A DNA stretch of 64,000 nucleotides from Flavobacteriaceae bacterium (GTDB lineage Bacteria > Bacteroidota > Bacteroidia > Flavobacteriales > Flavobacteriaceae). Position numbers and translations under genes: made by a program. The notes under the pieces were generated by a model. The model worked only from the letters and a program-made list of their open reading frames with translations. It was not told where the DNA came from and searched no databases. The stretch is from positions 1 through 64,000 of the forward strand of contig NVXD01000009.1 in NCBI GenBank assembly GCA_002746415.1. Reading direction: 5' to 3'. Each line of letters opens with the position of its first letter. The stretch's first letter is position 1. Shown here piece by piece: positions 1 through 64,000 of the stretch.

Positions 1-98
1 ATAGTAAATTTAACCACAATGGAATCGATTTTAAGCACTTAGTTTACTATGCTCACTTTCATCCGTTTTTAGTGGTTCACTTTGACCGTCCTTTCCAA
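1..98. mobile_element. Possible end of an insertion sequence (IS21-like tandem end repeats)
   Basis: Two imperfect copies of one short motif lie in the same direction: GCTCACTTTCATCCG at 51-65 and GTTCACTTTGACCG at 75-88. Tandem short repeats of the form GGTCACTTTggCCG are what I recall at the ends of IS21-family elements in Bacteroidota. The integrase reading frame loses family resemblance at about base 98, exactly where this repeat block begins. No transposase is visible because the window starts here, so the family assignment is inference. Confidence 0.35.
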
Positions 99-472
99 CC
101 CACTAACTGTTTCATTTGATGATTATGTTCATCGAAAACGGATAAAAGCATTTTTACCACTTTGTCCTTTCCTTGATATTTGTTTTTAATATCTAGAGAT
201 GTAAATGGTTTGCCTTGCTCGATTAGCTGATGTTGTATTCTATTTACCTTATGCCGAATTGTAGTCATAAATCGATTTAATTCTTCCGCTTCAACCCCTT
301 TACCCTTCAATTTATTCATTCGTGAGTCCCATTTGGAGGGGTTTATTTTTCGATGTAAGCTAATCGATGTACGTCGCCCATTCAATGTAATTCTTAGATA
401 TAAGCCTGATTTTCCGTTCTTATCACGACGCTCATCTTTAATGTAAAATAGAGTTGAAAAAGTATTGACCAT
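77..472 (-). pseudogene. Truncated tyrosine recombinase (N-terminal part of a Bacteroidota-type integrase)
   Basis: The 131-residue frame matches the N-terminal half of Bacteroidota (CTnDOT-like) integrases. It begins with an arm-DNA-binding domain (residues about 5-90: FYIKDERRDKNGKSGLYLRI, then SLHRKINPSKWD) and continues into the start of the SAM-like core-binding domain (FDEHNHQMKQLVG). Real family members run to about 400 residues and carry the catalytic R-H-R-Y domain. Here the frame stops after LVGWKGRSK, so the catalytic part is missing and the protein cannot recombine DNA. The break falls at the IS-like repeats at 51-88. The gene lies about 230 bases beyond the 3' end of ssrA, a common integration target, which suits the remnant of an element once integrated there. 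The ATG at 472 is the likely original start. Confidence 0.75.
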
Positions 473-488
473 TTTTAGGTATCGATTT

Positions 489-499
489 ATACCTAATAA
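489..499. repeat. 11-base direct repeat, candidate att core (left copy)
   Basis: ATACCTAATAA occurs here, just upstream of the truncated integrase gene, and again at 695-705, abutting the 3' end of ssrA (707). A short repeat with one copy at the end of a tmRNA gene and another about 200 bases away by the integrase promoter is what an attachment site or deletion scar can leave. Eleven AT-rich bases can also recur by chance, so this is only a candidate. Confidence 0.3.
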
Positions 500-650
500 A
501 GATAATTAAAATAATTATAAAAATTTGTAATTAACTGTAAAATAGTAAATTACAAATAAATCGACACCACTTTTAATTATTAAAATAGGTGTCGTATAGG
601 TGTCTTTTTTAAGAGTATTATTTGAATTCAAACGAAACTAAATAAAATTA

Positions 651-684
651 AAAAACCTGTAAATCAGATGTTTACAGGTTTTTG
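651..684 (-). terminator. Rho-independent terminator of ssrA
   Basis: AAAACCTGTAAA and TTTACAGGTTTT form a 12-base inverted repeat around the loop TCAGATG, with A/T runs on both sides, so it can act in both directions. It sits about 25 bases past the tmRNA 3' end and ahead of the integrase remnant. Confidence 0.8.
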
Positions 685-694
685 TATCGTTTTG

Positions 695-705
695 ATACCT
701 AATAA
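695..705. repeat. 11-base direct repeat, candidate att core (right copy)
   Basis: This is the second copy of ATACCTAATAA. It directly flanks the last base of the tmRNA gene. See the copy at 489-499. Confidence 0.3.
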
Positions 706-706
706 G

Positions 707-1099
707 TGGAGCCGGAGGGAGTCGAACCCTCGTCCAAACAAGTAATTACAATACTTTCTACATGCTTAGTTTTTGATTAATTTTCGATGTGTATCTGACC
801 AAAAACCGCCTAATACACACTTAGCTTCTTTAGTTTTAAAACCATGCCAAAGCATCACGGTTTCTATATTGACATTTATGGTGCCCTAGAATGAATCGCC
901 GTCAACAAGGGCTATTCAAGGACATCTCGCTTCCCTACCTAGTAGGGACGAGGCTAATCTTACTATAATTCAGATTAAGCGGCAAGAGCGTAGTTATTAT
1001 CGCCTATTAAAAGTATGAAATATGAGATTTACGAGCTATATATCAGCGCTCGGCATGCTTACATTCCAATTGATCTCGCTGTCAAAACCAGTCGGCCCC
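707..1099 (-). ncRNA. ssrA: Transfer-messenger RNA (tmRNA)
   Basis: On the minus strand the RNA starts GGGGCCG (1099 downward) and ends CGGCTCC plus discriminator A (714-707). These form the acceptor stem, and CCA is not encoded. The T arm reads GAGGGTTCGACTCCCTC. The tag frame is at 1004-975: GGC GAT AAT AAC TAC GCT CTT GCC GCT TAA, giving GDNNYALAA, which ends in the LAA degron typical of tmRNA and fits Bacteroidota tags. The RNA frees stalled ribosomes together with SmpB and marks the product for proteolysis. The length of about 393 bases is normal, and the D-like arm near the 5' end (GACTGGTTTTGACAGC) fits. No clear TAnnTTTG promoter was found upstream. Confidence 0.96.
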
Positions 1100-1361
1100 A
1101 GTGAACTAGACACATTTGTGTCGTAAGTGAACTGTCCTGAACCTGTTTCAGGACCACACCTTTTCATTCTTTTCAATGAACAATTATTATAACGTTCCAC
1201 TTTTCACTACTGTTGCAAGTGGCGGGCTATCGGTTTTATCTTTTCAAAAAAGAAAAGGATACCACCTCAATCCATAACGCGGGCAGCAAAGCTAATAAAA
1301 AGTTTGTGCACCACTACAATTCGCCTTAATTTTAGTTCAAAATTTGGACCAGAATAAATTT
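1100..1361. other. Divergent intergenic region between ssrA and the following dehydrogenase
   Basis: No gene is seen in these 262 bases. The region must hold the promoters of ssrA (minus) and of the dehydrogenase (plus). It contains small inverted repeats, such as GACACATTTGTGTC near 1109-1122 and GTCCTGAACCTGTTTCAGGAC at about 1134-1154, whose role is unknown. Confidence 0.5.
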
Positions 1362-2567
1362 ATGAACTTCGGAATCATTAAAGAGCGTAAAAACCCACCA
1401 GATAGGCGGGTTGTGCTGTCTCCAGAGGCTTGTCAAAAAGTCATGCTAAACCATTCTAAGGCTAAAATAATTGTAGAATCTTCCCCGATTCGAGTATTTA
1501 ACGATCAAGAATACAAAGATATTGGCCTGGAAATAAGTAATCATATGGAACAATGTGATGTATTTATTGGTGTAAAAGAGGTTCCTATTGCTGCTCTTAT
1601 TCCTAATAAAAAATATTTTTTCTTTTCACACACCATAAAAAAACAAGCCTATAACAGAAAATTACTTCAGGCTGTTTTAGATAAAAATATAGAACTCTAT
1701 GACCATGAGGTCATCACAAATAAAAATGGAAAACGTTTGGTGGCCTTTGGTCGCTATGCGGGTATCGTTGGGGCTTATAATGGACTTAGGGCGTATGGTT
1801 TAAAATTTGGGCTATTTCAATTGCCCAAAGCGGAAACATTACCGGACCAACAAGCATTGATTGCTGAGCTTAAAAAAATACAACTTCCCAATATCAAAAT
1901 ATTCTTGACAGGCAAGGGTAGAGTAGGGAATGGGTCCAAAGAAATGCTGGAAGCCATGGGTCTTAAGGAAGTTGGACTGCAAGAGTACCTGCATGAAACT
2001 TTTAAGCAGGCTGTTTATTGTCAGCTAGATGTTTCCGAATACAACCTAAGAAAAGACGGAGTAAAAGGAAACATGCAAGATTTTTTTGCCCACCCAGAGG
2101 CGTATAAATCTAACTTTTTTCGGTTTGCCAAAGTAACCGATTTCTATATAGCGGGTCACTTTTATGGAGATGGAGCACCTTATTTATATACAAGGGAAGA
2201 TGCAAGACATCCCGATTTTAAAATAAAAGTAGTTGCAGATGTCAGCTGCGATATAGACGGACCAGTGGGCACTACGATTAGACCATCGACTATTGCAGAC
2301 CCCATATACGGGTATGACCCCATGACGGAATTGGAAATGGATTTTAAGAACCCTAAGGCCATAGCTATAATGGCAGTGGATAATTTACCTTGTGAGCTTC
2401 CAAAAGATGCCAGTGTAGGCTTTGGAGAATTATTTTCAACACATGTTATCCCAGCTTTTTTTAATGGAGATAAAGATGGTATTTTAGAGCGTGCAAGGAT
2501 GACGCAAAATGGAAAGCTAACCCAACGTTATGCGTATTTGCAAGATTATTTGGATGGAGAAAATTAG
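1362..2567 (+). CDS. NAD(P)-dependent oxidoreductase, alanine dehydrogenase / saccharopine dehydrogenase (LYS1-type) fold
   Basis: This is a protein of about 401 residues. The N-terminus (FGIIKERKNPPDRRVVLSPE) matches the AlaDh/PNT N-terminal domain, where the Arg and Lys side chains bind the keto acid. A nucleotide-binding stretch follows (IKIFLTGKGRVGNGSKEML), then a C-terminal part with ADVSCDIDGPVGTTIRPSTI, the pattern seen in LYS1-type saccharopine dehydrogenases. The likely reaction is NAD(P)-linked oxidative deamination of an amino acid or saccharopine-like compound in the cytosol; the substrate cannot be read from sequence. A TTG at 1344 could add six residues, but the ATG at 1362 sits right before the conserved start and is preferred. 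The gene overlaps the end of the convergent DUF1361 gene by 4 bases. Confidence 0.8.
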   Translation: MNFGIIKERKNPPDRRVVLSPEACQKVMLNHSKAKIIVESSPIRVFNDQEYKDIGLEISNHMEQCDVFIGVKEVPIAALIPNKKYFFFSHTIKKQAYNRKLLQAVLDKNIELYDHEVITNKNGKRLVAFGRYAGIVGAYNGLRAYGLKFGLFQLPKAETLPDQQALIAELKKIQLPNIKIFLTGKGRVGNGSKEMLEAMGLKEVGLQEYLHETFKQAVYCQLDVSEYNLRKDGVKGNMQDFFAHPEAYKSNFFRFAKVTDFYIAGHFYGDGAPYLYTREDARHPDFKIKVVADVSCDIDGPVGTTIRPSTIADPIYGYDPMTELEMDFKNPKAIAIMAVDNLPCELPKDASVGFGELFSTHVIPAFFNGDKDGILERARMTQNGKLTQRYAYLQDYLDGEN

Positions 2568-3217
2568 TATTTCTTCTCATTAGCAACGGATTTCATTAAA
2601 GTAAAAAGCACCCATTGAAAACCACCAAAGGCAAAAATCATAAGCCATGCTTTTGGTTCAGATACGCTATGGACAATATCTAGAAATAACGTTTTAGGCT
2701 TAGCGAGGATATCCCAAGAGTTAAAACGTAAAAACCGACCTAAATAAATGCCATATCCGCTAAGTAAGCACACTTTAAAAATGGTATAAGTGGCTACTTT
2801 TTGATTAAATCGAGTTTTGAGCATTGAAAACATATCCATTATGGATAAAAGACCAAGCAGCAACCCATTTAGGGCAAATACAAAAACTAAAAACAGGTCT
2901 AACCAGATAAGATTAGAGTTTTCATTATGCAAATGCACTAAATCTGTAATAATATAAGCGCTGTTGGGTAAAAACAGCAACCATGATGTGAAGCCTAAAA
3001 AGAAGGTAAGTTTAGTGGTTTTCTGTTTAAGTTTTAGCCCCTGGGTAATAAGAAAGGGTATCCCTGCTAAAAATAAGTTCCACACTAGGAATACATAAAA
3101 ATGTGAGTGGGTGAGTTTCATGCGTAAAAACAATAGCAGTATTGCAAAGCTTAGGGACAGCAATAGGTTAAAGTACAACCCATTGTATTTCAAAAAAGAT
3201 GTTTTTGGAAAATTCAT
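2564..3217 (-). CDS. DUF1361 family membrane protein
   Basis: This 217-residue protein has about six or seven hydrophobic segments. The stretch FLVWNLFLAGIPFLIT followed by WLLFLPNSAYIITDLVHL is the hallmark of DUF1361 integral membrane proteins of unknown function. It is the last gene of a six-gene minus-strand run starting at 6373, with gaps or overlaps of only a few bases (1 base after the gene at 3219). Its 3' end overlaps that of the convergent dehydrogenase by 4 bases, so no separate terminator exists between them. Confidence 0.85.
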   Translation of the reverse strand: MNFPKTSFLKYNGLYFNLLLSLSFAILLLFLRMKLTHSHFYVFLVWNLFLAGIPFLITQGLKLKQKTTKLTFFLGFTSWLLFLPNSAYIITDLVHLHNENSNLIWLDLFLVFVFALNGLLLGLLSIMDMFSMLKTRFNQKVATYTIFKVCLLSGYGIYLGRFLRFNSWDILAKPKTLFLDIVHSVSEPKAWLMIFAFGGFQWVLFTLMKSVANEKKY

Positions 3218-3218
3218 A

Positions 3219-3515
3219 TTATAAAGGCATTAAAAAGGTTAAATAGAGACCGGCTAAAGGAATGTTAAGTAGCAATAAAATTGTAGCTGTCATATGCTCT
3301 TCAATATCCTTGAAATGAATTAGCATGTTTATTACTAAAATAAATAATAGGATAATATGTATGATTATAAAGAGTAAAAGAAACCCCAAACCCAACGCTA
3401 TGATGAAATCTGTCTCTTTTATCAGGGCCAATAAAAAGAGAATGTTTCCTGAGATAAACCACAATGCAGCATGTCTGATAGCAATTCTGTTTATTCTATA
3501 GGTGAATAGTCCCAT
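3219..3515 (-). CDS. Small membrane protein of unknown function
   Basis: This 98-residue protein has three predicted membrane segments (about residues 18-34, 38-66 and 76-96). I do not recognise a family. It starts on the last base of the stop codon of the DUF4153-like gene (3515) and ends one base before the DUF1361 gene, so it is almost certainly translated with both. A membrane partner of its neighbours is the natural guess. Confidence 0.65.
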   Translation of the reverse strand: MGLFTYRINRIAIRHAALWFISGNILFLLALIKETDFIIALGLGFLLLFIIIHIILLFILVINMLIHFKDIEEHMTATILLLLNIPLAGLYLTFLMPL

Positions 3516-4915
3516 TACTTTTTGTTATTTGTTGTGAATTGATATAAAGTGTATTCTTGCCAAGATTTATCGGATTGCTTTCTTAAAAAATCCTGATTCT
3601 TTTGATCTATCCGTTTTAATAAATCAATTGGTAGTTTTGGGTTGTTATTTTTGGCGTACTCAGAAAGTTGAGTGCTATTGCTGTCTCCTAAATTAATAAG
3701 ATAGTCTAAGTCAACAACTTCAATTTCTTTTAAGTTGTACCAGGTAATCATGCTATCCCATGGGATGGAAGCACTCACAATTAGAAACGCAAAGAGTGTT
3801 GCAAGATTGGTGCGCACTAGGTAAACAAAGCTTTTTATTTGAGCCACCTTTATGTAAGCAGTTATAAGACCAGTAAGTGTGAGCAATAAATAAACAAATA
3901 CTCCAATACGTTTATATGTAAGTCCTAAAGCCTCTACGTATGTGAAGTTCTTATAGCTAGTAAAGGCTACCAATATAATATTTAAGCCAATCCAAGCGTA
4001 GGTAAGCGATTTTATACCCTTGTTTTCTTCAAAAAAGTTGAGCTTGCCTCTAAAAAAATATAGAATCAAGAAGATCGCGATAATAATAGAAAACATTAAG
4101 GCATAAACTCCTTGGTGAACAGACTGGGAATATTCAGCATTGCTTATGTTATTTTCTTGAAATAGGTAGATGGCATCAGTAACTAAAAAGAAAATCAATA
4201 ATAGATTTAAGACAGTAAAAACAATACTTCCAAGTGTGTTCTCCCCATTTAATTTTTCAGTCACATTAGGTAAAAAGGGTTCCTTAGGAGCTATTAAAGT
4301 ATTGTCTAGTGCTTGGTCATATTCAATGAGCTGTTTAGGACTAAACGGAAGTAATAAATGCAAAGACATGAGGTAGCCCAAAAATGTGAAGAACAACCAT
4401 GGTATGCTTATAAAACTTAGATCTATTTGTGTAAGAAGGTCGTTAAAAACTGGATTTGCATTCTTATATAACAAAGTAAAAATCAGTAATAAGAATAATG
4501 CAATAACGCCGCCTTTTATATAATTGAAAGCTTTTGGGGATATATCTTTTTTCTTTTCATTTGGGTGATTTATGTGCCCATTTATTTTTGAAATTAAGGC
4601 CACAACCATGTTTATGAGGCCAATAAAACATGAAAGATAAAGGGAGATTTTTTGTGAGATGGATTTGCCTATCAAGACAAAAAACGCCACGATGTGAACG
4701 AAATAAGTAAATCCGCTTGGGTTTATAAAGACAAGAATTGCGGTATAGAGATATAGTGCTGAATACCCCCAAAAAATTAATTGTTCTTTTTTAAGGGTAG
4801 TTAAAAGAACAACCACGATTATAGAAATTAAAAATAAATTGAGGCCTATGCTTTTACTATAAAACAACAAGCTAAAGGCAAGTGCAGACAGAATTGATTT
4901 AATATGAACATTCAT
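3515..4915 (-). CDS. DUF4153/DUF4173-type polytopic membrane protein
   Basis: This 466-residue protein carries about eleven or twelve hydrophobic segments. The central stretch (YIKGGVIALFLLLIFTLLY, then NPVFNDLL) and the later YKRIGVFVYLLLTLTGLITA match the DUF4153/DUF4173 group of bacterial membrane proteins, whose function is unknown. The C-terminal tail of about 70 residues is polar and rich in Asn, Gln and Lys (DYLINLGDSNSTQLSEYAKN). It lies 12 bases after the Coq4-like gene in the same operon. Confidence 0.75.
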   Translation of the reverse strand: MNVHIKSILSALAFSLLFYSKSIGLNLFLISIIVVVLLTTLKKEQLIFWGYSALYLYTAILVFINPSGFTYFVHIVAFFVLIGKSISQKISLYLSCFIGLINMVVALISKINGHINHPNEKKKDISPKAFNYIKGGVIALFLLLIFTLLYKNANPVFNDLLTQIDLSFISIPWLFFTFLGYLMSLHLLLPFSPKQLIEYDQALDNTLIAPKEPFLPNVTEKLNGENTLGSIVFTVLNLLLIFFLVTDAIYLFQENNISNAEYSQSVHQGVYALMFSIIIAIFLILYFFRGKLNFFEENKGIKSLTYAWIGLNIILVAFTSYKNFTYVEALGLTYKRIGVFVYLLLTLTGLITAYIKVAQIKSFVYLVRTNLATLFAFLIVSASIPWDSMITWYNLKEIEVVDLDYLINLGDSNSTQLSEYAKNNNPKLPIDLLKRIDQKNQDFLRKQSDKSWQEYTLYQFTTNNKK

Positions 4916-4927
4916 AGTTGAAATAAT

Positions 4928-5383
4928 TTATGGGATTAAAAAAGTTGATTTAATTTTTTTGAGGGGCTGATATAGCATTTTAGAAAAATCTAATTGATGA
5001 AAAACCAAAGCAGATGTACCTTTATGGTATGCATGTATAAATTTTTTTAGATAATCTGGATATAAAATGGAGCCCAATGCAATTACTGAAAATTGATACA
5101 GGCTGCGTTTGCCATTGCCCCATAAATAATATTGCATGCTTATTTCTTCGGGCACCGAGACACCTGTGTTTGTAAGAACATGAAAAACATCATGTGCTTC
5201 TAGTTTGGCTTGTATTTCAAAATCATTCCTCAATAAGAAGCGTGATAAATGAAAACCTAAACTGGCCTTCGGGTATTTTTGTAATTCTTGAATAGAGACA
5301 ATCCAAGGTTCATTTGTTTTAAGGAACCTTTGGTAGGGTGTTTTACTCCACTCGTAAAACTTTTCTAATATTTTCGCTCTCAT
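4928..5383 (-). CDS. Coq4-like protein
   Basis: The protein has 151 residues from the ATG at 5383. It carries the Coq4 metal-site signature HDxxH-x11-E: HDVFHVLTNTGVSVPEE, followed by YYLWGNGKRS. In eukaryotes and some bacteria Coq4 acts in ubiquinone assembly; Bacteroidota normally use menaquinone, so its job here is open. A longer frame begins at 5446, but its first 21 codons would run through a perfect palindrome (5398-5416) and overlap the upstream regulator gene, so the start at 5383 is preferred. The gene sits between a winged-helix regulator and three membrane-protein genes. Confidence 0.75.
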   Translation of the reverse strand: MRAKILEKFYEWSKTPYQRFLKTNEPWIVSIQELQKYPKASLGFHLSRFLLRNDFEIQAKLEAHDVFHVLTNTGVSVPEEISMQYYLWGNGKRSLYQFSVIALGSILYPDYLKKFIHAYHKGTSALVFHQLDFSKMLYQPLKKIKSTFLIP

Positions 5384-5392
5384 TGTTATTTG

Positions 5393-5417
5393 CAAAGTAC
5401 TTTGAAATTCAAAGTAA
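5393..5417 (-). promoter_or_regulatory. Operator upstream of the Coq4-like gene (copy 2 of a conserved palindrome)
   Basis: TACTTTGAA-A-TTCAAAGTA (5398-5416) is a perfect 9+1+9 palindrome, extended by a third half-site (CAAAG at 5393-5397). Read on the minus strand, the 24 bases starting TTACTTTG match the copy at 6377-6400 at all but two positions. It lies 9-33 bases before the ATG at 5383. The likely binder is the winged-helix protein encoded just upstream (5436-5726). Confidence 0.65.
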
Positions 5418-5435
5418 CTGTTTAAAAAAAAGGAC

Positions 5436-5726
5436 CTATTTACCAATTAGTTTTTCAAGTGCATTAATATGTTTTTGGAACGCCAGTTTTCCCAATTTGG
5501 TAATTGAATAGCGGGTATTGGGTTTTCTAGCGATAAATTGTTTTTCAACCTTAATATATTCTTCTTTTTCCAGTGCTTTTGCATGACTAGCCAAATTTCC
5601 ATCAGTTGCTCCTAAAAGTTCTTTCAACATCTTAAAATCGGCATACTCATTTACCATAAGAATAGACATGATGCCCAAACGAATGCGGTGATCAAAAGCT
5701 TTATTTATATTAGTTATAATACTCAA
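5436..5726 (-). CDS. Winged-helix transcriptional regulator (HTH_34 / ArsR-MarR-like)
   Basis: This 96-residue protein is essentially one winged-helix domain. Helices at about residues 8-25 (FDHRIRLGIMSILMVNEY) and 28-37 are followed by a recognition helix TDGNLASHAKALEKEEYI, a wing KQFIARKPNTRYSIT, and a final dimerisation helix. This matches the HTH_34 group found next to membrane proteins in Flavobacteria. The start is TTG at 5726; the next ATG would cut into the first helix, so TTG is preferred. It lies 2 bases after the membrane gene at 5729. The two near-identical palindromes at 5393-5417 and 6377-6400 are its probable targets, giving autoregulation. Confidence 0.82.
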   Translation of the reverse strand: MSIITNINKAFDHRIRLGIMSILMVNEYADFKMLKELLGATDGNLASHAKALEKEEYIKVEKQFIARKPNTRYSITKLGKLAFQKHINALEKLIGK

Positions 5727-5728
5727 AC

Positions 5729-6373
5729 CTATTTTCTATCGTATTTAGAATACATTAAAGATCCATATAAAATATGGAAAACACCAAAGCCTAACGCCCA
5801 AAAATATAATCCATACCCTATAAATTGGGTAGCAACCAAACCAATTATGATATTGGCCAGACCTAAGTAACGCACATCACCAAACGTATATTTACTGGCA
5901 TTTACACAAGCTAACCCGTAAAAAATTAAGGTAGCCGGTGCAACCAATCCAGCAAGATTGTATTGTAATAGTACTAAGCAAAATAGGCCACCTGTAAGTA
6001 AGGGAATAAAAAAGTTGACCACAAGATATTTGCTTGAAGTATCCCAAAGTTTCACATTTTTTCTTTTCGCTTTGCGCACTGAAAGGATAACTCCTGTAGA
6101 CATAGCGGCAAGTATTACTAAGATTGCAATTAGAAAAAATTCAAAAATAATGTCATTTCCAAATTCAATGGAATTGGCATCTGAAAAGTAATCATAGCTA
6201 CGACTACCATTTATAGCAATAGATTTCATAGCTTTTTCAGCAAACCAAGCACCAATTAATGCATAGATTCCGGCCAGTATTCCTGATAACCCGCTTAAAG
6301 AGATAAATCGTGAAGAACGACTCATCATATCTTTAATATGCGAAATATCGTCCAAGTATTTTTTTGATTCCAT
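5729..6373 (-). CDS. Membrane protein co-transcribed with HTH_34 regulator
   Basis: This 214-residue protein has a polar N-terminus (about 25 residues, DISHIKDMMSRSSRF) followed by six predicted membrane segments: two at about 25-45, one at about 77-97, then three between 110 and 205. I recognise the usual pairing of this protein type with a small winged-helix regulator, but no function is known. It is the first gene of the operon, with a promoter and operator directly before its ATG. The gap to the regulator is 2 bases. Confidence 0.7.
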   Translation of the reverse strand: MESKKYLDDISHIKDMMSRSSRFISLSGLSGILAGIYALIGAWFAEKAMKSIAINGSRSYDYFSDANSIEFGNDIIFEFFLIAILVILAAMSTGVILSVRKAKRKNVKLWDTSSKYLVVNFFIPLLTGGLFCLVLLQYNLAGLVAPATLIFYGLACVNASKYTFGDVRYLGLANIIIGLVATQFIGYGLYFWALGFGVFHILYGSLMYSKYDRK

Positions 6374-6376
6374 TTT

Positions 6377-6423
6377 AAAGTACTTTGAAAAGCAAAGTAA
6401 ATAAAAATAATTGATTTTCGCAA
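6377..6423 (-). promoter_or_regulatory. Promoter with overlapping operator of the six-gene operon (copy 1 of the palindrome)
   Basis: The half-sites TACTTTG (6381-6387) and CAAAGTA (6393-6399) are separated by five bases and sit 7 bases before the ATG at 6373. On the minus strand, TTACTTTG (6400-6393) resembles the Bacteroidota -7 element, and a TTG (6423-6421) lies 20 bases upstream as a -33 element. The operator covers the -7 box, so binding should repress. The leader would be very short. Confidence 0.6.
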
Positions 6424-6454
6424 GATTTGATTGAGAAACTAAAGAATTTAATTT

Positions 6455-7567
6455 TTAGTCAAGCTGAATTTTCCACTCAATTACAGGATGTTGTTTAGGC
6501 GCAGTATATGCTCCTAATGCTGTCAGTTTTAAATTCAGGGTTTGCAATTTTTCCAAAGTTTTCACAGATAAAGTATAACTTCCACCAGCTGGTATTTCAA
6601 AAACAGGAGAACTGTCATAAAAGGTATATGGCATTTCATTCTCAAAAAGCAAGTCACTACTGGAAACATTTTCAAGTAGCACTTCCAATATTTGTGTTTC
6701 AGAGATGTAAGTTGCCTTTTTAACTTGTATACTGGCTTGTATGAGTGGGTTTAGAAACTCAGGTTTTCCAACTAGGAGCGCATTGTATACCGCTACGGTA
6801 CGCCCATCAAACAAAGCTTCCCTTAAACTTTCAATACTTTTTTCTTTTGCAAAAACCAATGTAATTGGCCGGTGGAGACCTTTTTCGGTATAATTCCAAT
6901 CAATTAGTCCATGAATATCACTTGTCCCCATGATGGTCAAATTGTTTTCTAAAGCTAAAGTCAATGCTTCATCAGAATAATTAATGGAATTAATAACCTC
7001 AATACCATTCAGCTCTTTATTTTTAATTAATTCTTTTTGAAAATTACTAAGAATAGGGTTTCCAGTTGGACTTTGAGCATGCCATGCAGGGTGGTTCCAA
7101 AAAACAAAAGCATTCTGTTTTTTTGCTTCCTTAAAAGGAGTAAGAGCGTCTTTGGCCATTAACTTGTTGGCATCAGAAATAAAAAGGGCATTGCTATGTC
7201 CCACAGGAACACTTCTGGTAATTTCTGATCCAGGTATTATTAAAAGATCATGCTCTTTGGCTTCCTGCAAAGCCAGTTCATAAGAACGGTTACGGTCAGG
7301 ATGCGGAATGTCTGTGATATGAGGTTGGTATTCCAGATGCTCGGTCAAGGAAATGGCATCTAAATTCTCCCGAAGAGCTTCCATGACCCTTATATTAGGC
7401 CAAACATTGCCATCAGAAAAAACAGTATGCTGGTGCAAATCTGTTTTTAAGGTAATATATCCTTCTATATTGGGATAGTTGATTGGTTGGGCACCATGGG
7501 AATGTACCTGGCAGGAAAGAGAAGAGATGCTAAAACTACTGATGATGATAAAAATAAATTTTTTCAT
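6455..7567 (-). CDS. Exported PHP-domain phosphoesterase (Sb-PDE-like)
   Basis: The protein has 370 residues from the ATG at 7567 (MKKFIFIIISS), which gives a clean signal peptide; the frame upstream to 7621 only adds 18 residues before it. The PHP metal ligands are visible in order: DLHQHTVFSDG, LTEHLEY, PGSEITR, WNHPAWHAQSP and GTSDIHG. PHP proteins hydrolyse phosphoesters with a trinuclear metal site; related secreted members are annotated as Sb-PDE family phosphodiesterases. The last 100 residues form a beta-rich domain. It is probably periplasmic. It stands alone between the operon at 6373 and the transglutaminase gene. Confidence 0.8.
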   Translation of the reverse strand: MKKFIFIIISSFSISSLSCQVHSHGAQPINYPNIEGYITLKTDLHQHTVFSDGNVWPNIRVMEALRENLDAISLTEHLEYQPHITDIPHPDRNRSYELALQEAKEHDLLIIPGSEITRSVPVGHSNALFISDANKLMAKDALTPFKEAKKQNAFVFWNHPAWHAQSPTGNPILSNFQKELIKNKELNGIEVINSINYSDEALTLALENNLTIMGTSDIHGLIDWNYTEKGLHRPITLVFAKEKSIESLREALFDGRTVAVYNALLVGKPEFLNPLIQASIQVKKATYISETQILEVLLENVSSSDLLFENEMPYTFYDSSPVFEIPAGGSYTLSVKTLEKLQTLNLKLTALGAYTAPKQHPVIEWKIQLD

Positions 7568-7645
7568 TGCATATATATTTGCTAAAATGTACAGGATAAA
7601 AATCCACCTAAAGTTATGCAATTATTATCCAGCCTTAAGAAATGT

Positions 7646-8632
7646 TTATTTTTCCTTTTGAATTATAAAATTAAGGATAGGTTTTTGTTCAAGAAAAATG
7701 GTCAATAAATCATTGGAGTTGAGGTTTTTTCTTAGTTTGATTTTGGAAATATAGGAATTGTTTACCCTGTCTTTTTTAAATCCGATTTTTATGGATTGCC
7801 CAGAACCGTTTATAGTATAGTGCATGGGATGGCTTTTAGGTATTTTTTCAAATAAGAGGATATATTCATTCTCTTTTGTTAGTTGAATAATTCCTTTGGT
7901 CTCTGTTGCCAGCTTTATATCTTTTTGAAAATATTCTGGTAAGAAAATAGGAGCACTATAAAAAGTCTCGATATCAATTGGATTATGAAGCAATTGCCAT
8001 TCTGTGTGGGTAGGGAAATGATGTTTGATAAATTCGGACGGTTTGGTTAAATAGTAGTGCTCTATGAATCTTTTTATGAATGTATCACTTGCAAGATCTA
8101 TATAACCGGATGCCCATGTTGCATCCATTAACCTCCATTCCCCATTAATTTTGACCGCATTCCAGGAATGATTTTTAAACAATTGTTCGCCTTTTATACT
8201 TCTAATTTCATTTTTTCCAATACCATATATTATTTTTGATTCTAGTGTAAAAAATGTACACAATTCATGTAACAGTAATGAATAATCTAGACAAACACCA
8301 CTTTTTTTTGCAAAGGCTTTTTCAATTCTTTCCAATTTTTTTTTTCGTAAAAGAAGCTCTTTGCCAAATTCTGAATAATAAACTAATTGTTCTTTAGGTT
8401 TAAATACTTCACTTATTGATTTATCCTTATAAGAAATATTGTGTGTTAACCATGTAAATGCTGCTCTTAAGCGAAGGCTATCTTTATCAAAGTCGTTTGA
8501 GATTCTTACTCCTAAATGATTTATACTCTTAAACTCAGGATAGTTCCTAACTTTATTGTCTATAAAATCATAGTTTTGAGCCCAGCTGTTAAGGCTAAAA
8601 AGCACTAATAAAATGAACAAAAATTTGGACAT
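7646..8632 (-). CDS. Secreted transglutaminase-like (cysteine protease fold) protein
   Basis: This 328-residue protein has a signal peptide (residues 1-19, ending SWAQ). The transglutaminase core has the full catalytic triad: Cys114 in KKSGVCLDYS, His155 in NHSWNAV and Asp170 in RLMDATWASG. The C-terminal 150 residues look beta-rich. In bacteria such proteins are mostly peptidases or amidases of the cell envelope, and the substrate is unknown. The start lies only 23 bases from the divergent DUF1801 gene. Confidence 0.8.
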   Translation of the reverse strand: MSKFLFILLVLFSLNSWAQNYDFIDNKVRNYPEFKSINHLGVRISNDFDKDSLRLRAAFTWLTHNISYKDKSISEVFKPKEQLVYYSEFGKELLLRKKKLERIEKAFAKKSGVCLDYSLLLHELCTFFTLESKIIYGIGKNEIRSIKGEQLFKNHSWNAVKINGEWRLMDATWASGYIDLASDTFIKRFIEHYYLTKPSEFIKHHFPTHTEWQLLHNPIDIETFYSAPIFLPEYFQKDIKLATETKGIIQLTKENEYILLFEKIPKSHPMHYTINGSGQSIKIGFKKDRVNNSYISKIKLRKNLNSNDLLTIFLEQKPILNFIIQKEK

Positions 8633-8655
8633 AATAATTATTTCTATTTAAAGAT

Positions 8656-9000
8656 ATGAATCCTGCTGAAGACTACATATTTAATCAATCAGAACCTTAC
8701 AGAAGTATGATGATGCACTTGCAAATGATTATTGAACGTACCGTTCCAGAGGCCCAGTTGCTATACAAATTTAAAATACCCTATTATTACATCAATGGAA
8801 TACCATTTTGCTACTGTTCACGTAGCAAGAACTATATAGACTTGGGATTTGCAAAAGGGCAATATTTAACTGTATTCCCAGAACATTTGGTTACTGCCAA
8901 TAGAAAAGTCATTAAGTCACTACGGTATTATGACCTCACAGATATAGATGATGTTGTTTTAGTGGCTATACTAAGGGATGCCCGCGCTGTTCAGAATTAA
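8656..9000 (+). CDS. DUF1801 (YdhG-like) protein
   Basis: The 114-residue DUF1801 fold runs over the whole length: PAEDYIFNQSEPYRSMM at the start, then YKFKIPYYYINGIPFCYC and YIDLGFAKGQ. The family is cytosolic and uncharacterised, related to YdhG and frataxin-like folds. It starts 23 bases from the divergent transglutaminase gene and ends on the base before the convergent DUF3857 gene, so the three are packed with no spare room for a terminator. Confidence 0.82.
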   Translation: MNPAEDYIFNQSEPYRSMMMHLQMIIERTVPEAQLLYKFKIPYYYINGIPFCYCSRSKNYIDLGFAKGQYLTVFPEHLVTANRKVIKSLRYYDLTDIDDVVLVAILRDARAVQN

Positions 9001-10971
9001 TTACGATTTCTTTTTTAATACAATAATCGAGTTGTTTTGTACTGCGGTAACATCCACAAACAAGTCTCTAAGCATTTGATAGTATTCAGTAAGATAATGG
9101 GTTTTATTTAAGGATAAATTAAATTGAACTATAATGTTGTTATCTGTCAATGTGGTATTAAACTTTAAAGTTCCCATGTTTTGCGACAGTTCTTTTGTGA
9201 CTTTTTCTGGAAGTTGATCAATCATATATCCTTCTGGAACCTCAATACGTAGGCTATAAACATAGGTTCTTTTAAATCCAAAATCTATTGGATAATGGCG
9301 TTCTTCTAAAAGGAATGGATTCTTTTCGAAAAACTTTACAATAAAAGGGTCAAAATAAATAGCATCATTGTCCACAACATCCTCTATTTCTATACCTAGT
9401 TTTTCGAAAACTTTTCTTTTGTTACTTTTTTCTTTAATTTGTTCATAAGAGGTAATATAGAGGTCACCAGAACTCTGATTTTCAATAGCTTCTAAATACT
9501 CCTCTTCTGTTTTAGTGCTAATGTCCTTTCTTTTAAAAATGGCATTGTATCCAGTATTTAAATTATCTATAATACCTATTGCCTTTTGGTTTTCTAAATC
9601 AAATGTCACCTTTCCTCTAACTATTTTTTTGTTATTTCTACTTGGAATGATATCGTACCAGTAGCTTTCATTTTTAAAATCCATTACCCTTCCCTTGTAG
9701 TTTAAACATTTATAGGGAAGCATACCAAATGGGTTAAAATTATCCGTAGCATCTAATAAATAATCTTTGCCATTTATGGTGGCTTTAGCAACTACATAAT
9801 TAAAGTCGCTCATAACGGGATGGTTCGTTTTTGCAAGACCATGACCTCTAGTGGACAACATCATTAAATTGGTCTTAATGTTGGCAGAATTCAACAGATT
9901 AATTAAGGACATATTTATTTCACTGATATTGCCTTTTTTCTCTTCGAATGCTTTTTTAACCCTATTATTAGTATATAGGCCATATTCGCCATTCCAAGTA
10001 TAGTGGTTTTGTATAAAGGCAAATATATTTTTGGCTTTTTTTAGCTCATCTGGTTCTGTAAGCAAATTTTCAGGTACATTTTTTTCAAAAAAACCTTTTT
10101 TAGTCAATTGACTTCCAATATCCTTATCTGATCTAAATTCTTTATCAACATCTCTCCAAGTTTTTGCATATTTATCAGTGGTGCCATTAAAACGTTTGTA
10201 TTCAGATAATTCAAATTCCAAATGGGAGATATAATTATTTCTGGAAAGCATATAATCTTCTTCTTCTATAAATGCAGGTATATCCTTCATGACGTACTTA
10301 AGGACTTCACAATCTGCTCTTTGCACCATTCCATCTATACGAAAGCATTCTTTTTGTATGGTAGCTTCATTGGTGGCTAATTTCAAATGTCCAATTAAGT
10401 CCCTGTTGTATATATAATTACCAGGGATTTTAGCATTGAATTCACTATAAAGTTTTGGGATATCAGATTGAAATTCCCAGCCTTTAAAATTGAAGTAATA
10501 AGGGGAAATCATTTGATATTCGTATTCTATAATGCTTCCTTTCTGGAGGTCAGGAAAAGTAAACGAGGTTTCCTTTCGTCTTTCCGTAATGTCTTTAGTG
10601 TAGATATTATCTGGCAATACATGTATTTTTTGACTCCCATTATGGGTCATGGCCTTTAATCCACTAATAATTTCTGTGGATGTGCCATTATGGTAAAAAG
10701 GAATTGCCACGGTGCCATGGTCAAATCCCTTTTCATCTAAAATTTTGATTTTAACATGATACTCCTTTATCAATCTAATTCTATCCTTAACGACTTTAAA
10801 ATAATTGTCTCCTCTTTCATAAAGAACAACCGCATAGGCTTCTTTATCTTCTTCATAGGTATTGAATGTTTTTTCATTATTAGTCAGTTGACCATAAGGA
10901 TGTCCTTTTTGGGCAAGTGATGTGAATATTGCAAAAAGGAATAGGATGCTACTTAGAATAATATTTTTCAT
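9001..10971 (-). CDS. DUF3857 / transglutaminase-fold exported protein, probably non-catalytic
   Basis: The protein has 656 residues from the ATG at 10971 (MKNIILSSILFLFAIFTSLAQ, a signal peptide); a TTG at 10989 only adds six residues. A DUF3857 domain fills about residues 45-230 (HVKIKILDEKGFDHGTVAIP, then FTFPDLQKGSIIEYEY). A transglutaminase-like core follows, about residues 300-400. Where active enzymes have GNCxD, this one reads GNISEIN, so the nucleophilic Cys is absent; the RGHG and DATDNFNPFG positions remain. A DUF3858-like C-terminal beta domain ends the protein. It is probably a periplasmic binding or structural protein common in Bacteroidota. Confidence 0.82.
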   Translation of the reverse strand: MKNIILSSILFLFAIFTSLAQKGHPYGQLTNNEKTFNTYEEDKEAYAVVLYERGDNYFKVVKDRIRLIKEYHVKIKILDEKGFDHGTVAIPFYHNGTSTEIISGLKAMTHNGSQKIHVLPDNIYTKDITERRKETSFTFPDLQKGSIIEYEYQMISPYYFNFKGWEFQSDIPKLYSEFNAKIPGNYIYNRDLIGHLKLATNEATIQKECFRIDGMVQRADCEVLKYVMKDIPAFIEEEDYMLSRNNYISHLEFELSEYKRFNGTTDKYAKTWRDVDKEFRSDKDIGSQLTKKGFFEKNVPENLLTEPDELKKAKNIFAFIQNHYTWNGEYGLYTNNRVKKAFEEKKGNISEINMSLINLLNSANIKTNLMMLSTRGHGLAKTNHPVMSDFNYVVAKATINGKDYLLDATDNFNPFGMLPYKCLNYKGRVMDFKNESYWYDIIPSRNNKKIVRGKVTFDLENQKAIGIIDNLNTGYNAIFKRKDISTKTEEEYLEAIENQSSGDLYITSYEQIKEKSNKRKVFEKLGIEIEDVVDNDAIYFDPFIVKFFEKNPFLLEERHYPIDFGFKRTYVYSLRIEVPEGYMIDQLPEKVTKELSQNMGTLKFNTTLTDNNIIVQFNLSLNKTHYLTEYYQMLRDLFVDVTAVQNNSIIVLKKKS

Positions 10972-11019
10972 AATATTTTGGTTGAACAATACATGAAAAA
11001 CGAAAAACGAAAAATAAAA

Positions 11020-11838
11020 TTACAATTGGTTGATTGTTTTTCTGATTGCCACTAAATTTACCAATAATTTTTCTAAATAATTTAGATGCAGCATATTGGC
11101 ACCATCACTTTTTGCAATTGATGGATCAAAATGGGTTTCTATAAAAAGGCCATCAACCCCTGTTGCAATTCCGGCTCTTGCAATGGTTTCTATCATGTCT
11201 GGGCGACCACCAGTGACTCCAGTACTTTGGTTGGGTTGCTGTAACGAATGTGTCACATCCAATACAACAGGTGCGTAGGCCTTCATTTCAGGAATGCCTC
11301 TAAAATCTACAATCATATCTTGATAGCCAAACATGGTCCCACGATCCGTAATCCATGCTTTTTCACTACCACTATCTTTTACTTTTTGAACCGCATGTTG
11401 CATTGCAGACGGACTCATAAATTGCCCTTTTTTTAAATTCACAACTTTTCCTGTTTTGGCAGCAGCAACCACTAAATCTGTTTGTCGCACTAAAAAAGCA
11501 GGTATTTGCAAGACATCTACAAATTCGGCAGCCTTTTCGGCATCAGATATCTCATGGATATCAGTTACTGTAGGCACATCAAAAGTTTCGGAAACTTTAC
11601 GTAATATCTTTAATGCTTTTTCATCTCCAATACCAGTAAAACTATCAATTCTACTTCTATTGGCTTTTTTAAAACTGCCCTTAAAAACATAAGGGATTTT
11701 CAATTTATCAGTAACGGTTACAACTTTTTCGGCAATTCTGAGTGCCATATCCTCGCCTTCAATGGCACATGGCCCGCAAAGAAGAAAAAAGTTGTTGCTA
11801 TTTATATGCTTTAATTTTGGAATTTGGTCAAGTTTCAT
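11020..11838 (-). CDS. kdsA: 3-deoxy-8-phosphooctulonate synthase (Kdo-8-P synthase)
   Basis: This enzyme condenses phosphoenolpyruvate with arabinose 5-phosphate to Kdo 8-phosphate, the first step of Kdo supply for lipopolysaccharide. The 272-residue length is normal. Signatures are FFLLCGPCAIEGEDMA, FKGSFKKANRSRIDSFTG, DVLQIPAFLVRQTDL and FIETHFDPSIAKSDGANM. Cys24 in GPCAIE, the His of DVTHS, the Glu of IETH and the Asp of SDGAN match the metal ligands of the metal-dependent class of KdsA (the metal-free class has Asn at the Cys position). It is divergent from typA. Confidence 0.95.
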   Translation of the reverse strand: MKLDQIPKLKHINSNNFFLLCGPCAIEGEDMALRIAEKVVTVTDKLKIPYVFKGSFKKANRSRIDSFTGIGDEKALKILRKVSETFDVPTVTDIHEISDAEKAAEFVDVLQIPAFLVRQTDLVVAAAKTGKVVNLKKGQFMSPSAMQHAVQKVKDSGSEKAWITDRGTMFGYQDMIVDFRGIPEMKAYAPVVLDVTHSLQQPNQSTGVTGGRPDMIETIARAGIATGVDGLFIETHFDPSIAKSDGANMLHLNYLEKLLVNLVAIRKTINQL

Positions 11839-11857
11839 GAAAAAAGAATTATGTGTA

Positions 11858-11865
11858 CAAAGATA
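11858..11865 (-). promoter_or_regulatory. Candidate -7 box of kdsA
   Basis: TATCTTTG is read on the minus strand, 20 bases before the kdsA ATG, and fits the Bacteroidota TAnnTTTG box. No convincing TTG -33 element lies at the expected distance. Confidence 0.4.
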
Positions 11866-11938
11866 CTGGTTTTTAGCACGTTTCGTTATCTGCTAAACTC
11901 CCTCAATATCAATGAGATAAAAATAGTGTAACTTTATA

Positions 11939-11967
11939 TTGAGATGAGAAAAATAGAAGTATCTTTG
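11939..11967 (+). promoter_or_regulatory. Promoter of typA
   Basis: TTG (11939-11941) and TATCTTTG (11960-11967) are 18 bases apart, matching the Bacteroidota -33/-7 pattern (TTG, TAnnTTTG). The box ends 20 bases before the typA ATG, giving a short leader. Confidence 0.65.
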
Positions 11968-11987
11968 CAGGCTTAAAATAAAAATGA

Positions 11988-13787
11988 ATGTCCAATACTA
12001 AGAACATTGCTATTATAGCACACGTAGATCACGGTAAGACAACATTGGTAGATAAAATCATGTACCAGTGCAGTTTGTTTCGTGAAAATGAAAATACAGG
12101 AGACCTAATCTTGGATAATAATGATTTGGAACGTGAAAGAGGAATTACAATTACCTCAAAAAATGTTTCTGTAGTTTATAGGGACACTAAAATTAATATC
12201 ATAGATACTCCTGGTCACGCCGATTTTGGTGGTGAAGTGGAGCGTGTATTGAATATGGCTGATGGTGTACTATTATTGGTAGATGCTTTTGAAGGGCCTA
12301 TGCCACAAACACGTTTTGTGTTGCAAAAGGCTATTGATTTAGGTTTAAAGCCTTGTGTGGTTATCAATAAGGTAGATAAAGAAAACTGTACTCCTGAAGA
12401 AGTTCATGAAAAAGTGTTCGATTTAATGTTTGAATTGGGTGCTGAAGAATGGCAATTAGATTTTCCTGTAGTATATGGTTCTGCAAAGAACAACTGGATG
12501 GGTGAAGATTGGAAAGTTCCAACAGATTCTATTGAGCCTTTATTGGATATGGTTATTGAACATATTCCAACTTTTGAACCACAAGAAGGGAATACGCAAA
12601 TGTTGATTACCTCCTTGGATTTTTCATCCTTTACTGGCCGTATTGCAATTGGAAGATTGCAAAGAGGCTCTTTAAAAGATGGGCAACAAATTTCTTTGAT
12701 GAAGAGAGATGGTAGCATTGTTAAATCTAAAGTGAAGGAATTATTCATATTTGAAGGACTGGGAAGGAAAAAAGTAACAGAGGTCGAAACTGGAGATATT
12801 TGTGCTATTGTTGGATTAGAAGGTTTTGAGATTGGGGATACAATTGCGGATTTAGAAAACCCGGAAGCTTTGAAAACCATTGCAATAGATGAGCCTACCA
12901 TGAGTATGTTGTTCACTATAAATGATAGCCCGTTTTTTGGTCAAGATGGTAAGTTTGTTACCTCTAGGCATATAAAGGAAAGGCTGGAAAAAGAATTGGA
13001 AAAAAACCTTGCTCTTAAGCTAGAGAGTACAGATAGTGCAGATAAGTTTATTGTCTTTGGAAGAGGGGTATTACATCTTTCTGTATTGATAGAAACGATG
13101 CGTAGGGAAGGATACGAACTTCAGATTGGTCAGCCACAAGTTATTATCAAAGAGGTTGATGGAGTAAAATGTGAACCTATTGAGCAATTAACTATAGATT
13201 TACCTGAGGAAGTATCTGGTAGAGCTGTAGAAATGGTTTCGATACGTAAAGGTGAAATGACCAGTATGGAAGCCAAAGGAAATCGCATGTTGTGTGAGTT
13301 CTTGATTCCGTCTAGAGGTATTATTGGCCTTCGTAATCAACTATTGACAGCTACAGCTGGTGAGGCTATTATGGCTCACAGATTTTTGGAGTATCAACCA
13401 TTGAAAGGAAATATTCCACAAAGACAGAATGGTTCTTTGGTATCTATGGAAAGAGGAAAAGCTATTCCTTATTCTATTGATAAATTACAGGATAGAGGTA
13501 AATTCTTTGTTGATCCAGGAGAGGATATATATGAAGGTCAGGTAATTGGCGAAAATTCTAGGGGAGATGATATGACCGTTAATATTACCAAAACCAAAAA
13601 AATGTCCAATGTACGTTCATCAGGAGCTGATGATAAGGCAAAAATTGTACCGGCAATTAAATTTTCTTTGGAAGAGGCATTGGAGTATATTCAGAAAGAT
13701 GAGTATGTAGAAGTTACTCCAAAACACTTACGTTTGCGAAAAATTTATTTAACTGAAGTAGATCGTAAGCGTAACAAAATAATATAA
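11988..13787 (+). CDS. typA: Ribosome-associated translational GTPase TypA/BipA
   Basis: This 599-residue protein is full family length. The GTPase motifs are G1 [13 protein letters not shown]2 RGITI, G3 DTPGHADF, G4 NKVDKE and G5 GSAKN. EF-G-like domains II, III and V follow ([40 protein letters not shown]; the TypA C-terminal part [20 protein letters not shown]). TypA acts at the ribosome in large-subunit assembly, especially at low temperature or under stress. The start has its own promoter, and a strong terminator follows, so it is a single-gene unit. Confidence 0.97.
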
Positions 13788-13812
13788 AACAAATAACATT
13801 TTTAATATAGAC

Positions 13813-13845
13813 AAACCCTAAGTGAAAGCTTGGGGTTTTGTTTTG
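13813..13845 (+). terminator. Rho-independent terminator of typA
   Basis: AAACCCTAAG (13813-13822) pairs over ten bases (one G-U) with CTTGGGGTTT (13829-13838) around the loop TGAAAG, followed by TGTTTTGTT. It begins 25 bases after the typA stop codon. Confidence 0.85.
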
Positions 13846-13935
13846 TTACATGCTATTAAACCTTCTTGGGTCTTCAAGGCCATATGGAATTATGCTGATC
13901 ATACATATAATAGTACACTATGAAAAAATAATAAG

Positions 13936-14670
13936 TTATTTCACCGCGGCAGCCGCAGCACCAATAATTCCCGCTTGGTTGCGTAAATTGGCTTGTATTA
14001 CAGTTGTTTCTATGTCTATATAGCCTTTAAATTTATCCCAATGCTTAGATGTCCCACCACCAACGATAATCAAATCTGGAGCAATAATAAGCTCCAATAG
14101 AGTTAGAAATTTATTAAAACGTTTTCCCCATTCTGCATAATCCAAATTTTCACGTTCCTTGGCAGAAGCCGCTGCCCATAACTCAATTTTTTTATGTTTT
14201 TTATAAGGAATTTGCCCCAACTCAAAATTGGGCAATAATCTACCATCTAAAAATGCACCACTACCTAAACCGGTGCCAATGGTAATCATAACTACTAATC
14301 CTTTTTTATTTTTGCCCACGCCAAAATTCATAGACGCAAAACCAGCAGCATCAGCGTCGTTTACAACAGTTACAGGGAGACCAGTTGTTTTACTAAAAAG
14401 TTCGGACACATTTACGTTCAACCATTTTTTGTGCAAATTTCCTGATGATTTGCATACACCATTTTTAATGACCGTGGGAAAACCACAACCAACAGGACCA
14501 TTATAGTTAAAGTGCTTTACAATTTGTGCAACCACTTCTGCCATTTCATTAGGCTTCCTAGATATGGGAGTAGGTATGCGGAAACGTTCTGTTGTCATTT
14601 CACCAGTTTCCATGTTTACAAGAGCTCCTTTTATGCCAGAGCCGCCAATATCAATACCAAGAACTTCCAT
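13936..14670 (-). CDS. ppgK: Polyphosphate glucokinase (ROK family)
   Basis: This 244-residue ROK kinase matches polyphosphate-glucose phosphotransferases. It has GIDIGGSGIKGALV at the start (phosphate loop), GCGFPTVIKNGVC, the catalytic Asp in NDADAAGFASMNFG, and ITIGTGLGSGAFLDG. The length of about 245 residues and the absence of the ROK zinc motif (CxCGxxGC) fit PpgK rather than ATP-only glucokinases. It makes glucose 6-phosphate from glucose, using polyphosphate and perhaps ATP. It lies on its own, 63 bases from the NUDIX gene. Confidence 0.88.
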   Translation of the reverse strand: MEVLGIDIGGSGIKGALVNMETGEMTTERFRIPTPISRKPNEMAEVVAQIVKHFNYNGPVGCGFPTVIKNGVCKSSGNLHKKWLNVNVSELFSKTTGLPVTVVNDADAAGFASMNFGVGKNKKGLVVMITIGTGLGSGAFLDGRLLPNFELGQIPYKKHKKIELWAAASAKERENLDYAEWGKRFNKFLTLLELIIAPDLIIVGGGTSKHWDKFKGYIDIETTVIQANLRNQAGIIGAAAAAVK

Positions 14671-14733
14671 TTATTTGTTTTGCGGTTATGAGGAGCAAAA
14701 GTAACAAAAACTTTTTGTGGGAAAGGACGACTT

Positions 14734-15549
14734 TTATAGAAGTTCACCTTTTTTATACAAGTAATCAAAAATAAGTCTATCCACTTCTGAAACCTTTTCT
14801 AAGTCTTTGTAGTTAAGCCAAACCACTTCTGCTATTTCAGAATCAGGAATCAAGGTTCCTTGATAGGTTGCATAGTAGCATATCATTCTAACAAAAACAC
14901 CAGGTTTGTGGCTGTCTGCCTGTGCTTCAAAAACACGCATGAATTTTAACGAAGGAATATCTAAAACAACACTTAATTCTTCTTTTATTTCTCTAAAAAG
15001 TGCTTGGAGATCTGTTTCTTCTAGTGCTCTTTTCCCTCCTGGAATATAATATTTTTTCCGTCCCTTACTCCTTGTGCTTAGGATTTTACCATCTACAATA
15101 TGTATCCAAGCCAACTTATCAATTAGTTGTTCCGATGGTTCGATATAATAATCTATAGAATTTAAGGAATGATCACGTTCTATTGTATTAAGGGTTTTGT
15201 CAATAAATTTTCCAAAACCAGTTAAGGTGTTTAATTTGTTGTTTCTCCCTAAAGCACTTGAAATTGTTTCATCCCTATTGCCGAATTTGTAACCGTTCCT
15301 CTTAATCCAAACAGAATTTAGCAAATGTTGCATCAACACATTACCTAGTTGATCTATTGAAATCGTAATTTTTAAAAGATACGCGCCAACTCCAGAGAAC
15401 CCTTTTGTGAAAAGGGAGTAAAAAACCCCATATATAAAGCCTAAAGAACCAGTGATAACTATAAGAATTATAGAAATAAAAAAGAGTAAGAGTCCTATAA
15501 AAGGGTTTGTTTTTTTACTGGGTTGGTAGACCTGTTTTTTTATGGTCAT
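14734..15549 (-). CDS. Membrane-anchored NUDIX hydrolase
   Basis: This 271-residue protein has an N-terminal part of about 120 residues with two hydrophobic segments (about 17-41 and 50-65), then a NUDIX domain (about 140-265). The NUDIX box is visible as G-x5-E-x7-REIKEELSV, with Ser in place of the usual Gly near its end; the catalytic REIKEE core is intact. NUDIX enzymes cleave nucleoside diphosphates linked to another group; the substrate is unknown. The first codons overlap the end of ftsE by 4 bases, so the two are translationally coupled, an uncommon partner for ftsE. Confidence 0.78.
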   Translation of the reverse strand: MTIKKQVYQPSKKTNPFIGLLLFFISIILIVITGSLGFIYGVFYSLFTKGFSGVGAYLLKITISIDQLGNVLMQHLLNSVWIKRNGYKFGNRDETISSALGRNNKLNTLTGFGKFIDKTLNTIERDHSLNSIDYYIEPSEQLIDKLAWIHIVDGKILSTRSKGRKKYYIPGGKRALEETDLQALFREIKEELSVVLDIPSLKFMRVFEAQADSHKPGVFVRMICYYATYQGTLIPDSEIAEVVWLNYKDLEKVSEVDRLIFDYLYKKGELL

Positions 15550-16229
15550 ACTGCTTTCTGAATCACTTCAAAGACTTTACTGCCATCACATTTAAGCGTT
15601 TTGGAGGGATATTTTAGAATAAGAGCATAATCATGAGTGGCCATAAGAATAGTCTTTCCTTTTTTATTGATGTCCTGCAGTACTTTCATTACTTCCACAC
15701 TGGTTTGTGGATCTAAGTTTCCTGTTGGCTCATCTGCCAGAATTAATTCAGGGTCATTTAACAAAGCTCTTGCAATGGCCACACGTTGTTGTTCTCCACC
15801 AGAAATTTCATGAGGAAATTTAAAACCTTTGGTCTTCATTCCTACCTTACTTAAAACCTCTTCTGTTTTAAGCTTCATTTTAGCCACGTCTTTCCATCCC
15901 GTAGCTTTTAAAACAAAAAGAAGATTGTTGTTGACGTTTCGATCTGGCAATAATTTAAAATCCTGAAATACGATACCTAATTTACGTCTTAGATATGGAA
16001 TATCACTTTCTTTAAGTGTTTTAAGATTAAAATCTACAATTGAGCCGGTTCCCTGTTTTAACGGTAAGTCACCATAGAGGGTTTTCATAAAACTACTTTT
16101 TCCACTACCGGTTTTTCCGATGAGGTATACAAACTCCCCTTTGTTGACTTCCAAAGTAATATCGTTCAATACTAGGTTTTCTTTTTGGAAAACAGCGACT
16201 TTGTCTAATTTTAAGATGCTTTCGGACAT
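15546..16229 (-). CDS. ftsE: Cell division ABC ATPase FtsE
   Basis: This 227-residue ABC ATPase has Walker [11 protein letters not shown]-loop FQDFKLL, signature [15 protein letters not shown], Walker [10 protein letters not shown] and the switch His in ATHDY. The phrase [12 protein letters not shown] is typical of FtsE, which with FtsX controls peptidoglycan hydrolases at the division site. No ftsX gene is next to it; in Bacteroidota the two are often apart. Its start faces away from the TPR gene across a 211-base region that must hold both promoters. Confidence 0.9.
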
Positions 16230-16440
16230 GTGATATATTATCTCAATTTAATTTTAGGGTTTATAAAGATGAACAACTTATTTTACCCAAAAAATATTAT
16301 TGTCATAAAAGTAATAAGTTCACAAGGAAAATGGAGCAAGTAGCTGCAAAAATCTTTATCTTTTCGATAAAAACATACTTAGGTAGAATATTTGACGTTA
16401 TGGGTAATATTATCGGTAATTCTAATAGTTAGAGAACGCT

Positions 16441-19400
16441 ATGCAAAAAAAAATCACCGCTCTACTTCCCATTTTTATGGGAATGTTCCTATGGAGCACC
16501 TCTCAAGAAACAAAAATTTACACACACAGTGATAAGGAGTATCAAGATGCTCTAGTGTTATATAACAATCAGCAATACCAAGCTGCTCAGACCATTTTTG
16601 AGAAAGTTAAAACCACAACCAAAGACATAGAAACTGAGGCCAATAGTGCATACTATATGGCTAATGCAGCTATACGATTAAATCAGCTGGGGGCAGATAG
16701 GCTAATGGAGGGTTTTGTAGAGCGTTATCCTACCTCTACTAAAAGAAATTCGGCTTTTATAGATGTAGCGGACTATTATTTTGAGACAGGGAAATACCCA
16801 CACGCCTTGAAATGGTACAAAAAAGTTGACCAGAGTGCTATGTCCAGAAAGGATAAGGAACGTTTTAACTTTAATAACGGTTACGCCTTGTTTTCTTCTA
16901 AAAAACCGAAAGATGCGGAGCGATACTTGAGCAAAGTAGCTAATTCACCAACATATGGTTCACAAGCAAAATACTATTTAGGATATATTGCCTATCAGCA
17001 AGATGATTACGAAGCTGCAAATGAGCGTTTTGATGAAATTACGGACCAAGATTTGTTGGAGGAAAAACTATCTTACTTCCAAGCGGATATGAATTTTAAA
17101 CTGGGCAATTTTGATGAAGCCATTGCCTTAGCAAAAAAACAGTTGCCAAAATCTGATAGGAGGGAAGTATCAGAGCTTAATAAAATTATTGGAGAAAGCT
17201 ATTTTAATTTAGAACAGTATGCAAATGCCATTCCATATTTGGAAGCGTATAAGGGTAGAAGAGGTAAATGGAATAATACGGATTACTATTTGTTAGGGTA
17301 TTGTTACTACAAACAAGGTGATTTTGCCAATGCCATTCAGCAATTCAATAAGATTATAGGAGGTACAAATAGTGTTTCCCAAAACGCTTATTACCATTTA
17401 GCGGAATGTTATTTAAAATTGAATAAAAAGCAAGAGGCCTTAAATGCCTTTAGGAATGCTTCGCAAATGGATTTTAGCCCAGAAATAGAGAAAGATGCCT
17501 ATCTAAATTATGCCAGATTGAGTTATGAGATTGGCAACGCATATGAGCCAGTACCACAAGTGCTCTCTAACTACTTGAAACAATATCCTAAAGATGCGCA
17601 TCAGAATGAGATGCAAGAACTATTGGTGGATTCTTATATCACTTCCAAAAATTTTGAGGGGGCGATGACCTTGCTAGAAGAGAATAAAAACTATGCTAGT
17701 AAAACAACCTATCAAAAAGTGGCTTTCTATCGTGGTGTGGAATTGTTCTTGGATACCAATTATGAAGCCGCCATTACTGTTTTTACTAAGTCCTTGAAAA
17801 ATGCAGAAGACAGTATGTTTGAAGCAAGAGCAAACTATTGGAAGGCGGAATCCGCTTATAGATTGAACAGGTTTGATGAAGCTTTGGTTTCTTTTGTGCA
17901 ATTTCAGAAAAACCCAACGGCATCCACAACTGAAGAATTTAAAGAATTGGATTATAATTTGGGATACAGCTATTTTAAGATGAAGGATTATGGCAGTGCC
18001 ATTACCTATTTTACAAGTTTTTCCAGTTCTGGTGAAGATGACGAAAAATTGAACGATAGTTATTTGCGTTTAGGAGATAGTCATTTTGTAAGCAGTAAAT
18101 ATTGGCCAGCTATAGAAGCGTATAATAAAGCTTTGGCTATGAATGGGGCAGAACGAGATTATGCGGCCTTCCAAAAGGCAATAAGCTATGGTTTTGTGGA
18201 TCGGAATGCTAGAAAAATAGAAGAACTCAATCTTTTCGTATCCAGGTTTACAAACTCAACCCTAAAGGATGATGCGTTGTTTGAGCTAGGGAATTCATAT
18301 ATAAAGGCAGGTAATGAAGGTGAAGGTATGCAGGCTTATGATAGATTGATAAGAGAATATAAAGGGAGTTCTTTGGCTCCACAAGGATTAATGCGACAAG
18401 GATTAGTTCATTATAATGCCAATAGGAATGAGGAGGCATTGACAAAGTTTAAGACCGTTGTGAGAGATTATGCCAACACCCAAGAAGCCGTACAAGCAGT
18501 TGCTACTGCAAAATTAATATATGTAGACCTAGGAAGGGTGAATGAATATGGAGATTGGGTAAGAGGATTGGATTTTGTTGAGGTGACCGATGCCGAACTG
18601 GACAATGCCACTTTTGAATCTGCCGATAAACAATTTGTGGAAGGTCATCAAGACGCAGCGATTAAAGGGTATGAAAACTACATCAAACAATTTCCTAATG
18701 GATTACATACGTTACAAGTGAACTTTAATTTGGCACAGCTCTATTTTGGAAAAGAACAGCGTGATAAGGCACTTCCTTTTTATCAAACTGTTGCAAATAG
18801 AGGCGCTAGTGAATATCAAGAACAGGCATTGACAAGGGTTTGTGAAATATATATTGGTAAAAAAAATTATGTCTCAGCGATTCCGTTCTTGGAACGCTTG
18901 GAAAATACAGCTGAGATTCAGCAGAATATCACTTTTGCCCAATCTAACTTAATGAAAGGGTATTATGGCCAAAAGAATTATGCCAGCACCATAAGTTATG
19001 CTGAGAAAGTATTGGGGTCACCAAAAATTGATAATCGTATTAAGAGTGATGCGCATACCATGATAGCCCGTTCTGCTATACAGACCAATAATGAGAACCG
19101 TGCAGAAAGTGCTTATCAGGAAGTACAAAAAATTGCAACTGGAGAATTGGCTGCTGAGGCCTGGTATTATGATGCTTATTTTAAAAATAAGTCGGGTACT
19201 CATGAGTCTTCCAATACATCAGTACAAAAATTAGCCAAAGATTATGCCACCTACAAGGAATGGGGAGGAAAAGGGCTGGTTGTTATGGCAAAAAATTTCT
19301 ATGCTTTGGGAGATGCTTTCCAAGCAACATATATTCTGGAAAGTGTCATCTCTAATTTTGCCCAATATGAAGAAATTGTAGCTGAAGCTCAGGGCGAATT

Positions 19401-19461
19401 GACCATTATTAAAACCAAGGAATCAGAAAGTAATTCATCAGTTAACCCTAACGGGAACTAA
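16441..19461 (+). CDS. Large TPR-repeat exported protein
   Basis: This 1006-residue protein has a signal peptide (residues about 1-22, ending STSQ). Almost the whole length consists of TPR-type helical hairpins, e.g. ALKWYKKVDQSA, YYLGYIAYQQDDYEAANERF and YYLLGYCYYKQGDFANAI, with repeated YPxDxxxxEA patterns also seen in BamD/YbgF-like scaffolds. It is probably periplasmic, acting in envelope protein assembly or binding. The following beta-barrel gene starts 13 bases after it, and this pairing suggests that the two work together. Confidence 0.8.
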   Translation: MQKKITALLPIFMGMFLWSTSQETKIYTHSDKEYQDALVLYNNQQYQAAQTIFEKVKTTTKDIETEANSAYYMANAAIRLNQLGADRLMEGFVERYPTSTKRNSAFIDVADYYFETGKYPHALKWYKKVDQSAMSRKDKERFNFNNGYALFSSKKPKDAERYLSKVANSPTYGSQAKYYLGYIAYQQDDYEAANERFDEITDQDLLEEKLSYFQADMNFKLGNFDEAIALAKKQLPKSDRREVSELNKIIGESYFNLEQYANAIPYLEAYKGRRGKWNNTDYYLLGYCYYKQGDFANAIQQFNKIIGGTNSVSQNAYYHLAECYLKLNKKQEALNAFRNASQMDFSPEIEKDAYLNYARLSYEIGNAYEPVPQVLSNYLKQYPKDAHQNEMQELLVDSYITSKNFEGAMTLLEENKNYASKTTYQKVAFYRGVELFLDTNYEAAITVFTKSLKNAEDSMFEARANYWKAESAYRLNRFDEALVSFVQFQKNPTASTTEEFKELDYNLGYSYFKMKDYGSAITYFTSFSSSGEDDEKLNDSYLRLGDSHFVSSKYWPAIEAYNKALAMNGAERDYAAFQKAISYGFVDRNARKIEELNLFVSRFTNSTLKDDALFELGNSYIKAGNEGEGMQAYDRLIREYKGSSLAPQGLMRQGLVHYNANRNEEALTKFKTVVRDYANTQEAVQAVATAKLIYVDLGRVNEYGDWVRGLDFVEVTDAELDNATFESADKQFVEGHQDAAIKGYENYIKQFPNGLHTLQVNFNLAQLYFGKEQRDKALPFYQTVANRGASEYQEQALTRVCEIYIGKKNYVSAIPFLERLENTAEIQQNITFAQSNLMKGYYGQKNYASTISYAEKVLGSPKIDNRIKSDAHTMIARSAIQTNNENRAESAYQEVQKIATGELAAEAWYYDAYFKNKSGTHESSNTSVQKLAKDYATYKEWGGKGLVVMAKNFYALGDAFQATYILESVISNFAQYEEIVAEAQGELTIIKTKESESNSSVNPNGN

Positions 19462-19474
19462 ATCAAACGGACAC

Positions 19475-21226
19475 ATGATGCAGAAGAGAATAGTAATAGG
19501 GGTATTTTTTATGGGCTTGTTTGGCTGTGTTCAGGCTCAAGAAGTTGAAAATATTGGAACAGAAACTGTTACCGTAATAAAACCGTATTCGCCAACAATA
19601 TCAGATGCCTTTAAGGTAAGGTCTACCCCCAACCTTAACGATTCTATTGTGCTTCAGAAGAAGGAGATTGAGTATCATATTTTTTCGGTCCCTGTAGCTT
19701 CAACATTTACACCAGCAAAGGGTAAGGCTGCCAATGTAGAGAAAACACCACCACCTACATTGTTTAATTCCTATGCATCAGTTGGATTAGGAAATTTTAA
19801 TAATGCCCTAGTGGATTTTTATACCAGCAGAAGTTTTAATAGGGGAGAAGATTTGTTGGACGTTGGTTTTAATCATCATTCATCAAGAGGAACAATAGAT
19901 GGCACCGCTTTGGACAATATATTTTATAATACCAAACTCAATGCTTCCTATGCAAAAAAAGATAGGGACTATGATTGGGGTGTAAATCTTGGGCTGCAAC
20001 ACCAATTGTACAATTGGTATGGAATTCCTGATGGAGCTTTTGATGAGGCAACTATTACGAGTATAGATGAGCGTCAAAACTATTATAAGGCACAGCTAGG
20101 GGCACATATTAATATGGAAGACTCTTTTTTTAAAAGTGGGGAAATACTGCTAAGACGATTTTGGGATGCGGTGGAATCTGGTGAAAATAGAATTGTGTTA
20201 TCACCAACAATAGAGTTGCCGCTTACTGAGGAATTGGTGACCATAAATACCAAGTTGGACTATGTTGGCGGAACCTTTAAAAATGCCAGTCTTAATAATA
20301 CTACTAATATCGGTGAAATAGATTATGGATATTTTCAAGTGAGTGTAAATCCAAGCCTTTTGATTCTTAGAGATGACCTTACCTTGAATTTAGGCGCTAA
20401 TTTCGTTTATGGAATGAACATAGAGAATAGTGACAGTGATTTTTATATTTATCCTGCTGTAACGGCCTCGTACCGTCTACTGGATGATAACGTAATTGCT
20501 TACGGTGGTATTGAGGGGGAGTTGAAACAGAATTCCTATTATAGTTTTGTAGAAGAAAATCCTTATGTGTCACCAACACTGACCATTATGCCTACAGACC
20601 AGCAGTATGAAGGATATATTGGGTTAAAAGGACAATTATTTTCCAATGTAAGCTATAATATAAAAGGATCCTACATGGCAGAAAACAGAAAGTCATTGTT
20701 CAAATTAAACCCTACCAATCTTTTTAGGAATGATGAAAAAGGATACTATTACGGCAACTCTTTTGAAGTGTTTTATGATGATGTAAAAACTTTGGGCATT
20801 TTTGGAGAACTGAATGTGGATGTGAATAGAAATTTTTCATTGGGAACAAATGTTGAGGTGTACGATTATGATACAGAAACTGATAACCCGGCATGGAACT
20901 TACCCAGTTTAAAAGCATCTCTTTTTATGGATTACCAGATTGGGAAGCAATGGTATATGGGAGCTAATTTGTTCTTTGTGGATCAAAGAGATGATGTAAG
21001 CTCACAAGCGGTTCAAAATATCATTCCGGCAAATTTTCCCGCTGCTCTCGTAAGTTTAGACAGTTATTTTGATGCCAATGCGCATATAGGCTATCGGTTT
21101 AACGAGCAATTATCTGTTTTTGCCAAAGCTGCTAATATTGCCAATAACAATTACAATCGTTGGTCTAATTACCCAGTACAAGGGTTCCAAATATTAGGAG
21201 GGGTTACCTATAAGTTCGATTTTTAA
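19475..21226 (+). CDS. Outer-membrane beta-barrel (TonB-dependent-receptor-like) protein
   Basis: This 583-residue protein has a signal peptide (ending VQAQ). A short N-terminal stretch ETVTVIKPYSPTISDAFKV resembles the linker of TonB-dependent receptors, but no plug domain follows. The rest is alternating amphipathic strands typical of an outer-membrane barrel, ending with the aromatic residue F (VTYKFDF). The near-terminal SVFAKAANIANNNYNRW resembles the barrel end of TonB receptors. It forms an operon with the TPR gene 13 bases upstream. Its 3' end overlaps the convergent NIPSNAP gene by 4 bases. Confidence 0.75.
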   Translation: MMQKRIVIGVFFMGLFGCVQAQEVENIGTETVTVIKPYSPTISDAFKVRSTPNLNDSIVLQKKEIEYHIFSVPVASTFTPAKGKAANVEKTPPPTLFNSYASVGLGNFNNALVDFYTSRSFNRGEDLLDVGFNHHSSRGTIDGTALDNIFYNTKLNASYAKKDRDYDWGVNLGLQHQLYNWYGIPDGAFDEATITSIDERQNYYKAQLGAHINMEDSFFKSGEILLRRFWDAVESGENRIVLSPTIELPLTEELVTINTKLDYVGGTFKNASLNNTTNIGEIDYGYFQVSVNPSLLILRDDLTLNLGANFVYGMNIENSDSDFYIYPAVTASYRLLDDNVIAYGGIEGELKQNSYYSFVEENPYVSPTLTIMPTDQQYEGYIGLKGQLFSNVSYNIKGSYMAENRKSLFKLNPTNLFRNDEKGYYYGNSFEVFYDDVKTLGIFGELNVDVNRNFSLGTNVEVYDYDTETDNPAWNLPSLKASLFMDYQIGKQWYMGANLFFVDQRDDVSSQAVQNIIPANFPAALVSLDSYFDANAHIGYRFNEQLSVFAKAANIANNNYNRWSNYPVQGFQILGGVTYKFDF

Positions 21227-22014
21227 TAATCTGAATACGCAGTAGGATACAGCAGCATTATATCTGCATGGGATACATTGTTTTGGTATTTAGGCATCGA
21301 TGAAATTTCTTTCCATTTTGGAGCGTTCCTAAACAAATCCCAATTGGCATCCCTAACTTCTTGGTTCTCATGCGTGGTCATGTATATCAGATTTGGCATT
21401 TTAGGTCCAGAAATAACATCGGCATAAAAAACAGCATTGAATTCCAAATCATCAAACAGCTTTACTTCACCGCCCTCATTGAACATATGCACTTTATTTC
21501 TATAAATGGCTTCCGTGGCAGATTCATAACTTCTTAGTTCATAAACCCGATCTTCTCTGGGACCGGAAAGAGGTGAAGGCTTCATATTGGGCATGTCATC
21601 AAAGGCTTCCATTAAAACAGATTCAATCCGCGCATAGGGAGGGTTGTCATACGTAGCTTTTAGATATTCTTTTCCAGCTTCAAGATATGTTTTGTCTTTG
21701 CTAAGTTCATATTCCAAGGATTTAAATACTTCTATTACTGGTGATGGAATAAGAAGTATGATTTTCTTAGGTGTTTCCTTGTCTTCAATTCCTCTGTATT
21801 TAAATACACCAACATTAGTTATTCCTAGTTTTTTTAAAGCAGGTAAATAGGCATTCTCCAGATAATCATCGGTAGTGGCTATTTGCTCATCGGTATCAAA
21901 AGAGTATGTTTTTAATTGATAAAACTCATTACGCTGCGCTTCAGTAGTAGTCGTTATCATTAATGCAAGTGTGAACAGAATAACGGGGCATAAATTTTGA
22001 AAATTGAACTTCAT
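21223..22014 (-). CDS. Exported NIPSNAP-family protein
   Basis: The protein has 263 residues from the ATG at 22014 (MKFNFQNLCPVILFTLALM, signal peptide). It has two related alpha-beta barrel-like halves: the first starts FYQLKTYSFDTDEQ, the second is a clear NIPSNAP domain (RVYELRSYESATEAIYRNKVH, then NLIYMTTHENQEVRDANW). The biochemical role is unknown. A frame upstream to 22050 adds only 12 residues and spoils the signal peptide. Confidence 0.82.
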   Translation of the reverse strand: MKFNFQNLCPVILFTLALMITTTTEAQRNEFYQLKTYSFDTDEQIATTDDYLENAYLPALKKLGITNVGVFKYRGIEDKETPKKIILLIPSPVIEVFKSLEYELSKDKTYLEAGKEYLKATYDNPPYARIESVLMEAFDDMPNMKPSPLSGPREDRVYELRSYESATEAIYRNKVHMFNEGGEVKLFDDLEFNAVFYADVISGPKMPNLIYMTTHENQEVRDANWDLFRNAPKWKEISSMPKYQNNVSHADIMLLYPTAYSDY

Positions 22015-22268
22015 CAGAATTGAATTTAAATTATACCCAAACTTAATCAAGTTGTTTCATAAATCCTATTGATACAAGTATTATGAAGTTTTTTTAACTC
22101 CATTTATGAACGTTTAAATATGAGGAACTTATTAGGTTTTATTTTTTTGAAATTGCTAAAACGCATTATAACAATAAAATAGACGGTGTATTGTATAATA
22201 ATAAAAATGATACATACGTTCTGGTATTGAAGATATTAGAAAAAGATTATAGAATTAAAGAAATATTC

Positions 22269-23405
22269 TTGGGTAAAAAATACATTGTATTAATTTTCGT
22301 TTTCATTTCTCCAATTTTTATTTTTGGTCAGAACCTGGTTAAAAATCCTAGTTTTGAACTTCATAATAATTGCCCAGAAGAAATGGGCAATCTATCTCAT
22401 GATGTAAAAAGCTGGTCGGTTTCATCTCTTGGAACTACGGATTATTTTAACACCTGTAGTAATTCTATGGGGGTGCCCAATAATTTTAATGGTTCTCAAG
22501 AAGTGAAGTTTGGAGAGGGTTATGTAGGTCTATATATGTACGCACCTAATGACTATAGGGAATATTTACAGGCAGAGCTCTTAGGAACTTTAAAAAAAGG
22601 ATACGTATATACGGTGTCTTTTTACATTAGCTTATCGGATAAATCTAATTTTGCCATTAAGGATTTTGAAGTTCTTTTTTCTGAGAAAAGGGTAGTGGAG
22701 GCTACTAAGGGGCCATTAACAAGACTAGTAAATAAGAGTAAAAAATCTAATTCATATACTTTTGTAAGGAAATCCAGCTCCGGATTTTATCAGAATAAAT
22801 TAGATTGGACCTTGATTTCTGCAGAATTTGTAGCAAAAGGCACAGAGAATTTTATTACACTGGGAAATTTTAAAAATAATTCATTGACCAGATTACATGA
22901 GAAAAAGAATGGAAGTGGTAGAAAAGCCGCTTATTACTATCTGGATATGGTATCGGTCTCAATTAATGAACAGACGCCTATATATGAAGCGTATAAATTG
23001 AATAAAGTGTATGTTTTTAACGATGTGGAATTTATTACAGATAAATATAATCTTCAAAAAAAATACAGTGAAAGTTTACAGAACTTGTATAAAAGATTAA
23101 ATGAAGATTCCTCCCTATTTGTGAGCATATTTGCCCATACGGATAATAGGGGGGGAGAACAGTACAATCAGAAACTTTCTGATAACAGGGCAAAAGAAGT
23201 CGCATATTATTTAAAAGGCAAAGGAATTTCTTTACGGAGAATTAGCTGGAAAGGGAAAGGAAATCGTTATCCGGTTGCTACAAATGCAACAAAAGTTGGC
23301 AGGCAAAAAAACCGCAGAGCCGAATTTGTTATAACAAAGGGAGGTCCAAGTAAAAAATACGACAATAGTACATTGTCAGAAACTGTGTTTGAGGACAATA
23401 ATTAA
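22269..23405 (+). CDS. OmpA-family protein with N-terminal carbohydrate-binding-like domain (copy 1)
   Basis: The C-terminal 130 residues form an OmpA-like peptidoglycan-binding domain (FNDVEFITDKYNLQ, then FAHTDNRGGEQYNQKLSDNRA and GRQKNRRAEFVI). The N-terminal 230 residues (NLVKNPSFELHNNCPEEMG, DYFNTCSNSMG, GYVGLYMYAPNDYREYLQ) match the jelly-roll-like region often found ahead of OmpA domains in Flavobacteria. No ATG fits. The longest frame starts at a TTG at 22191, while a TTG at 22269 gives an ideal signal peptide (GKKYIVLIFVFISPIFIFG), so I prefer 22269; the start is uncertain. The next gene is a close paralogue 58 bases downstream. Confidence 0.78.
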   Translation: MGKKYIVLIFVFISPIFIFGQNLVKNPSFELHNNCPEEMGNLSHDVKSWSVSSLGTTDYFNTCSNSMGVPNNFNGSQEVKFGEGYVGLYMYAPNDYREYLQAELLGTLKKGYVYTVSFYISLSDKSNFAIKDFEVLFSEKRVVEATKGPLTRLVNKSKKSNSYTFVRKSSSGFYQNKLDWTLISAEFVAKGTENFITLGNFKNNSLTRLHEKKNGSGRKAAYYYLDMVSVSINEQTPIYEAYKLNKVYVFNDVEFITDKYNLQKKYSESLQNLYKRLNEDSSLFVSIFAHTDNRGGEQYNQKLSDNRAKEVAYYLKGKGISLRRISWKGKGNRYPVATNATKVGRQKNRRAEFVITKGGPSKKYDNSTLSETVFEDNN

Positions 23406-23463
23406 GAGTAGAAACTGCTATCTCTAGATGTCCTATTTTTATAGAACCAATAGTTTTTAATAT

Positions 23464-24561
23464 ATGAAGACTCTTATTAACAATATGAAAAGAGGTATAA
23501 TAATTAAACTACTGTGTCTTTTTCAGTGCTTGTTGGTTGTGGGGCAAAATCTAGTAAAAAACCCCAGTTTTGAAGATTATGTTGAATGCCCTAAAAGTAT
23601 GGGAAATTTTGATGTTGACGTTCGTTACTGGTCTTCTCCAACAGCTGGTAGTACGGATTATTTTAACACTTGTAGTACCATTATGGGTGCGCCAAAAAAT
23701 TTTAATGGGAGTCAGATGGCTGATTTTGGTCAGGGATACATTGGGCTTTATATGCACGCACCGGGCGAATACAGGGAATACATCCAATCCGAGTTGAAAA
23801 CAACTTTGATAAAAGGGGAGAAATATACCATTTCCTTTTATATAAGTTGGGCAGATGAATCAGATATGGCTATAAGAGATTTTGGGTTGCTGTTTTCAGA
23901 GAAAAAGATACAGTTGCCTACAAAGACGGTGCTCTCTGGTCAACAACGCTATAAAATTAAAGACAATGCATATCATATGATAGCTATAGAAAATGCCACT
24001 TTCTATAATGATAAGGACACATGGACATTGGTCACTACAGAAATGGTAGCTAAAGGCACAGAGAATTTTCTAATTTTGGGAAACTATAAGGACAATGCCG
24101 CGACCAGACGACATAAAATTGGTAGAAAAGTTAAAAAAGGAGCTTATTATTATGTGGATTTAGTTTCCGTACTACCCAAAAACCCCAATAAGATAAGTGC
24201 TACTTTGGAATTGAACAAGACTAATGTATTTGAAAAGGTATTGTTTCAGTTTGATAAATACAAGCTCCAAGAAACTGCGAAGTTGAGTTTACAAAAATTG
24301 TATAATGAAATAAAGCATGATGAAACTTTGTACATTACCATTCATGGGCACACGGATAGTCAAGGGACCAAAAGACATAACCAAAGACTTTCCAACAATC
24401 GTGCAAAAGCTGTGGGCCATTATTTAATAGCTTTAGGAATGCATAAAGATCAAGTGAATTGGCAAGGCCATGGAGGGGAAGAACCAGTTGCTGAAAATGA
24501 CTCTGAGGAAGGGAGACAATTAAATCGCCGTGCAGCGTTTGTCATTACAAAAAGGAACTAG
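23464..24561 (+). CDS. OmpA-family protein with N-terminal carbohydrate-binding-like domain (copy 2)
   Basis: This 365-residue protein has the same layout as the gene before it: signal peptide (MKRGIIIKLLCLFQCLLVVG from an inner ATG at 23485), the NLVKNPSFEDYVECPKSMG domain, then the OmpA domain with FQFDKYKLQ, HGHTDSQGTKRHNQRLSNNRA and GRQLNRRAAFVI. The two proteins align along their whole length, so this is a tandem duplication. The OmpA part should anchor the protein to peptidoglycan at the outer membrane; the N-terminal part is likely exposed to a ligand. The start may be 23464 or 23485. Confidence 0.82.
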   Translation: MKTLINNMKRGIIIKLLCLFQCLLVVGQNLVKNPSFEDYVECPKSMGNFDVDVRYWSSPTAGSTDYFNTCSTIMGAPKNFNGSQMADFGQGYIGLYMHAPGEYREYIQSELKTTLIKGEKYTISFYISWADESDMAIRDFGLLFSEKKIQLPTKTVLSGQQRYKIKDNAYHMIAIENATFYNDKDTWTLVTTEMVAKGTENFLILGNYKDNAATRRHKIGRKVKKGAYYYVDLVSVLPKNPNKISATLELNKTNVFEKVLFQFDKYKLQETAKLSLQKLYNEIKHDETLYITIHGHTDSQGTKRHNQRLSNNRAKAVGHYLIALGMHKDQVNWQGHGGEEPVAENDSEEGRQLNRRAAFVITKRN

Positions 24562-24716
24562 TTCAAAAATTGGTTGTCATTTAAAAGAAGGCTAGAATCC
24601 ATAACCCCGAGATGGTCTTCTCCTCCATCAGTAAAAAAAATCCTTAAATTGCTGTATCAATTAAAATCAATATCATAGAAACACATACAGCTCCTTTACA
24701 AAAAACCCCAATTCGT

Positions 24717-25541
24717 TTGCAAGAATATGCTGTGGGCATTTTTACCACTATTGCAACCAAATCGGCCCTAAAGAAAGCCATAAAAAAGAAATGTCTTTTT
24801 GTGGATGGAAAGCTAGCCACTACAGCTACATTTATCAATGGGTATGAGGTTATTTCTTATTACCCAGCTTTAGAAGCGAATCGCTCGACTTCACAGAAGG
24901 CAGCAAGAAAGTTATTGCTCAATTTAGAAATAGTGTATGAGGATGATTATTTGGCCATCATCAACAAACCAGCTGGAATTCTAAGTAGTGGCAATGCTTT
25001 TAAAACAGTTGCTAACGCCTTAGAACAAAATCTTAAAAAAAGTAAGCAAGTTGATGCCGTGCAGCCACAACCAGTACATCGTTTGGATTACCCCACAACA
25101 GGTCTTCTAATGGTTGGGAAGACTGCGGCCAGCATTTTGGCTTTAAATAAATTGTTTGAAGGCAAAAAAATCAAAAAAACCTATGTTGCAGTGACCATTG
25201 GTGCTATGCAAAGAAAGGGGGTTATTGATTTTTCTGTGGAGGGTAAAGAGGCCATCTCGTTTTATATAGTTCTTAAAACAGTTGTCTCTAAGCGGTTTCA
25301 GCACTTAAATTTGGTGCAATTATCCCCAAAAACAGGAAGGAGGCACCAGTTACGAAAACACTTGACGGCCTTGGGAAATCCTGTTCTAGGGGATGCGACA
25401 TATTGTATTTCCGACTTAATTTTGAAAGGAAAAGGATTATACCTTCATGCCTTTTCATTGGAATTTATACATCCTTTTACTCAGGAAAAAATGCATGTGG
25501 AAAAAGAATTACCACTTAGGTTTTCTAAGTTGTTTGATTAA
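24717..25541 (+). CDS. RluA-type rRNA/tRNA pseudouridine synthase; true start probably upstream
   Basis: At least 274 residues. It has an S4-like N-terminal part (KSALKKAIKKKCLFVDGKLATTA), then the RluA catalytic domain with the active-site Asp in HRLDYPTTGLLMVGKT and the closing motif TGRRHQLRKHLTALGNPVLGD. It converts uridine to pseudouridine in structured RNA; the target is unknown. The only standard start is TTG at 24717, but the in-frame codons before it (IETHTAPLQKTPIR) read like the normal family N-terminus and there is an in-frame stop at 24645-24647. An ATT codon at 24660 would give MKINIIETH and is the most family-like start. Confidence 0.82.
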   Translation: MQEYAVGIFTTIATKSALKKAIKKKCLFVDGKLATTATFINGYEVISYYPALEANRSTSQKAARKLLLNLEIVYEDDYLAIINKPAGILSSGNAFKTVANALEQNLKKSKQVDAVQPQPVHRLDYPTTGLLMVGKTAASILALNKLFEGKKIKKTYVAVTIGAMQRKGVIDFSVEGKEAISFYIVLKTVVSKRFQHLNLVQLSPKTGRRHQLRKHLTALGNPVLGDATYCISDLILKGKGLYLHAFSLEFIHPFTQEKMHVEKELPLRFSKLFD

Positions 25542-26271
25542 TAAACTGTGTGGATTCACTGGAAGCCCTACTTCATGTAATTTCAGGTTTAATTCGTAGT
25601 AACAATTCTTAAAAAACGGTATGCTAAGAGTAATGTAGTAAGCCCATTCTACGACAAAATAGGAGTAGTTGTTTTCGTTTTACCGAAATCATAAGAAACA
25701 TACGTGACCGCTTATTACTTTTCATTCAAAGATAGAAGCCTACTTCATTAATTTTATGATTCCTAAGGGAAAATAATCTTATAGAGCTGAAATGAAAGTT
25801 GCGATGTAAATTTTGTCCAGAAAGAATGAAAAAAGAAAAAAGGATGGCCCTTGTTTTATTTGTAATATATTTTTGTATGGCGTCTATGTTGTATTGTATG
25901 GAAAGGGGTTTCTTCATAGTTTGAAACGCATGGTATTAAAAATTAGTAAAAAAAAATTCAAAAGGAATTGTCAATTACATTATTATATCCTGTAAATATA
26001 AAACTGACCGTTTATTCATTTAACAATAACATTAAGGGTTTAAAAGGATATAATTGCACTGTTTTTTTTATAGTTAGGTTTGACAAAGGGGTTGGTTCTA
26101 TAATCAATCCCTTTTATCATTTTATTATTGAGAAAATTTCTATTAAAACTGCCTTTAAAAGATGTTTTTATTACTGTAATAAACTAACTATGTATGAAAA
26201 AAATGTTATGTTAAATAGTAAATAAAAGTAACTGAAAAATTCCCCTGTCTGATTTGATATTTTACGTTAAA
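25542..26271. other. AT-rich intergenic region
   Basis: I see no supportable gene in these 730 bases. Short frames exist (for instance 25813-25995 and 25968-26225 on the plus strand), but they have biased, low-complexity composition and no recognisable motif. The region may hold the promoter for the LytTR genes. Confidence 0.45.
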
Positions 26272-26412
26272 ATGGCATGGTTTGTGTTTCAGTTGAAACT
26301 AAACAATAGTGATGATGAAAGTGGTAATATGATGAAGCAATATAATGAGGAATTTGGGAAGAAAATTTGTCGACTATTTTGTAAAAAAGAGGAATGTTCA
26401 AATTATAAATAA
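26272..26412 (+). CDS. Possible 46-residue protein upstream of LytTR gene
   Basis: A frame from ATG 26272 to TAA 26412 encodes MAWFVFQLKLNNSDDESGNM, then a charged Lys/Glu-rich part and a Cys-containing tail (KKICRLFCKKEECSNYK). It lies 26 bases before the LytTR gene on the same strand. There is no recognised family; the only support is position and a plausible amino-acid mix. Confidence 0.3.
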   Translation: MAWFVFQLKLNNSDDESGNMMKQYNEEFGKKICRLFCKKEECSNYK

Positions 26413-26438
26413 AGAATTTTTGTAGGAAAGATTGGACT

Positions 26439-26780
26439 ATGGATTATATTAGTATATCTACGATGTATGAAGTTAAAATATTGCAAAATGAGTCGATTGT
26501 ATATTTTGAAGCAAATGGAAAATATACAGTAAAACATTATTTAGAAAATGGTTTTTTGAAAAATATATGTTCCTCTAAAAATATAGGACTCTTTCAGGAA
26601 CATCTACCTTCTCAGTTTTTAAGAGTGCACACTACATACATAATAAACCTGAAGTATATTTCTAGAATGGAAAAACGCCATTGTAATTATGAAATATTTT
26701 TATTGGGTACTCCTAGGACAATTCCTTTATCCAAACGAAGAAAGAAATATGTTATGGATATAATCCAATCTTTTTCTTAA
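26439..26780 (+). CDS. Stand-alone LytTR DNA-binding protein
   Basis: The 113 residues are almost entirely a LytTR domain: NESIVYFEANGKYTVKHY (strands 1-2), FLRVHTTYIINLKYISRMEK (the conserved R-x-H-x-x-Y-I-I-N core) and TIPLSKRRKKYVMDII at the end. There is no receiver domain, so it is not a classic response regulator. The start at 26439 or the in-frame ATG at 26463 are both possible. A second LytTR protein follows 79 bases later. Confidence 0.82.
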   Translation: MDYISISTMYEVKILQNESIVYFEANGKYTVKHYLENGFLKNICSSKNIGLFQEHLPSQFLRVHTTYIINLKYISRMEKRHCNYEIFLLGTPRTIPLSKRRKKYVMDIIQSFS

Positions 26781-26859
26781 CGACCGCATATTACCTTGTG
26801 TCATTTATAGCTGTTTTTTTTTGTAATCTCGTATTGGTTAATTTTTAAAGAATTATTTA

Positions 26860-27606
26860 ATGAACAAAAAGAACATTCATTTTATATTGTTGGGAAATTT
26901 AGAAAGTATGCAGGAGTTTGTTGTTTCTATTTTTCCTAATCAAGACATTACCTATAAAAAAAATGAAAACAATGTTTCTGTTTCTACATTACTAAAAAAA
27001 GTGGTGTATCAAAAAAAAATACTGATAATTGATTTGATTAATATTGTTGACTCGATAGAGTGCTGTCGAGACTTGTCAGAATTACTGGAGAATTCTAACA
27101 CTGTAATTGTTGGAGTATATTCTTCTGAATTTCAGATATCTCCATTTTTTGAAACGTTCATGGAATATGAAAATTTTTATTTGTTAGATGAAAACGACAG
27201 TCGTTATATAATCCTGAAATGTTTTAAAAATGCTTATCACTCACTGTCAGAAGAAGTAGAAGGGGTAATGAAGACATCGAAAAAGACCCCAATATTTTCC
27301 AAAAAAAAAACCATTCATTTGCTTTCTTCTGATCAGGTAGTATATATCAAAAAGAATAACAGACATAGTATTGTATATAAGTACGGAAAAGATAAGTGTA
27401 TTGAGTCAATCAAGGCCATTGATTTTTATGACTCAGCATGTGGAGGTAATTTTTTCCGCACACACAACAACTATGTTATTAACATAGATATGGTAGAGAA
27501 TATTATAAAAAAAGATGGAGATTATTGTTTAATGAAAAACGGAGATACCGTTCCGATATCACAAAAATCATTGAACCTTTTTTTGAAAACAGTAAACGCA
27601 CTGTAG
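26860..27606 (+). CDS. LytTR regulator with an unusual N-terminal domain
   Basis: This 248-residue protein has a C-terminal half (about 145-248) that is a LytTR DNA-binding domain: KKTIHLLSSDQVVYIKKNNRH, then FFRTHNNYVINIDMVENIIK and TVPISQKSLNLFL. The N-terminal 130 residues alternate strands and helices like a receiver fold (IHFILLGNLESMQEFV; KKILIIDLINIVDS; NTVIVGVYSSE). The acidic pocket at the first strand is missing, and the only candidate phospho-acceptor is the Asp in LIIDLIN. It may therefore be a degenerate, phosphorylation-independent receiver. A strong terminator ends the unit. Confidence 0.78.
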   Translation: MNKKNIHFILLGNLESMQEFVVSIFPNQDITYKKNENNVSVSTLLKKVVYQKKILIIDLINIVDSIECCRDLSELLENSNTVIVGVYSSEFQISPFFETFMEYENFYLLDENDSRYIILKCFKNAYHSLSEEVEGVMKTSKKTPIFSKKKTIHLLSSDQVVYIKKNNRHSIVYKYGKDKCIESIKAIDFYDSACGGNFFRTHNNYVINIDMVENIIKKDGDYCLMKNGDTVPISQKSLNLFLKTVNAL

Positions 27607-27636
27607 GTTTTTCCTAAGAGTTTTTACATGGTTAAT

Positions 27637-27680
27637 TAATGCCATTTTGTGAGAGTAATTCACAAAATGGCATTAGTTTT
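27637..27680. terminator. Strong bidirectional terminator
   Basis: There is a 16-base perfect stem: TAATGCCATTTTGTGA (27637-27652) and its exact complement (27660-27675) around the loop GAGTAAT, followed by GTTTTTAT. It lies between the convergent LytTR gene and the small gene at 27699-28040 and can serve both. The stem is longer than usual. Confidence 0.85.
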
Positions 27681-27698
27681 TATGAACCTAAAAAATGA

Positions 27699-28040
27699 TT
27701 AATCGTAAAAATCTTCGGGTAGTTCATGGGCTGGAAGTAGTATGGGTAAAGAAAATTTAACCCTTGAAACACTCTCTTTGCTTCCATTATAGGAGCAAGG
27801 TATTATGTGTAGTGAAATCTTGTCTTTACCTTCTTCATTGATAGTAATAGATGCGTCTATTTCTATTTCTTGTGAACTATTATAATCATAGATACTTCCC
27901 TTTTTTGAAACCCCCATTGATTGATCTCTTGTTGGATTTATGATAGTCTTTATGTTCCTATCATTAATTTCTATTTGAGCTGCCTTTACTCCATGAATCA
28001 CCTCTAAAACAACCTCTTTTATAAATTCTTTTAATTCCAT
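27699..28040 (-). CDS. Hypothetical protein, 113 residues
   Basis: It starts MELKEFIKEVVLEVIHGVKAAQ, an amphipathic helix followed by a polar, Asn-rich middle (INPTRDQSMGVSKKGSIYD) and a beta-rich end (SRVKFSLPILLPAHELPED). I recall similar small Bacteroidota and proteobacterial proteins with this helix-then-strands plan, but none with a known role. It shares the minus strand with the gene at 28062-28283 (21-base gap) and ends at the shared terminator. Confidence 0.6.
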   Translation of the reverse strand: MELKEFIKEVVLEVIHGVKAAQIEINDRNIKTIINPTRDQSMGVSKKGSIYDYNSSQEIEIDASITINEEGKDKISLHIIPCSYNGSKESVSRVKFSLPILLPAHELPEDFYD

Positions 28041-28061
28041 AAATATTTATTTGTTATTTTT

Positions 28062-28283
28062 TTATTGCCAGTTGGTATACTTCTTTAAAAAAGCCTTTGT
28101 TGCTAATATAGTTTTGAACTTAAGAAAGGCGCTTTGAAACATGATTGCAATTATTTGAATAGCAGCTAAGAATGGATAAAATAGATTGCTTTTCTTCTCG
28201 ATATATTTCCCACATCCCTCACAGAGTAAAGGAGGGGAGGATTTCATGCCTTTGGGAGCACCTTTTTTGCATACTTCAACCAT
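28062..28283 (-). CDS. Small CxxC membrane protein of unknown function
   Basis: This 73-residue protein has an N-terminal stretch with two Cys of a CxxC knuckle (LLCEGCGKYIE) and another Cys at residue 5, then a hydrophobic segment FYPFLAAIQIIAIMF. This could be a zinc-ribbon membrane peptide. It has a clean ATG at 28283 and lies 21 bases from the downstream gene. The function is unknown. Confidence 0.5.
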   Translation of the reverse strand: MVEVCKKGAPKGMKSSPPLLCEGCGKYIEKKSNLFYPFLAAIQIIAIMFQSAFLKFKTILATKAFLKKYTNWQ

Positions 28284-28713
28284 TATTTTGTATTCATATC
28301 AGTTAAGAAATTTTTTGTATCACCTTATAGTAATAATCGTTTGTGTCGTTGAAACCGCGAAGTAGCGAAAAAAATGAATAAGGAGAAAAGCAGAAGTAAT
28401 AAGTGGGTACCCTAACAGCTATAATGTAAAAAGAATAATGGTGTGGTCGTTGGTGCTGAAGCTTACAATTGGAAGTTTGTCGCGGTATTTTGGAAAGGCA
28501 TATGGCACCAAGTATCACATTAAAACTCGGTGCCGTAGTTATGCCCATATTTGAACCCCAAACAATGTTCAAATAGAATCTTCACAAAGAAAGGGTTTAA
28601 GTTAATTTGATAGAGGGTAAAAGTAATAAGCGGTATGAGTATATTTTATTGAAAAGTGGATGAAATGATTTGGTAGGGTATAAATGTTATTCAAAAAGTA
28701 ATACTTGGACTTG
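28284..28713. other. Intergenic region between dnaE and small genes
   Basis: The 89-residue minus-strand frame at 28303-28572 has an odd composition (rich in Tyr, Phe, Ser and His, with no domain) and I do not regard it as a gene. No other signal is seen here; the promoter of the gene at 28283 must be in its right part. Confidence 0.4.
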
Positions 28714-31700
28714 TTATTTTAACAGCCCAAATGGTTTCCCTTTTTCGGGTATGGCTTTACGATTATAGGTAGCATCAAATCTAGGGTCTGAAGTATATGG
28801 CATTCGTTCTTGTTTAATGACTTCAAGGCTTAAAAAATTAAATTCAGAAACTACTTTCCCTGTGATGCGGTATATGCCTTTTCCTCTAAAAGGATGCTTT
28901 TTGGCTACGGGAGGAAAGTGTACGGTATCAATCCAATGTCCTTTTTGATCTAGAAAAGTCCCAAAATACATATTGTCTCCTTTAGATGTTCTTGTTGTTT
29001 TAAGCGTAACTAAATACCCATAAATAACAAGGACTTTATTTATGTAAGAAGTAAAATCTGTGCATAATAGAGTACTTGTAGGGAGCTCTTGTAATAGCAT
29101 AAAAGGATGATACAAGGTAAAATGCAATAATTCTAATTGATCAAACGCATTTTCTAAATCAGTAATAGAAAACTGGGGAAGGCTAAAGTTTTTGATATGT
29201 ACTCTAAAAAGTTGTTGTTGTAATTCATTAATGGCGGTGTGATTGCATTTATAATGCGCTTCCCATAAAAGGCTTCGTTTGTCTTTTGTTGAAAATCGAA
29301 ATGCATTGACACGGATAAGAATATCCAATTGCTCAATGCTAAGAGGTACGCGCTCCATAAAATCCTCTAAAGAGTTAAAAGGGGCTTGGGCACGGGTATT
29401 TATAATTTTAATAATGTTGCGTTTTTCTAACCCATGTAAGTGCTGAAACCCCAAATAAATATCTTTTCCTTTAATAGTAGTTTCAATAGCACTGTTAGCG
29501 ATACAAGGGGCATGTATAGTTGCTCCCTTCATTTTAGCTTCATGTAAATATGTTTCTACACGATAAAATCCACCACCGTTATTAATGGTGGCCACCATAT
29601 ACTCTAGCGGGTAATAGCATTTTAAGAAAAGACTTTGGTATGATTCCACAGCATAAGAGGCGGAATGCCCTTTGGCAAAGGCATAACCAGCAAAACTCTC
29701 TATCTGCCTCCACACTTCAAATAGGACTTCATCTGTTTCTCCTTTTTCACGACAATTGGCAATAAACTTTTCTTTCACTGCTTGAAACTCCGCTCGGGAT
29801 CTATACTTACCACTCATACCTCTACGTAAAACATCGGCCTCTCCTAAAGAAAGTCCAGCATAATGGTGGGCAACTTTGATGACATCTTCTTGATATACCA
29901 TAACTCCATAAGTGTCTGGCATAATACTCCACAGTACTGGATGGGCTTGTTTTCTGCGTTCGGGATCCTTATGGCGTAGGATATATTCCCGCATCATGCC
30001 ACTTTTGGCAACTCCTGGGCGTATAATAGAACTGGCAGCTACAAGGGTTAAATAATCGCTTACGCTTAATTTTTTCAATAGCATGCGCATGGCTGGAGAT
30101 TCTACATAAAAACAACCTATGCATTCTGCCCTTGCTATCATTGCATTAATGTTGGGGTCCTTAAAAAAAGGTTTGGCATTATGAATGTTGGGCAATGTAA
30201 CATTAGGCTGGTTTTCTCTAATAATGCCAATGGCATCTTTTATTTTACCCAACCCCCGCTGTCCTAAAATATCAAACTTATAGAGGCCTACATCCTCGGC
30301 AATATGCATATCAAACTGTACAGTAGGAAAGCCTTTAGGAGGCAAATGTGTTGCCGAAAAATAATGAATGGGTTTTTCGGAAATAAGAATACCGGCTGCA
30401 TGAATGCTTAAGTAGTTGGGTCTGCCGTTTAAATAGGAGGCATAACGAAGCACTAGTTTTGCGATATCATCTAATTGATCAGAGAGGTATTTACCATCAC
30501 TAAGCTTATCAATTTCATATTTGGGTAATCCAAACACTTTTCCCAATTCGCGCACAGCACCACTATGTTTAAAAGTCACATAAGAACCAAGTAATGCAGC
30601 CTGGCTATTGGTGCCAAAAGTTTTAAAAATAAAACTAGTAACATCTTCGCGGTCCCAAGTAGAAAAATCAATATCAAAATCTGGTGGACTAGAGCGGTAT
30701 AAATTCATGAATCGTTCAAAATATAAATCCAGTTCAATAGGGTCTACATTTGTAATTTCCAATAAATAGGCAACAATACTATTGGCTCCACTGCCTCTTC
30801 CCACATGATAATAGTCTTTGGATTTTGCATACTGTATGATCTTCCAATTGATTAAAAAGAAACTTACAAATTGCTGTTTCTTGATCAATGTTAATTCTTT
30901 GTCTAAGCGTTTTTTAATGGTATTGGTTATCACATCATAGCGCATGGGTAATCCTAATTCACATAGCTGAACCAATTTTTTATAATCTTTCTCGGCTGTA
31001 CCAAAAACGGATTTTAAATTTTGATTTTTTCTTTTTTTTGAAAAATCAAACGCAATACTACATTGAGTCAGTAGGCGTTTTGTATTGGCTATTATATGGG
31101 GGTAGTTTTCAAAAGCTTTTTCTAGAGTAGCCATGGGATGCATAATATCTGTTGGCTTGCCCTGTTGTTCTTCCGGGAGTTTGCTCAATAGCATATTGGT
31201 GTCTATGGCACGTAAAAGGCGGTGTGTATTAAAATCTCGTTTGTTGCGAAAAGTTAGGGTGTGGAGTAGTACCAATTTATCTGTAAGCTCACTTAATTTT
31301 GAGAAGTGAAGTTTGTTGATGTCCGCAAGCCCTACACCAATATATTCATGAGCTAAAAAGGAACTTTTTTCTAAAGTCAATAATTGCTCAAAAGGGTAAA
31401 TGACTATGCTGTGTTTAAAAGAAGGGGCTGTTTCCGGAAAGGCTTTCTTTTGATGTAAATGTTCGGAAAGAAACCGATTTAATTCTAAAAAACCATCATT
31501 GTTTTGAGCTAAACAGACATATTTTTGTTGGGCATTGTTTCTAAAATCAATACCAATAATAGGAGTAATATTATATTCAGGAGCTTTTCTAATAAAATTT
31601 AAACAAGCTGAAGTATTATTGATATCGGTTAAAGAAAAATGGATGCAATTATTTTCTTGAGCCATTTGTAGGAGCTCAATTTCTGATATGGTGCCATAGC

Positions 31701-31734
31701 GTAAGCTATAATAGGAATGATTGTTCAGAAACAT
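28714..31734 (-). CDS. DNA polymerase III alpha-type subunit, error-prone (DnaE2-like)
   Basis: At 1006 residues this is shorter than the replicative DnaE of the group (about 1400 or more). The PHP domain is at the N-terminus but degenerate: NNHSYYSLRYG where active proofreading PHP domains have HxH. The polymerase domain has the two catalytic Asp in SPPDFDIDFSTWDRE and a third in YKFDILGQRGLGKI, plus ARAECIGCFYVESPAMR and SFAGYAFAKGHSASYAV. A C-terminal OB-like part follows (VIYGYLVTLKTTRTSKGDN). It is most likely the lesion-bypass partner of DinB, whose gene lies 23 bases upstream. Confidence 0.88.
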   Translation of the reverse strand: MFLNNHSYYSLRYGTISEIELLQMAQENNCIHFSLTDINNTSACLNFIRKAPEYNITPIIGIDFRNNAQQKYVCLAQNNDGFLELNRFLSEHLHQKKAFPETAPSFKHSIVIYPFEQLLTLEKSSFLAHEYIGVGLADINKLHFSKLSELTDKLVLLHTLTFRNKRDFNTHRLLRAIDTNMLLSKLPEEQQGKPTDIMHPMATLEKAFENYPHIIANTKRLLTQCSIAFDFSKKRKNQNLKSVFGTAEKDYKKLVQLCELGLPMRYDVITNTIKKRLDKELTLIKKQQFVSFFLINWKIIQYAKSKDYYHVGRGSGANSIVAYLLEITNVDPIELDLYFERFMNLYRSSPPDFDIDFSTWDREDVTSFIFKTFGTNSQAALLGSYVTFKHSGAVRELGKVFGLPKYEIDKLSDGKYLSDQLDDIAKLVLRYASYLNGRPNYLSIHAAGILISEKPIHYFSATHLPPKGFPTVQFDMHIAEDVGLYKFDILGQRGLGKIKDAIGIIRENQPNVTLPNIHNAKPFFKDPNINAMIARAECIGCFYVESPAMRMLLKKLSVSDYLTLVAASSIIRPGVAKSGMMREYILRHKDPERRKQAHPVLWSIMPDTYGVMVYQEDVIKVAHHYAGLSLGEADVLRRGMSGKYRSRAEFQAVKEKFIANCREKGETDEVLFEVWRQIESFAGYAFAKGHSASYAVESYQSLFLKCYYPLEYMVATINNGGGFYRVETYLHEAKMKGATIHAPCIANSAIETTIKGKDIYLGFQHLHGLEKRNIIKIINTRAQAPFNSLEDFMERVPLSIEQLDILIRVNAFRFSTKDKRSLLWEAHYKCNHTAINELQQQLFRVHIKNFSLPQFSITDLENAFDQLELLHFTLYHPFMLLQELPTSTLLCTDFTSYINKVLVIYGYLVTLKTTRTSKGDNMYFGTFLDQKGHWIDTVHFPPVAKKHPFRGKGIYRITGKVVSEFNFLSLEVIKQERMPYTSDPRFDATYNRKAIPEKGKPFGLLK

Positions 31735-31757
31735 TTTCTCTAGATATATTACAATTA

Positions 31758-32978
31758 CTACTGATGCCTATGTGCCAGTACAATTGGTGGTTCCCCATTA
31801 AAAGGGTTGGTAAAATTGCCAATAGTGCGAGACCCCTCTCCCATAGTTCCTGCTCGCATTATGCTACGGTCTCCATATTTGATACGGATGGTATCCATAG
31901 CTTTGTACAGATTTACAGTTTTCTTTTCATCATCAAATAAATTAATCTGGTATGTGCCTGCGGTTAGACTACTATAGCGAACTCCAACTAAGCGTATCAA
32001 TACTCTCCTGTTGTATAGTTTTTCAAAAAGTTCTAGCACTATAGGAATCAAATGATGGTCTGCTGAGGTGTAGGGTATTTTAAGCTGTTTGGAATAGGTT
32101 TGAAAATCTGAATAACGAATTTTTACGGTAACACAAGAAGTAAGTTTCCCTCCTCTACGAAGTTGAAAAGCTAAATTTTCTGCCATTGCCGTAATGGTGG
32201 TTTTAAGCGTAGCAATGTTGGTAGTGTCTTTCCCATAGGTACGTTCACTGGAAATTGATTTGCGTTCATGGTATGCTATAATGGGGGAGTGGTCTACACC
32301 ATTTGCGCGTTGCCATATTATCCGACCGTTTTTTCCAAAGACAGAGGTCATCATTTCCAATGGCATTTGTTGTACGGTATGCACGGTTTTGACGCCCATA
32401 TTACAAAAATCCCTATAGGTTTTCTCCCCCACCATCGGGATCTTTTTAATGGAAAGTGGTGCTAAAAAGGCTTTCTCATAACCGGTATCAATTCTTAACT
32501 GATTATTGGGTTTGGCTTCATTAGTAGCAACCTTGGAAACGGTTTTGTTTATGGAAAGGCCAAAAGAAATGGGTAATCCTGATTCACGGATAATTTTATT
32601 TCTTAGTTCTGAAGCAAACTTATAGCAGCCAAAAAAGCGATCCATTCCAGTAAGGTCCACATAAAATTCATCCACACTGGATTTTTCTAGAATGGGCACT
32701 TCCCCTTGTAAAATTTCGGTTACCTGTTTTGAAAATTTAGTGTAGGTTCCTGCGTTACCCCGAATATAAATAGCATTGGGGCATAACTGCCTAGCCATTT
32801 TCATAGGCATTCCAGAATGTACCCCATAAGCACGGGTTTCATAACTGGCGGCACTTACCACACCGCGATTACCAGTGCCCCCTACAATTACGGGTTTGTG
32901 TTCTAACCTACTATCTAGCAAGCGTTCACAGGAAACGAAAAAGGTGTCTAAATCTAGATGTAATATGGTACGATTCAT
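31758..32978 (-). CDS. dinB: DNA polymerase IV (Y family)
   Basis: This 406-residue Y-family polymerase has catalytic carboxylates in LHLDLDTFFVSCERL and KSSVDEFYVDLTG, the steric-gate region FFVSCER, the helix-hairpin-helix stretch IKKIPMVGEKTYRDFCNMG, and a little-finger domain (SERTYGKDTT, then RRGGKLTSCVTVKIRYSDF). It copies past DNA lesions at low fidelity. It heads a two-gene unit with the DnaE2-like gene. The upstream region is packed with palindromes (32988-33036) that likely act as operators. Confidence 0.92.
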   Translation of the reverse strand: MNRTILHLDLDTFFVSCERLLDSRLEHKPVIVGGTGNRGVVSAASYETRAYGVHSGMPMKMARQLCPNAIYIRGNAGTYTKFSKQVTEILQGEVPILEKSSVDEFYVDLTGMDRFFGCYKFASELRNKIIRESGLPISFGLSINKTVSKVATNEAKPNNQLRIDTGYEKAFLAPLSIKKIPMVGEKTYRDFCNMGVKTVHTVQQMPLEMMTSVFGKNGRIIWQRANGVDHSPIIAYHERKSISSERTYGKDTTNIATLKTTITAMAENLAFQLRRGGKLTSCVTVKIRYSDFQTYSKQLKIPYTSADHHLIPIVLELFEKLYNRRVLIRLVGVRYSSLTAGTYQINLFDDEKKTVNLYKAMDTIRIKYGDRSIMRAGTMGEGSRTIGNFTNPFNGEPPIVLAHRHQ

Positions 32979-32987
32979 TTTAAAATA

Positions 32988-33036
32988 GGAAATATTCCAA
33001 AAATATGGAATTATTCCATATTCTAAAAATAGAATA
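32988..33036 (-). promoter_or_regulatory. Palindrome cluster (probable operator) upstream of dinB
   Basis: Three inverted repeats are packed in 49 bases, 10 bases before the ATG. They are GGAA-ATA-TTCC (32988-32998), a perfect 21-base palindrome with arms AATATGGAAT and ATTCCATATT (33002-33022), and TATTCT/AGAATA (33019-33036). The -7-like TATTTTTG (minus strand, 33005-32998) lies inside the cluster, so a bound repressor would block transcription. No LexA-like gene is adjacent. Confidence 0.6.
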
Positions 33037-33131
33037 GACTAAAATCCTTGTTTTATAGTGAGATTTTAAGCGCTGTATAAAGAGGATGAAAAGCGAAAGG
33101 TATAGGAACACCTATCGCATAAGGAAAATAC

Positions 33132-33491
33132 TTAAACCGGCTGTAGTTTTTTAAAATAATTATAGATATGCTGTTTTTCTTCTGTAGAAAATTCTTTTTC
33201 TTGAAACCAATCATGGGCTTCTATTTTTTTATTCTCTATTTGGGAATTTCTAATGGCATTTAGACTAACATGGTGCCAATGTTCTCCTTTGTTTCTATAA
33301 ACGGAATACCCTATGTCTTCCACGATATAAGAGGCTTTAGGCTCATTTAGTAAGCGAACGCCATTTTTTAAAATAGCTAAGGTTATGGTTAGGCTAACTA
33401 CTTCTGAAAAAGAATAACGAGCAAAATCAGTAAAACCATTTTGCTTTACATTATACATTTTATCGCCAACTTTTAATTTTTCCATACCCAT
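33132..33491 (-). CDS. Hypothetical protein, 119 residues
   Basis: A soluble protein without recognised motifs (KVGDKMYNVKQNGFTDFARY, GYSVYRNKGEHWHHVSL and an acidic-basic C-terminal helix). An ATG at 33491 or 33485 may be used. I recall similar short proteins near Flavobacteria genes but no function. It lies 153 bases upstream of dinB on the same strand and could share damage control, though nothing shows this directly. Confidence 0.55.
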   Translation of the reverse strand: MGMEKLKVGDKMYNVKQNGFTDFARYSFSEVVSLTITLAILKNGVRLLNEPKASYIVEDIGYSVYRNKGEHWHHVSLNAIRNSQIENKKIEAHDWFQEKEFSTEEKQHIYNYFKKLQPV

Positions 33492-33668
33492 TTTTAGAAG
33501 AGCACAAAAATAATGGGAGTTTATGTTAGTCCTACAATAGGGGAATAGTAATTGTTAACAAATTCATACCAGAGATGGAAGAATTATGACTTTGCAAGTT
33601 TGAATAATAACTTAGACAGGATTGACTACGTTTTTTATAAAAAGCACCGCTTTAAAAATCAAAAACAA

Positions 33669-33701
33669 AAAAAGCAAGCTATATGATTTAGCTTGCTTTT
33701 T
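33669..33701 (-). terminator. Terminator beside tRNA fragment
   Basis: AAAAAGCAAGCTA and TAGCTTGCTTTTT (13-base stem, 7-base loop) lie just past the tRNA-like 3' end at 33711. A hairpin with GCAAGCT/AGCTTGC arms and a T run is what would be expected to terminate a tRNA gene here. Confidence 0.75.
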
Positions 33702-33710
33702 GATTTAGTT

Positions 33711-33733
33711 GTGACCTCGACAAGATTCAAACC
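33711..33733 (-). tRNA. 3' fragment of a tRNA-Arg (attachment-site scar)
   Basis: The minus strand reads GGTTTGAATC then TTGTCGAGGTCAC, matching the T arm and acceptor strand of Flavobacteria tRNA-Arg genes (which begin GGCCTCG). The 5' part, D arm and anticodon arm are absent: the bases before it do not fold into a tRNA. Tyrosine-recombinase elements copy the last 20-50 bases of a tRNA at their far end, so this is read as an att scar, with the element to the right (hipBST side). Confidence 0.55.
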
Positions 33734-33885
33734 TTTTGTCTGCACCCCTTTATATACAAGGACTATGCTAAATTCTATGCTTTGTGTTGACGAATTGTGA
33801 ACCAGCAGTAATATTCAATACTTCGATTTAGTATTTCATCCAGTACAAATTTACTAATTTTATTAAGATACATTATAACTAAAAA

Positions 33886-34869
33886 CTACTTTTTCATCCT
33901 TTTCAATCTAGTTTGATATGCCTGTAGATAATTACGTTTGGTTTTATCATTTAAATAGGACGCTTTAATCAACGTCTCTATTTTGTCTGAGTTTGAGAGA
34001 AGTTTATTAAAAACGTCACCTTTTTGTTTTTTGCTAATTTCGGCTTTTTCAGCAAGTAAACTGAATTGAACAGAGATACTCCCTTTTGCAAGTTTTTTAG
34101 GCAATAATTTATCATCTAATGCAAAATCTGAATCTTCAATATGTATTCGGGTATTTAACAAATCATAGGCTGGACTCAATCTAAAATCTCCTAGAGGAGT
34201 TTCTATTAATGAGAAATTCTTAAAATGAGCATCACCATTTGAGAACAGATAATTAAAAACAATTAATGAAAAGAGTTTTGGAGCTTCCAATTTATAAGCA
34301 GGCAAGTGTACTTTCATTAGATTGAACATTTCTAGATAATTACCAAGGTATTTGTAATTTTCGCCATGCGTTTGGGGGGTACGACCTGCCAATGAGGCAA
34401 AATCTTCTTTTGCCAATTTGCTACCATTTTTTTTTACATCAAATCGTTTGGTAATATAAGCTGGTTCTCCATTCTTAAAGAAAGTCAATGCATTTTCAGC
34501 AGTTTCTATATTAAATACCTGTCTTGCAATTTGCATAGTAAGGTGTTCATTTGCGGGCATTTGCTCAAGGTTTTTACCAATACTGGGTATCGGCTTCAGA
34601 ATGTATGAACCGCGCTCTCTTTCTTGAATGAGTCGGAGTTTATTTTTATCAAGTAAGACTGAAAATTTTTCCTGTACACCTGAAATTGAAATTCGTTTTC
34701 GATTTTCATTAAATAATTCATCAGTTGCTTCGTTGCTTGAAGGTGATTCGTATGGTAGTATATGATATACTTTTCGTCCATTAAACATTCTTCTTAAACA
34801 AGTTCTACTGTATGTCTCGTGTCCGTACGCTAATGTTCCTGGGCAATATTTTATAATAGGAGAACTCAT
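33886..34869 (-). CDS. hipT: HipT-type toxin kinase (HipA core without N-subdomain 1)
   Basis: This 327-residue HipA-like Ser/Thr kinase lacks the usual N-terminal subdomain, which is encoded separately upstream. The Gly-rich loop contains an SIS motif (Ser61, Ser63) in RISISGVQEKFS, matching the two phosphoserines described for HipT. The catalytic loop is NGDAHFKN (Asp213, Asn218), and the metal-binding Asp236 lies in SPAYDLLN. Cys9 and Cys24 at the start could form part of a small metal site. In the studied E. coli HipBST system the kinase phosphorylates tryptophanyl-tRNA synthetase; the target here is not known. It overlaps hipS by 4 bases. Confidence 0.87.
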   Translation of the reverse strand: MSSPIIKYCPGTLAYGHETYSRTCLRRMFNGRKVYHILPYESPSSNEATDELFNENRKRISISGVQEKFSVLLDKNKLRLIQERERGSYILKPIPSIGKNLEQMPANEHLTMQIARQVFNIETAENALTFFKNGEPAYITKRFDVKKNGSKLAKEDFASLAGRTPQTHGENYKYLGNYLEMFNLMKVHLPAYKLEAPKLFSLIVFNYLFSNGDAHFKNFSLIETPLGDFRLSPAYDLLNTRIHIEDSDFALDDKLLPKKLAKGSISVQFSLLAEKAEISKKQKGDVFNKLLSNSDKIETLIKASYLNDKTKRNYLQAYQTRLKRMKK

Positions 34870-35198
34870 ATATTAACTTGTATTTTTTTAACCGTAACAG
34901 CACCGATAGTGTCGTAACGTGCTGTGATTAGGAGTAAACTAAAGTAGTCATCATTGTCAATACGCATATGTTTGCACACTACTTGTTTATTTGTTCCTTC
35001 TGGTAGCATATTATAGAAAAAAGGAAATAAATAGTTCGATTTATACTCCTGCTTGGTTTTTGGTAGCGTCAAGCTGATAGGTGGCTTACGATTATCTGAC
35101 ATCCACAAATCAAGATATTGATATATAAAACTGCCATCATCATTTTGAGTAAGTAAACCAGCTTTTTCACCTTTATAATATATTTCAGCCTGTCTCAT
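34866..35198 (-). CDS. hipS: HipS-type antitoxin (HipA N-terminal domain protein)
   Basis: This 110-residue protein matches the N-terminal subdomain 1 of HipA (QAEIYYKGEKAGLLTQNDDG, then YLDLWMSDNRKPPISLTLP and FPFFYNMLPEGTN). In HipBST systems this free-standing piece is the antitoxin that neutralises HipT. The ATG overlaps the hipB stop codon by one base (TAATG), and its end overlaps hipT by 4 bases, so the three are translated together. Confidence 0.85.
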   Translation of the reverse strand: MRQAEIYYKGEKAGLLTQNDDGSFIYQYLDLWMSDNRKPPISLTLPKTKQEYKSNYLFPFFYNMLPEGTNKQVVCKHMRIDNDDYFSLLLITARYDTIGAVTVKKIQVNI

Positions 35199-35404
35199 TA
35201 ATCAATCTTTTGTGGTTTCTTTACTTGCAGGCATACTTCCATACCTAAAACATTAGCAATCTTTGTTAATGTCCCAAGAGTAGGGTTAGTCTGCCCCCTT
35301 TCAATTTTATAGAGAGTGTTAACACTTATTCCTGCAAGTTCTGCCAATTGAGTTTGGGTAACTCGAAGCATTTTTCTTCGTTCTTTAATGCTCTTTCCTA
35401 TCAT
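35198..35404 (-). CDS. hipB: HipB-type XRE-family repressor
   Basis: These 68 residues are one XRE helix-turn-helix domain: IKERRKMLRVTQTQLAELAG and VNTLYKIERGQTNPTLGTLTKIANVLG. It is the DNA-binding member of the operon and probably represses it through the palindromes upstream (35414-35548). The C-terminal tail is very short, so neutralisation of the kinase is likely done by HipS. Confidence 0.87.
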   Translation of the reverse strand: MIGKSIKERRKMLRVTQTQLAELAGISVNTLYKIERGQTNPTLGTLTKIANVLGMEVCLQVKKPQKID

Positions 35405-35413
35405 TAGTTATAA

Positions 35414-35426
35414 TATAATGTGATTT
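35414..35426. promoter_or_regulatory. hipB operator half-site (O3)
   Basis: TATAATGTGATTT matches the right half of the perfect operator at 35529-35548. It lies 10 bases before the hipB ATG. The left half is not conserved. Confidence 0.45.
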
Positions 35427-35465
35427 TGGTGTAAAAATAAGTAAAGTAACTGAATAACACGCTAT

Positions 35466-35487
35466 AAATCACTATATAGAGTGATTT
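35466..35487. promoter_or_regulatory. hipB operator (O1)
   Basis: The inverted repeat AAATCACT-ATATAG-AGTGATTT lies 61 bases (centre to centre) from the half-site next to hipB and 62 from the next operator. Confidence 0.65.
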
Positions 35488-35528
35488 GTATATGAAGTTT
35501 TTGTTTTGTCTATAAAAAAAGTAGATAT

Positions 35529-35548
35529 AATCACATTATAATGTGATT
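35529..35548. promoter_or_regulatory. hipB operator (O2)
   Basis: A perfect 20-base palindrome with arms AATCACATTA and TAATGTGATT. It shares the AATCAC/GTGATT ends with O1. Confidence 0.68.
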
Positions 35549-35712
35549 TAAAAGGTTTTTTTATAGGTTGAGATATAGTTGATGTCTGTAGGTTTTTGAA
35601 AATTCTTTTACTAATGGAGTTTTACCTATCTGTCTTGCACTTTAAGAATTAAGAGTTTTCGATTGGATTTATTTTTCCATTAGTCTAATTGTACTGCGAT
35701 GTGTCTTTTTAA

Positions 35713-36306
35713 ATTCAAAATTTATACTCTGTTTCTACACCTATTAACTCAACGCTAACAGACGAAAGCCTAACAGGTTCTGCGAGTTGGGATAAAACTT
35801 TTGGTAAGTACAAAATCAACTTAAATGCTAATGCATCTTGGTTAAATAATTTTAATCTTGTAAATGATATCGTAACAGCATCAGAATCATTAACCCAACG
35901 TTATAAAGCAAGTGTGTTAACAAACTTTAAAAAAGGACCAAATTTTGAAGTCGGTTACCAACGTTCAATCAGTGATTTTACAAATGCTGATGCTAAAAAC
36001 ACCTTCTATACAGACAAACCCTTTGCGAAATTAGAAACCGTATTCTTAAAAGATTTCTCCTTTGCGTCAGATTATAGTTTTTATAACTATTCTGATGGAG
36101 AGGAAACCTTAAACAACTACTCCTTTTTAAATGCCGATTTCTACTATAAAAAGAAAGATAGCAAATGGGAATATAGGCTTGGTGTTAAAAATATTTTAAA
36201 TACAGAATCAATAAATCAGAATAATTATTCAGAGGTTTTTTCAAGTACATCAGAATATTATGTACAACCTCGTTATGGCTTTGTAACCGTTAAATATAAT
36301 TTGTAA
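35713..36306 (+). pseudogene. C-terminal fragment of an outer-membrane TonB-receptor-type beta-barrel
   Basis: An open frame of about 197 codons with no start at its left end: it begins after a stop at 35710-35712 and reads LYSVSTPINSTLTDESLTGS, later FTNADAKNTFYTDKPFAKLE and YRLGVKNILNTESINQNNYS, ending YGFVTVKYNL. The pattern of alternating strands, the GVKNILNT motif and the terminal aromatic-x-L strand match the last strands of an OMP_b-brl_3/TonB-dependent barrel. The first 600 or so residues expected for the family are gone. It is a relic within the decayed island between hipBST and the PUL. Confidence 0.75.
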
Positions 36307-36485
36307 AACTATTAGCATGAACTTAAATTTTAACTCAAGACCTAATTTGACAAACATTAGTAAAATGTATGAAGAACTTTTGGGATTTTAAGTACCTAAA
36401 TATTATTTCGAAACATTTAACAATAGAGTAATGAAAAAAATATTAGAACGTAACTCAAAGGTTTCAAACTAAACCTAAAGTACTT

Positions 36486-36749
36486 TTGAAATCTTTAAAT
36501 ATAAAACGTAAAAAAAGAATGCGATTGCAATTACAAAAAGTAGTTTATAATGCTTCAGAAGTATATTTGGTTATAGAGGTCAAAAATAATTCTGGAATTG
36601 ATTTTGAAATCGACTACTTGAATATCTATAGAACCAATGGTAATAAGAAACGAAAAGCCTCTTTTCAAAGGTTACAATAAGAGGTAGTCTATAAACACAA
36701 AAAACCTGATCATACCCCAATTATTAAGGCAGTTTACAGCTTAAATTAA
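36486..36749 (+). pseudogene. Relic of conjugative-transposon protein TraN (DUF4138)
   Basis: The frame MRLQLQKVVYNASEVYL, then IEVKNNSGIDFEIDYLNIYR and GNKKRKASFQRLQ matches the conserved middle of TraN/DUF4138 proteins of Bacteroides-type conjugative transposons (Lys/Arg-x-x-Leu, then N-[NR]-S-x-I-D-[FY]-x-[IV]-D). A TAA at 36678-36680 interrupts it, but the same frame continues EVVYKHKKPDHTPIIKAVYS to 36749, as in intact relatives, so the stop is a nonsense mutation. The N-terminal part is also missing. It shows that a conjugative element once sat here. Confidence 0.65.
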
Positions 36750-36786
36750 GTTTTGATTTATGTTCATTATACTGCTTTTCGTTGTT

Positions 36787-36818
36787 TAATCAAATACCTT
36801 TTAAAAGGTATTTGATTA
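36787..36818. repeat. 32-base perfect palindrome
   Basis: The left arm TAATCAAATACCTTTT (36787-36802) is followed at once by its exact complement (36803-36818), with no spacer and no mismatch. A U tract does not follow, so it is not a standard terminator. It lies 38 bases after the TraN relic and 281 bases before the HTCS gene. It could be an operator, a recombination site or part of an element end; see findings. Confidence 0.6.
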
Positions 36819-37099
36819 TCGATATAAACTCGGGGAGATTGGAGTCTAGGCTATGAATTGCATCCCTATAGTGATTTTTAGTGATTTTGAAAATTGGTGC
36901 TTATTCATGAGCAATGGCATGTTTAAGAATTTCATTAATTGCAAAATATATATAAAGACATTTTAGGATACCAATTGCTAATTTAAAATCGGATTTAAAT
37001 TATATATATTTGATAAATGACAAACTATTGAATAGCTAAGTCAAGTTTAGTATGTTCACTTAAACTTTTGGATTGGATCCAATCATTTTTTACAAGCTT

Positions 37100-40000
37100 A
37101 TGTTTCTTAAAAGATTATATATTGTATTAATTGTAATTTTCACTTTGCTATGCAATGAAGTTTGGGCACAAGATGAAGTACCCGATTATAATTTTATTAG
37201 CATAAAGGATGGTATTTCTAAAGTAGGGGTATTTTCTCTTATTCAAGATTCTTATGGTTTTATTTGGATAGGTACTAATGGGGCCGGATTACACAGGTAT
37301 AATGGCGTAGACTATACCACATATTTAAATAAATTAAATGATACCACCTCTATAAGTAGTAATATGATTTCCTGCTCTTATCTAGATTCAAAAAAAAGAC
37401 TTTGGTTTGGTACAGAATCTGGCTTAGATCTTTATAATAGGGACCTAGATCAATTTGATAGGATAAAATTACACCCGTCTAATAAGGAAAACAATGGCAT
37501 TAAAGAAGTTACAGCTCTAATTGAAGATGGTAAAGGTAATTTAATTATTGGCACCCTTGAAAATGGTGTTTACAAACTTTCGTTAAACGATTTTTCCGTT
37601 AAGAAAATACCTTTTCTTAATCCTAAATTAGACAATGGCAGCCTTTATATAATGAGTCTTCAAAAAACTTCTTCAGGAAAAATATATGCAGGTACTACGC
37701 AGGGACTTTTTGCATTAAATAGTAATAATGAGAACCTAAAACTTGCAGATTTCCATATTCATAATGTAAGTCGCATTATAAAGGATAACATACATTCTTT
37801 ATTGATTGATAAAGAGGATAATATATGGGTTGGAACAGTTGAAAATGGATTATACAAGATAAATGATTCTGATACTAATAAATTATTTAATCATTTGCCC
37901 ATAACCAAGAATCGGATTCGTGCTCTTTTACAAGTATCTGACAACACCTATTTGTGTGGTACGGAAAACGATGGGTTAATATTAATAAATTTAGAAGGGG
38001 TAGTTTTAAAAAAATACTTACACAAGAAAACGGAGGAGAATAGCTTACTGTCTAATTCTATTTGGGCTTTATATCTTGACAAGAATGAAAGAATTTGGGT
38101 CGGATTTTATGGTAAAGGGGTCGCTGTACACGATAGATTATATGATAAGTTTCAAAACTTTGAAAGTATTTCTACAAATGTTAATTCCCTAGAATCATCA
38201 TCAGTTACGGGTATTGCTCAAGACAATTTAGGTCGATTTTGGTTCAGTACTGATGGTGGAGGAATTGATGTTTTTAACCCGAAGACCAATACCTTTACAA
38301 AAATCAATAAAAACAATAAAGAATACGTAGACGGACTTACCTCTGATTATTTACAGACAATATTTATAGATAGTAAACAGAATGTTTGGGTTGGTAGTTG
38401 GAAAAATGGGCTATTTCTATTAAAGAATAATACAAAAAAATTTATTAACTACACCAAAGAAAACACGACTAATGGAACTTGGTCAAATTCAATACTAAGT
38501 TTTGCAGAAGATTCCAAAGGAATTATATGGATGGGTAGTCATTATGGTGGATTGGTCTCTTTTAATCCTGACACACAGAAATTTACGCATCACGACTCCA
38601 AGCCTTTTTTGGAAAAAAACTTCCAATCACTGTTTACTAGAAAGTTAATAGTAGACGTTAATGACCAAATTTGGATAGGAAGTTCTAAAGGTCTTTATAA
38701 GGTAAGTATTAAAGACGATGTTTATACCATTGAATCTTTGGATGGGTTAATGGTAGCAGCTACCAAAAAGGGGATTGCCTCAAATCACATTTTATCTATA
38801 TATGAATGCAGTAATGGTTTTATTTGGACAGGTACCAAGGGCTTGGGCTTATTTAAAATAAATCCCAATAATAACGATGTGCTATGGTACAACTCAGCTG
38901 ATATAGGGTTAATAAATGTAGCAGGAATAACAGAAGATCAAAACGGTAATATTTGGTTAAGTGGTAATTCGGGAATATTGAAGTTAGACGTTTTAACGAA
39001 CAAGATTGTTAAATATACATCAGATGATGGATTGCTGTCAAATGATTTTAATTTGAATGCGAGTTTTACGGATAATGATGGAACAATTTTTTTAGGCAAT
39101 TATAGAGGTGTCGATTATTTTAATCCTGAAGAAATTGAATTTAATAAAATTGAACCACCTGTTTACCTTACTAATTTTAGGTTGTTTAATAAGCCAATGA
39201 ATCTAAATCAAAAAAACTCACCTTTAACAAAAGTTATTTCTGAGACAGAGTCAATTGTTTTAACGAATAATCAATCTGTTTTTACAATAGATTATGTAAA
39301 TGTAAATTTTACAAGACCCGAAAAAAACCAATATGCATATTATTTGGAAGGGTTCGAATCAGACTGGAATTACGTCGGAAATAAAAGAAGTGCAACCTAC
39401 ACCAACCTACCTCATGGAAATTATGTTTTTAAAGTAAAATCTTCAAATAATGATGCTGTCTGGAATGAAACACCCTTAGAATTGAATATAGTAGTTTTAC
39501 CACCCTGGTGGAAAACTAAATGGGCATTGTTTCTTTATCTTATTCTATTCTTCTTAGGAATTTATTTGACCTTTCTTTTAATGAGACAAAGATTAGAAGA
39601 AAAGCAGTTAGTGCAAAGTGAACGTGCAAAAAGAATACATGAAGAAGAACTAAATAATAAGAAATTAAGGTTTTTTACCAATATAACACATGAATTTAGG
39701 ACACCATTAACCCTAATAATAAATCCGCTTGAAAATGTAATTCGTGCAAAAAATCTTAGTCTTCCTAAAGATATTAGTTTAAAACTACAGACAGTACATA
39801 AAAATACACTAAAACTTTCTAGGCTTATCACGGAGTTAATGGATTTCAGGAAGCTTGAAATGAACAAGACAAGGGTAAAAGCTAAAAAAATTGAACTAAT
39901 ACATTATATCAACAACATTACCAGTTATTTTAAAGAAGAATCTTTAAGCAAGGACATATTTTTAAACGTAGAATCTAATGTTTCATCCCTACAGGTTTGG

Positions 40001-41260
40001 GCAGATCCTTATATGTTGGAAAAAATTATTTTCAATATTTTATCTAACGCTTTCAAAGCTACACCTGAAGGGGGTTCAATTGTAGTCCGTATTTCATTAA
40101 AAAAGAAAAATGAATTACTACCCTTAATAAATGAGCATGAACCAGTTCAAGTGTATGAAATTAGCATTAAAGATACCGGGCAAGGAATTAAAAAAGAAGA
40201 ACTAAGCAAAATATTCGATAGATTTTATCAAATACAAAGTTTAAACAAATCATATTATGGTGGTACAGGTATTGGTTTGGAGGTTGTTAGAAATTTTATC
40301 GAATTACACAGGGGTAAAATAGAGGTAGAAAGCGCTTTAAATAAGGGAACCATTTTCAGGGTAATTTTTGCAATGGGCAAAAGTTATTTAGGGGAAGATG
40401 AGATTATACGTCAAGAAAAAGTTACCACGGCGCTTAAAAAAGAAAAATTTGAATATCCAGATTTAAAAAGTGATAGTATAAGTGAAGATGATAATGAGTT
40501 TTTAAAACCTTATACTGTACTTATTGTGGAAGATGAACCAGATTTAAGAAATTATTTAAAAGAAGAGCTCAGTGATACCTATGAAGTTTTAACTGCTAAT
40601 AACGGAGCTAAAGGTTTTGAAATAGCCAATAAAAGGGTTCCTGATATTATTGTAAGTGACATAATAATGCCAGAAATGAACGGATTTGATTTGTGTGCAC
40701 AAATTAAAAAAGACTTAAGAACTAGTCATATTCCTGTACTATTATTAACTACAAAAACCATGACTGAAGATTGGGTAGAGGGTATAGAATCTGGTGCTGA
40801 CGCCTATATGAATAAACCATTTAATATGAGGGTTCTTAAGTCTAGATTAATGCAATTGGTTACTAATAGACAACTACTATTTAATAAATATTTTAACGGA
40901 ATTTCTGAAATATCTACAAACCAAAACACAAGTGTTATAGACAAAGAATTCATACAAAAAGTTCTGAATTATATGGGAGAAAATCTACATGACCCAGAAT
41001 TAGGGGTGGAAACATTAGCTAATCAATTCAAATTAAGTAGAAGTCAGTTCTATAGAAAAATAAAATCGTTGACAGGACAAACTGCTAATAGTTTCCTAAG
41101 AAAAATAAGATTACAAAAGGCCAAACTAATAATTGAAAATGGAAATACTAATATAAGTGAAGTTAGTTATAATACCGGGTTTTCTTCCCCTTCGTATTTC
41201 ACAAAGTGTTTTAAGGATGAATTTGGAATCCTGCCAACAGAAGTTTGCGACAATTTTTAA
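37100..41260 (+). CDS. Hybrid two-component system sensor-regulator (HTCS) of the PUL
   Basis: The protein has 1386 residues from the ATG at 37100; a TTG at 37073 would add nine. It begins with a signal peptide (about 1-24), then periplasmic propeller repeats of the Reg_prop type (e.g. DSYGFIWIGTNGAGLHRYNG; DKEDNIWVGTVENGLYKI) to about 690, a Y_Y_Y domain (about 727-790) and one membrane helix (about 805-830). The cytoplasmic part has a histidine kinase (His864 in NITHEFRTPLTL; ATP site ILSNAFKATPEGG, DTGQGI and GGTGIGLEV), a receiver (about 1140-1250, Asp1187) and an AraC-type DNA-binding domain at the end. Such proteins sense an oligosaccharide in the periplasm and switch on the adjacent susC/susD genes. 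Confidence 0.95.
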   Translation: MFLKRLYIVLIVIFTLLCNEVWAQDEVPDYNFISIKDGISKVGVFSLIQDSYGFIWIGTNGAGLHRYNGVDYTTYLNKLNDTTSISSNMISCSYLDSKKRLWFGTESGLDLYNRDLDQFDRIKLHPSNKENNGIKEVTALIEDGKGNLIIGTLENGVYKLSLNDFSVKKIPFLNPKLDNGSLYIMSLQKTSSGKIYAGTTQGLFALNSNNENLKLADFHIHNVSRIIKDNIHSLLIDKEDNIWVGTVENGLYKINDSDTNKLFNHLPITKNRIRALLQVSDNTYLCGTENDGLILINLEGVVLKKYLHKKTEENSLLSNSIWALYLDKNERIWVGFYGKGVAVHDRLYDKFQNFESISTNVNSLESSSVTGIAQDNLGRFWFSTDGGGIDVFNPKTNTFTKINKNNKEYVDGLTSDYLQTIFIDSKQNVWVGSWKNGLFLLKNNTKKFINYTKENTTNGTWSNSILSFAEDSKGIIWMGSHYGGLVSFNPDTQKFTHHDSKPFLEKNFQSLFTRKLIVDVNDQIWIGSSKGLYKVSIKDDVYTIESLDGLMVAATKKGIASNHILSIYECSNGFIWTGTKGLGLFKINPNNNDVLWYNSADIGLINVAGITEDQNGNIWLSGNSGILKLDVLTNKIVKYTSDDGLLSNDFNLNASFTDNDGTIFLGNYRGVDYFNPEEIEFNKIEPPVYLTNFRLFNKPMNLNQKNSPLTKVISETESIVLTNNQSVFTIDYVNVNFTRPEKNQYAYYLEGFESDWNYVGNKRSATYTNLPHGNYVFKVKSSNNDAVWNETPLELNIVVLPPWWKTKWALFLYLILFFLGIYLTFLLMRQRLEEKQLVQSERAKRIHEEELNNKKLRFFTNITHEFRTPLTLIINPLENVIRAKNLSLPKDISLKLQTVHKNTLKLSRLITELMDFRKLEMNKTRVKAKKIELIHYINNITSYFKEESLSKDIFLNVESNVSSLQVWADPYMLEKIIFNILSNAFKATPEGGSIVVRISLKKKNELLPLINEHEPVQVYEISIKDTGQGIKKEELSKIFDRFYQIQSLNKSYYGGTGIGLEVVRNFIELHRGKIEVESALNKGTIFRVIFAMGKSYLGEDEIIRQEKVTTALKKEKFEYPDLKSDSISEDDNEFLKPYTVLIVEDEPDLRNYLKEELSDTYEVLTANNGAKGFEIANKRVPDIIVSDIIMPEMNGFDLCAQIKKDLRTSHIPVLLLTTKTMTEDWVEGIESGADAYMNKPFNMRVLKSRLMQLVTNRQLLFNKYFNGISEISTNQNTSVIDKEFIQKVLNYMGENLHDPELGVETLANQFKLSRSQFYRKIKSLTGQTANSFLRKIRLQKAKLIIENGNTNISEVSYNTGFSSPSYFTKCFKDEFGILPTEVCDNF

Positions 41261-41336
41261 TTCATCAATTTTAATTCAGTATAGTGGACTATTTAAATTT
41301 TCCCTTTCCTAGATGAAGTTATTTTATTTTATATCT

Positions 41337-41367
41337 AACCGAAGAAATCAATTTCTTCGGTTTTTTA
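41337..41367 (+). terminator. Terminator of the HTCS gene
   Basis: AACCGAAGAAA and TTTCTTCGGTT form an 11-base perfect stem around TCAA, followed by six T in all. It lies 77 bases after the stop codon and separates the sensor from the susC promoter region. Confidence 0.88.
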
Positions 41368-41640
41368 TTAGGCAAATATTAAACCTTCAAAAATACAAGC
41401 AATTAACAGTGTTCTTTCCTTCCTAATTATATAGAATAATAACATTTTTTAAATAGCAAAATGTCATTTAATACACACAGTAGACCAAAACCTGTATTGA
41501 TTTATATTGTTTTGTATAAAAAATGATGCACCACTATAAATTATGTAGCATAATAATATAATTCCTTTAAAATGCTTCATTTTTTTCAACTTTTTTTATA
41601 TCCCTATGCTGTTTACTCCCATAGTTTCGTCCTTAACGTT

Positions 41641-41739
41641 ATGGATAAAAAAAAATACAATTTCAATATTTTAAAAGAAATCATACTCATTATAGCACTA
41701 GTAATTTTGCTATATATAATTCTTATTTATGTTTTTTAA
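41641..41739 (+). CDS. Possible 32-residue membrane peptide upstream of susC
   Basis: ATG 41641 to TAA 41739 encodes MDKKKYNFNILKEIILII, then a hydrophobic run ending IILIYVF: a positive N-terminus and one membrane-spanning helix. It lies between the HTCS terminator and susC, in a 460-base gap that otherwise holds no gene. It could be a real micro-protein or chance AT-rich sequence. Confidence 0.35.
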   Translation: MDKKKYNFNILKEIILIIALVILLYIILIYVF

Positions 41740-41827
41740 CAGCCAAGTTGAAAACTTAATGTCACAACAAATGAACTAATTAAAACTCAAAAATAGTAGA
41801 ACTAATTATCAACTAAACTTAATTAAT

Positions 41828-44800
41828 ATGAATTACAAACTAAAGAAAATGTTTTTTATAGCAATGATGTTCGCTAGCAGCGTCATTTTTGCTCAACAAA
41901 CAGTGACGGGTACCGTCTTAGACGCCGATGGACCACTTCCAGGAGCTAATGTTTTGGTAAAGGGAAGTAATAATGGAACTATGACAGATTTTGACGGTAA
42001 ATTCACCCTCAACAATGTGTCTTCAGATGCTATTTTAGTTATTACTTATATAGGGTATTTACGAAAAGAAACCCAGGTTAATGGGCAATTTACAATTAAC
42101 GTAACATTATTGGAAGATGTTAATGCCTTAGACGAAGTTGTAATTGTTGGATATGGGAAACAAAGTAGAGCAGTTGTCACTGGTGCTGTCTCACAAATTA
42201 ACGCAGACCAAATTTCCGAATTGCCAGTTAGTAGAGCAGACCAAGCCCTTCAGGGTAGAGCATCGGGTGTTACAGTAATTAACAATGGGTCTCCAGGATC
42301 ACCTCCAGTAATTAGAATTAGAGGATTAGGTACCGTAAACAGTAACCAACCTCTTACGGTAATAGATGGTGTGGTTGGTGCTAATTTAGGAGATTTAAAT
42401 GCGAATGACATTGAATCTATTTCCATATTAAAAGATGCTTCTACTGCAGCAATTTATGGAGCCTTAGGAGCCAATGGAGTTATTGTTGTTACTACCAAAA
42501 AAGGAAAAGGAGGAGCACTTAAATTAAACTTTAATACTTGGGTTGGTGTTCAATCGCAAAACAAGCGTTATGATTTATTAAATACAGATGAATACGTACA
42601 ATATGCGAGAGAATTTGGACAACTACAAGACCCCGTTGCTGTTCCAGTTAGGATAACAGATCCGCAATATGCGTCTTACTTGAATACAAATACAGATTGG
42701 CAAGATGAAATTTTTCAAACTGGATTTCAGCAAAATTATAATATATCGGCTTCAGGGGGAAATGAAAACAGCAATTATTTGATGTCCTTGGGCTATTTAG
42801 AACAAGATGGTATTATTAAAGCTACAGATTATTCTCGAGTGAATTTTAGAGCGAATAGCGACTTTACCTATGGAAAGTTTAAATTAGGGGAGTCCTTTTC
42901 TGTTTCTTTTAACGATAATGTAGGTTATCCTACTGGTGGACGTTCTCAATTAGAACATGCTATTAAAATGGCTCCCTACTTTGAAGTTTACAATGCTTCT
43001 AATTTAGGAGGATATCAAGGTCCAACTTCCGGTTTAGACAATCAAGATGCTGAAAATCCAGTTCGAGGGTTAGAATTTGGAAATAGAAATTTTGGAAGTG
43101 AAAATCTTTTAGGTAATCTTTATGCATCTTATGAGCTTATTGAAGGCTTAACCTTAAAAACACAGGGAGGTATTAATTATACGAATTCCCTATATGAGCA
43201 ATTCATTCCATCTTATATAGATAATGAAAATGATGGAGGAGGGCAACACCAACAATTGTTTGCATCTATTACTAAGAATACAACAAAGTTTGAATCATAT
43301 AGTTGGACCAACAGTTTAGACTATGTAAAAACTTTTAATGAATCTCACAATTTAAATGTATTATTAGTGGGAGAGGTGCAAAATAACACTTACAAAGAAG
43401 TAAGAGCGTCTAGTACAAATGACGTATCTGATGAAATTAATCAATTAACTTTAAATAATGCCTCCCTTACTTCGAGATCTACTGAATACACTAGACAAGG
43501 ATATTTAGCAAGAGTTAATTACGACTATGATAACAAGTATATTTTCGCTGCTTCCATAAGAGCGGATGCTTCATCAAGATTTGGTAAAGATAGTAGATGG
43601 GGAACTTTTCCATCAGTAGCTTTAGGTTGGAATGTTGCAAAAGAAGAATTTTTAATTAATTCCTCTATATCCAATTTAAAATTAAGAGGTTCTTGGGGGG
43701 TAACTGGTAATGATGCAATAGGAGACTATAGATATAGTTCATCATTAACAAGTAACTACAATTATCCATTTGGCGCTAATGAAGCTCTAGGAGTAGGTAC
43801 CACAGCAACTGGTCCTGCAGATTCTACTCTAAAATGGGAAGAGACATCCATGACAAATATTGGGGTTGATTTAGGTTTTTTAAACAATAGCTTAAATTTT
43901 GCTTTTGAATATTATAAAAATAAGTCTGATGATTTATTAATGAATGAGCCATTGCCTCCTTCTATGATTATTCATAACAATAGTGTTACCAGAAATATTG
44001 GATCAGTAGAGACGAGTGGTTTTGAAATGGTTATTGGTTATAACGATTATGAAGGTGACTTTACTTGGGGTGTTAATTTCAATATGGGTACCTCTAAAAA
44101 CGAAGTTCTTAATTTAGGTGCAACCGAGGCTATATTTGGCGGTGGGTTTGAAAATCAAAACATAACAAGGACTATTGTAGGAGAGCCAATGTTTCATTTC
44201 TACGGATACGAAACGGATGGAATTTTTCAAACACAAGGGGAAATTGATTCTTATGCAACTCAAAATAATGTAGCGCCAGGAGATATTAGATTTAAAGACA
44301 CCAATGAAGATGGAGTCATTGATGCGGACGATAGAACTATCATTGGAAACCCTTTTCCTGATTTCACATTTGGTTTATCAACTAATGCAAAGTACAAGAA
44401 TTTCGATTTTTCTATGTTCTGGTCAGGAATGACAGGAAATGAAATTTACAACACCAACATATATGACTTAGAAGGGATGACAAGATTGTTTAATTCTGGA
44501 ACGGCTGTCTTAAATAGATGGACCGGTGAAGGAACTTCCAATACCGTTCCTCGTGCTTTTGGAGCACCTTCAAATGTAAATGTTTCAGATAGATTTGTTG
44601 AAGATGGGTCCTTCGCAAGACTTAAAAACTTGTCCATTGGATATAAAATACCACTTAGTAGTGATGTTGTTTCTAAGTTAAGGATATATATAAGTGGACA
44701 AAATCTTATTACTATTTCTGATTACTCTGGATTAGATGCAGAAATAGGGTTCTTTAATCCTAATAACCAAAATAATGGGTCAATGGGAATAGACAGGGGA

Positions 44801-44851
44801 AATTACCCAACACCAAAAACATACACTGTTGGACTTCAAATGTCATTTTAA
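41828..44851 (+). CDS. SusC-type TonB-dependent outer-membrane transporter
   Basis: This 1007-residue protein has a signal peptide (ending SVIFAQ), then a carboxypeptidase-D-like N-terminal domain (TVTGTVLDADGPLPGANVLV, about residues 24-100). The plug domain follows with ALDEVVIVGYGKQSR and SISILKDASTAAIYGALGAN, then the beta-barrel ending YTVGLQMSF. These are SusC signatures. It imports oligosaccharides too large for porins, using energy from TonB-ExbBD, with SusD as the lid. susD begins 23 bases later. The HTCS at 37100 is its likely regulator. Confidence 0.95.
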   Translation: MNYKLKKMFFIAMMFASSVIFAQQTVTGTVLDADGPLPGANVLVKGSNNGTMTDFDGKFTLNNVSSDAILVITYIGYLRKETQVNGQFTINVTLLEDVNALDEVVIVGYGKQSRAVVTGAVSQINADQISELPVSRADQALQGRASGVTVINNGSPGSPPVIRIRGLGTVNSNQPLTVIDGVVGANLGDLNANDIESISILKDASTAAIYGALGANGVIVVTTKKGKGGALKLNFNTWVGVQSQNKRYDLLNTDEYVQYAREFGQLQDPVAVPVRITDPQYASYLNTNTDWQDEIFQTGFQQNYNISASGGNENSNYLMSLGYLEQDGIIKATDYSRVNFRANSDFTYGKFKLGESFSVSFNDNVGYPTGGRSQLEHAIKMAPYFEVYNASNLGGYQGPTSGLDNQDAENPVRGLEFGNRNFGSENLLGNLYASYELIEGLTLKTQGGINYTNSLYEQFIPSYIDNENDGGGQHQQLFASITKNTTKFESYSWTNSLDYVKTFNESHNLNVLLVGEVQNNTYKEVRASSTNDVSDEINQLTLNNASLTSRSTEYTRQGYLARVNYDYDNKYIFAASIRADASSRFGKDSRWGTFPSVALGWNVAKEEFLINSSISNLKLRGSWGVTGNDAIGDYRYSSSLTSNYNYPFGANEALGVGTTATGPADSTLKWEETSMTNIGVDLGFLNNSLNFAFEYYKNKSDDLLMNEPLPPSMIIHNNSVTRNIGSVETSGFEMVIGYNDYEGDFTWGVNFNMGTSKNEVLNLGATEAIFGGGFENQNITRTIVGEPMFHFYGYETDGIFQTQGEIDSYATQNNVAPGDIRFKDTNEDGVIDADDRTIIGNPFPDFTFGLSTNAKYKNFDFSMFWSGMTGNEIYNTNIYDLEGMTRLFNSGTAVLNRWTGEGTSNTVPRAFGAPSNVNVSDRFVEDGSFARLKNLSIGYKIPLSSDVVSKLRIYISGQNLITISDYSGLDAEIGFFNPNNQNNGSMGIDRGNYPTPKTYTVGLQMSF

Positions 44852-44874
44852 TCAAAACTTAAACATTAATAAAG

Positions 44875-46350
44875 ATGAATTATAAAAAAATACTATCAGC
44901 TTTAATTCTAGGTTCAGCAATTGTAAGTTCATGTGTTGAAGATTTAGAATTAACGAACCCTAATGAACTATCCCCAGATACTTTTTTCAAAAATGAAGTA
45001 CAGTTTCAGTCTGCTGTAAATGCTATTTACGCCCCTTTACAATCAAGAGGTTTATTTGCCAGGCATATGTTTTTTATGCACGATAATATGTCGCAAGAAA
45101 ATGCAGGAAACCCTCAATTAGAAGCAGATAAAAGGCAATATATGGAGTTTACCTTTGACCCATCACATGGTGCTATTGGTCAGTATTGGGAACAATGTTA
45201 TAGAGGTATAAATAAAGCTAATTTTGTGCTTGACAATGTCGAAAATGCAGAAGGCGTTTCCGATACAAATAAAAAAACAATGGCTGGTGAAGCCAGGTTT
45301 TTAAGAGCATACTATTATTTCTTGTTAGCATCACGTTTTGGTGGGGTACTGCTTTATGAAACTGCAACTTTAGAACCTGCTCCCAGAGCTTCAGTCGAAC
45401 AAGTGTGGGATTTAGTAATTTCCGATTTAACAATAGCCGCAAATGATTTACCTGCAAAAGGAGACAACGACCTAGGTAGAGCAACTTCAGGAGCTGCTTC
45501 AGCTTTGTTAGGTAAGGTTCATTTAATGAACGGAAATTATGCAGAAGCAAAATCTGCTTTTGCTCCTGTAATGAATGGTACGTACTCTCTTGAGGCTAAT
45601 TACTATGACAATTTTATGGAAGAAACAGAACATGGATCTGAATCTATTTTTGAAGTGGTAATGTCATCTCAATACGGAGGAACCAATTGGGATGGAAATG
45701 CTACAGGTGTAAATGAAATTACATTTAGAAGTCAAGAATATGGTTTGGTTTGGTTTAACGTATACCCATCAGACATGCTGTTAGATGAATATGAAATTGG
45801 TGATCCAAGATATCAAGATAATTTTTACTCCAACGGCGATATTTTAGATCCAAATAACACCGCAGTTCCTGCTGATATTCCTTTAGGAAGAAGAGCAGCT
45901 TGGAAAAAGTATGAGCAGTATTATAAACAAGCAAGTTCAGATACCGAATCTGGTATAAACTTTAAAGTAATTAGGTATGCCGATGTGTTATTGATGATGG
46001 CAGAAATTGAAAATGAATTAGGTAATGCAAGTGTAGCTATAGATTACTTAAACCAAGTAAGAAGCAGACCCTCTACAAATATGCCACATTATGGAACGCC
46101 AGTAATGGACACAGCAGGTTATCCTGTTGGTTCAAAAGAAGACATATTTAAATCAATAGTTCATGAACGAATGGTTGAATTGCCTGGTGAACAAGTAAGA
46201 CTAAATGATATTTTAAGATGGGGTCTGTCGAATGACATTCTTGTGCCTGCCGGTTTTAAAACAGGGACTCATGAATTGTTGCCGATTCCACAAGGCGAAA
46301 TTGATACTAACCCTGAGGTAAGCGTTGAAAACCAAAACCCGGGTTATTAA
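44875..46350 (+). CDS. SusD/RagB-type surface glycan-binding lipoprotein
   Basis: This 491-residue protein has a lipoprotein signal (LILGSAIVSSC, Cys21) followed by acidic residues (VEDLE), in line with the surface-export signal of Bacteroidota. The SusD helical TPR-like scaffold is clear: MAGEARFLRAYYYFLLASRF, and the C-terminal VIRYADVLLMMAEIENELG and SIVHERMVELPGEQVRLNDI. It binds glycan at the cell surface and hands it to SusC. A terminator follows, so the downstream genes may use another promoter. Confidence 0.95.
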   Translation: MNYKKILSALILGSAIVSSCVEDLELTNPNELSPDTFFKNEVQFQSAVNAIYAPLQSRGLFARHMFFMHDNMSQENAGNPQLEADKRQYMEFTFDPSHGAIGQYWEQCYRGINKANFVLDNVENAEGVSDTNKKTMAGEARFLRAYYYFLLASRFGGVLLYETATLEPAPRASVEQVWDLVISDLTIAANDLPAKGDNDLGRATSGAASALLGKVHLMNGNYAEAKSAFAPVMNGTYSLEANYYDNFMEETEHGSESIFEVVMSSQYGGTNWDGNATGVNEITFRSQEYGLVWFNVYPSDMLLDEYEIGDPRYQDNFYSNGDILDPNNTAVPADIPLGRRAAWKKYEQYYKQASSDTESGINFKVIRYADVLLMMAEIENELGNASVAIDYLNQVRSRPSTNMPHYGTPVMDTAGYPVGSKEDIFKSIVHERMVELPGEQVRLNDILRWGLSNDILVPAGFKTGTHELLPIPQGEIDTNPEVSVENQNPGY

Positions 46351-46378
46351 TAGTAATAATAAGTTAGAGTTAGTTTTA

Positions 46379-46412
46379 GAAAATGGTATGTCTTTTTAAG
46401 ATATGCCATTTT
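46379..46412 (+). terminator. Terminator after susD
   Basis: AAAATGGTATGTCTT and AAGATATGCCATTTTT form a long stem with G-U pairs, ending in a short T run. It lies about 30 bases after the susD stop codon. Confidence 0.65.
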
Positions 46413-46465
46413 TGCCATTGAGCTATTATTAAAACATTAGTAATAATTAATAAAGTACGAGCTAT

Positions 46466-49400
46466 ATGAAAAGAATAATACTATTACTAGCAAATGTTTT
46501 ACTTATTGGTTGTTTAAAAAAAGAAAACAATACTAATCAAAAAATATTTACTACCATAGCTTCAACATATTCAGGAATACATTTTAGTAATGATTTAACA
46601 GAAAACGATAGTTTAAATTATTTCACTTATGGTTATATGTATATGGGTGGAGGCGTCGCTGTTGGAGATCTAAATAACGATGGGCTTGTTGATCTTTATT
46701 TTACTGGCAATATGGTAAAAAACAAGCTGTACTTAAATAAAGGGGAATTAAAATTTGAAGAAATATCAAAAATATCTGGCGTTGAAGGTGATTTACGTTG
46801 GATGACGGGAGTGACGATGGCTGATGTTAATCAAGATAAAAAATTAGATATATATGTTAGTGTTTCAGGCCTTGGAGGAAACAAAAAAAACTTACTATAT
46901 ATCAATCAAGGGAATAATCAAAATGGTATTCCAATATTTAAGGAAGAAGCGGAAACATATGGTATTGCAGACGCCGGACAATCTACACAATCTACTTTTT
47001 TCGACTATGACTTAGATGGAGATTTAGATTTGTATGTGGCAAATTATCCTATTACAAATTTTGATAACCCTGCATTTTATTATGCAAATGAAATAAGAAC
47101 CATAAAATGGAAAAATTCTGATCATTTGTATAAAAATAACGGTGACAATACCTTTAGTGATGTAACGGAAGAAGCCGGTTTATTAAGTCACGGATTAAGT
47201 TTAAGCGCCACTGTTGGCGATTTAAATAATGATGGCTATCCTGATCTATATGTTTCTAATGATTTTGCAAGCCCAGACTATATGTATTTCAACAATGGGG
47301 ATGGAACATTTACAGAAAAATCACAAGAACAAACCAAACACACTGCATTCTATGGCATGGGTGTAGACATAGCCGATTTTAACAACGACGGATTATTAGA
47401 TATGGCTCAAATGGACATGACACCCGAAGACAATAGGAGGTCTAAAGCAAATATGGGGAGTATGAACCCACAAAACTTTAAAGACATGCTTAATTCTGGC
47501 TTGCATTCACAATACATGAAAAACACCCTTCAATTAAATAATGGGTTAAACAAAAAAGGCTATCCTATTTATAGCGATATAGCATACATAGCTGGAGTAG
47601 CAAATACCGATTGGAGTTGGTCTAGCTTATTTGCAGATTTAGATAATGACGGTTTTAAGGATCTATATATAACAAACGGAACTAGAAGAGATATCAACAA
47701 CAAAGACTATTTTAAAGAGATACAGGCAGGCAAAAATTATTTTTCAGAGAAAAAAGAGGAAAACAATCAGTTAAAGTGGGTAGAAGAAATGCCTTCAGAG
47801 CGCATAGACAATTACATGTTTAAAAACAATGGCGACCTTACTTTTTCTAAAGTAAATAATGATTGGGGAATTGAATATAAAGGGTTTTCAAATGGAGCAG
47901 TTTATGCAGATCTAGATAATGATGGAGATTTAGAAATGATTATGAATAATATTGATGATAAAGCCACTGTATTTAAAAATCACACATCGGAGATCGGACT
48001 ACATAATTATTTGCAAATAGCTTTTAAAGGAGAAAAAAAGAATGTCTTTGGTATAGGAGCAAAAGTTACGCTATATCATAATACCAAAAGTCAGTATCAA
48101 GAATTAACACTGACACGTGGATTTCAATCATCAGTTAGTCCAAACATGCATTTTGGATTAGGTACCGCTAAGAAAGTAGATTCTTTAAAAATACAGTGGC
48201 CAGATGGGAAACAACAAATGATAGAGAACATAGCCTCCAATAAAAAGCTAATTGTTAATTATCTAGATGCCAGTAATCTATTGAAAAAAAATAAATCAAA
48301 CCTACAAATGCTGGTAGATGTTACTTCTAATGCTGGTATTTTTTTTAAACATCAAGAAAATAGGTATGACGATTATAGAAATGAAGTTCTCTTACCTCAT
48401 GAAACCTCAAAACTAGGACCAGCGTTGACTGCTGCAGATGTAAACGGCGATGGTTTAGATGATTTTTATATTGGAGGGGCGCATCAACAAAGCGGAGCTT
48501 TATTTATACAACAAAAAGATGGTTCATTTCTATCTACCAATAAAAAATTGTGGGATAGAGATAAAATACATGAGGATACCGATGCTACTTTTTTTGACGC
48601 AAACGGAGATGGTGCAAAAGATTTATATATCGTAAGTGGTGGTAATGAATTTATAAGTAATCAGTCTCCTTTACAAGATAGATTATACTTAAATGATGGG
48701 ACTGGTAATTTTAGTAAAAGTAATAATGCATTGCCTAAAATGTTAACAAGTGGCGGATGTGTTTCCTCAGCAGATTTTGATGGTGATGGTGATTTAGATT
48801 TGTTTGTGGGAGGTAGATTAGTGCCTGGTAAATACCCCGAACCTCCTAGAAGCTATTTATTAGAAAACAAAAGTAATAAGGGTTTAATTCAATTTGTAGA
48901 TGTAACCAAAAAATTAGCTCCAGACCTATTGCAACCTGGACTAGTTACTAGTTCTTCATGGGTCGATGTTAACAATGACGGAAACGTAGATTTACTCATA
49001 GCTGGTGAATGGATGCCTATAATGTATTTTAACAATAAAGGAGGGAAGCTTATAAACGAAACACAAAATAGTGGTCTACAACAGTATACAGGATGGTGGT
49101 TTAGTTTAACCCCAGGAGATTTTGATAATGATGGTGATGTAGATTTTATTGTGGGCAATCTTGGTTTAAATTATAAGTACCAAGCCACAAAAGAAAACAC
49201 CTTTGATATTTTTCTTGATGATTTTGATAAAAATGGAAAAAAAGATATTGTTTTAAGTTATTATAACGATGGTGTGCAGTTTCCATTGAGAGGAAGATCC
49301 TGTTCTTCCGAACAAATTCCTGGCATTAAAAAGAAATTTAAAGGATATGACGAATTTTCCGTTGCAAATATTGTAGATGTTTATTCTAAACCAGCACTAA

Positions 49401-49852
49401 ACAATGCGCTACATTATCAAGTAACAAGCTTTGCTTCTACTTATATCGAAAATCTGGGCAATAACAAATTCAAGGTTATACCACTCCCTAATGAAGCGCA
49501 ATTATCTTCCATTAATGCAACCATTGTAGACGATTATAACAACGATGGAAATTTGGATGCCTTTATTGTTGGTAATTTTTATATCTCAGAAATAGAAACC
49601 CCTAGAAATGATGCGGGAAATGGACTAATACTTTTCGGAAATGGTGATGGCACCTTTTATTCACTTCCTGCTTATGAGACAGGAGCCATACCCAGTTATG
49701 ACACTAGAAGAGCTAGTGTACTACAGACAAAGGATGGCAAAATAGTGCTTTTAGCAAATAATAATGAGGCTTTAAAAGCCATTAAAATCATAGTGCCAGA
49801 CCCTAAAAACCTACTAAATCAACAAGTTCGGGCAATACCCAAAAGGTATTAA
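46466..49852 (+). CDS. FG-GAP/VCBS and ASPIC/UnbV repeat surface lipoprotein
   Basis: This 1128-residue protein has a lipoprotein signal (LLLANVLLIGC, Cys16). It has many calcium-loop FG-GAP/VCBS repeats with the DxNxDGxxD pattern (DLNNDGLVDLYF; DYDLDGDLDLYVANYP; DFDGDGDLDLFVGGRL; DFDNDGDVDFIVGNLG). An ASPIC/UnbV domain lies in the middle (FGIGAKVTLYHNTK, then SPNMHFGLGTAKKVDSLKI). It is probably a beta-propeller protein on the cell surface. Such proteins are frequent in marine Bacteroidota PULs next to SusC/SusD, where binding of the substrate is assumed but unproven. Confidence 0.88.
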   Translation: MKRIILLLANVLLIGCLKKENNTNQKIFTTIASTYSGIHFSNDLTENDSLNYFTYGYMYMGGGVAVGDLNNDGLVDLYFTGNMVKNKLYLNKGELKFEEISKISGVEGDLRWMTGVTMADVNQDKKLDIYVSVSGLGGNKKNLLYINQGNNQNGIPIFKEEAETYGIADAGQSTQSTFFDYDLDGDLDLYVANYPITNFDNPAFYYANEIRTIKWKNSDHLYKNNGDNTFSDVTEEAGLLSHGLSLSATVGDLNNDGYPDLYVSNDFASPDYMYFNNGDGTFTEKSQEQTKHTAFYGMGVDIADFNNDGLLDMAQMDMTPEDNRRSKANMGSMNPQNFKDMLNSGLHSQYMKNTLQLNNGLNKKGYPIYSDIAYIAGVANTDWSWSSLFADLDNDGFKDLYITNGTRRDINNKDYFKEIQAGKNYFSEKKEENNQLKWVEEMPSERIDNYMFKNNGDLTFSKVNNDWGIEYKGFSNGAVYADLDNDGDLEMIMNNIDDKATVFKNHTSEIGLHNYLQIAFKGEKKNVFGIGAKVTLYHNTKSQYQELTLTRGFQSSVSPNMHFGLGTAKKVDSLKIQWPDGKQQMIENIASNKKLIVNYLDASNLLKKNKSNLQMLVDVTSNAGIFFKHQENRYDDYRNEVLLPHETSKLGPALTAADVNGDGLDDFYIGGAHQQSGALFIQQKDGSFLSTNKKLWDRDKIHEDTDATFFDANGDGAKDLYIVSGGNEFISNQSPLQDRLYLNDGTGNFSKSNNALPKMLTSGGCVSSADFDGDGDLDLFVGGRLVPGKYPEPPRSYLLENKSNKGLIQFVDVTKKLAPDLLQPGLVTSSSWVDVNNDGNVDLLIAGEWMPIMYFNNKGGKLINETQNSGLQQYTGWWFSLTPGDFDNDGDVDFIVGNLGLNYKYQATKENTFDIFLDDFDKNGKKDIVLSYYNDGVQFPLRGRSCSSEQIPGIKKKFKGYDEFSVANIVDVYSKPALNNALHYQVTSFASTYIENLGNNKFKVIPLPNEAQLSSINATIVDDYNNDGNLDAFIVGNFYISEIETPRNDAGNGLILFGNGDGTFYSLPAYETGAIPSYDTRRASVLQTKDGKIVLLANNNEALKAIKIIVPDPKNLLNQQVRAIPKRY

Positions 49853-49936
49853 AAGGGATCAACTTTAATATTTCGATCTAAGCATCGGACTATAAACCCC
49901 ATGAGTGGGAATTAATTTTAAAATAATAATAATCCT

Positions 49937-50201
49937 ATGACCAAAACAGTACTCAATTTATTGGTTTTAAGTACTTTAATGCTGTCCTGTAGCAATTCAC
50001 AAAATAAAAACATAGTTACAAATGTGGTGGTTTGATCCACGTACCGGAAACAGTTATTCTGCTGGTAAAATTAAAAAAGCGAATAAAATAATAGAAGAGG
50101 CTCCTACTTCTGGTATCGGAAACGACTGGGTTTTAGTTATGGATAGTAAAAAATATGGACCACCAGGAGCACTTAATACAACAAAAAATAAACATCAATG
50201 A
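49937..50201 (+). pseudogene. Deletion relic of a GH140/DUF4038-type gene
   Basis: Bases 49937-50035 encode a lipoprotein signal (MTKTVLNLLVLSTLMLSC, then SNSQNK) that runs into a stop. In the next frame, from 50022 to 50201, lies MWWFDPRTGNSYS, then NDWVLVMDSKKYGPPGALN. That second piece matches the last 55 residues of the intact DUF4038/GH140 protein at 60467-61861 (MWWYDTRTGYATE; QDWVLVLDDAKQKFKAPGKLN). The roughly 400 residues between are missing, and the two ends are out of frame. An older copy of this enzyme was therefore removed by an internal deletion. Confidence 0.8.
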
Positions 50202-50251
50202 AAGGGTCGTTTATTCAGGAGGTTACCAGCAAGTTTTATGCAAAAAACAAC

Positions 50252-51898
50252 ATGATAAAAATGAACTTGGTTAAAAATTGTTTTGTGTGGGTATTAAGTA
50301 TTCTTCTTTTAGGATGTGCTTCTCCGGTAAATGATAGTTTGCTTTCTACAGATGTGTTTATTCTTGGGGGAAGTGAGGCAGGATTTACAGCCGCAATACA
50401 AGCTTCAAGATTAGGTAAAAGCGTAGTGTTAGTTGAACCCACAGGTCATCCTGGAGGAATGATAGTAGAGGGTCTTGGCAAAGATATTCGATTTGGAAGT
50501 AGTCGGGTTATTGGTGGTATTGCTCGTGAATTTTATATCGCTATTGAGCAGTATTATGGATTAGAACCAGATTTTGATAATCCAGAATGGTATTCAAAAT
50601 ATGAACCTTCAATTGCTGAAAAAATAATTGAAGAGATGCTAGCAAACGAAAAGAATATTTCAATTATTCGGAAAAATCGAATCAAAGAAAACAATGGAGT
50701 AGAAAAAAAAGGAACTAAAATCACTAAAATAATTCTCGAAAATGGTCAATCAATAGCAGCTAAAATCTATATAGATGCCTCTATTGAGGGTCATTTAATT
50801 AACTTTACTGGAATCACAACTGAAACAATTCGTGAAGGAAATAATAAGTATAATGAGAGTTTAAATGGAGTACAAAAGGAAAATGCCTTCAGGCAATTTT
50901 TAATTCAAGTTGATCCATATATTATTGTAGGTGATTCAACAAGTGGACTTATTAAAACGATACAAGAAGGTGATTTAGGAGAACAGGGAGATCCAAGTAA
51001 ATACATCCAGGGATTCTGTTACAGAATGTGTTTAACAAAGGATAAAAACAATAGCATACCAATAAGTAAACCTGATAATTATGACCCAAACAAATATGAA
51101 ATATACAAGAGATATTTAAATAAGGGAGGCCAACTATTTAAACCCAATTCCAACCGCCATAATGGTAAGACAGATATAGGGAGTTGGCACGATCTTTCTG
51201 CCAATCTCTACGGTGAAAATTGGAAATATCCAACGGGGAGCTATAAAATACAAGACAGTATTGTACAAGATCATCGTGATTTTACTATGGGTTTAATTTG
51301 GTTTTTACAGCATGACTCTAGTGTAGATAGTCTAACACGGTCTAATTGGAAAGGATGGGGCTTGCCCAAAGATGAGTTTACTGATAATGAACACTGGCCT
51401 CGACGTTTATATATTAGAAGTGCCAGACGTATGGTATCAGATTATATAATTACAGAGCATAATACTAAATTAGTCCATCCGGATACTATTTCAGACCCTG
51501 TTGCAATTGCTTGGTGGCCGCCAGACATGCATCATGCAAGAAGAATAGTTAAAGATGATTTTGCCTACAATGAAGGATTTACACATGTAGGCGGAAATAA
51601 AAATTGGAAACCTTTTGCAATATCTTATAAAGCTACTGTACCAAAGAAGAATGAATGTACCAATATTATTACTCCAACTTGCCTTTCTTCAAGTTATGTT
51701 GGATATGGAAGCATTAGAATTGTTCCAACTTTTATGATTTTAGGGCAAAGTGCTGGAGCTGCTGCCGCTATTGCTATAGATGAAAACATTAGGGTTCAGA
51801 ATATTCCTTATGAAATTTTGAATAAAACACTTCTTAATAATAACCAGATACTAAAAATTCCAGAAAATTGGTTGGAAATTATTTCTTCAAACAATTGA
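50252..51898 (+). CDS. Exported FAD-dependent oxidoreductase (lipoprotein), copy 1
   Basis: The protein has 548 residues from the ATG at 50252; the longer frame from 50198 overlaps the relic before it. It has a lipoprotein signal (VLSILLLGC). The FAD-binding fold starts VFILGGSEAGFTAAIQASRL and EPTGHPGGMIVEGLG, and the closing FAD region is FMILGQSAGAAAAIAI, as in the FAD_oxidored family. The middle carries FCYRMCLT and RRLYIRSARRMVSDYIIT. The reaction is unknown; members near glycan genes may oxidise a sugar. A close paralogue follows after 24 bases. Confidence 0.85.
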   Translation: MIKMNLVKNCFVWVLSILLLGCASPVNDSLLSTDVFILGGSEAGFTAAIQASRLGKSVVLVEPTGHPGGMIVEGLGKDIRFGSSRVIGGIAREFYIAIEQYYGLEPDFDNPEWYSKYEPSIAEKIIEEMLANEKNISIIRKNRIKENNGVEKKGTKITKIILENGQSIAAKIYIDASIEGHLINFTGITTETIREGNNKYNESLNGVQKENAFRQFLIQVDPYIIVGDSTSGLIKTIQEGDLGEQGDPSKYIQGFCYRMCLTKDKNNSIPISKPDNYDPNKYEIYKRYLNKGGQLFKPNSNRHNGKTDIGSWHDLSANLYGENWKYPTGSYKIQDSIVQDHRDFTMGLIWFLQHDSSVDSLTRSNWKGWGLPKDEFTDNEHWPRRLYIRSARRMVSDYIITEHNTKLVHPDTISDPVAIAWWPPDMHHARRIVKDDFAYNEGFTHVGGNKNWKPFAISYKATVPKKNECTNIITPTCLSSSYVGYGSIRIVPTFMILGQSAGAAAAIAIDENIRVQNIPYEILNKTLLNNNQILKIPENWLEIISSNN

Positions 51899-51922
51899 AT
51901 GTAACCTGTTAAATAAAAAAAT

Positions 51923-53602
51923 ATGAAAATTGAATATATTCAAAAGTGGATTGCTATTCTAACATTAGTTTGCTTAATAGCTTGCAATTCAAAAACTGAA
52001 CATAACGAGGTTGTGTCAGACGTCATTATATATGGTGGAACACCTGCTGCTATTACGGCAGCTGTAGAATTAGCTCGTTCTGACAAACATGTAATTATTG
52101 TGTGTCCAGAAAAACATTTAGGAGGTATGAGTTCTAGTGGTCTTGGCTTTACGGATACAGGAGATAAGAATATTATAGGAGGTATTTCAAAGGAATTTCA
52201 CCAACGATTGTATACTTATTATGATAAAGAAGAAGCTTGGAATTGGCAACCCAAAACCGAATATGGCAATAAAGGGCAAGATACCCCAGCCATGGATGGA
52301 GACACTAAGTCTATGTGGATTTTTGAACCTCATGTTGCAGAAGAGATCTTTGAAGGTTTTATTGATGAAAATAAAATTGAAGTATATCGTGACCATTGGT
52401 TGGATCGTGATCATGGTGTAGAGGTAGCAAACGGTTCAATAAATACTATTAAAATGTTGGATGGAACTCTTTTTAGAGCCAAAATTTTTATTGACGCAAC
52501 ATATGAGGGAGATTTGCTTGCTGCTGCAGGTGTAAGTTACCATGTTGGAAGAGAAGCCAACAGTCAGTACAACGAAAAATGGAACGGCGTTCAAGTCGGT
52601 ACTTTGCATCATGGACATCATTTTGGAGAAATGAATATAAGTCCGTATAAAATTCCCGGTGATTCTTTGAGTGGGGTTTTACCTTATATTTCAACAGATG
52701 ATCCAGATATAAAGGATGAAGCAGATCATCGAGTTCAAGCATATTGTTATAGAATGTGTCTCACTAATTATGAAGAAAATCGCGTTCCCTTTGAAAAACC
52801 TATTGGATACAATGCCTCAGATTATGAATTAATGATTAGGGTTTTTGAAGCTGGCTGGAACCAAACGTTCAATAAATTTGATCCTATACCCAATTATAAA
52901 ACCGATGTTAATAATCACGGTCCCTTCAGCTTTGATAATATTGGCATGAATTACGAATATCCCGAAGCGTCGTACGAAAAAAGAGCGAAAATTATAAGTC
53001 AACATAAGTCGTATCAAATGGGTATGCTTTACTTCTTAGCTAATGATACTCGTGTGCCTTCAGAAATTAGGCATGAGATGAATAAATGGGGATATGCCAA
53101 AGACGAATTTATTGACAATGGCCACTGGCCTTATCAAATTTATGTTCGCGAAGCAAGACGAATGATCGGTGAATATATCATGACAGAAAATGAAGTACTT
53201 GGCAAAAAAGAAGTAACAACTTCAATAGGTATGGGTTCTTATACTATGGATTCACATAATACGCAGCGGTACATTACCCCGGAAGGCTATGTTCAAAACG
53301 AAGGCGATATAGGTGTTCACCCGCATGAGCCCTATCAAATTGCCATGGGATCAGTATTGCCAAAAAAAGAAGAATGTAATAATTTACTTGTACCTGTGGC
53401 GGTGTCTAGTTCTCATATTGCTTTTGGTTCCATTCGTATGGAACCCGTTTTTATGATTTTGGGGCAAAGTGCCGGGACAATGGCGGCAATGTCTTTAGAT
53501 AAAGAGATCTCACTTCATGATTTATCATATATAGAAGTAAGAAAGAAGCTTATAGCGGATCATCAAATATTAAGCAAAACACGAAAAATACTCAAAAAAT
53601 GA
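51923..53602 (+). CDS. Exported FAD-dependent oxidoreductase (lipoprotein), copy 2
   Basis: This 559-residue protein has a lipoprotein signal (LTLVCLIAC) and DVIIYGGTPAAITAAVELAR, CPEKHLGGMSSSGLGFTDTG, CYRMCLTNYEENRVP, GHWPYQIYVREARRMIGEYI and FMILGQSAGTMAAMSL. It shares these blocks with the protein before it, so the two are diverged duplicates, with this one containing an extra TDTGDKNIIGG block. It is probably periplasmic or surface-bound; how FAD is loaded there is an open point. The next gene starts 7 bases later. Confidence 0.85.
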   Translation: MKIEYIQKWIAILTLVCLIACNSKTEHNEVVSDVIIYGGTPAAITAAVELARSDKHVIIVCPEKHLGGMSSSGLGFTDTGDKNIIGGISKEFHQRLYTYYDKEEAWNWQPKTEYGNKGQDTPAMDGDTKSMWIFEPHVAEEIFEGFIDENKIEVYRDHWLDRDHGVEVANGSINTIKMLDGTLFRAKIFIDATYEGDLLAAAGVSYHVGREANSQYNEKWNGVQVGTLHHGHHFGEMNISPYKIPGDSLSGVLPYISTDDPDIKDEADHRVQAYCYRMCLTNYEENRVPFEKPIGYNASDYELMIRVFEAGWNQTFNKFDPIPNYKTDVNNHGPFSFDNIGMNYEYPEASYEKRAKIISQHKSYQMGMLYFLANDTRVPSEIRHEMNKWGYAKDEFIDNGHWPYQIYVREARRMIGEYIMTENEVLGKKEVTTSIGMGSYTMDSHNTQRYITPEGYVQNEGDIGVHPHEPYQIAMGSVLPKKEECNNLLVPVAVSSSHIAFGSIRMEPVFMILGQSAGTMAAMSLDKEISLHDLSYIEVRKKLIADHQILSKTRKILKK

Positions 53603-53609
53603 ACTTACC

Positions 53610-54995
53610 ATGAGATATTTACTAATACTATTAATTTTCATATCATATAGCAGTGCTAAATGTCAGGATTTATCCAACAAAAAAATAAACGGTTATCGAG
53701 GAATTTGGTTTCAACTTAATCAAAAATACGAACATGGAGATAAATATTCTGGTGCCTTAAGTACCTATACCGCAAAGCATGTCCCTTTAGCTATATATTC
53801 CAAAGAAGTGAATAAAACTTTTTTTGTTTATGGTGGCACTACAGCAGAAAACGCTAAATATTTGCTTTGTATGATTGGGGAGTTTGATCATAAAACAGGT
53901 ATGGTGTCTAAACCTACAGTAGTTTACGATAAAAAAGGAGTGGACGATCCTCATGACAACCCTTCTTTATTGATTGATAAGGAAGGGTTTATTTGGGTTT
54001 TTGTAAGTGGTAGAGGAAAAGAACGCCTTGGATTTAAGTATAAAAGTAAAAAGCGGTATTCCATTGACGCCTTTATTCAGGTAACCGAAGAAGAAATGAC
54101 ATACCCACAACCTTGGTATACGGACTATGGTTTTTTTCATTTTTTTACAAAATACACTGGAATTCGTCAGTTATACTATGAAACAAGTAAAGATGGTAAG
54201 GTTTGGACAGAAGATAAATTACTAGCAGCTATACCTGTAAATAAAGGTGAAAATTCGGGCCACTATCAAACCAGTAATTTATTTAATGGAAAAGTCGTGG
54301 GTACTTTTTTTAACCGCCATCCTAATGGTGTAGTAGACGGAAGAACAGATTTGTATTACGTACAATCTAAAGATTTTGGAAATACCTGGACTACTATTGA
54401 TGCTATACCATTAACATTACCAATTAAAGAGCAAGCCAACCCAGCTAGAATAATTGATTATGCAGGGCAAAACAAAAATGTTTATATGAAGGACATGAAT
54501 TTTGATGCCAATGGTAATCCTGCTTGTTTATATATACGTAGTAACGGCCATACTCCTGGTCCTAAAAGTGCACCTTATGAATGGTGTGTTACCCTATGGA
54601 ATGGTACATCTTGGTCAACTACTGTTGTAACCACATCAGACCATAACTATGATATGGGTAGTCTTTACATTTCTAAAGATAATTGGAGCATTGTAGGACC
54701 AACAGAAAAAGGACCACAAGCTTGGGGTGTTGGTGGAGAAATTGCAATATGGCAATCTACCAATAATGGTGAAACATGGAAAAAGACAAAAAAAGTAACC
54801 AAGAATAGTAAACGAAGTCATTCTTATGTACGACGCCCAGTAAATTATAAAGATCCTTTTAGTTTTTTTTGGTCAGATGGGCATTCGCATGACTTTAGTA
54901 AATCAGAATTGTACTTCGGCAATTTTAAAGGTAAAAAATGGAAACTGCCATATTATATGCAAGAGGATTATGAAAAACCAAAAAAGGTTAAGTAA
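53610..54995 (+). CDS. BNR-repeat (BNR_4-type) secreted protein
   Basis: This 461-residue protein has a signal peptide (ending SSAKCQ). It has a propeller of the sialidase-like BNR type: NGYRGIWFQLNQKYEHGDKY at the start, then TSKDGKVWTED, SKDFGNTWTTID and STNNGETWKKTKK, all Asp-box-like S-x-D-x-G-x-x-W repeats. BNR_4 proteins occur in PULs, some as lyases or hydrolases on uronic acid or rhamnose glycans. Enzyme activity cannot be assigned from sequence alone. It lies 7 bases after the FAD gene, so these genes form one unit. Confidence 0.82.
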   Translation: MRYLLILLIFISYSSAKCQDLSNKKINGYRGIWFQLNQKYEHGDKYSGALSTYTAKHVPLAIYSKEVNKTFFVYGGTTAENAKYLLCMIGEFDHKTGMVSKPTVVYDKKGVDDPHDNPSLLIDKEGFIWVFVSGRGKERLGFKYKSKKRYSIDAFIQVTEEEMTYPQPWYTDYGFFHFFTKYTGIRQLYYETSKDGKVWTEDKLLAAIPVNKGENSGHYQTSNLFNGKVVGTFFNRHPNGVVDGRTDLYYVQSKDFGNTWTTIDAIPLTLPIKEQANPARIIDYAGQNKNVYMKDMNFDANGNPACLYIRSNGHTPGPKSAPYEWCVTLWNGTSWSTTVVTTSDHNYDMGSLYISKDNWSIVGPTEKGPQAWGVGGEIAIWQSTNNGETWKKTKKVTKNSKRSHSYVRRPVNYKDPFSFFWSDGHSHDFSKSELYFGNFKGKKWKLPYYMQEDYEKPKKVK

Positions 54996-55157
54996 TATAA
55001 TTCTAATAATCAGAAATAACTAACTGTCTAATCATAATTAAAAGGCAAGCAAATAACCATTCATTTACAAAAAATTTATAACCTTATTCTGAAGAATTTA
55101 GTACAATTCTTATGCTTATTATCTTTTTAAACATTCAACATTTATTAAAACGAAACC

Positions 55158-57035
55158 ATGCAAAACAATAAGAATAATTTATCAAGAAGAAAATTTTTAA
55201 CCGCTACCACCGTAGCATCCCTAGCCTTTGGTGTTGCTACATTAAATAATTGCACTTCAAAAGAAAAATTGTTAGACAAAAAACATGCTTTAGGATCCTT
55301 TTTAAAAAAGGGATATACCCATAAAGATGGATATGCTGGTTTATTATTTTCGCAAATAGGATATGAGTTGGGTTTACCCGTGAAAATAATTATAAGGTTG
55401 CCAAAAAAAGAGTATTTGTCTAATAAGGCAATTTGCACTCTAGAACCCGAAGAAAACGGACAAACATATAAAACAAAAGGGGAGTATTGGGGAGAAATTT
55501 GGGGAAGCCATTGGTGGATATTTCAATTTAATGATATTAAGCAAGAAGGAGAGTGGAATATTAGTGTAGTAGATAATAATATTCTCGTTTTTGCTGGGGA
55601 AGGTTTAAAAGTGCAAAAAAACATTTTATGGTCACAAACTATTGAATATGCTTCAGTTGATATGCTAGAACGAAGAATGCACTTTACTAAAGTTGGTGCT
55701 GGCTGGCAAGATGCAGGTACTCTTTGGGTAGAAAATTGCTCACAAAGTGGAATGATAATAAGTTTAGAAGATTTATTAGAAAAATCGTCCAAACAATTTA
55801 ATCAAAAATTTATTAGACGCATTCAGGAACAAATCATTGTTGGTTGTAATTATTTGGTAATGACCCAGAAAAAAGCTAAAGAATTGGGGTATGCTGAAGG
55901 GGCTTTCACACATGACCTCCATGGGCATGAACATGATATTATTCCTAATGATGCCAATAAAGCTGTTGTTGCTTTATTAAGAGCTTCAGCTTTGTTACCA
56001 GATACTTACCAGGACAAAAAAAAGGAGTATCTAGAAGCTGGTATTAAAGGATATTATTGGATTACACAGCTAGCCAAACCTCTAGGAAGTATTGGTATGC
56101 AAATTTCTCAACGTGGAATTCCAGACAATACCGTTATTCCAAATAATGAATGGCCAACAAGAGATTTATTAATGATGTGTTGGGCATCTATTGAATTATG
56201 GAAAATTAATGATAGCGATGAAGCAAAGAAAAATGCAATTAATTATGCTAGTCAAATAATGAATAGGCAAATTCAGCAAGGCAATTCTGAAAATGGATAC
56301 TTTGGTCATTTTTATGAGTTTGACAGTTTAAATCACAGTGAAAATGCTTGGACCCATGGTATATTAAATAATAATAAAAAGGCATTTGGAACAGATATAG
56401 GGGCGTATTTTCCAAATTATTTAGTGCCTATTATTGAAATGTATAAAATTTGGCCAGATCATAAAGATCGTAATAATTGGCTGTCCACTTTAACTAATTT
56501 TGTTGAAGGATACTTAAAACCTGTTTGTAAAAATAGCCCTTTTAACCTTTTGCCTTTAGGTGTTTTTGGAGCGGAAGGACCAAATTGGTTTTGCGGAACT
56601 TTTCATGGTTCTAATGCTATTTATGGGTATACAGCAGCTTTGGCTATTGAGTTGTTTTTTTTATTAAAAGATGATGATCTAAAAGAAATTGCTTATGATA
56701 ACCTTCAATGGATAGCAGGTTTAAATAGTGGTATTACAAAGGAGAATGTAAAACTAGGTAGTATTGTTTTTAGTACTGATGTCCCAGATGGAGCTGCATT
56801 ACCAGCAAGTATGATTTGCGGTATCGGAAATAGATGGGCAGGTAGTTGGTTTCAAACACGAGGGGTAATTTGTAATGGTTTTACCAATGGGGAGCAATTT
56901 AAGTATGATATAGCAATAAATAAGAAGAATGACGGACCACACTCTTTTACCGATGAAGATTGGATACCGCATAGTGCTGGTTGGATAACAGGATTAATAC
57001 GGTTAAACCAAGCATTAGTGGCTAGTAATATTTAA
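55158..57035 (+). CDS. GH9-like glycoside hydrolase with Tat signal
   Basis: This 625-residue protein has a twin-arginine signal (SRRKF, residues 9-13), then a CelD-type N-terminal Ig-like domain (FSQIGYELGLPVKIIIRLP). The catalytic (alpha/alpha)6-barrel domain carries GWQDAG (182-187), equivalent to the GH9 catalytic DAG, and later FTDEDWIPHSAGWITGLIRL near the C-terminus. GH9 members are endo- or exo-glucanases or related. The usual DGGWYDAGDY is changed to VGAGWQDAGTLW, so the specificity may be unusual. It lies 162 bases after the BNR gene. Confidence 0.75.
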   Translation: MQNNKNNLSRRKFLTATTVASLAFGVATLNNCTSKEKLLDKKHALGSFLKKGYTHKDGYAGLLFSQIGYELGLPVKIIIRLPKKEYLSNKAICTLEPEENGQTYKTKGEYWGEIWGSHWWIFQFNDIKQEGEWNISVVDNNILVFAGEGLKVQKNILWSQTIEYASVDMLERRMHFTKVGAGWQDAGTLWVENCSQSGMIISLEDLLEKSSKQFNQKFIRRIQEQIIVGCNYLVMTQKKAKELGYAEGAFTHDLHGHEHDIIPNDANKAVVALLRASALLPDTYQDKKKEYLEAGIKGYYWITQLAKPLGSIGMQISQRGIPDNTVIPNNEWPTRDLLMMCWASIELWKINDSDEAKKNAINYASQIMNRQIQQGNSENGYFGHFYEFDSLNHSENAWTHGILNNNKKAFGTDIGAYFPNYLVPIIEMYKIWPDHKDRNNWLSTLTNFVEGYLKPVCKNSPFNLLPLGVFGAEGPNWFCGTFHGSNAIYGYTAALAIELFFLLKDDDLKEIAYDNLQWIAGLNSGITKENVKLGSIVFSTDVPDGAALPASMICGIGNRWAGSWFQTRGVICNGFTNGEQFKYDIAINKKNDGPHSFTDEDWIPHSAGWITGLIRLNQALVASNI

Positions 57036-57171
57036 AATAAAACTACTCCTGTATACTGTAATCAGTAGAATATGTTTAGGTTTTGTTGCTATTTATAAAG
57101 CATACCCTAACCAATAAAACCCAGCCATAAGCAAATAAACATTAGATCAAAATTTAAAGTATTAAAAGAGT

Positions 57172-60024
57172 ATGTTTAGCAAATTAGCGAAAAAAATTTC
57201 CTGGATGTTATTATTAATTTTTATAGCCTCCTGTAAAGAAGAACAATCTAATGAAATAGATTTGTCTGGAGAATGGTTATTCCAGCTAGACTCGTTAGAT
57301 TCAGGAATTAAAAATAAATGGTTTAAAAAGACCTTAACTGATAGGCTACAATTACCCGGTACGGTTACTACAAATGGTAAAGGAAGAAAGGTTGATGAAC
57401 ATACAAAATGGGTAGGTGATGTTATACTTGATAATAAAAATGATTGGACTAAGAACCCCAATTACCAACCATATTTAAAGGGTGATAAATACCTATTTCC
57501 TTTTTGGCTAATACCAGAATTGCATTATTACGGTGCTGCTTGGTTTCAAAAAGAAATATTGGTGCCTGAGCATTGGAATGATAAGCATTTAGAACTTGTT
57601 TTAGAACGTTGTCACTGGGAAACAAAAGTATGGATAAATGATGTTGAAATAGGAAGTAACAATAGTTTAGGTACCGCCCATAGATATTATTTGTCTGGAG
57701 TGCTGAAACCCGGAAAAAACAAAATAACAATATGTGTAGATAATCGTGTAAAAAATATAGATGTGGGGCCAAATTCCCATAGTATTTCAGACCACACTCA
57801 AGGCAATTGGAACGGGATTATAGGAGAAATGAAATTAATAAAAACCGATAGAGTTTTCGTTAAAAATATTCAAGTTTATCCTGATATAGCAGACAAGAAA
57901 ATAAAAGTAGTTTTGTCTATTTCTAATACTACTAATTTTGAACAAAAAGCAAAAATAAGTCTTCAAACGGTACAAAATAAATCCAAAAATAGTGGTGTAT
58001 TATTTACAAAGAATTTAACCTTAAAAAAAGGCACAGAAGTAATTGAGTTGGAATATGATATGGGCGAAAATATTGCCCTTTGGGATGAATTTACCCCCAA
58101 TTTATACACCCTAAAGTCTACTCTAAAAACAGATGTAACAAACAACCAAAAAGAAACCGTTTTTGGTATGCGAGAATTTATTGTAAAGAATAAACAATTG
58201 GTTGTAAATGATAGGCCTGTTTTTTTAAGAGGTACATTAGAGTCTGCAATTTTTCCTAAAACAGGTTTTCCACCAACAAATGTTGAAGCTTGGAAACGTA
58301 TCCTAAATATTTGTAGAGCACATGGGTTAAATCATATTCGTTTTCATTCTTGGTGTCCTCCAAAAGCAGCATTTATTGCAGCAGATGAATTGGGTTTCTA
58401 TTTACAAGTAGAAGTTTCTTCCTGGGCAAACCAAGGTGCATCGGTTGGGGATGGAAAACCACTTGATAGTTGGCTTTACAAAGAAAGTAATAGAATGATA
58501 AAAGCTTATGGTAATCACCCATCGTTCTGTATGATGTCTTATGGCAATGAACCAGCAGGAAAATTTCATGAAAAATTTCTTACTGAATTTGTTAATTATT
58601 GGAGAGTCAAAGACCAAAGAAGACTTTATACTAGCGGAGCTGGGTGGCCGATGATTGATGAAAATGATTTTCATTTGAGTCATCATAAAGTTAGAATTCA
58701 AGGTTGGGGAGAAGGACTTAATAGTATAATTAATAGTAAGGCTCCAAGTAGTGATTATAATTTTTATGAAGCTGTGAAAAATTTAAAAGCACCAATGGTA
58801 AGTCATGAAATTGGGCAATGGTGTGCATACCCAAATTTCAAAGAACTGGAGAAATATAAAAATAGCCACTTAAAGGCTACCAATTTTGAAATTTTTGAGC
58901 GTAGTTTAAAAGACCATGGCATGGAACACTTGTCAGAAGATTTTCTATTGGCATCCGGTAAATTACAAGCATTATGTTATAAAGCTGATATAGAAGCAGC
59001 ATTAAGAACCCCGGGTTTTGGTGGGTTTCAATTGTTGGGTTTGCATGATTTTCCAGGACAAGGTAGTGCACTGGTTGGAGTGTTGGATCCTTTTTGGGAA
59101 CAGAAAGGATATATATCTCCTGAAGAATACAGACGTTTTTGCAATGAAACGGTTCCTCTAGTAAAATTTCCTAAAAGAATTTATATTAGTGATGAACCCA
59201 TAAATGTAGGTGTAGATGTATCTCATTTTGGGGAGTATCAACTAAAAAAAGCAAGGCCCAAATGGAAAATCACAAATACCAAAGGTGGAATTCTCCAAAA
59301 AGGTGTTTTTAAAGCTATGGACATCAACTGGGGTAATGCCATAGCCCTAGGTGAAATAATAACTTCAATACATACAGAAATACCTGTTCAATTAAATTTA
59401 GAAGTTGAAGTTAACGGATTTAAAAACGGATGGGATTTTTGGGTATATCCGGCTGTAACCAAAGAAAAGGAAGATGGTATATTAATTGTTCAGAAATTAA
59501 CACCTGAAACAATAAAAATATTAGAAGAAGGTGGAAATGTCCTTCTTACTATAAAAAAAGGAAGTGTATCCTCAGAGTTTGGTGGAGATATAGGTGTTGG
59601 TTTTTCAAGTATCTTCTGGAATACGGCATGGACAGGGGGTCAAAAACCGCATACCTTGGGAATTCTGTGTAATCCAGAACATCCGGCATTAGCAGAATTT
59701 CCAACTGAATACCATTCCAATTGGCAGTGGTGGGATGCTATGAGCCATTCTAATGCCATTAATTTAGAACGCTTTTCTCAGAAGGTAATCCCTATTGTGC
59801 GTGTAATTGATGATTGGGTTACTAATAGAAGCCTTTCTTTGCTTTTTGAAGCTAAAATTGGTAAGGGGAAATTGTTGTTTTCAGGGGTAGATTTAATCGA
59901 AAATAATGAAAATAGACCTGAAGCAAGGCAGTTATTACACAGTTTACTACAGTACATGAAAAGTGACAAATTTTCCCCAAAAACAACATTAGGAAAGAAT
60001 GAAATTACTAAAGTTTTTAAGTAA
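57172..60024 (+). CDS. Glycoside hydrolase family 2 protein (lipoprotein)
   Basis: This 950-residue protein has a lipoprotein signal (LLLIFIASC, Cys21). The GH2 layout is seen: sugar-binding jelly roll (about 28-225: LSGEWLFQLD, LELVLERCHWETKVWINDVE), Ig-like domain (225-335), then TIM barrel (about 340-640). The catalytic acid/base is Glu460 in MMSYGNEPAG and the nucleophile Glu546 in VSHEIGQW. The last 250 residues hold further beta domains. GH2 covers beta-galactosidases, glucuronidases, mannosidases and others; the exact sugar is not evident. Confidence 0.87.
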   Translation: MFSKLAKKISWMLLLIFIASCKEEQSNEIDLSGEWLFQLDSLDSGIKNKWFKKTLTDRLQLPGTVTTNGKGRKVDEHTKWVGDVILDNKNDWTKNPNYQPYLKGDKYLFPFWLIPELHYYGAAWFQKEILVPEHWNDKHLELVLERCHWETKVWINDVEIGSNNSLGTAHRYYLSGVLKPGKNKITICVDNRVKNIDVGPNSHSISDHTQGNWNGIIGEMKLIKTDRVFVKNIQVYPDIADKKIKVVLSISNTTNFEQKAKISLQTVQNKSKNSGVLFTKNLTLKKGTEVIELEYDMGENIALWDEFTPNLYTLKSTLKTDVTNNQKETVFGMREFIVKNKQLVVNDRPVFLRGTLESAIFPKTGFPPTNVEAWKRILNICRAHGLNHIRFHSWCPPKAAFIAADELGFYLQVEVSSWANQGASVGDGKPLDSWLYKESNRMIKAYGNHPSFCMMSYGNEPAGKFHEKFLTEFVNYWRVKDQRRLYTSGAGWPMIDENDFHLSHHKVRIQGWGEGLNSIINSKAPSSDYNFYEAVKNLKAPMVSHEIGQWCAYPNFKELEKYKNSHLKATNFEIFERSLKDHGMEHLSEDFLLASGKLQALCYKADIEAALRTPGFGGFQLLGLHDFPGQGSALVGVLDPFWEQKGYISPEEYRRFCNETVPLVKFPKRIYISDEPINVGVDVSHFGEYQLKKARPKWKITNTKGGILQKGVFKAMDINWGNAIALGEIITSIHTEIPVQLNLEVEVNGFKNGWDFWVYPAVTKEKEDGILIVQKLTPETIKILEEGGNVLLTIKKGSVSSEFGGDIGVGFSSIFWNTAWTGGQKPHTLGILCNPEHPALAEFPTEYHSNWQWWDAMSHSNAINLERFSQKVIPIVRVIDDWVTNRSLSLLFEAKIGKGKLLFSGVDLIENNENRPEARQLLHSLLQYMKSDKFSPKTTLGKNEITKVFK

Positions 60025-60466
60025 ATTAAAAGGAATGAAAAAAGGCGAAGTTAAATGACAATGGATAAGGAATAAGTCTGAAAATGGAAAAACTTAGGAC
60101 AAAGAACTTGCAGAAGTAAGAAGGTCTTATTTTCAACTGATTGTCGAGATATTTATGGAAAGTCAACCATATTTTAGCTATTTGACTCCATATGAAACCA
60201 AAACGTTTTCACCGTTTTGGTAGGGGTTTATAAATTTAGGCCTAATGTAAAATACTAATATCGCTTTTGTCATTCGATTAAAGGTAACTGTGAAGGAATT
60301 AATAGGGGTAGGGATTAACAAACTTCCTCGGGTGAATGTTCATTACGAATAAATATACCTAGACAAATAAAGTCAAATCCCTGACAATTATGTGAATTGC
60401 ATTCTGTATTTTATATTTTAAGTTTGCTTATTGCCAGAGAATTAACACGATTTAAAATAATAAATA
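60025..60466. other. Intergenic region with possible relic sequence
   Basis: These 442 bases have no convincing gene. An inverted repeat with arms ACCAAAACG and CGTTTTGGT (60197-60221) is present without a T tract. The region marks a visible rise in G+C in the genes that follow, so it may be a junction between segments of different origin. Confidence 0.45.
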
Positions 60467-61861
60467 ATGAGAATGAATTTAAAAGTGAACGTATTCCTTA
60501 TATTTCTTTTACTAGGACAATTGGGTAATTCTCAGAAATTAAGAGTTAGCGAAAATAACCGTTTTCTGGAAACAGAGGAAGGTAAGCCATTTTTTTGGTT
60601 GGCGGATACAGCTTGGGAACTCTTCCACCGTTGTAACAAAGAGGAGGTAGATATGTACTTACAAAAACGAGCCGAACAAGGTTTCAATGTTATTCAAGCG
60701 GTGGCTTTGGCTGAATTAGAAGGCCTTAATATACCGAATTCATATGGAGAAACACCCTTAATTGATAATGATCCAACAAGACCTAATGATAAGTATTTCG
60801 AACATGTAGATTACGTCATCAAAAAGGCACAAGAACTAGATTTATACATCGCTTTATTACCTACATGGGGAGACAAAGTCAACTTAAAGAGCTGGGGCAA
60901 GGGGCCAATAGTTTTCAATACGGAGAATGCTCGACACTTTGGTAAATGGATTGGAGCTAGATATAAAGATTATGATAATGTGATTTGGGTAATAGGAGGT
61001 GACCGAAACCCAAGAGAAGACAGCGATGATATAAGGATTTGGAACGAAATGGCTGAAGGGGTAGCAGATGGGGCAGGAGGATATGAAAATACACTTATGA
61101 CCTTTCATCCTCAACCAAAAGATGATGGTGGCTCATCCACTTGGTTTCATAAAGAAAAATGGTTAGATTTTAATATGCACCAAACAGGTCATTGCGCACA
61201 AAAGCCAACCTATAAGAATATAAGCTACGATTATCATTTAAGTGACACTAAACCTGTATTGGATGGAGAGCCCTTGTACGAGGGTCATCCCAATTGCTTT
61301 CGTCCTGATGAATTTGGTCACAGCATACCAGAGGACATTAGACGTATAATGTATTGGAACGTGTTTGCTGGTGGTTTTGGGCAAACTTACGGATGCCATG
61401 CAGTATGGCAAATGTTTACACAAAATCGTGAAGGTATTAATAAACCTTTACGTCCTTGGACCGTTGCCCTTGACCTGCCCTTGGCCAACCAAGTCAAGCA
61501 CCTAAAAAACTTGATGCTTTCTCGTCCTTTCCTTACGCGTATTCCAGATCAATCAATTGTGATTGGAGAACAAGAGGATTCCGAAAATTATGTGATGGCA
61601 ACCCGCGATAGTGAAGGAACCTATGCTATGATATTTTTTCCTACTGGCAAACCTACAAAATTGAATTTAAATGTTTTAACTGGTAAATCGTTGAAAATGT
61701 GGTGGTACGATACCCGTACGGGGTACGCCACGGAAGTAGGAATCCAAAAGAAATCTAGTGAAGTCATGATAACACCACCATCTTCGGGCAAGGGCCAGGA
61801 TTGGGTACTTGTATTAGATGATGCCAAGCAAAAATTCAAGGCTCCAGGAAAATTAAATTGA
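60467..61861 (+). CDS. GH140/DUF4038-type glycoside hydrolase (apiosidase-like)
   Basis: This 464-residue protein has a signal peptide (ending LGNSQ). The DUF4038 TIM barrel includes RFLETEEGKPFFWLADTAWE and QGFNVIQAVALAE. Likely catalytic residues are Asp179 in VIWVIGGDRNP and Glu268 in PVLDGEPLYEGHP. A C-terminal collagen-binding-type domain (LKMWWYDTRTGYATE, then QDWVLVLDD) ends it. The family founder cuts apiose-linked chains of rhamnogalacturonan II. An older copy is decayed at 49937-50201. The next gene (permease) starts 10 bases later, so the enzyme and transporter are co-transcribed. Confidence 0.85.
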   Translation: MRMNLKVNVFLIFLLLGQLGNSQKLRVSENNRFLETEEGKPFFWLADTAWELFHRCNKEEVDMYLQKRAEQGFNVIQAVALAELEGLNIPNSYGETPLIDNDPTRPNDKYFEHVDYVIKKAQELDLYIALLPTWGDKVNLKSWGKGPIVFNTENARHFGKWIGARYKDYDNVIWVIGGDRNPREDSDDIRIWNEMAEGVADGAGGYENTLMTFHPQPKDDGGSSTWFHKEKWLDFNMHQTGHCAQKPTYKNISYDYHLSDTKPVLDGEPLYEGHPNCFRPDEFGHSIPEDIRRIMYWNVFAGGFGQTYGCHAVWQMFTQNREGINKPLRPWTVALDLPLANQVKHLKNLMLSRPFLTRIPDQSIVIGEQEDSENYVMATRDSEGTYAMIFFPTGKPTKLNLNVLTGKSLKMWWYDTRTGYATEVGIQKKSSEVMITPPSSGKGQDWVLVLDDAKQKFKAPGKLN

Positions 61862-61871
61862 CCATTATAGG

Positions 61872-62843
61872 ATGATAGAAAGTACAGCTAATAAGTTGCT
61901 CGGAAAATCTGAAAACACGACTGTATACGTTTGTGTGTTGTACTACTTTATAATGGCTATTTTTGTACCTGGGTTTTTCACCATTCACAACTCGTGGAAC
62001 CTTTTATTTAATCTCTTGCCATTGCTCATAGTCGCTATTGGGCAAACTTACGTAATGCTAGGGGCAGGTATTGATCTTTCGGTCACCTCTATAGTTGCAA
62101 TGACAAGTATTATAGGGGGCTACTGTCTTAGTGATATTACCGCTTTTATAGAACCTGTTTGGTTAAGGATTGTTTTTAGCCTAGGAGCTATGTTATTGAC
62201 AGGAGCATTAATAGGACTTATAAATGGGGTGTCGGTCGCCAAACTGGGTATGCCTGCATTTATGGTAACACTCACTACGATGATGCTATTTAGTGGAACT
62301 GCGATTTGGCTTACCAGATCCCAAAATAGTTATATGTTGCCCGAATCATTCGTCAACATGCCCTATACCAGTTTGTGGTTTATTCCACTTCCTTTGCTTA
62401 TTGGATTGGTCGTAGTAGGAATAGCGTATTTCCTACTCAATAATACCCTGTATGGTGAATGGTTGCCATCAGTTGGTATGAATAGCAAAACGGCCGCAAT
62501 ATCGGGAGTAAAAGTGCAATCAACGACAATATGGTCATACATTATCTGTGGATGCTGCGCAGCCGTTGCCTCAATTTTATATACTGCCCGTTTGGAAACT
62601 GGTTCACCTGTAATGGGGCAGCACATTTTGTTAGATGTAATCGGGTCGGTGGTCATCGGTGGGACCAGTCTCTTCGGAGGGGTCGGTAAAATCCAATGGA
62701 CAGTAATAGGAGCAGTTTTTATAATCATGCTCGATAATAGCCTCAACCTGATGGGGATGTCTTATTTCTTGATCATGATTATAAAAGGGTTGGTTATTTT
62801 ACTGGCGGCAATGATGAATTTATTAAAAGAAGGAAAGTACTAA
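61872..62843 (+). CDS. CUT2-type sugar ABC transporter permease (RbsC-like)
   Basis: This 323-residue protein has about nine or ten membrane segments. It carries the CUT2 permease signature: NLLPLLIVAIGQTYVMLGAGIDLSVTS and INGVSVAKLGMPAFMVTLTT in the first half, then GEWLPSVGMNSKTAAISGV and GSVVIGGTSLFGGVGKIQWT near the end. These match RbsC, XylH and related permeases for ribose, xylose and rhamnose. It stands between the GH140 gene (10-base gap) and the ATPase gene (11-base gap). No substrate-binding protein is seen inside the window. Confidence 0.9.
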   Translation: MIESTANKLLGKSENTTVYVCVLYYFIMAIFVPGFFTIHNSWNLLFNLLPLLIVAIGQTYVMLGAGIDLSVTSIVAMTSIIGGYCLSDITAFIEPVWLRIVFSLGAMLLTGALIGLINGVSVAKLGMPAFMVTLTTMMLFSGTAIWLTRSQNSYMLPESFVNMPYTSLWFIPLPLLIGLVVVGIAYFLLNNTLYGEWLPSVGMNSKTAAISGVKVQSTTIWSYIICGCCAAVASILYTARLETGSPVMGQHILLDVIGSVVIGGTSLFGGVGKIQWTVIGAVFIIMLDNSLNLMGMSYFLIMIIKGLVILLAAMMNLLKEGKY

Positions 62844-62854
62844 CCTCGGTATAT

Positions 62855-64000
62855 ATGTTATTGCAACTGAAAAATATCAAAAAGTCGTTCGGTAAGGTGG
62901 AAGTTCTCAAGGGAATTACTTTTTCTTTGGACGAAGGAATGATTCTTGGATTAATTGGTGAGAATGGTGCGGGAAAATCCACGATGATGAACCTTTTAGG
63001 GGGTATTTTCCCTCCTACGGCCGGTGAGATGTTTCTAAATGGAGAAACCTATCTGCCAAATTCGCCCATAGCGGCCCAATCGAAGGGTGTTGCATTCATT
63101 CATCAAGAGTTAAATCTCTTTCCTAATCTTAGTATTGCCGAAAACCTGTTCATTAATCAATTTCCAAAAAAACGCTTTTTTGGCGTTTCCAGAATTGACA
63201 AAAAGACTATTAATGTCAAGGCGAAAGAACTATTGGGTCAAGTGGGGCTTACAATGGACCCCAACAAAAAAGTAGAGGAGCTAAGTCCGGCCCCTCGGCA
63301 ATTGGTGGAAATTGCCAAGGCGCTGGGTGCTAATCCGAAGATTATCATTTTTGATGAACCAACTACTTCGCTTTCGCATCACGAGGCTAAGAAGTTATTT
63401 GAACTTATCAAAAAACTTAAGGCACAAGGGATTGCTATGATCTACATCAGCCATAATCTAGACGATGTACTGAAATTGGTAGATTCTGTTGCGATCTTAC
63501 GAGATGGGGAACTGGTAAGGATGGATGAGAAAAAAAGTTTCGACATTCAAACTATGGTAAAAGAAATGGTGGGTAGAGAGATGTTGGAATTTTTCCCTGG
63601 ACGCATGAAAAAAATAGGGAAAAAGGTTTTAGAAGTTGAAAACCTGACTGCCAAGGGGTTTATCAAGGATGTTACGTTCCATATCAAGAAGCAAGAGGTA
63701 GTAGGGTTTTATGGCTTAGTGGGGGCGGGAAGATCTGAAATGGTTAGGGTGCTTTACGGACTGGATCGTTTTGATTCGGGCAGTATTGTTTGGAAAGGAG
63801 AGTTAATCGACAAAACCAATCCAGTTTTGTCTATACAAAGAGGCATTGCTTTTTTAACAGAAGATAGAATAGAAGAAGGCTTGCTTACTCGGATGAACAT
63901 TCAAAAAAATGCCCAGTTGGCGGCTTTAGGCCATTTTACTAAAGGGTTGTTGCATCGTATCAATCGTTTTGAAGCCAAAGAAAAAGTAAAGGAAAAAGTA
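62855..64000 (+). CDS. Sugar ABC transporter ATPase, CUT2 type (RbsA-like), partial at window edge
   Basis: The frame is open from ATG 62855 to the edge (382 codons). The first ATPase domain has Walker A GENGAGKST, the Q-loop FIHQELNLFPNLS, a signature that reads LSPAPRQLVEIAKAL (the usual Gly-Gly replaced by Pro-Ala-Pro) and Walker B IIIFDEPTTSL. The second domain starts with GLVGAGRSEM, the degenerate form typical of RbsA. The full protein should have about 500 residues. It follows the permease in the same operon and completes the pair. Confidence 0.88.
   Translation, partial: MLLQLKNIKKSFGKVEVLKGITFSLDEGMILGLIGENGAGKSTMMNLLGGIFPPTAGEMFLNGETYLPNSPIAAQSKGVAFIHQELNLFPNLSIAENLFINQFPKKRFFGVSRIDKKTINVKAKELLGQVGLTMDPNKKVEELSPAPRQLVEIAKALGANPKIIIFDEPTTSLSHHEAKKLFELIKKLKAQGIAMIYISHNLDDVLKLVDSVAILRDGELVRMDEKKSFDIQTMVKEMVGREMLEFFPGRMKKIGKKVLEVENLTAKGFIKDVTFHIKKQEVVGFYGLVGAGRSEMVRVLYGLDRFDSGSIVWKGELIDKTNPVLSIQRGIAFLTEDRIEEGLLTRMNIQKNAQLAALGHFTKGLLHRINRFEAKEKVKEKV

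What the first reader, a model, noticed from the sequence alone, without database searches (positions are those of the whole stretch)
33886..35404. Three-gene HipBST toxin-antitoxin system in a Bacteroidota genome
The classical HipA is split into HipS (subdomain 1) and HipT (kinase core). HipT has the SIS motif (Ser61, Ser63) in its Gly-rich loop and an intact catalytic Asp213, as in the E. coli HipBST system, where HipS rather than HipB neutralises the kinase. HipB is very short (68 residues), which fits that division of labour. HipT also carries extra Cys residues at its start. The kinase target in this lineage is unknown.
Basis: partly seen in the sequence, partly recalled or inferred. Interest (0 to 1): 0.65.

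Follow-up and report, generated by a model that had tools for sequence, protein, structure and literature searches.

The report
Trp-less split HipBST toxin-antitoxin system
A Bacteroidota genome carries a three-gene toxin-antitoxin switch of the known HipBST kind, but of a separate, widespread branch that lacks the antitoxin residue used in E. coli and is probably controlled by evenly spaced DNA binding sites in front of the genes.

Summary
The genes are real and exactly placed: hipB (68 aa), hipS (110 aa), hipT (327 aa), overlapping by 1 and 4 nt. HipT has S61-I-S63 and an intact catalytic loop. It is a HipBST module, but not of the E. coli type: HipT is nearer the Legionella type (E 1.5e-27) than E. 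coli's (6e-13, partial), and in a tree of 67 kinases it lies in a third clade (99/96). HipS has Thr where E. coli HipS needs Trp; 93 of 93 SISGVQ systems with a parsed HipS lack the Trp and carry E-G-x-Asn. So neutralisation "as in E. coli" is unsupported at residue level. New here: palindromes before hipB spaced 61-62 bp. In relatives the site sequence tracks the HipB helix in 89 of 91 loci and in 12 of 12 classed new loci. Two other types show 40 and 71 bp. In the window one site is perfect and two are weaker. Toxicity, HipS as neutraliser, HipB binding and target are untested. Published work already places HipBST widely in Bacteroidota: a new variant of a known kind.

The parts
35198..35404 (-). 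hipB: 68-aa Cro/C1-type HTH protein; recognition-helix stretch SVNTLYKIERG
   Evidence: HTH_3 1.9e-17; HipB(Lp) 8ezt 3.4e-07; a designed DNA binder, 8tac, scores higher
34866..35198 (-). hipS: 110-aa Couple_hipA domain, HipA N-subdomain 1; overlaps hipB by 1 nt and hipT by 4 nt
   Evidence: AlphaFold pLDDT 92.6, best PDB match HipS(Lp) 7vkb_B E 4.4e-11
33886..34869 (-). hipT: 327-aa HipA_C kinase
   Evidence: AlphaFold pLDDT 89.7, PDB 7wcf Z 35.1, 7ab3_C Z 33.6
34681..34689 (-). HipT S61-I62-S63, P-loop double-serine motif (residues 61-64 are the one segment with pLDDT under 50)
34986..35000 (-). HipS E67-G68-T69-N70-K71; T69 is at the place of E. coli HipS Trp65
35406..35425 (.). O1, half-degenerate operator-like site (6 of 10 pairs; 3 of 12 off the clade consensus) close to the hipB start
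35467..35486 (.). O2, operator-like palindrome, 9 of 10 pairs, but 4 of 12 off the clade consensus; centre 61 bp from O1
35529..35548 (.). O3, perfect 20-bp palindrome with the full clade consensus; centre 62 bp from O2. O2 and O3 are the only two places of the search pattern in the held genome

Best explanation
A tripartite type II toxin-antitoxin operon, hipBST, of a third HipBST clade common in Bacteroidota. HipT is an ATP-dependent Ser/Thr kinase that, when free, phosphorylates an unknown growth-essential bacterial protein. HipS, the detached HipA N-subdomain 1, docks beside the Gly-rich loop and holds it in the ejected, ATP-incompatible state, without the Trp wedge of E. coli HipS; the conserved E-G-x-N-K/R turn is the likely contact. 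HipB represses the operon from palindromic operators spaced about 61 bp, with HipT/HipS probably acting as co-repressors that tie HipB dimers together. Shown: gene content, overlaps, catalytic residues, absence of the Trp, clade membership, operator-like sequences and spacing, and their association with the HipB helix. Inferred: kinase activity, toxicity, HipS as the neutraliser, HipB binding, co-repression, target.
For: Pfam/NCBIfam hits and overlapping genes. Full-length match to HipT(Lp) and HipS(Lp); folds match the solved HipS-HipT and HipBST structures. K92, D144, N211, D213, N218 and D236 are kept in 85 of 85 type A kinases. Clade support: A 100/100, A + A' + Arcobacter 99/96. Operators: the pattern, written after the sites were seen, is expected 0.13 times per window in shuffles and found at two places, both upstream of hipB, and nowhere else in the held 3.8-Mb genome at up to 1 mismatch. 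Across 91 A/A' loci, 81 have two own-motif sites 59-63 bp apart and 61 have three in register; the other helix's motif gives 3 and 1; helix and motif agree in 89 of 91. At up to 2 mismatches the stretch downstream of hipT gives 1 of 91 loci and shuffled upstream DNA 3 hits. Second sample: 14 of 14 classed loci agree, of which 12 are new and 2 (L174, L191) repeat earlier loci. The 71-bp spacing of the Legionella-like type equals the published 18-nt O1 site plus 53-bp gap of L. pneumophila.
Against: Nothing functional was tested. The HipS residue that neutralises in E. coli is absent, so HipS could be a mere structural lid here and HipB or the ternary complex the neutraliser. In the window only O3 fits the clade consensus; O2 and O1 are 4 and 3 of 12 off, and at up to 2 mismatches the window shows one site only. 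Helix class and motif change together on the tree only about 4 times (1 on strongly supported branches), so the sign test has no power. In the second sample 61 or 62 is the single best spacing in 9 of 17 A-like loci. In HipT(Lp), mutating the P-loop serine did not stop toxicity, so SIS may not regulate as in E. coli.
Confidence: 0.74

Rival explanations
1. HipBST of the E. coli O127 type: HipS blocks the P-loop by a Trp, SIS gives dual autophosphorylation control, TrpS is the target.
For: Same gene order and SIS motif; fold match to 7ab3_C Z 33.6.
Against: No Trp at the site here or in any of 93 SISGVQ systems with a parsed HipS. Sequence nearest to the Legionella type. The one E. coli-type row (Aliivibrio) branches outside the clade, on a long branch. 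Among 37 split systems found by query or profile, 15 have SIS without Trp, 18 Trp without S-x-S and 4 SIQ without Trp, so the two E. coli features do not travel together in Bacteroidota.
Confidence: 0.08
2. Direct member of the Legionella HipBST(Lp) subtype.
For: Closest solved relative for HipT, HipS and, among Hip proteins, HipB; Lin et al. report HipBST(Lp) homologues widely in the FCB group; both lack the Trp.
Against: A Lp-like system in Bacteroidota (type C, one representative, L012) scores 1.4e-111 to HipT(Lp) against 1.5e-27 here; type C carries SIQ and EG[VI]M and shows 71-bp spacing in 4 loci. Types B and C group together (81/82, not strong) apart from the window's clade. Whether Lin's set of 86 includes this clade could not be read (supplement not held).
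Confidence: 0.12
3. A split HipA that works as HipBA: HipS is only a structural subdomain, and HipB (or HipB plus DNA) neutralises.
For: The site of Trp65 is small or polar here; W32 of HipS aligns with a Trp of E. coli HipA, and HipA has no Trp at the 65 site either.
Against: In four characterised HipBST systems HipS neutralises (PMC6581861 and PMC10653801 passages). HipB is little more than its HTH (match 6-55 of 68), which leaves little to reach HipT (inference).
Confidence: 0.12
4. A decayed or inactive module.
For: Two of three operators are degenerate; a gene remnant may lie next door.
Against: Three open frames and the catalytic set intact; an 84% identical relative (L031) has all three genes in the same order.
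Confidence: 0.05

Closest known systems
HipBST of Legionella pneumophila (7vkb, 8ezr; PMC10653801, PMC9325769)
   Same: Order B-S-T, no Trp in HipS, HipT fold over 301 residues (Z 35.1, 30% identity), three evenly spaced operators before hipB
   Different: HipT SIS instead of SVQ; HipS EGTNK instead of an Ile/Met pair; operator spacing 61-62 instead of 71 bp; much weaker score (1.5e-27) than a Lp-like Bacteroidota system (1.4e-111)
HipBST of E. coli O127:H6 (7ab3-7ab5; PMC6581861, PMC10627512)
   Same: Order B-S-T, SIS P-loop, HipT fold (Z 33.6, 25% identity)
   Different: No Trp65 equivalent; HipB 68 instead of 107 aa; separate branch; target TrpS in E. coli, unknown here
HipBA of E. coli K-12 and Shewanella
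   Same: HipS + HipT together equal HipA; same fold (Z about 23); HTH HipB
   Different: HipA split in two genes; the kinase tree separates it from the Bacteroidota full-length HipAs (100/100)
hipJS (Gerdes 2021, PMC8262856)
   Same: Core kinase without N-subdomain 1 and a separate HipS-like protein
   Different: Bicistronic, kinase gene first, no hipB (paper)

Membership tests
HipBST (tripartite split-HipA TA) | Three-gene operon hipB-hipS-hipT | tested here: met
   overlaps 1 and 4 nt; same order in most relatives
HipBST (tripartite split-HipA TA) | HipT = HipA kinase core without N-subdomain 1, kinase motifs intact | tested here: met
HipBST (tripartite split-HipA TA) | HipS homologous to HipA N-subdomain 1 | tested here: met
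HipBST (tripartite split-HipA TA) | HipT toxic, neutralised by HipS and not by HipB alone | not testable with these tools
   needs expression assays
HipBST(Ec) subtype | Trp at HipS position 65 (present in some, not all, HipS of the published set) | tested here: not met
   T69 at that place; 0 of 93 SISGVQ systems with a parsed HipS have it, 20 of 20 type B do
HipBST(Ec) subtype | S-psi-S P-loop | tested here: met
   S61-I-S63; 15 of 15 A-like loci found by HipS with a parsed loop, 13 of them new
HipBST(Ec) subtype | Groups with E. coli-type HipT | tested here: inconclusive
   the single Aliivibrio row lies outside the clade but on a long branch
HipBST(Lp) subtype | SVQ/SIQ P-loop (as reported for Legionella species) | tested here: not met
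   SIS
HipBST(Lp) subtype | Operator spacing of 71 bp (18-nt site + 53-bp gap, as reported for Legionella species) | tested here: not met
   61-62 bp; type C shows 71
HipBST(Lp) subtype | Groups with Lp-like HipT | tested here: inconclusive
   apart from type C, but B+C joined only at 81/82 and no L. pneumophila row was put in the tree
Autoregulated type II TA operon | Palindromic sites before the antitoxin gene, matched to its HTH | tested here: met
   (sequence association only; binding not tested)

The most novel reading that the evidence does not exclude
The window represents a third, undescribed HipBST clade in which HipS neutralises the kinase by a conserved E-G-x-N-K/R turn instead of a Trp, on a double-serine P-loop, with a target unlike TrpS or GltX. 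HipB and its operators evolve as a swappable module, and each HipBST clade keeps its own operator spacing (40, 61, 71 bp). At 10.5 bp per turn these are 3.8, 5.8 and 6.8 turns, nearly one helical phase, as if HipT/HipS bridged neighbouring HipB dimers in a fixed geometry. This genome would then run two HipBST systems (61 and 40 bp) side by side, insulated by operator sequence and spacing.
Probability: 0.35. Interest if true: 0.66.

Novelty: new variant of a known kind. Interest (0 to 1): 0.46.

Why it matters
Two features of the E. coli system (Trp wedge in HipS, SIS loop in HipT) come apart in Bacteroidota: this clade has SIS without Trp, another type has Trp without S-x-S. That is a natural dissection of how a split kinase is silenced. 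The operator rule (spacing per clade, sequence per HipB helix) makes HipB specificity and HipBST autoregulation testable with short DNA, and may let HipBST systems be classed from promoter DNA.

Tried and rejected
Empty-site comparison: DinB relatives at 62-82% identity were found in 5 of 8 genomes; beyond DinB nothing on the hipBST side aligned in them, apart from kinase-domain paralogy of the 37073-41260 gene in one (L157), so insertion ends could not be read. Searching the same 8 genomes with that gene gave many paralogues (best 52%, in G018 on another contig than its DinB).

Zinc ribbon at the HipT start: considered and rejected for the window, since only 2 of 4 ligand positions remain.

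'Short HipB fits HipS as the antitoxin': rejected (E. coli O127 HipB is 107 aa).

Circular counts, set aside: type A was defined by SISGVQ in HipT plus PEG-x-N in HipS (rule), so SIS and Asn within type A are by construction, and SISGVQEK was also one of the two patterns. Used instead: the recount of all 93 SISGVQ systems with a parsed HipS whatever its sequence, the 37 split systems, and the HipS-based sample. In that sample 'A-like' means no Trp; of 29 loci L174-L202, 22 had a HipS that my expression parsed (18 A-like, 4 type B), 7 did not; one A-like (L177) had no HipB. Asn follows in 18 of 18 A-like, then K/R in 16 of 18. The loop was parsed in 15 of 18. Of 17 A-like with HipB, 3 were not classed N or R. 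L174, L191, L199, L200 and L201 repeat earlier loci, so only one of the four type B loci there is new.

Rows dropped before the counts: L004, L005, L110 (the window itself), L021, L025, L027 (repeats of own-genome genes), L086, L111 (repeats of L006, L048). Two SISGVQ kinases without a parsed HipS (L073, L109) and two short HipA-like ORFs (L028_2337, L029_38) were left unclassed. My first sorting expression missed type B; corrected. Near-identical loci remain in the 91 (for example L037-L041); the thinned test is.

Mobile context: no type A in viral contigs (16 pattern matches, none a relative) or phages (one weak 24% match in 50,697 records); one plasmid record above 60% identity. Strict Bacteroidota -7 box TAnnTTTG: not found in about 300 nt upstream of hipB, one relaxed match. 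PADLOC: HipT to candidate PDC-M03A 6e-9, HipS to PDC-M03B 2e-4. Recurrent neighbours are too few for a claim.

Split versus full-length: one alphaproteobacterial HipA (Shinella) falls on the side of the split kinases, so a single origin of the split is not shown.

Literature: the listings of searches (20 of 23 shown) showed no paper on HipBST in Bacteroidota beyond PMC10653801; supplements and subscription papers were not searchable, so I do not claim it is unpublished. Seen: sections 6, 9-13, 34 and passages of PMC10653801; sections 6, 10 and passages of PMC10627512; section 4 and passages of PMC8262856; passages of PMC6581861; abstract and outline of PMC9325769.

Full report
What is there. 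hipB, hipS and hipT lie head to tail on the minus strand at 35404-33886, overlapping by 1 nt and 4 nt. Domains: HTH_3, Couple_hipA, HipA_C, all above Pfam cut-offs. HipT keeps the P-loop S61-I-S63-G-V-Q-E-K, K92, D144, the catalytic N211-G-D213-A-H-F-K-N218 and D236 (the naming of these motifs is recalled from the HipA literature). AlphaFold models are confident (HipT pLDDT 89.7, HipS 92.6). Their best solved matches are HipT(Lp) 7wcf (Z 35.1 over 301 residues), E. coli HipT 7ab3_C (Z 33.6), HipS(Lp) 7vkb_B (Foldseek E 4.4e-11) and E. coli HipS 7ab3_E (5.7e-9). Residues 61-64 are the only segment of HipT under pLDDT 50, as one would expect of a mobile P-loop.

Which HipBST. HipT matches HipT(Lp) over nearly its whole length at 1.5e-27 and E. 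coli HipT over 190 residues at 6e-13. The window's genome holds four HipA_C genes: this one, a second short HipT and two full-length HipAs. Relatives from Bacteroidota sort into split types. Type A (85 rows with the window; defined by SISGVQ plus HipS PEG-x-N): N-terminus CPGTL or close to it. A' (11 rows; HipS SEG-x-N; 9 by rule, 2 plasmid rows assigned by hand). Type B (20 rows; C-x-x-C-Y...H-x-x-C start): no S-x-S, HipS EGW in 20 of 20. Type C (4 rows; SIQ): HipS EG[VI]M. One representative each of C and B was searched against the PDB: 1.4e-111 and 4e-47 to HipT(Lp). In the tree of 67 kinases A has support 100/100, and A + A' + an Arcobacter plasmid system 99/96; B + C join at 81/82; the one E. 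coli-type row (Aliivibrio plasmid) stands apart on a long branch. So the window's module is a third HipBST clade rather than the E. coli type, and probably not the Legionella type proper.

The Trp. E. coli HipS Trp65 is wedged under the HipT P-loop, and W65A abolishes rescue (PMC10627512). L. pneumophila HipS lacks it and still neutralises (PMC10653801). Here the place is Thr69, followed by Asn70-Lys71. Because type A was defined partly by PEG-x-N, I recounted without that rule: of 95 SISGVQ split kinases, 93 have a parsed HipS, and all 93 have [PS]EG-x-N and no Trp. Within type A the residue at the Trp place is S 55, T 22, A 5 and N, P, I one each. Among the 37 split systems found by query or profile rather than by the SIS pattern, 15 are SIS without Trp, 18 have Trp and no S-x-S, 4 are SIQ without Trp. 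In a sample drawn with HipS instead of HipT, Asn follows in 18 of 18 Trp-less HipS, and S-psi-S stands in 15 of 15 in which the loop was parsed; 2 of these repeat earlier loci.

Operators. Upstream of hipB lie a perfect 20-bp palindrome (O3, 35529-35548), a second with 9 of 10 pairs (O2, 35467-35486) and a third with one intact half (O1, 35406-35425), centres 62 and 61 bp apart. Against the clade consensus they are 0, 4 and 3 of 12 off, so O2 and O1 alone would be weak evidence. The pattern occurs at two places in the held 3.8-Mb genome, O2 and O3. Relatives show the same plan more clearly. HipBs with helix NTLYKIE or close variants (26 loci) have TCACAT-N4-ATGTGA; those with RTLKQFE or close variants (65 loci) have GTGCAT-N4-ATGCAC. 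The better-fitting motif agrees with the helix in 89 of 91, with one tie (L079) and one mismatch where both motifs are weak (L107). Pairs of own-motif sites 59-63 bp apart are in 22 of 26 and 59 of 65 loci, three in register in 18 of 26 and 43 of 65; scanning with the wrong motif gives pairs in 1 of 26 and 2 of 65 and triples in 0 and 1 (up to 4 mismatches in 12 positions in both). At up to 2 mismatches the stretch downstream of hipT gives 1 of 91 loci, and shuffled upstream DNA 1 for one motif and 2 for the other. A motif-free self-similarity scan peaks at 61 bp in A (80 loci) and A' (9), 40 bp in B (18) and 71 bp in C (4), and not at these spacings downstream of hipT. After thinning, A (n = 21, kinases under 75% identity) reaches 13.05 against a largest value of 10.57 in 100 shuffles, A' (n = 5) 13.4 against 11.60, B (n = 13) 13.08 against 11.15; C (n = 4) is marginal, 12.75 against 12.25. 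In the HipS-based sample the mean profile again peaks at 61 bp in 17 A-like loci (61 or 62 is the single best spacing in 9 of them), and helix and motif agree in 14 of 14 classed loci, 12 of them new; the 40-bp peak there rests on four type B loci of which three are repeats. One new locus, L187, pairs an A'-type HipS with an RTLKELE HipB and its motif, so HipB and operators seem to be exchanged together. One search counts four class changes on the HipT tree, one on strongly supported branches, too few for a test of independent events. In the window's own genome the type B locus has its top spacing at 40 bp. L. pneumophila has an 18-nt O1 with 53-bp gaps, that is 71 bp, equal to type C. Type A/A' plasmid loci show 61 as top or joint top in Flammeovirga, Runella and B. 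thetaiotaomicron; Arcobacter is unclear. At 10.5 bp per turn, 40, 61 and 71 bp are 3.8, 5.8 and 6.8 turns: nearly one helical phase. This is arithmetic on three numbers, offered as a hint that HipT/HipS bridge HipB dimers, not as a result.

How it most likely works (inference). Translation is coupled through the overlaps. HipS holds the HipT P-loop out; HipB dimers occupy the operators and, with HipT/HipS, shut the promoter. When HipS runs short, HipT phosphorylates its target and stops growth. For the target there is no evidence here; TrpS and GltX failed to rescue in L. pneumophila, so a different substrate is as likely as either.

Distribution. Type A at 65% identity or more is in 4 of 60 relatives and absent from the one same-genus genome searched, so it is patchy. 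It is on a Flammeovirga plasmid next to a replication gene and was not found in the phage or viral collections.

Known or new. The kind is known: HipBST (PMC6581861), its wide occurrence in Bacteroidota (PMC10653801), and that Trp65 is not universal (PMC10627512). What I did not find in print is this clade, its N-K/R signature, or the per-clade operator spacing and helix-operator coupling. The 86 published HipBST(Lp) systems may include some of these sequences.

Noticed in passing
G000:C17, locus L021 (hipB 880-1107, hipS 1104-1439, hipT 1429-2370): A second HipBST in the same genome, of type B: Cys/Cys/His/Cys start of HipT, HipS with the E. coli-like Trp, upstream self-similarity at 40 bp.
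   Followed up: partly
G000:C17:2501-3136 and G000:C29:13351-14049 (L001, L002): Two full-length HipA genes with upstream HTH-like ORFs of 95 and 117 aa: four Hip kinases in one genome.
   Followed up: partly
L104 87-5626: hipBST lies between an HsdS-like ORF (named by eye) and an HsdR gene whose start overlaps the hipT stop. An HsdR cluster is near 5 of 66 A/A' loci, an integrase cluster near 4, an AEP-TOTE helicase cluster near 3, a Fic cluster near 3 (one protein per cluster Pfam-scanned).
   Followed up: partly
window 28714-32978: A 1006-aa DNA polymerase III alpha-like ORF (named by eye) and a DinB/IMS polymerase (Pfam) side by side, like an SOS mutagenesis cassette, next to hipT.
   Followed up: no
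window 33132-33491: 119-aa ORF between dinB and hipT without a Pfam match.
   Followed up: no
window 35914-36306: 130-aa ORF that by eye looks like the C-terminal end of an outer-membrane receptor, perhaps a gene remnant beside the module.
   Followed up: no
L063, L103: Metagenome bins titled Bifidobacterium breve and Thalassobius carry type A modules 70-72% identical to the window; probably mis-binned or mis-titled Bacteroidota contigs.
   Followed up: no
L166 (Arcobacter cloacae plasmid): A HipBST outside Bacteroidota joins this clade; its HipT starts with C-x-x-C...C-x-x-C, a possible intact zinc ribbon.
   Followed up: partly
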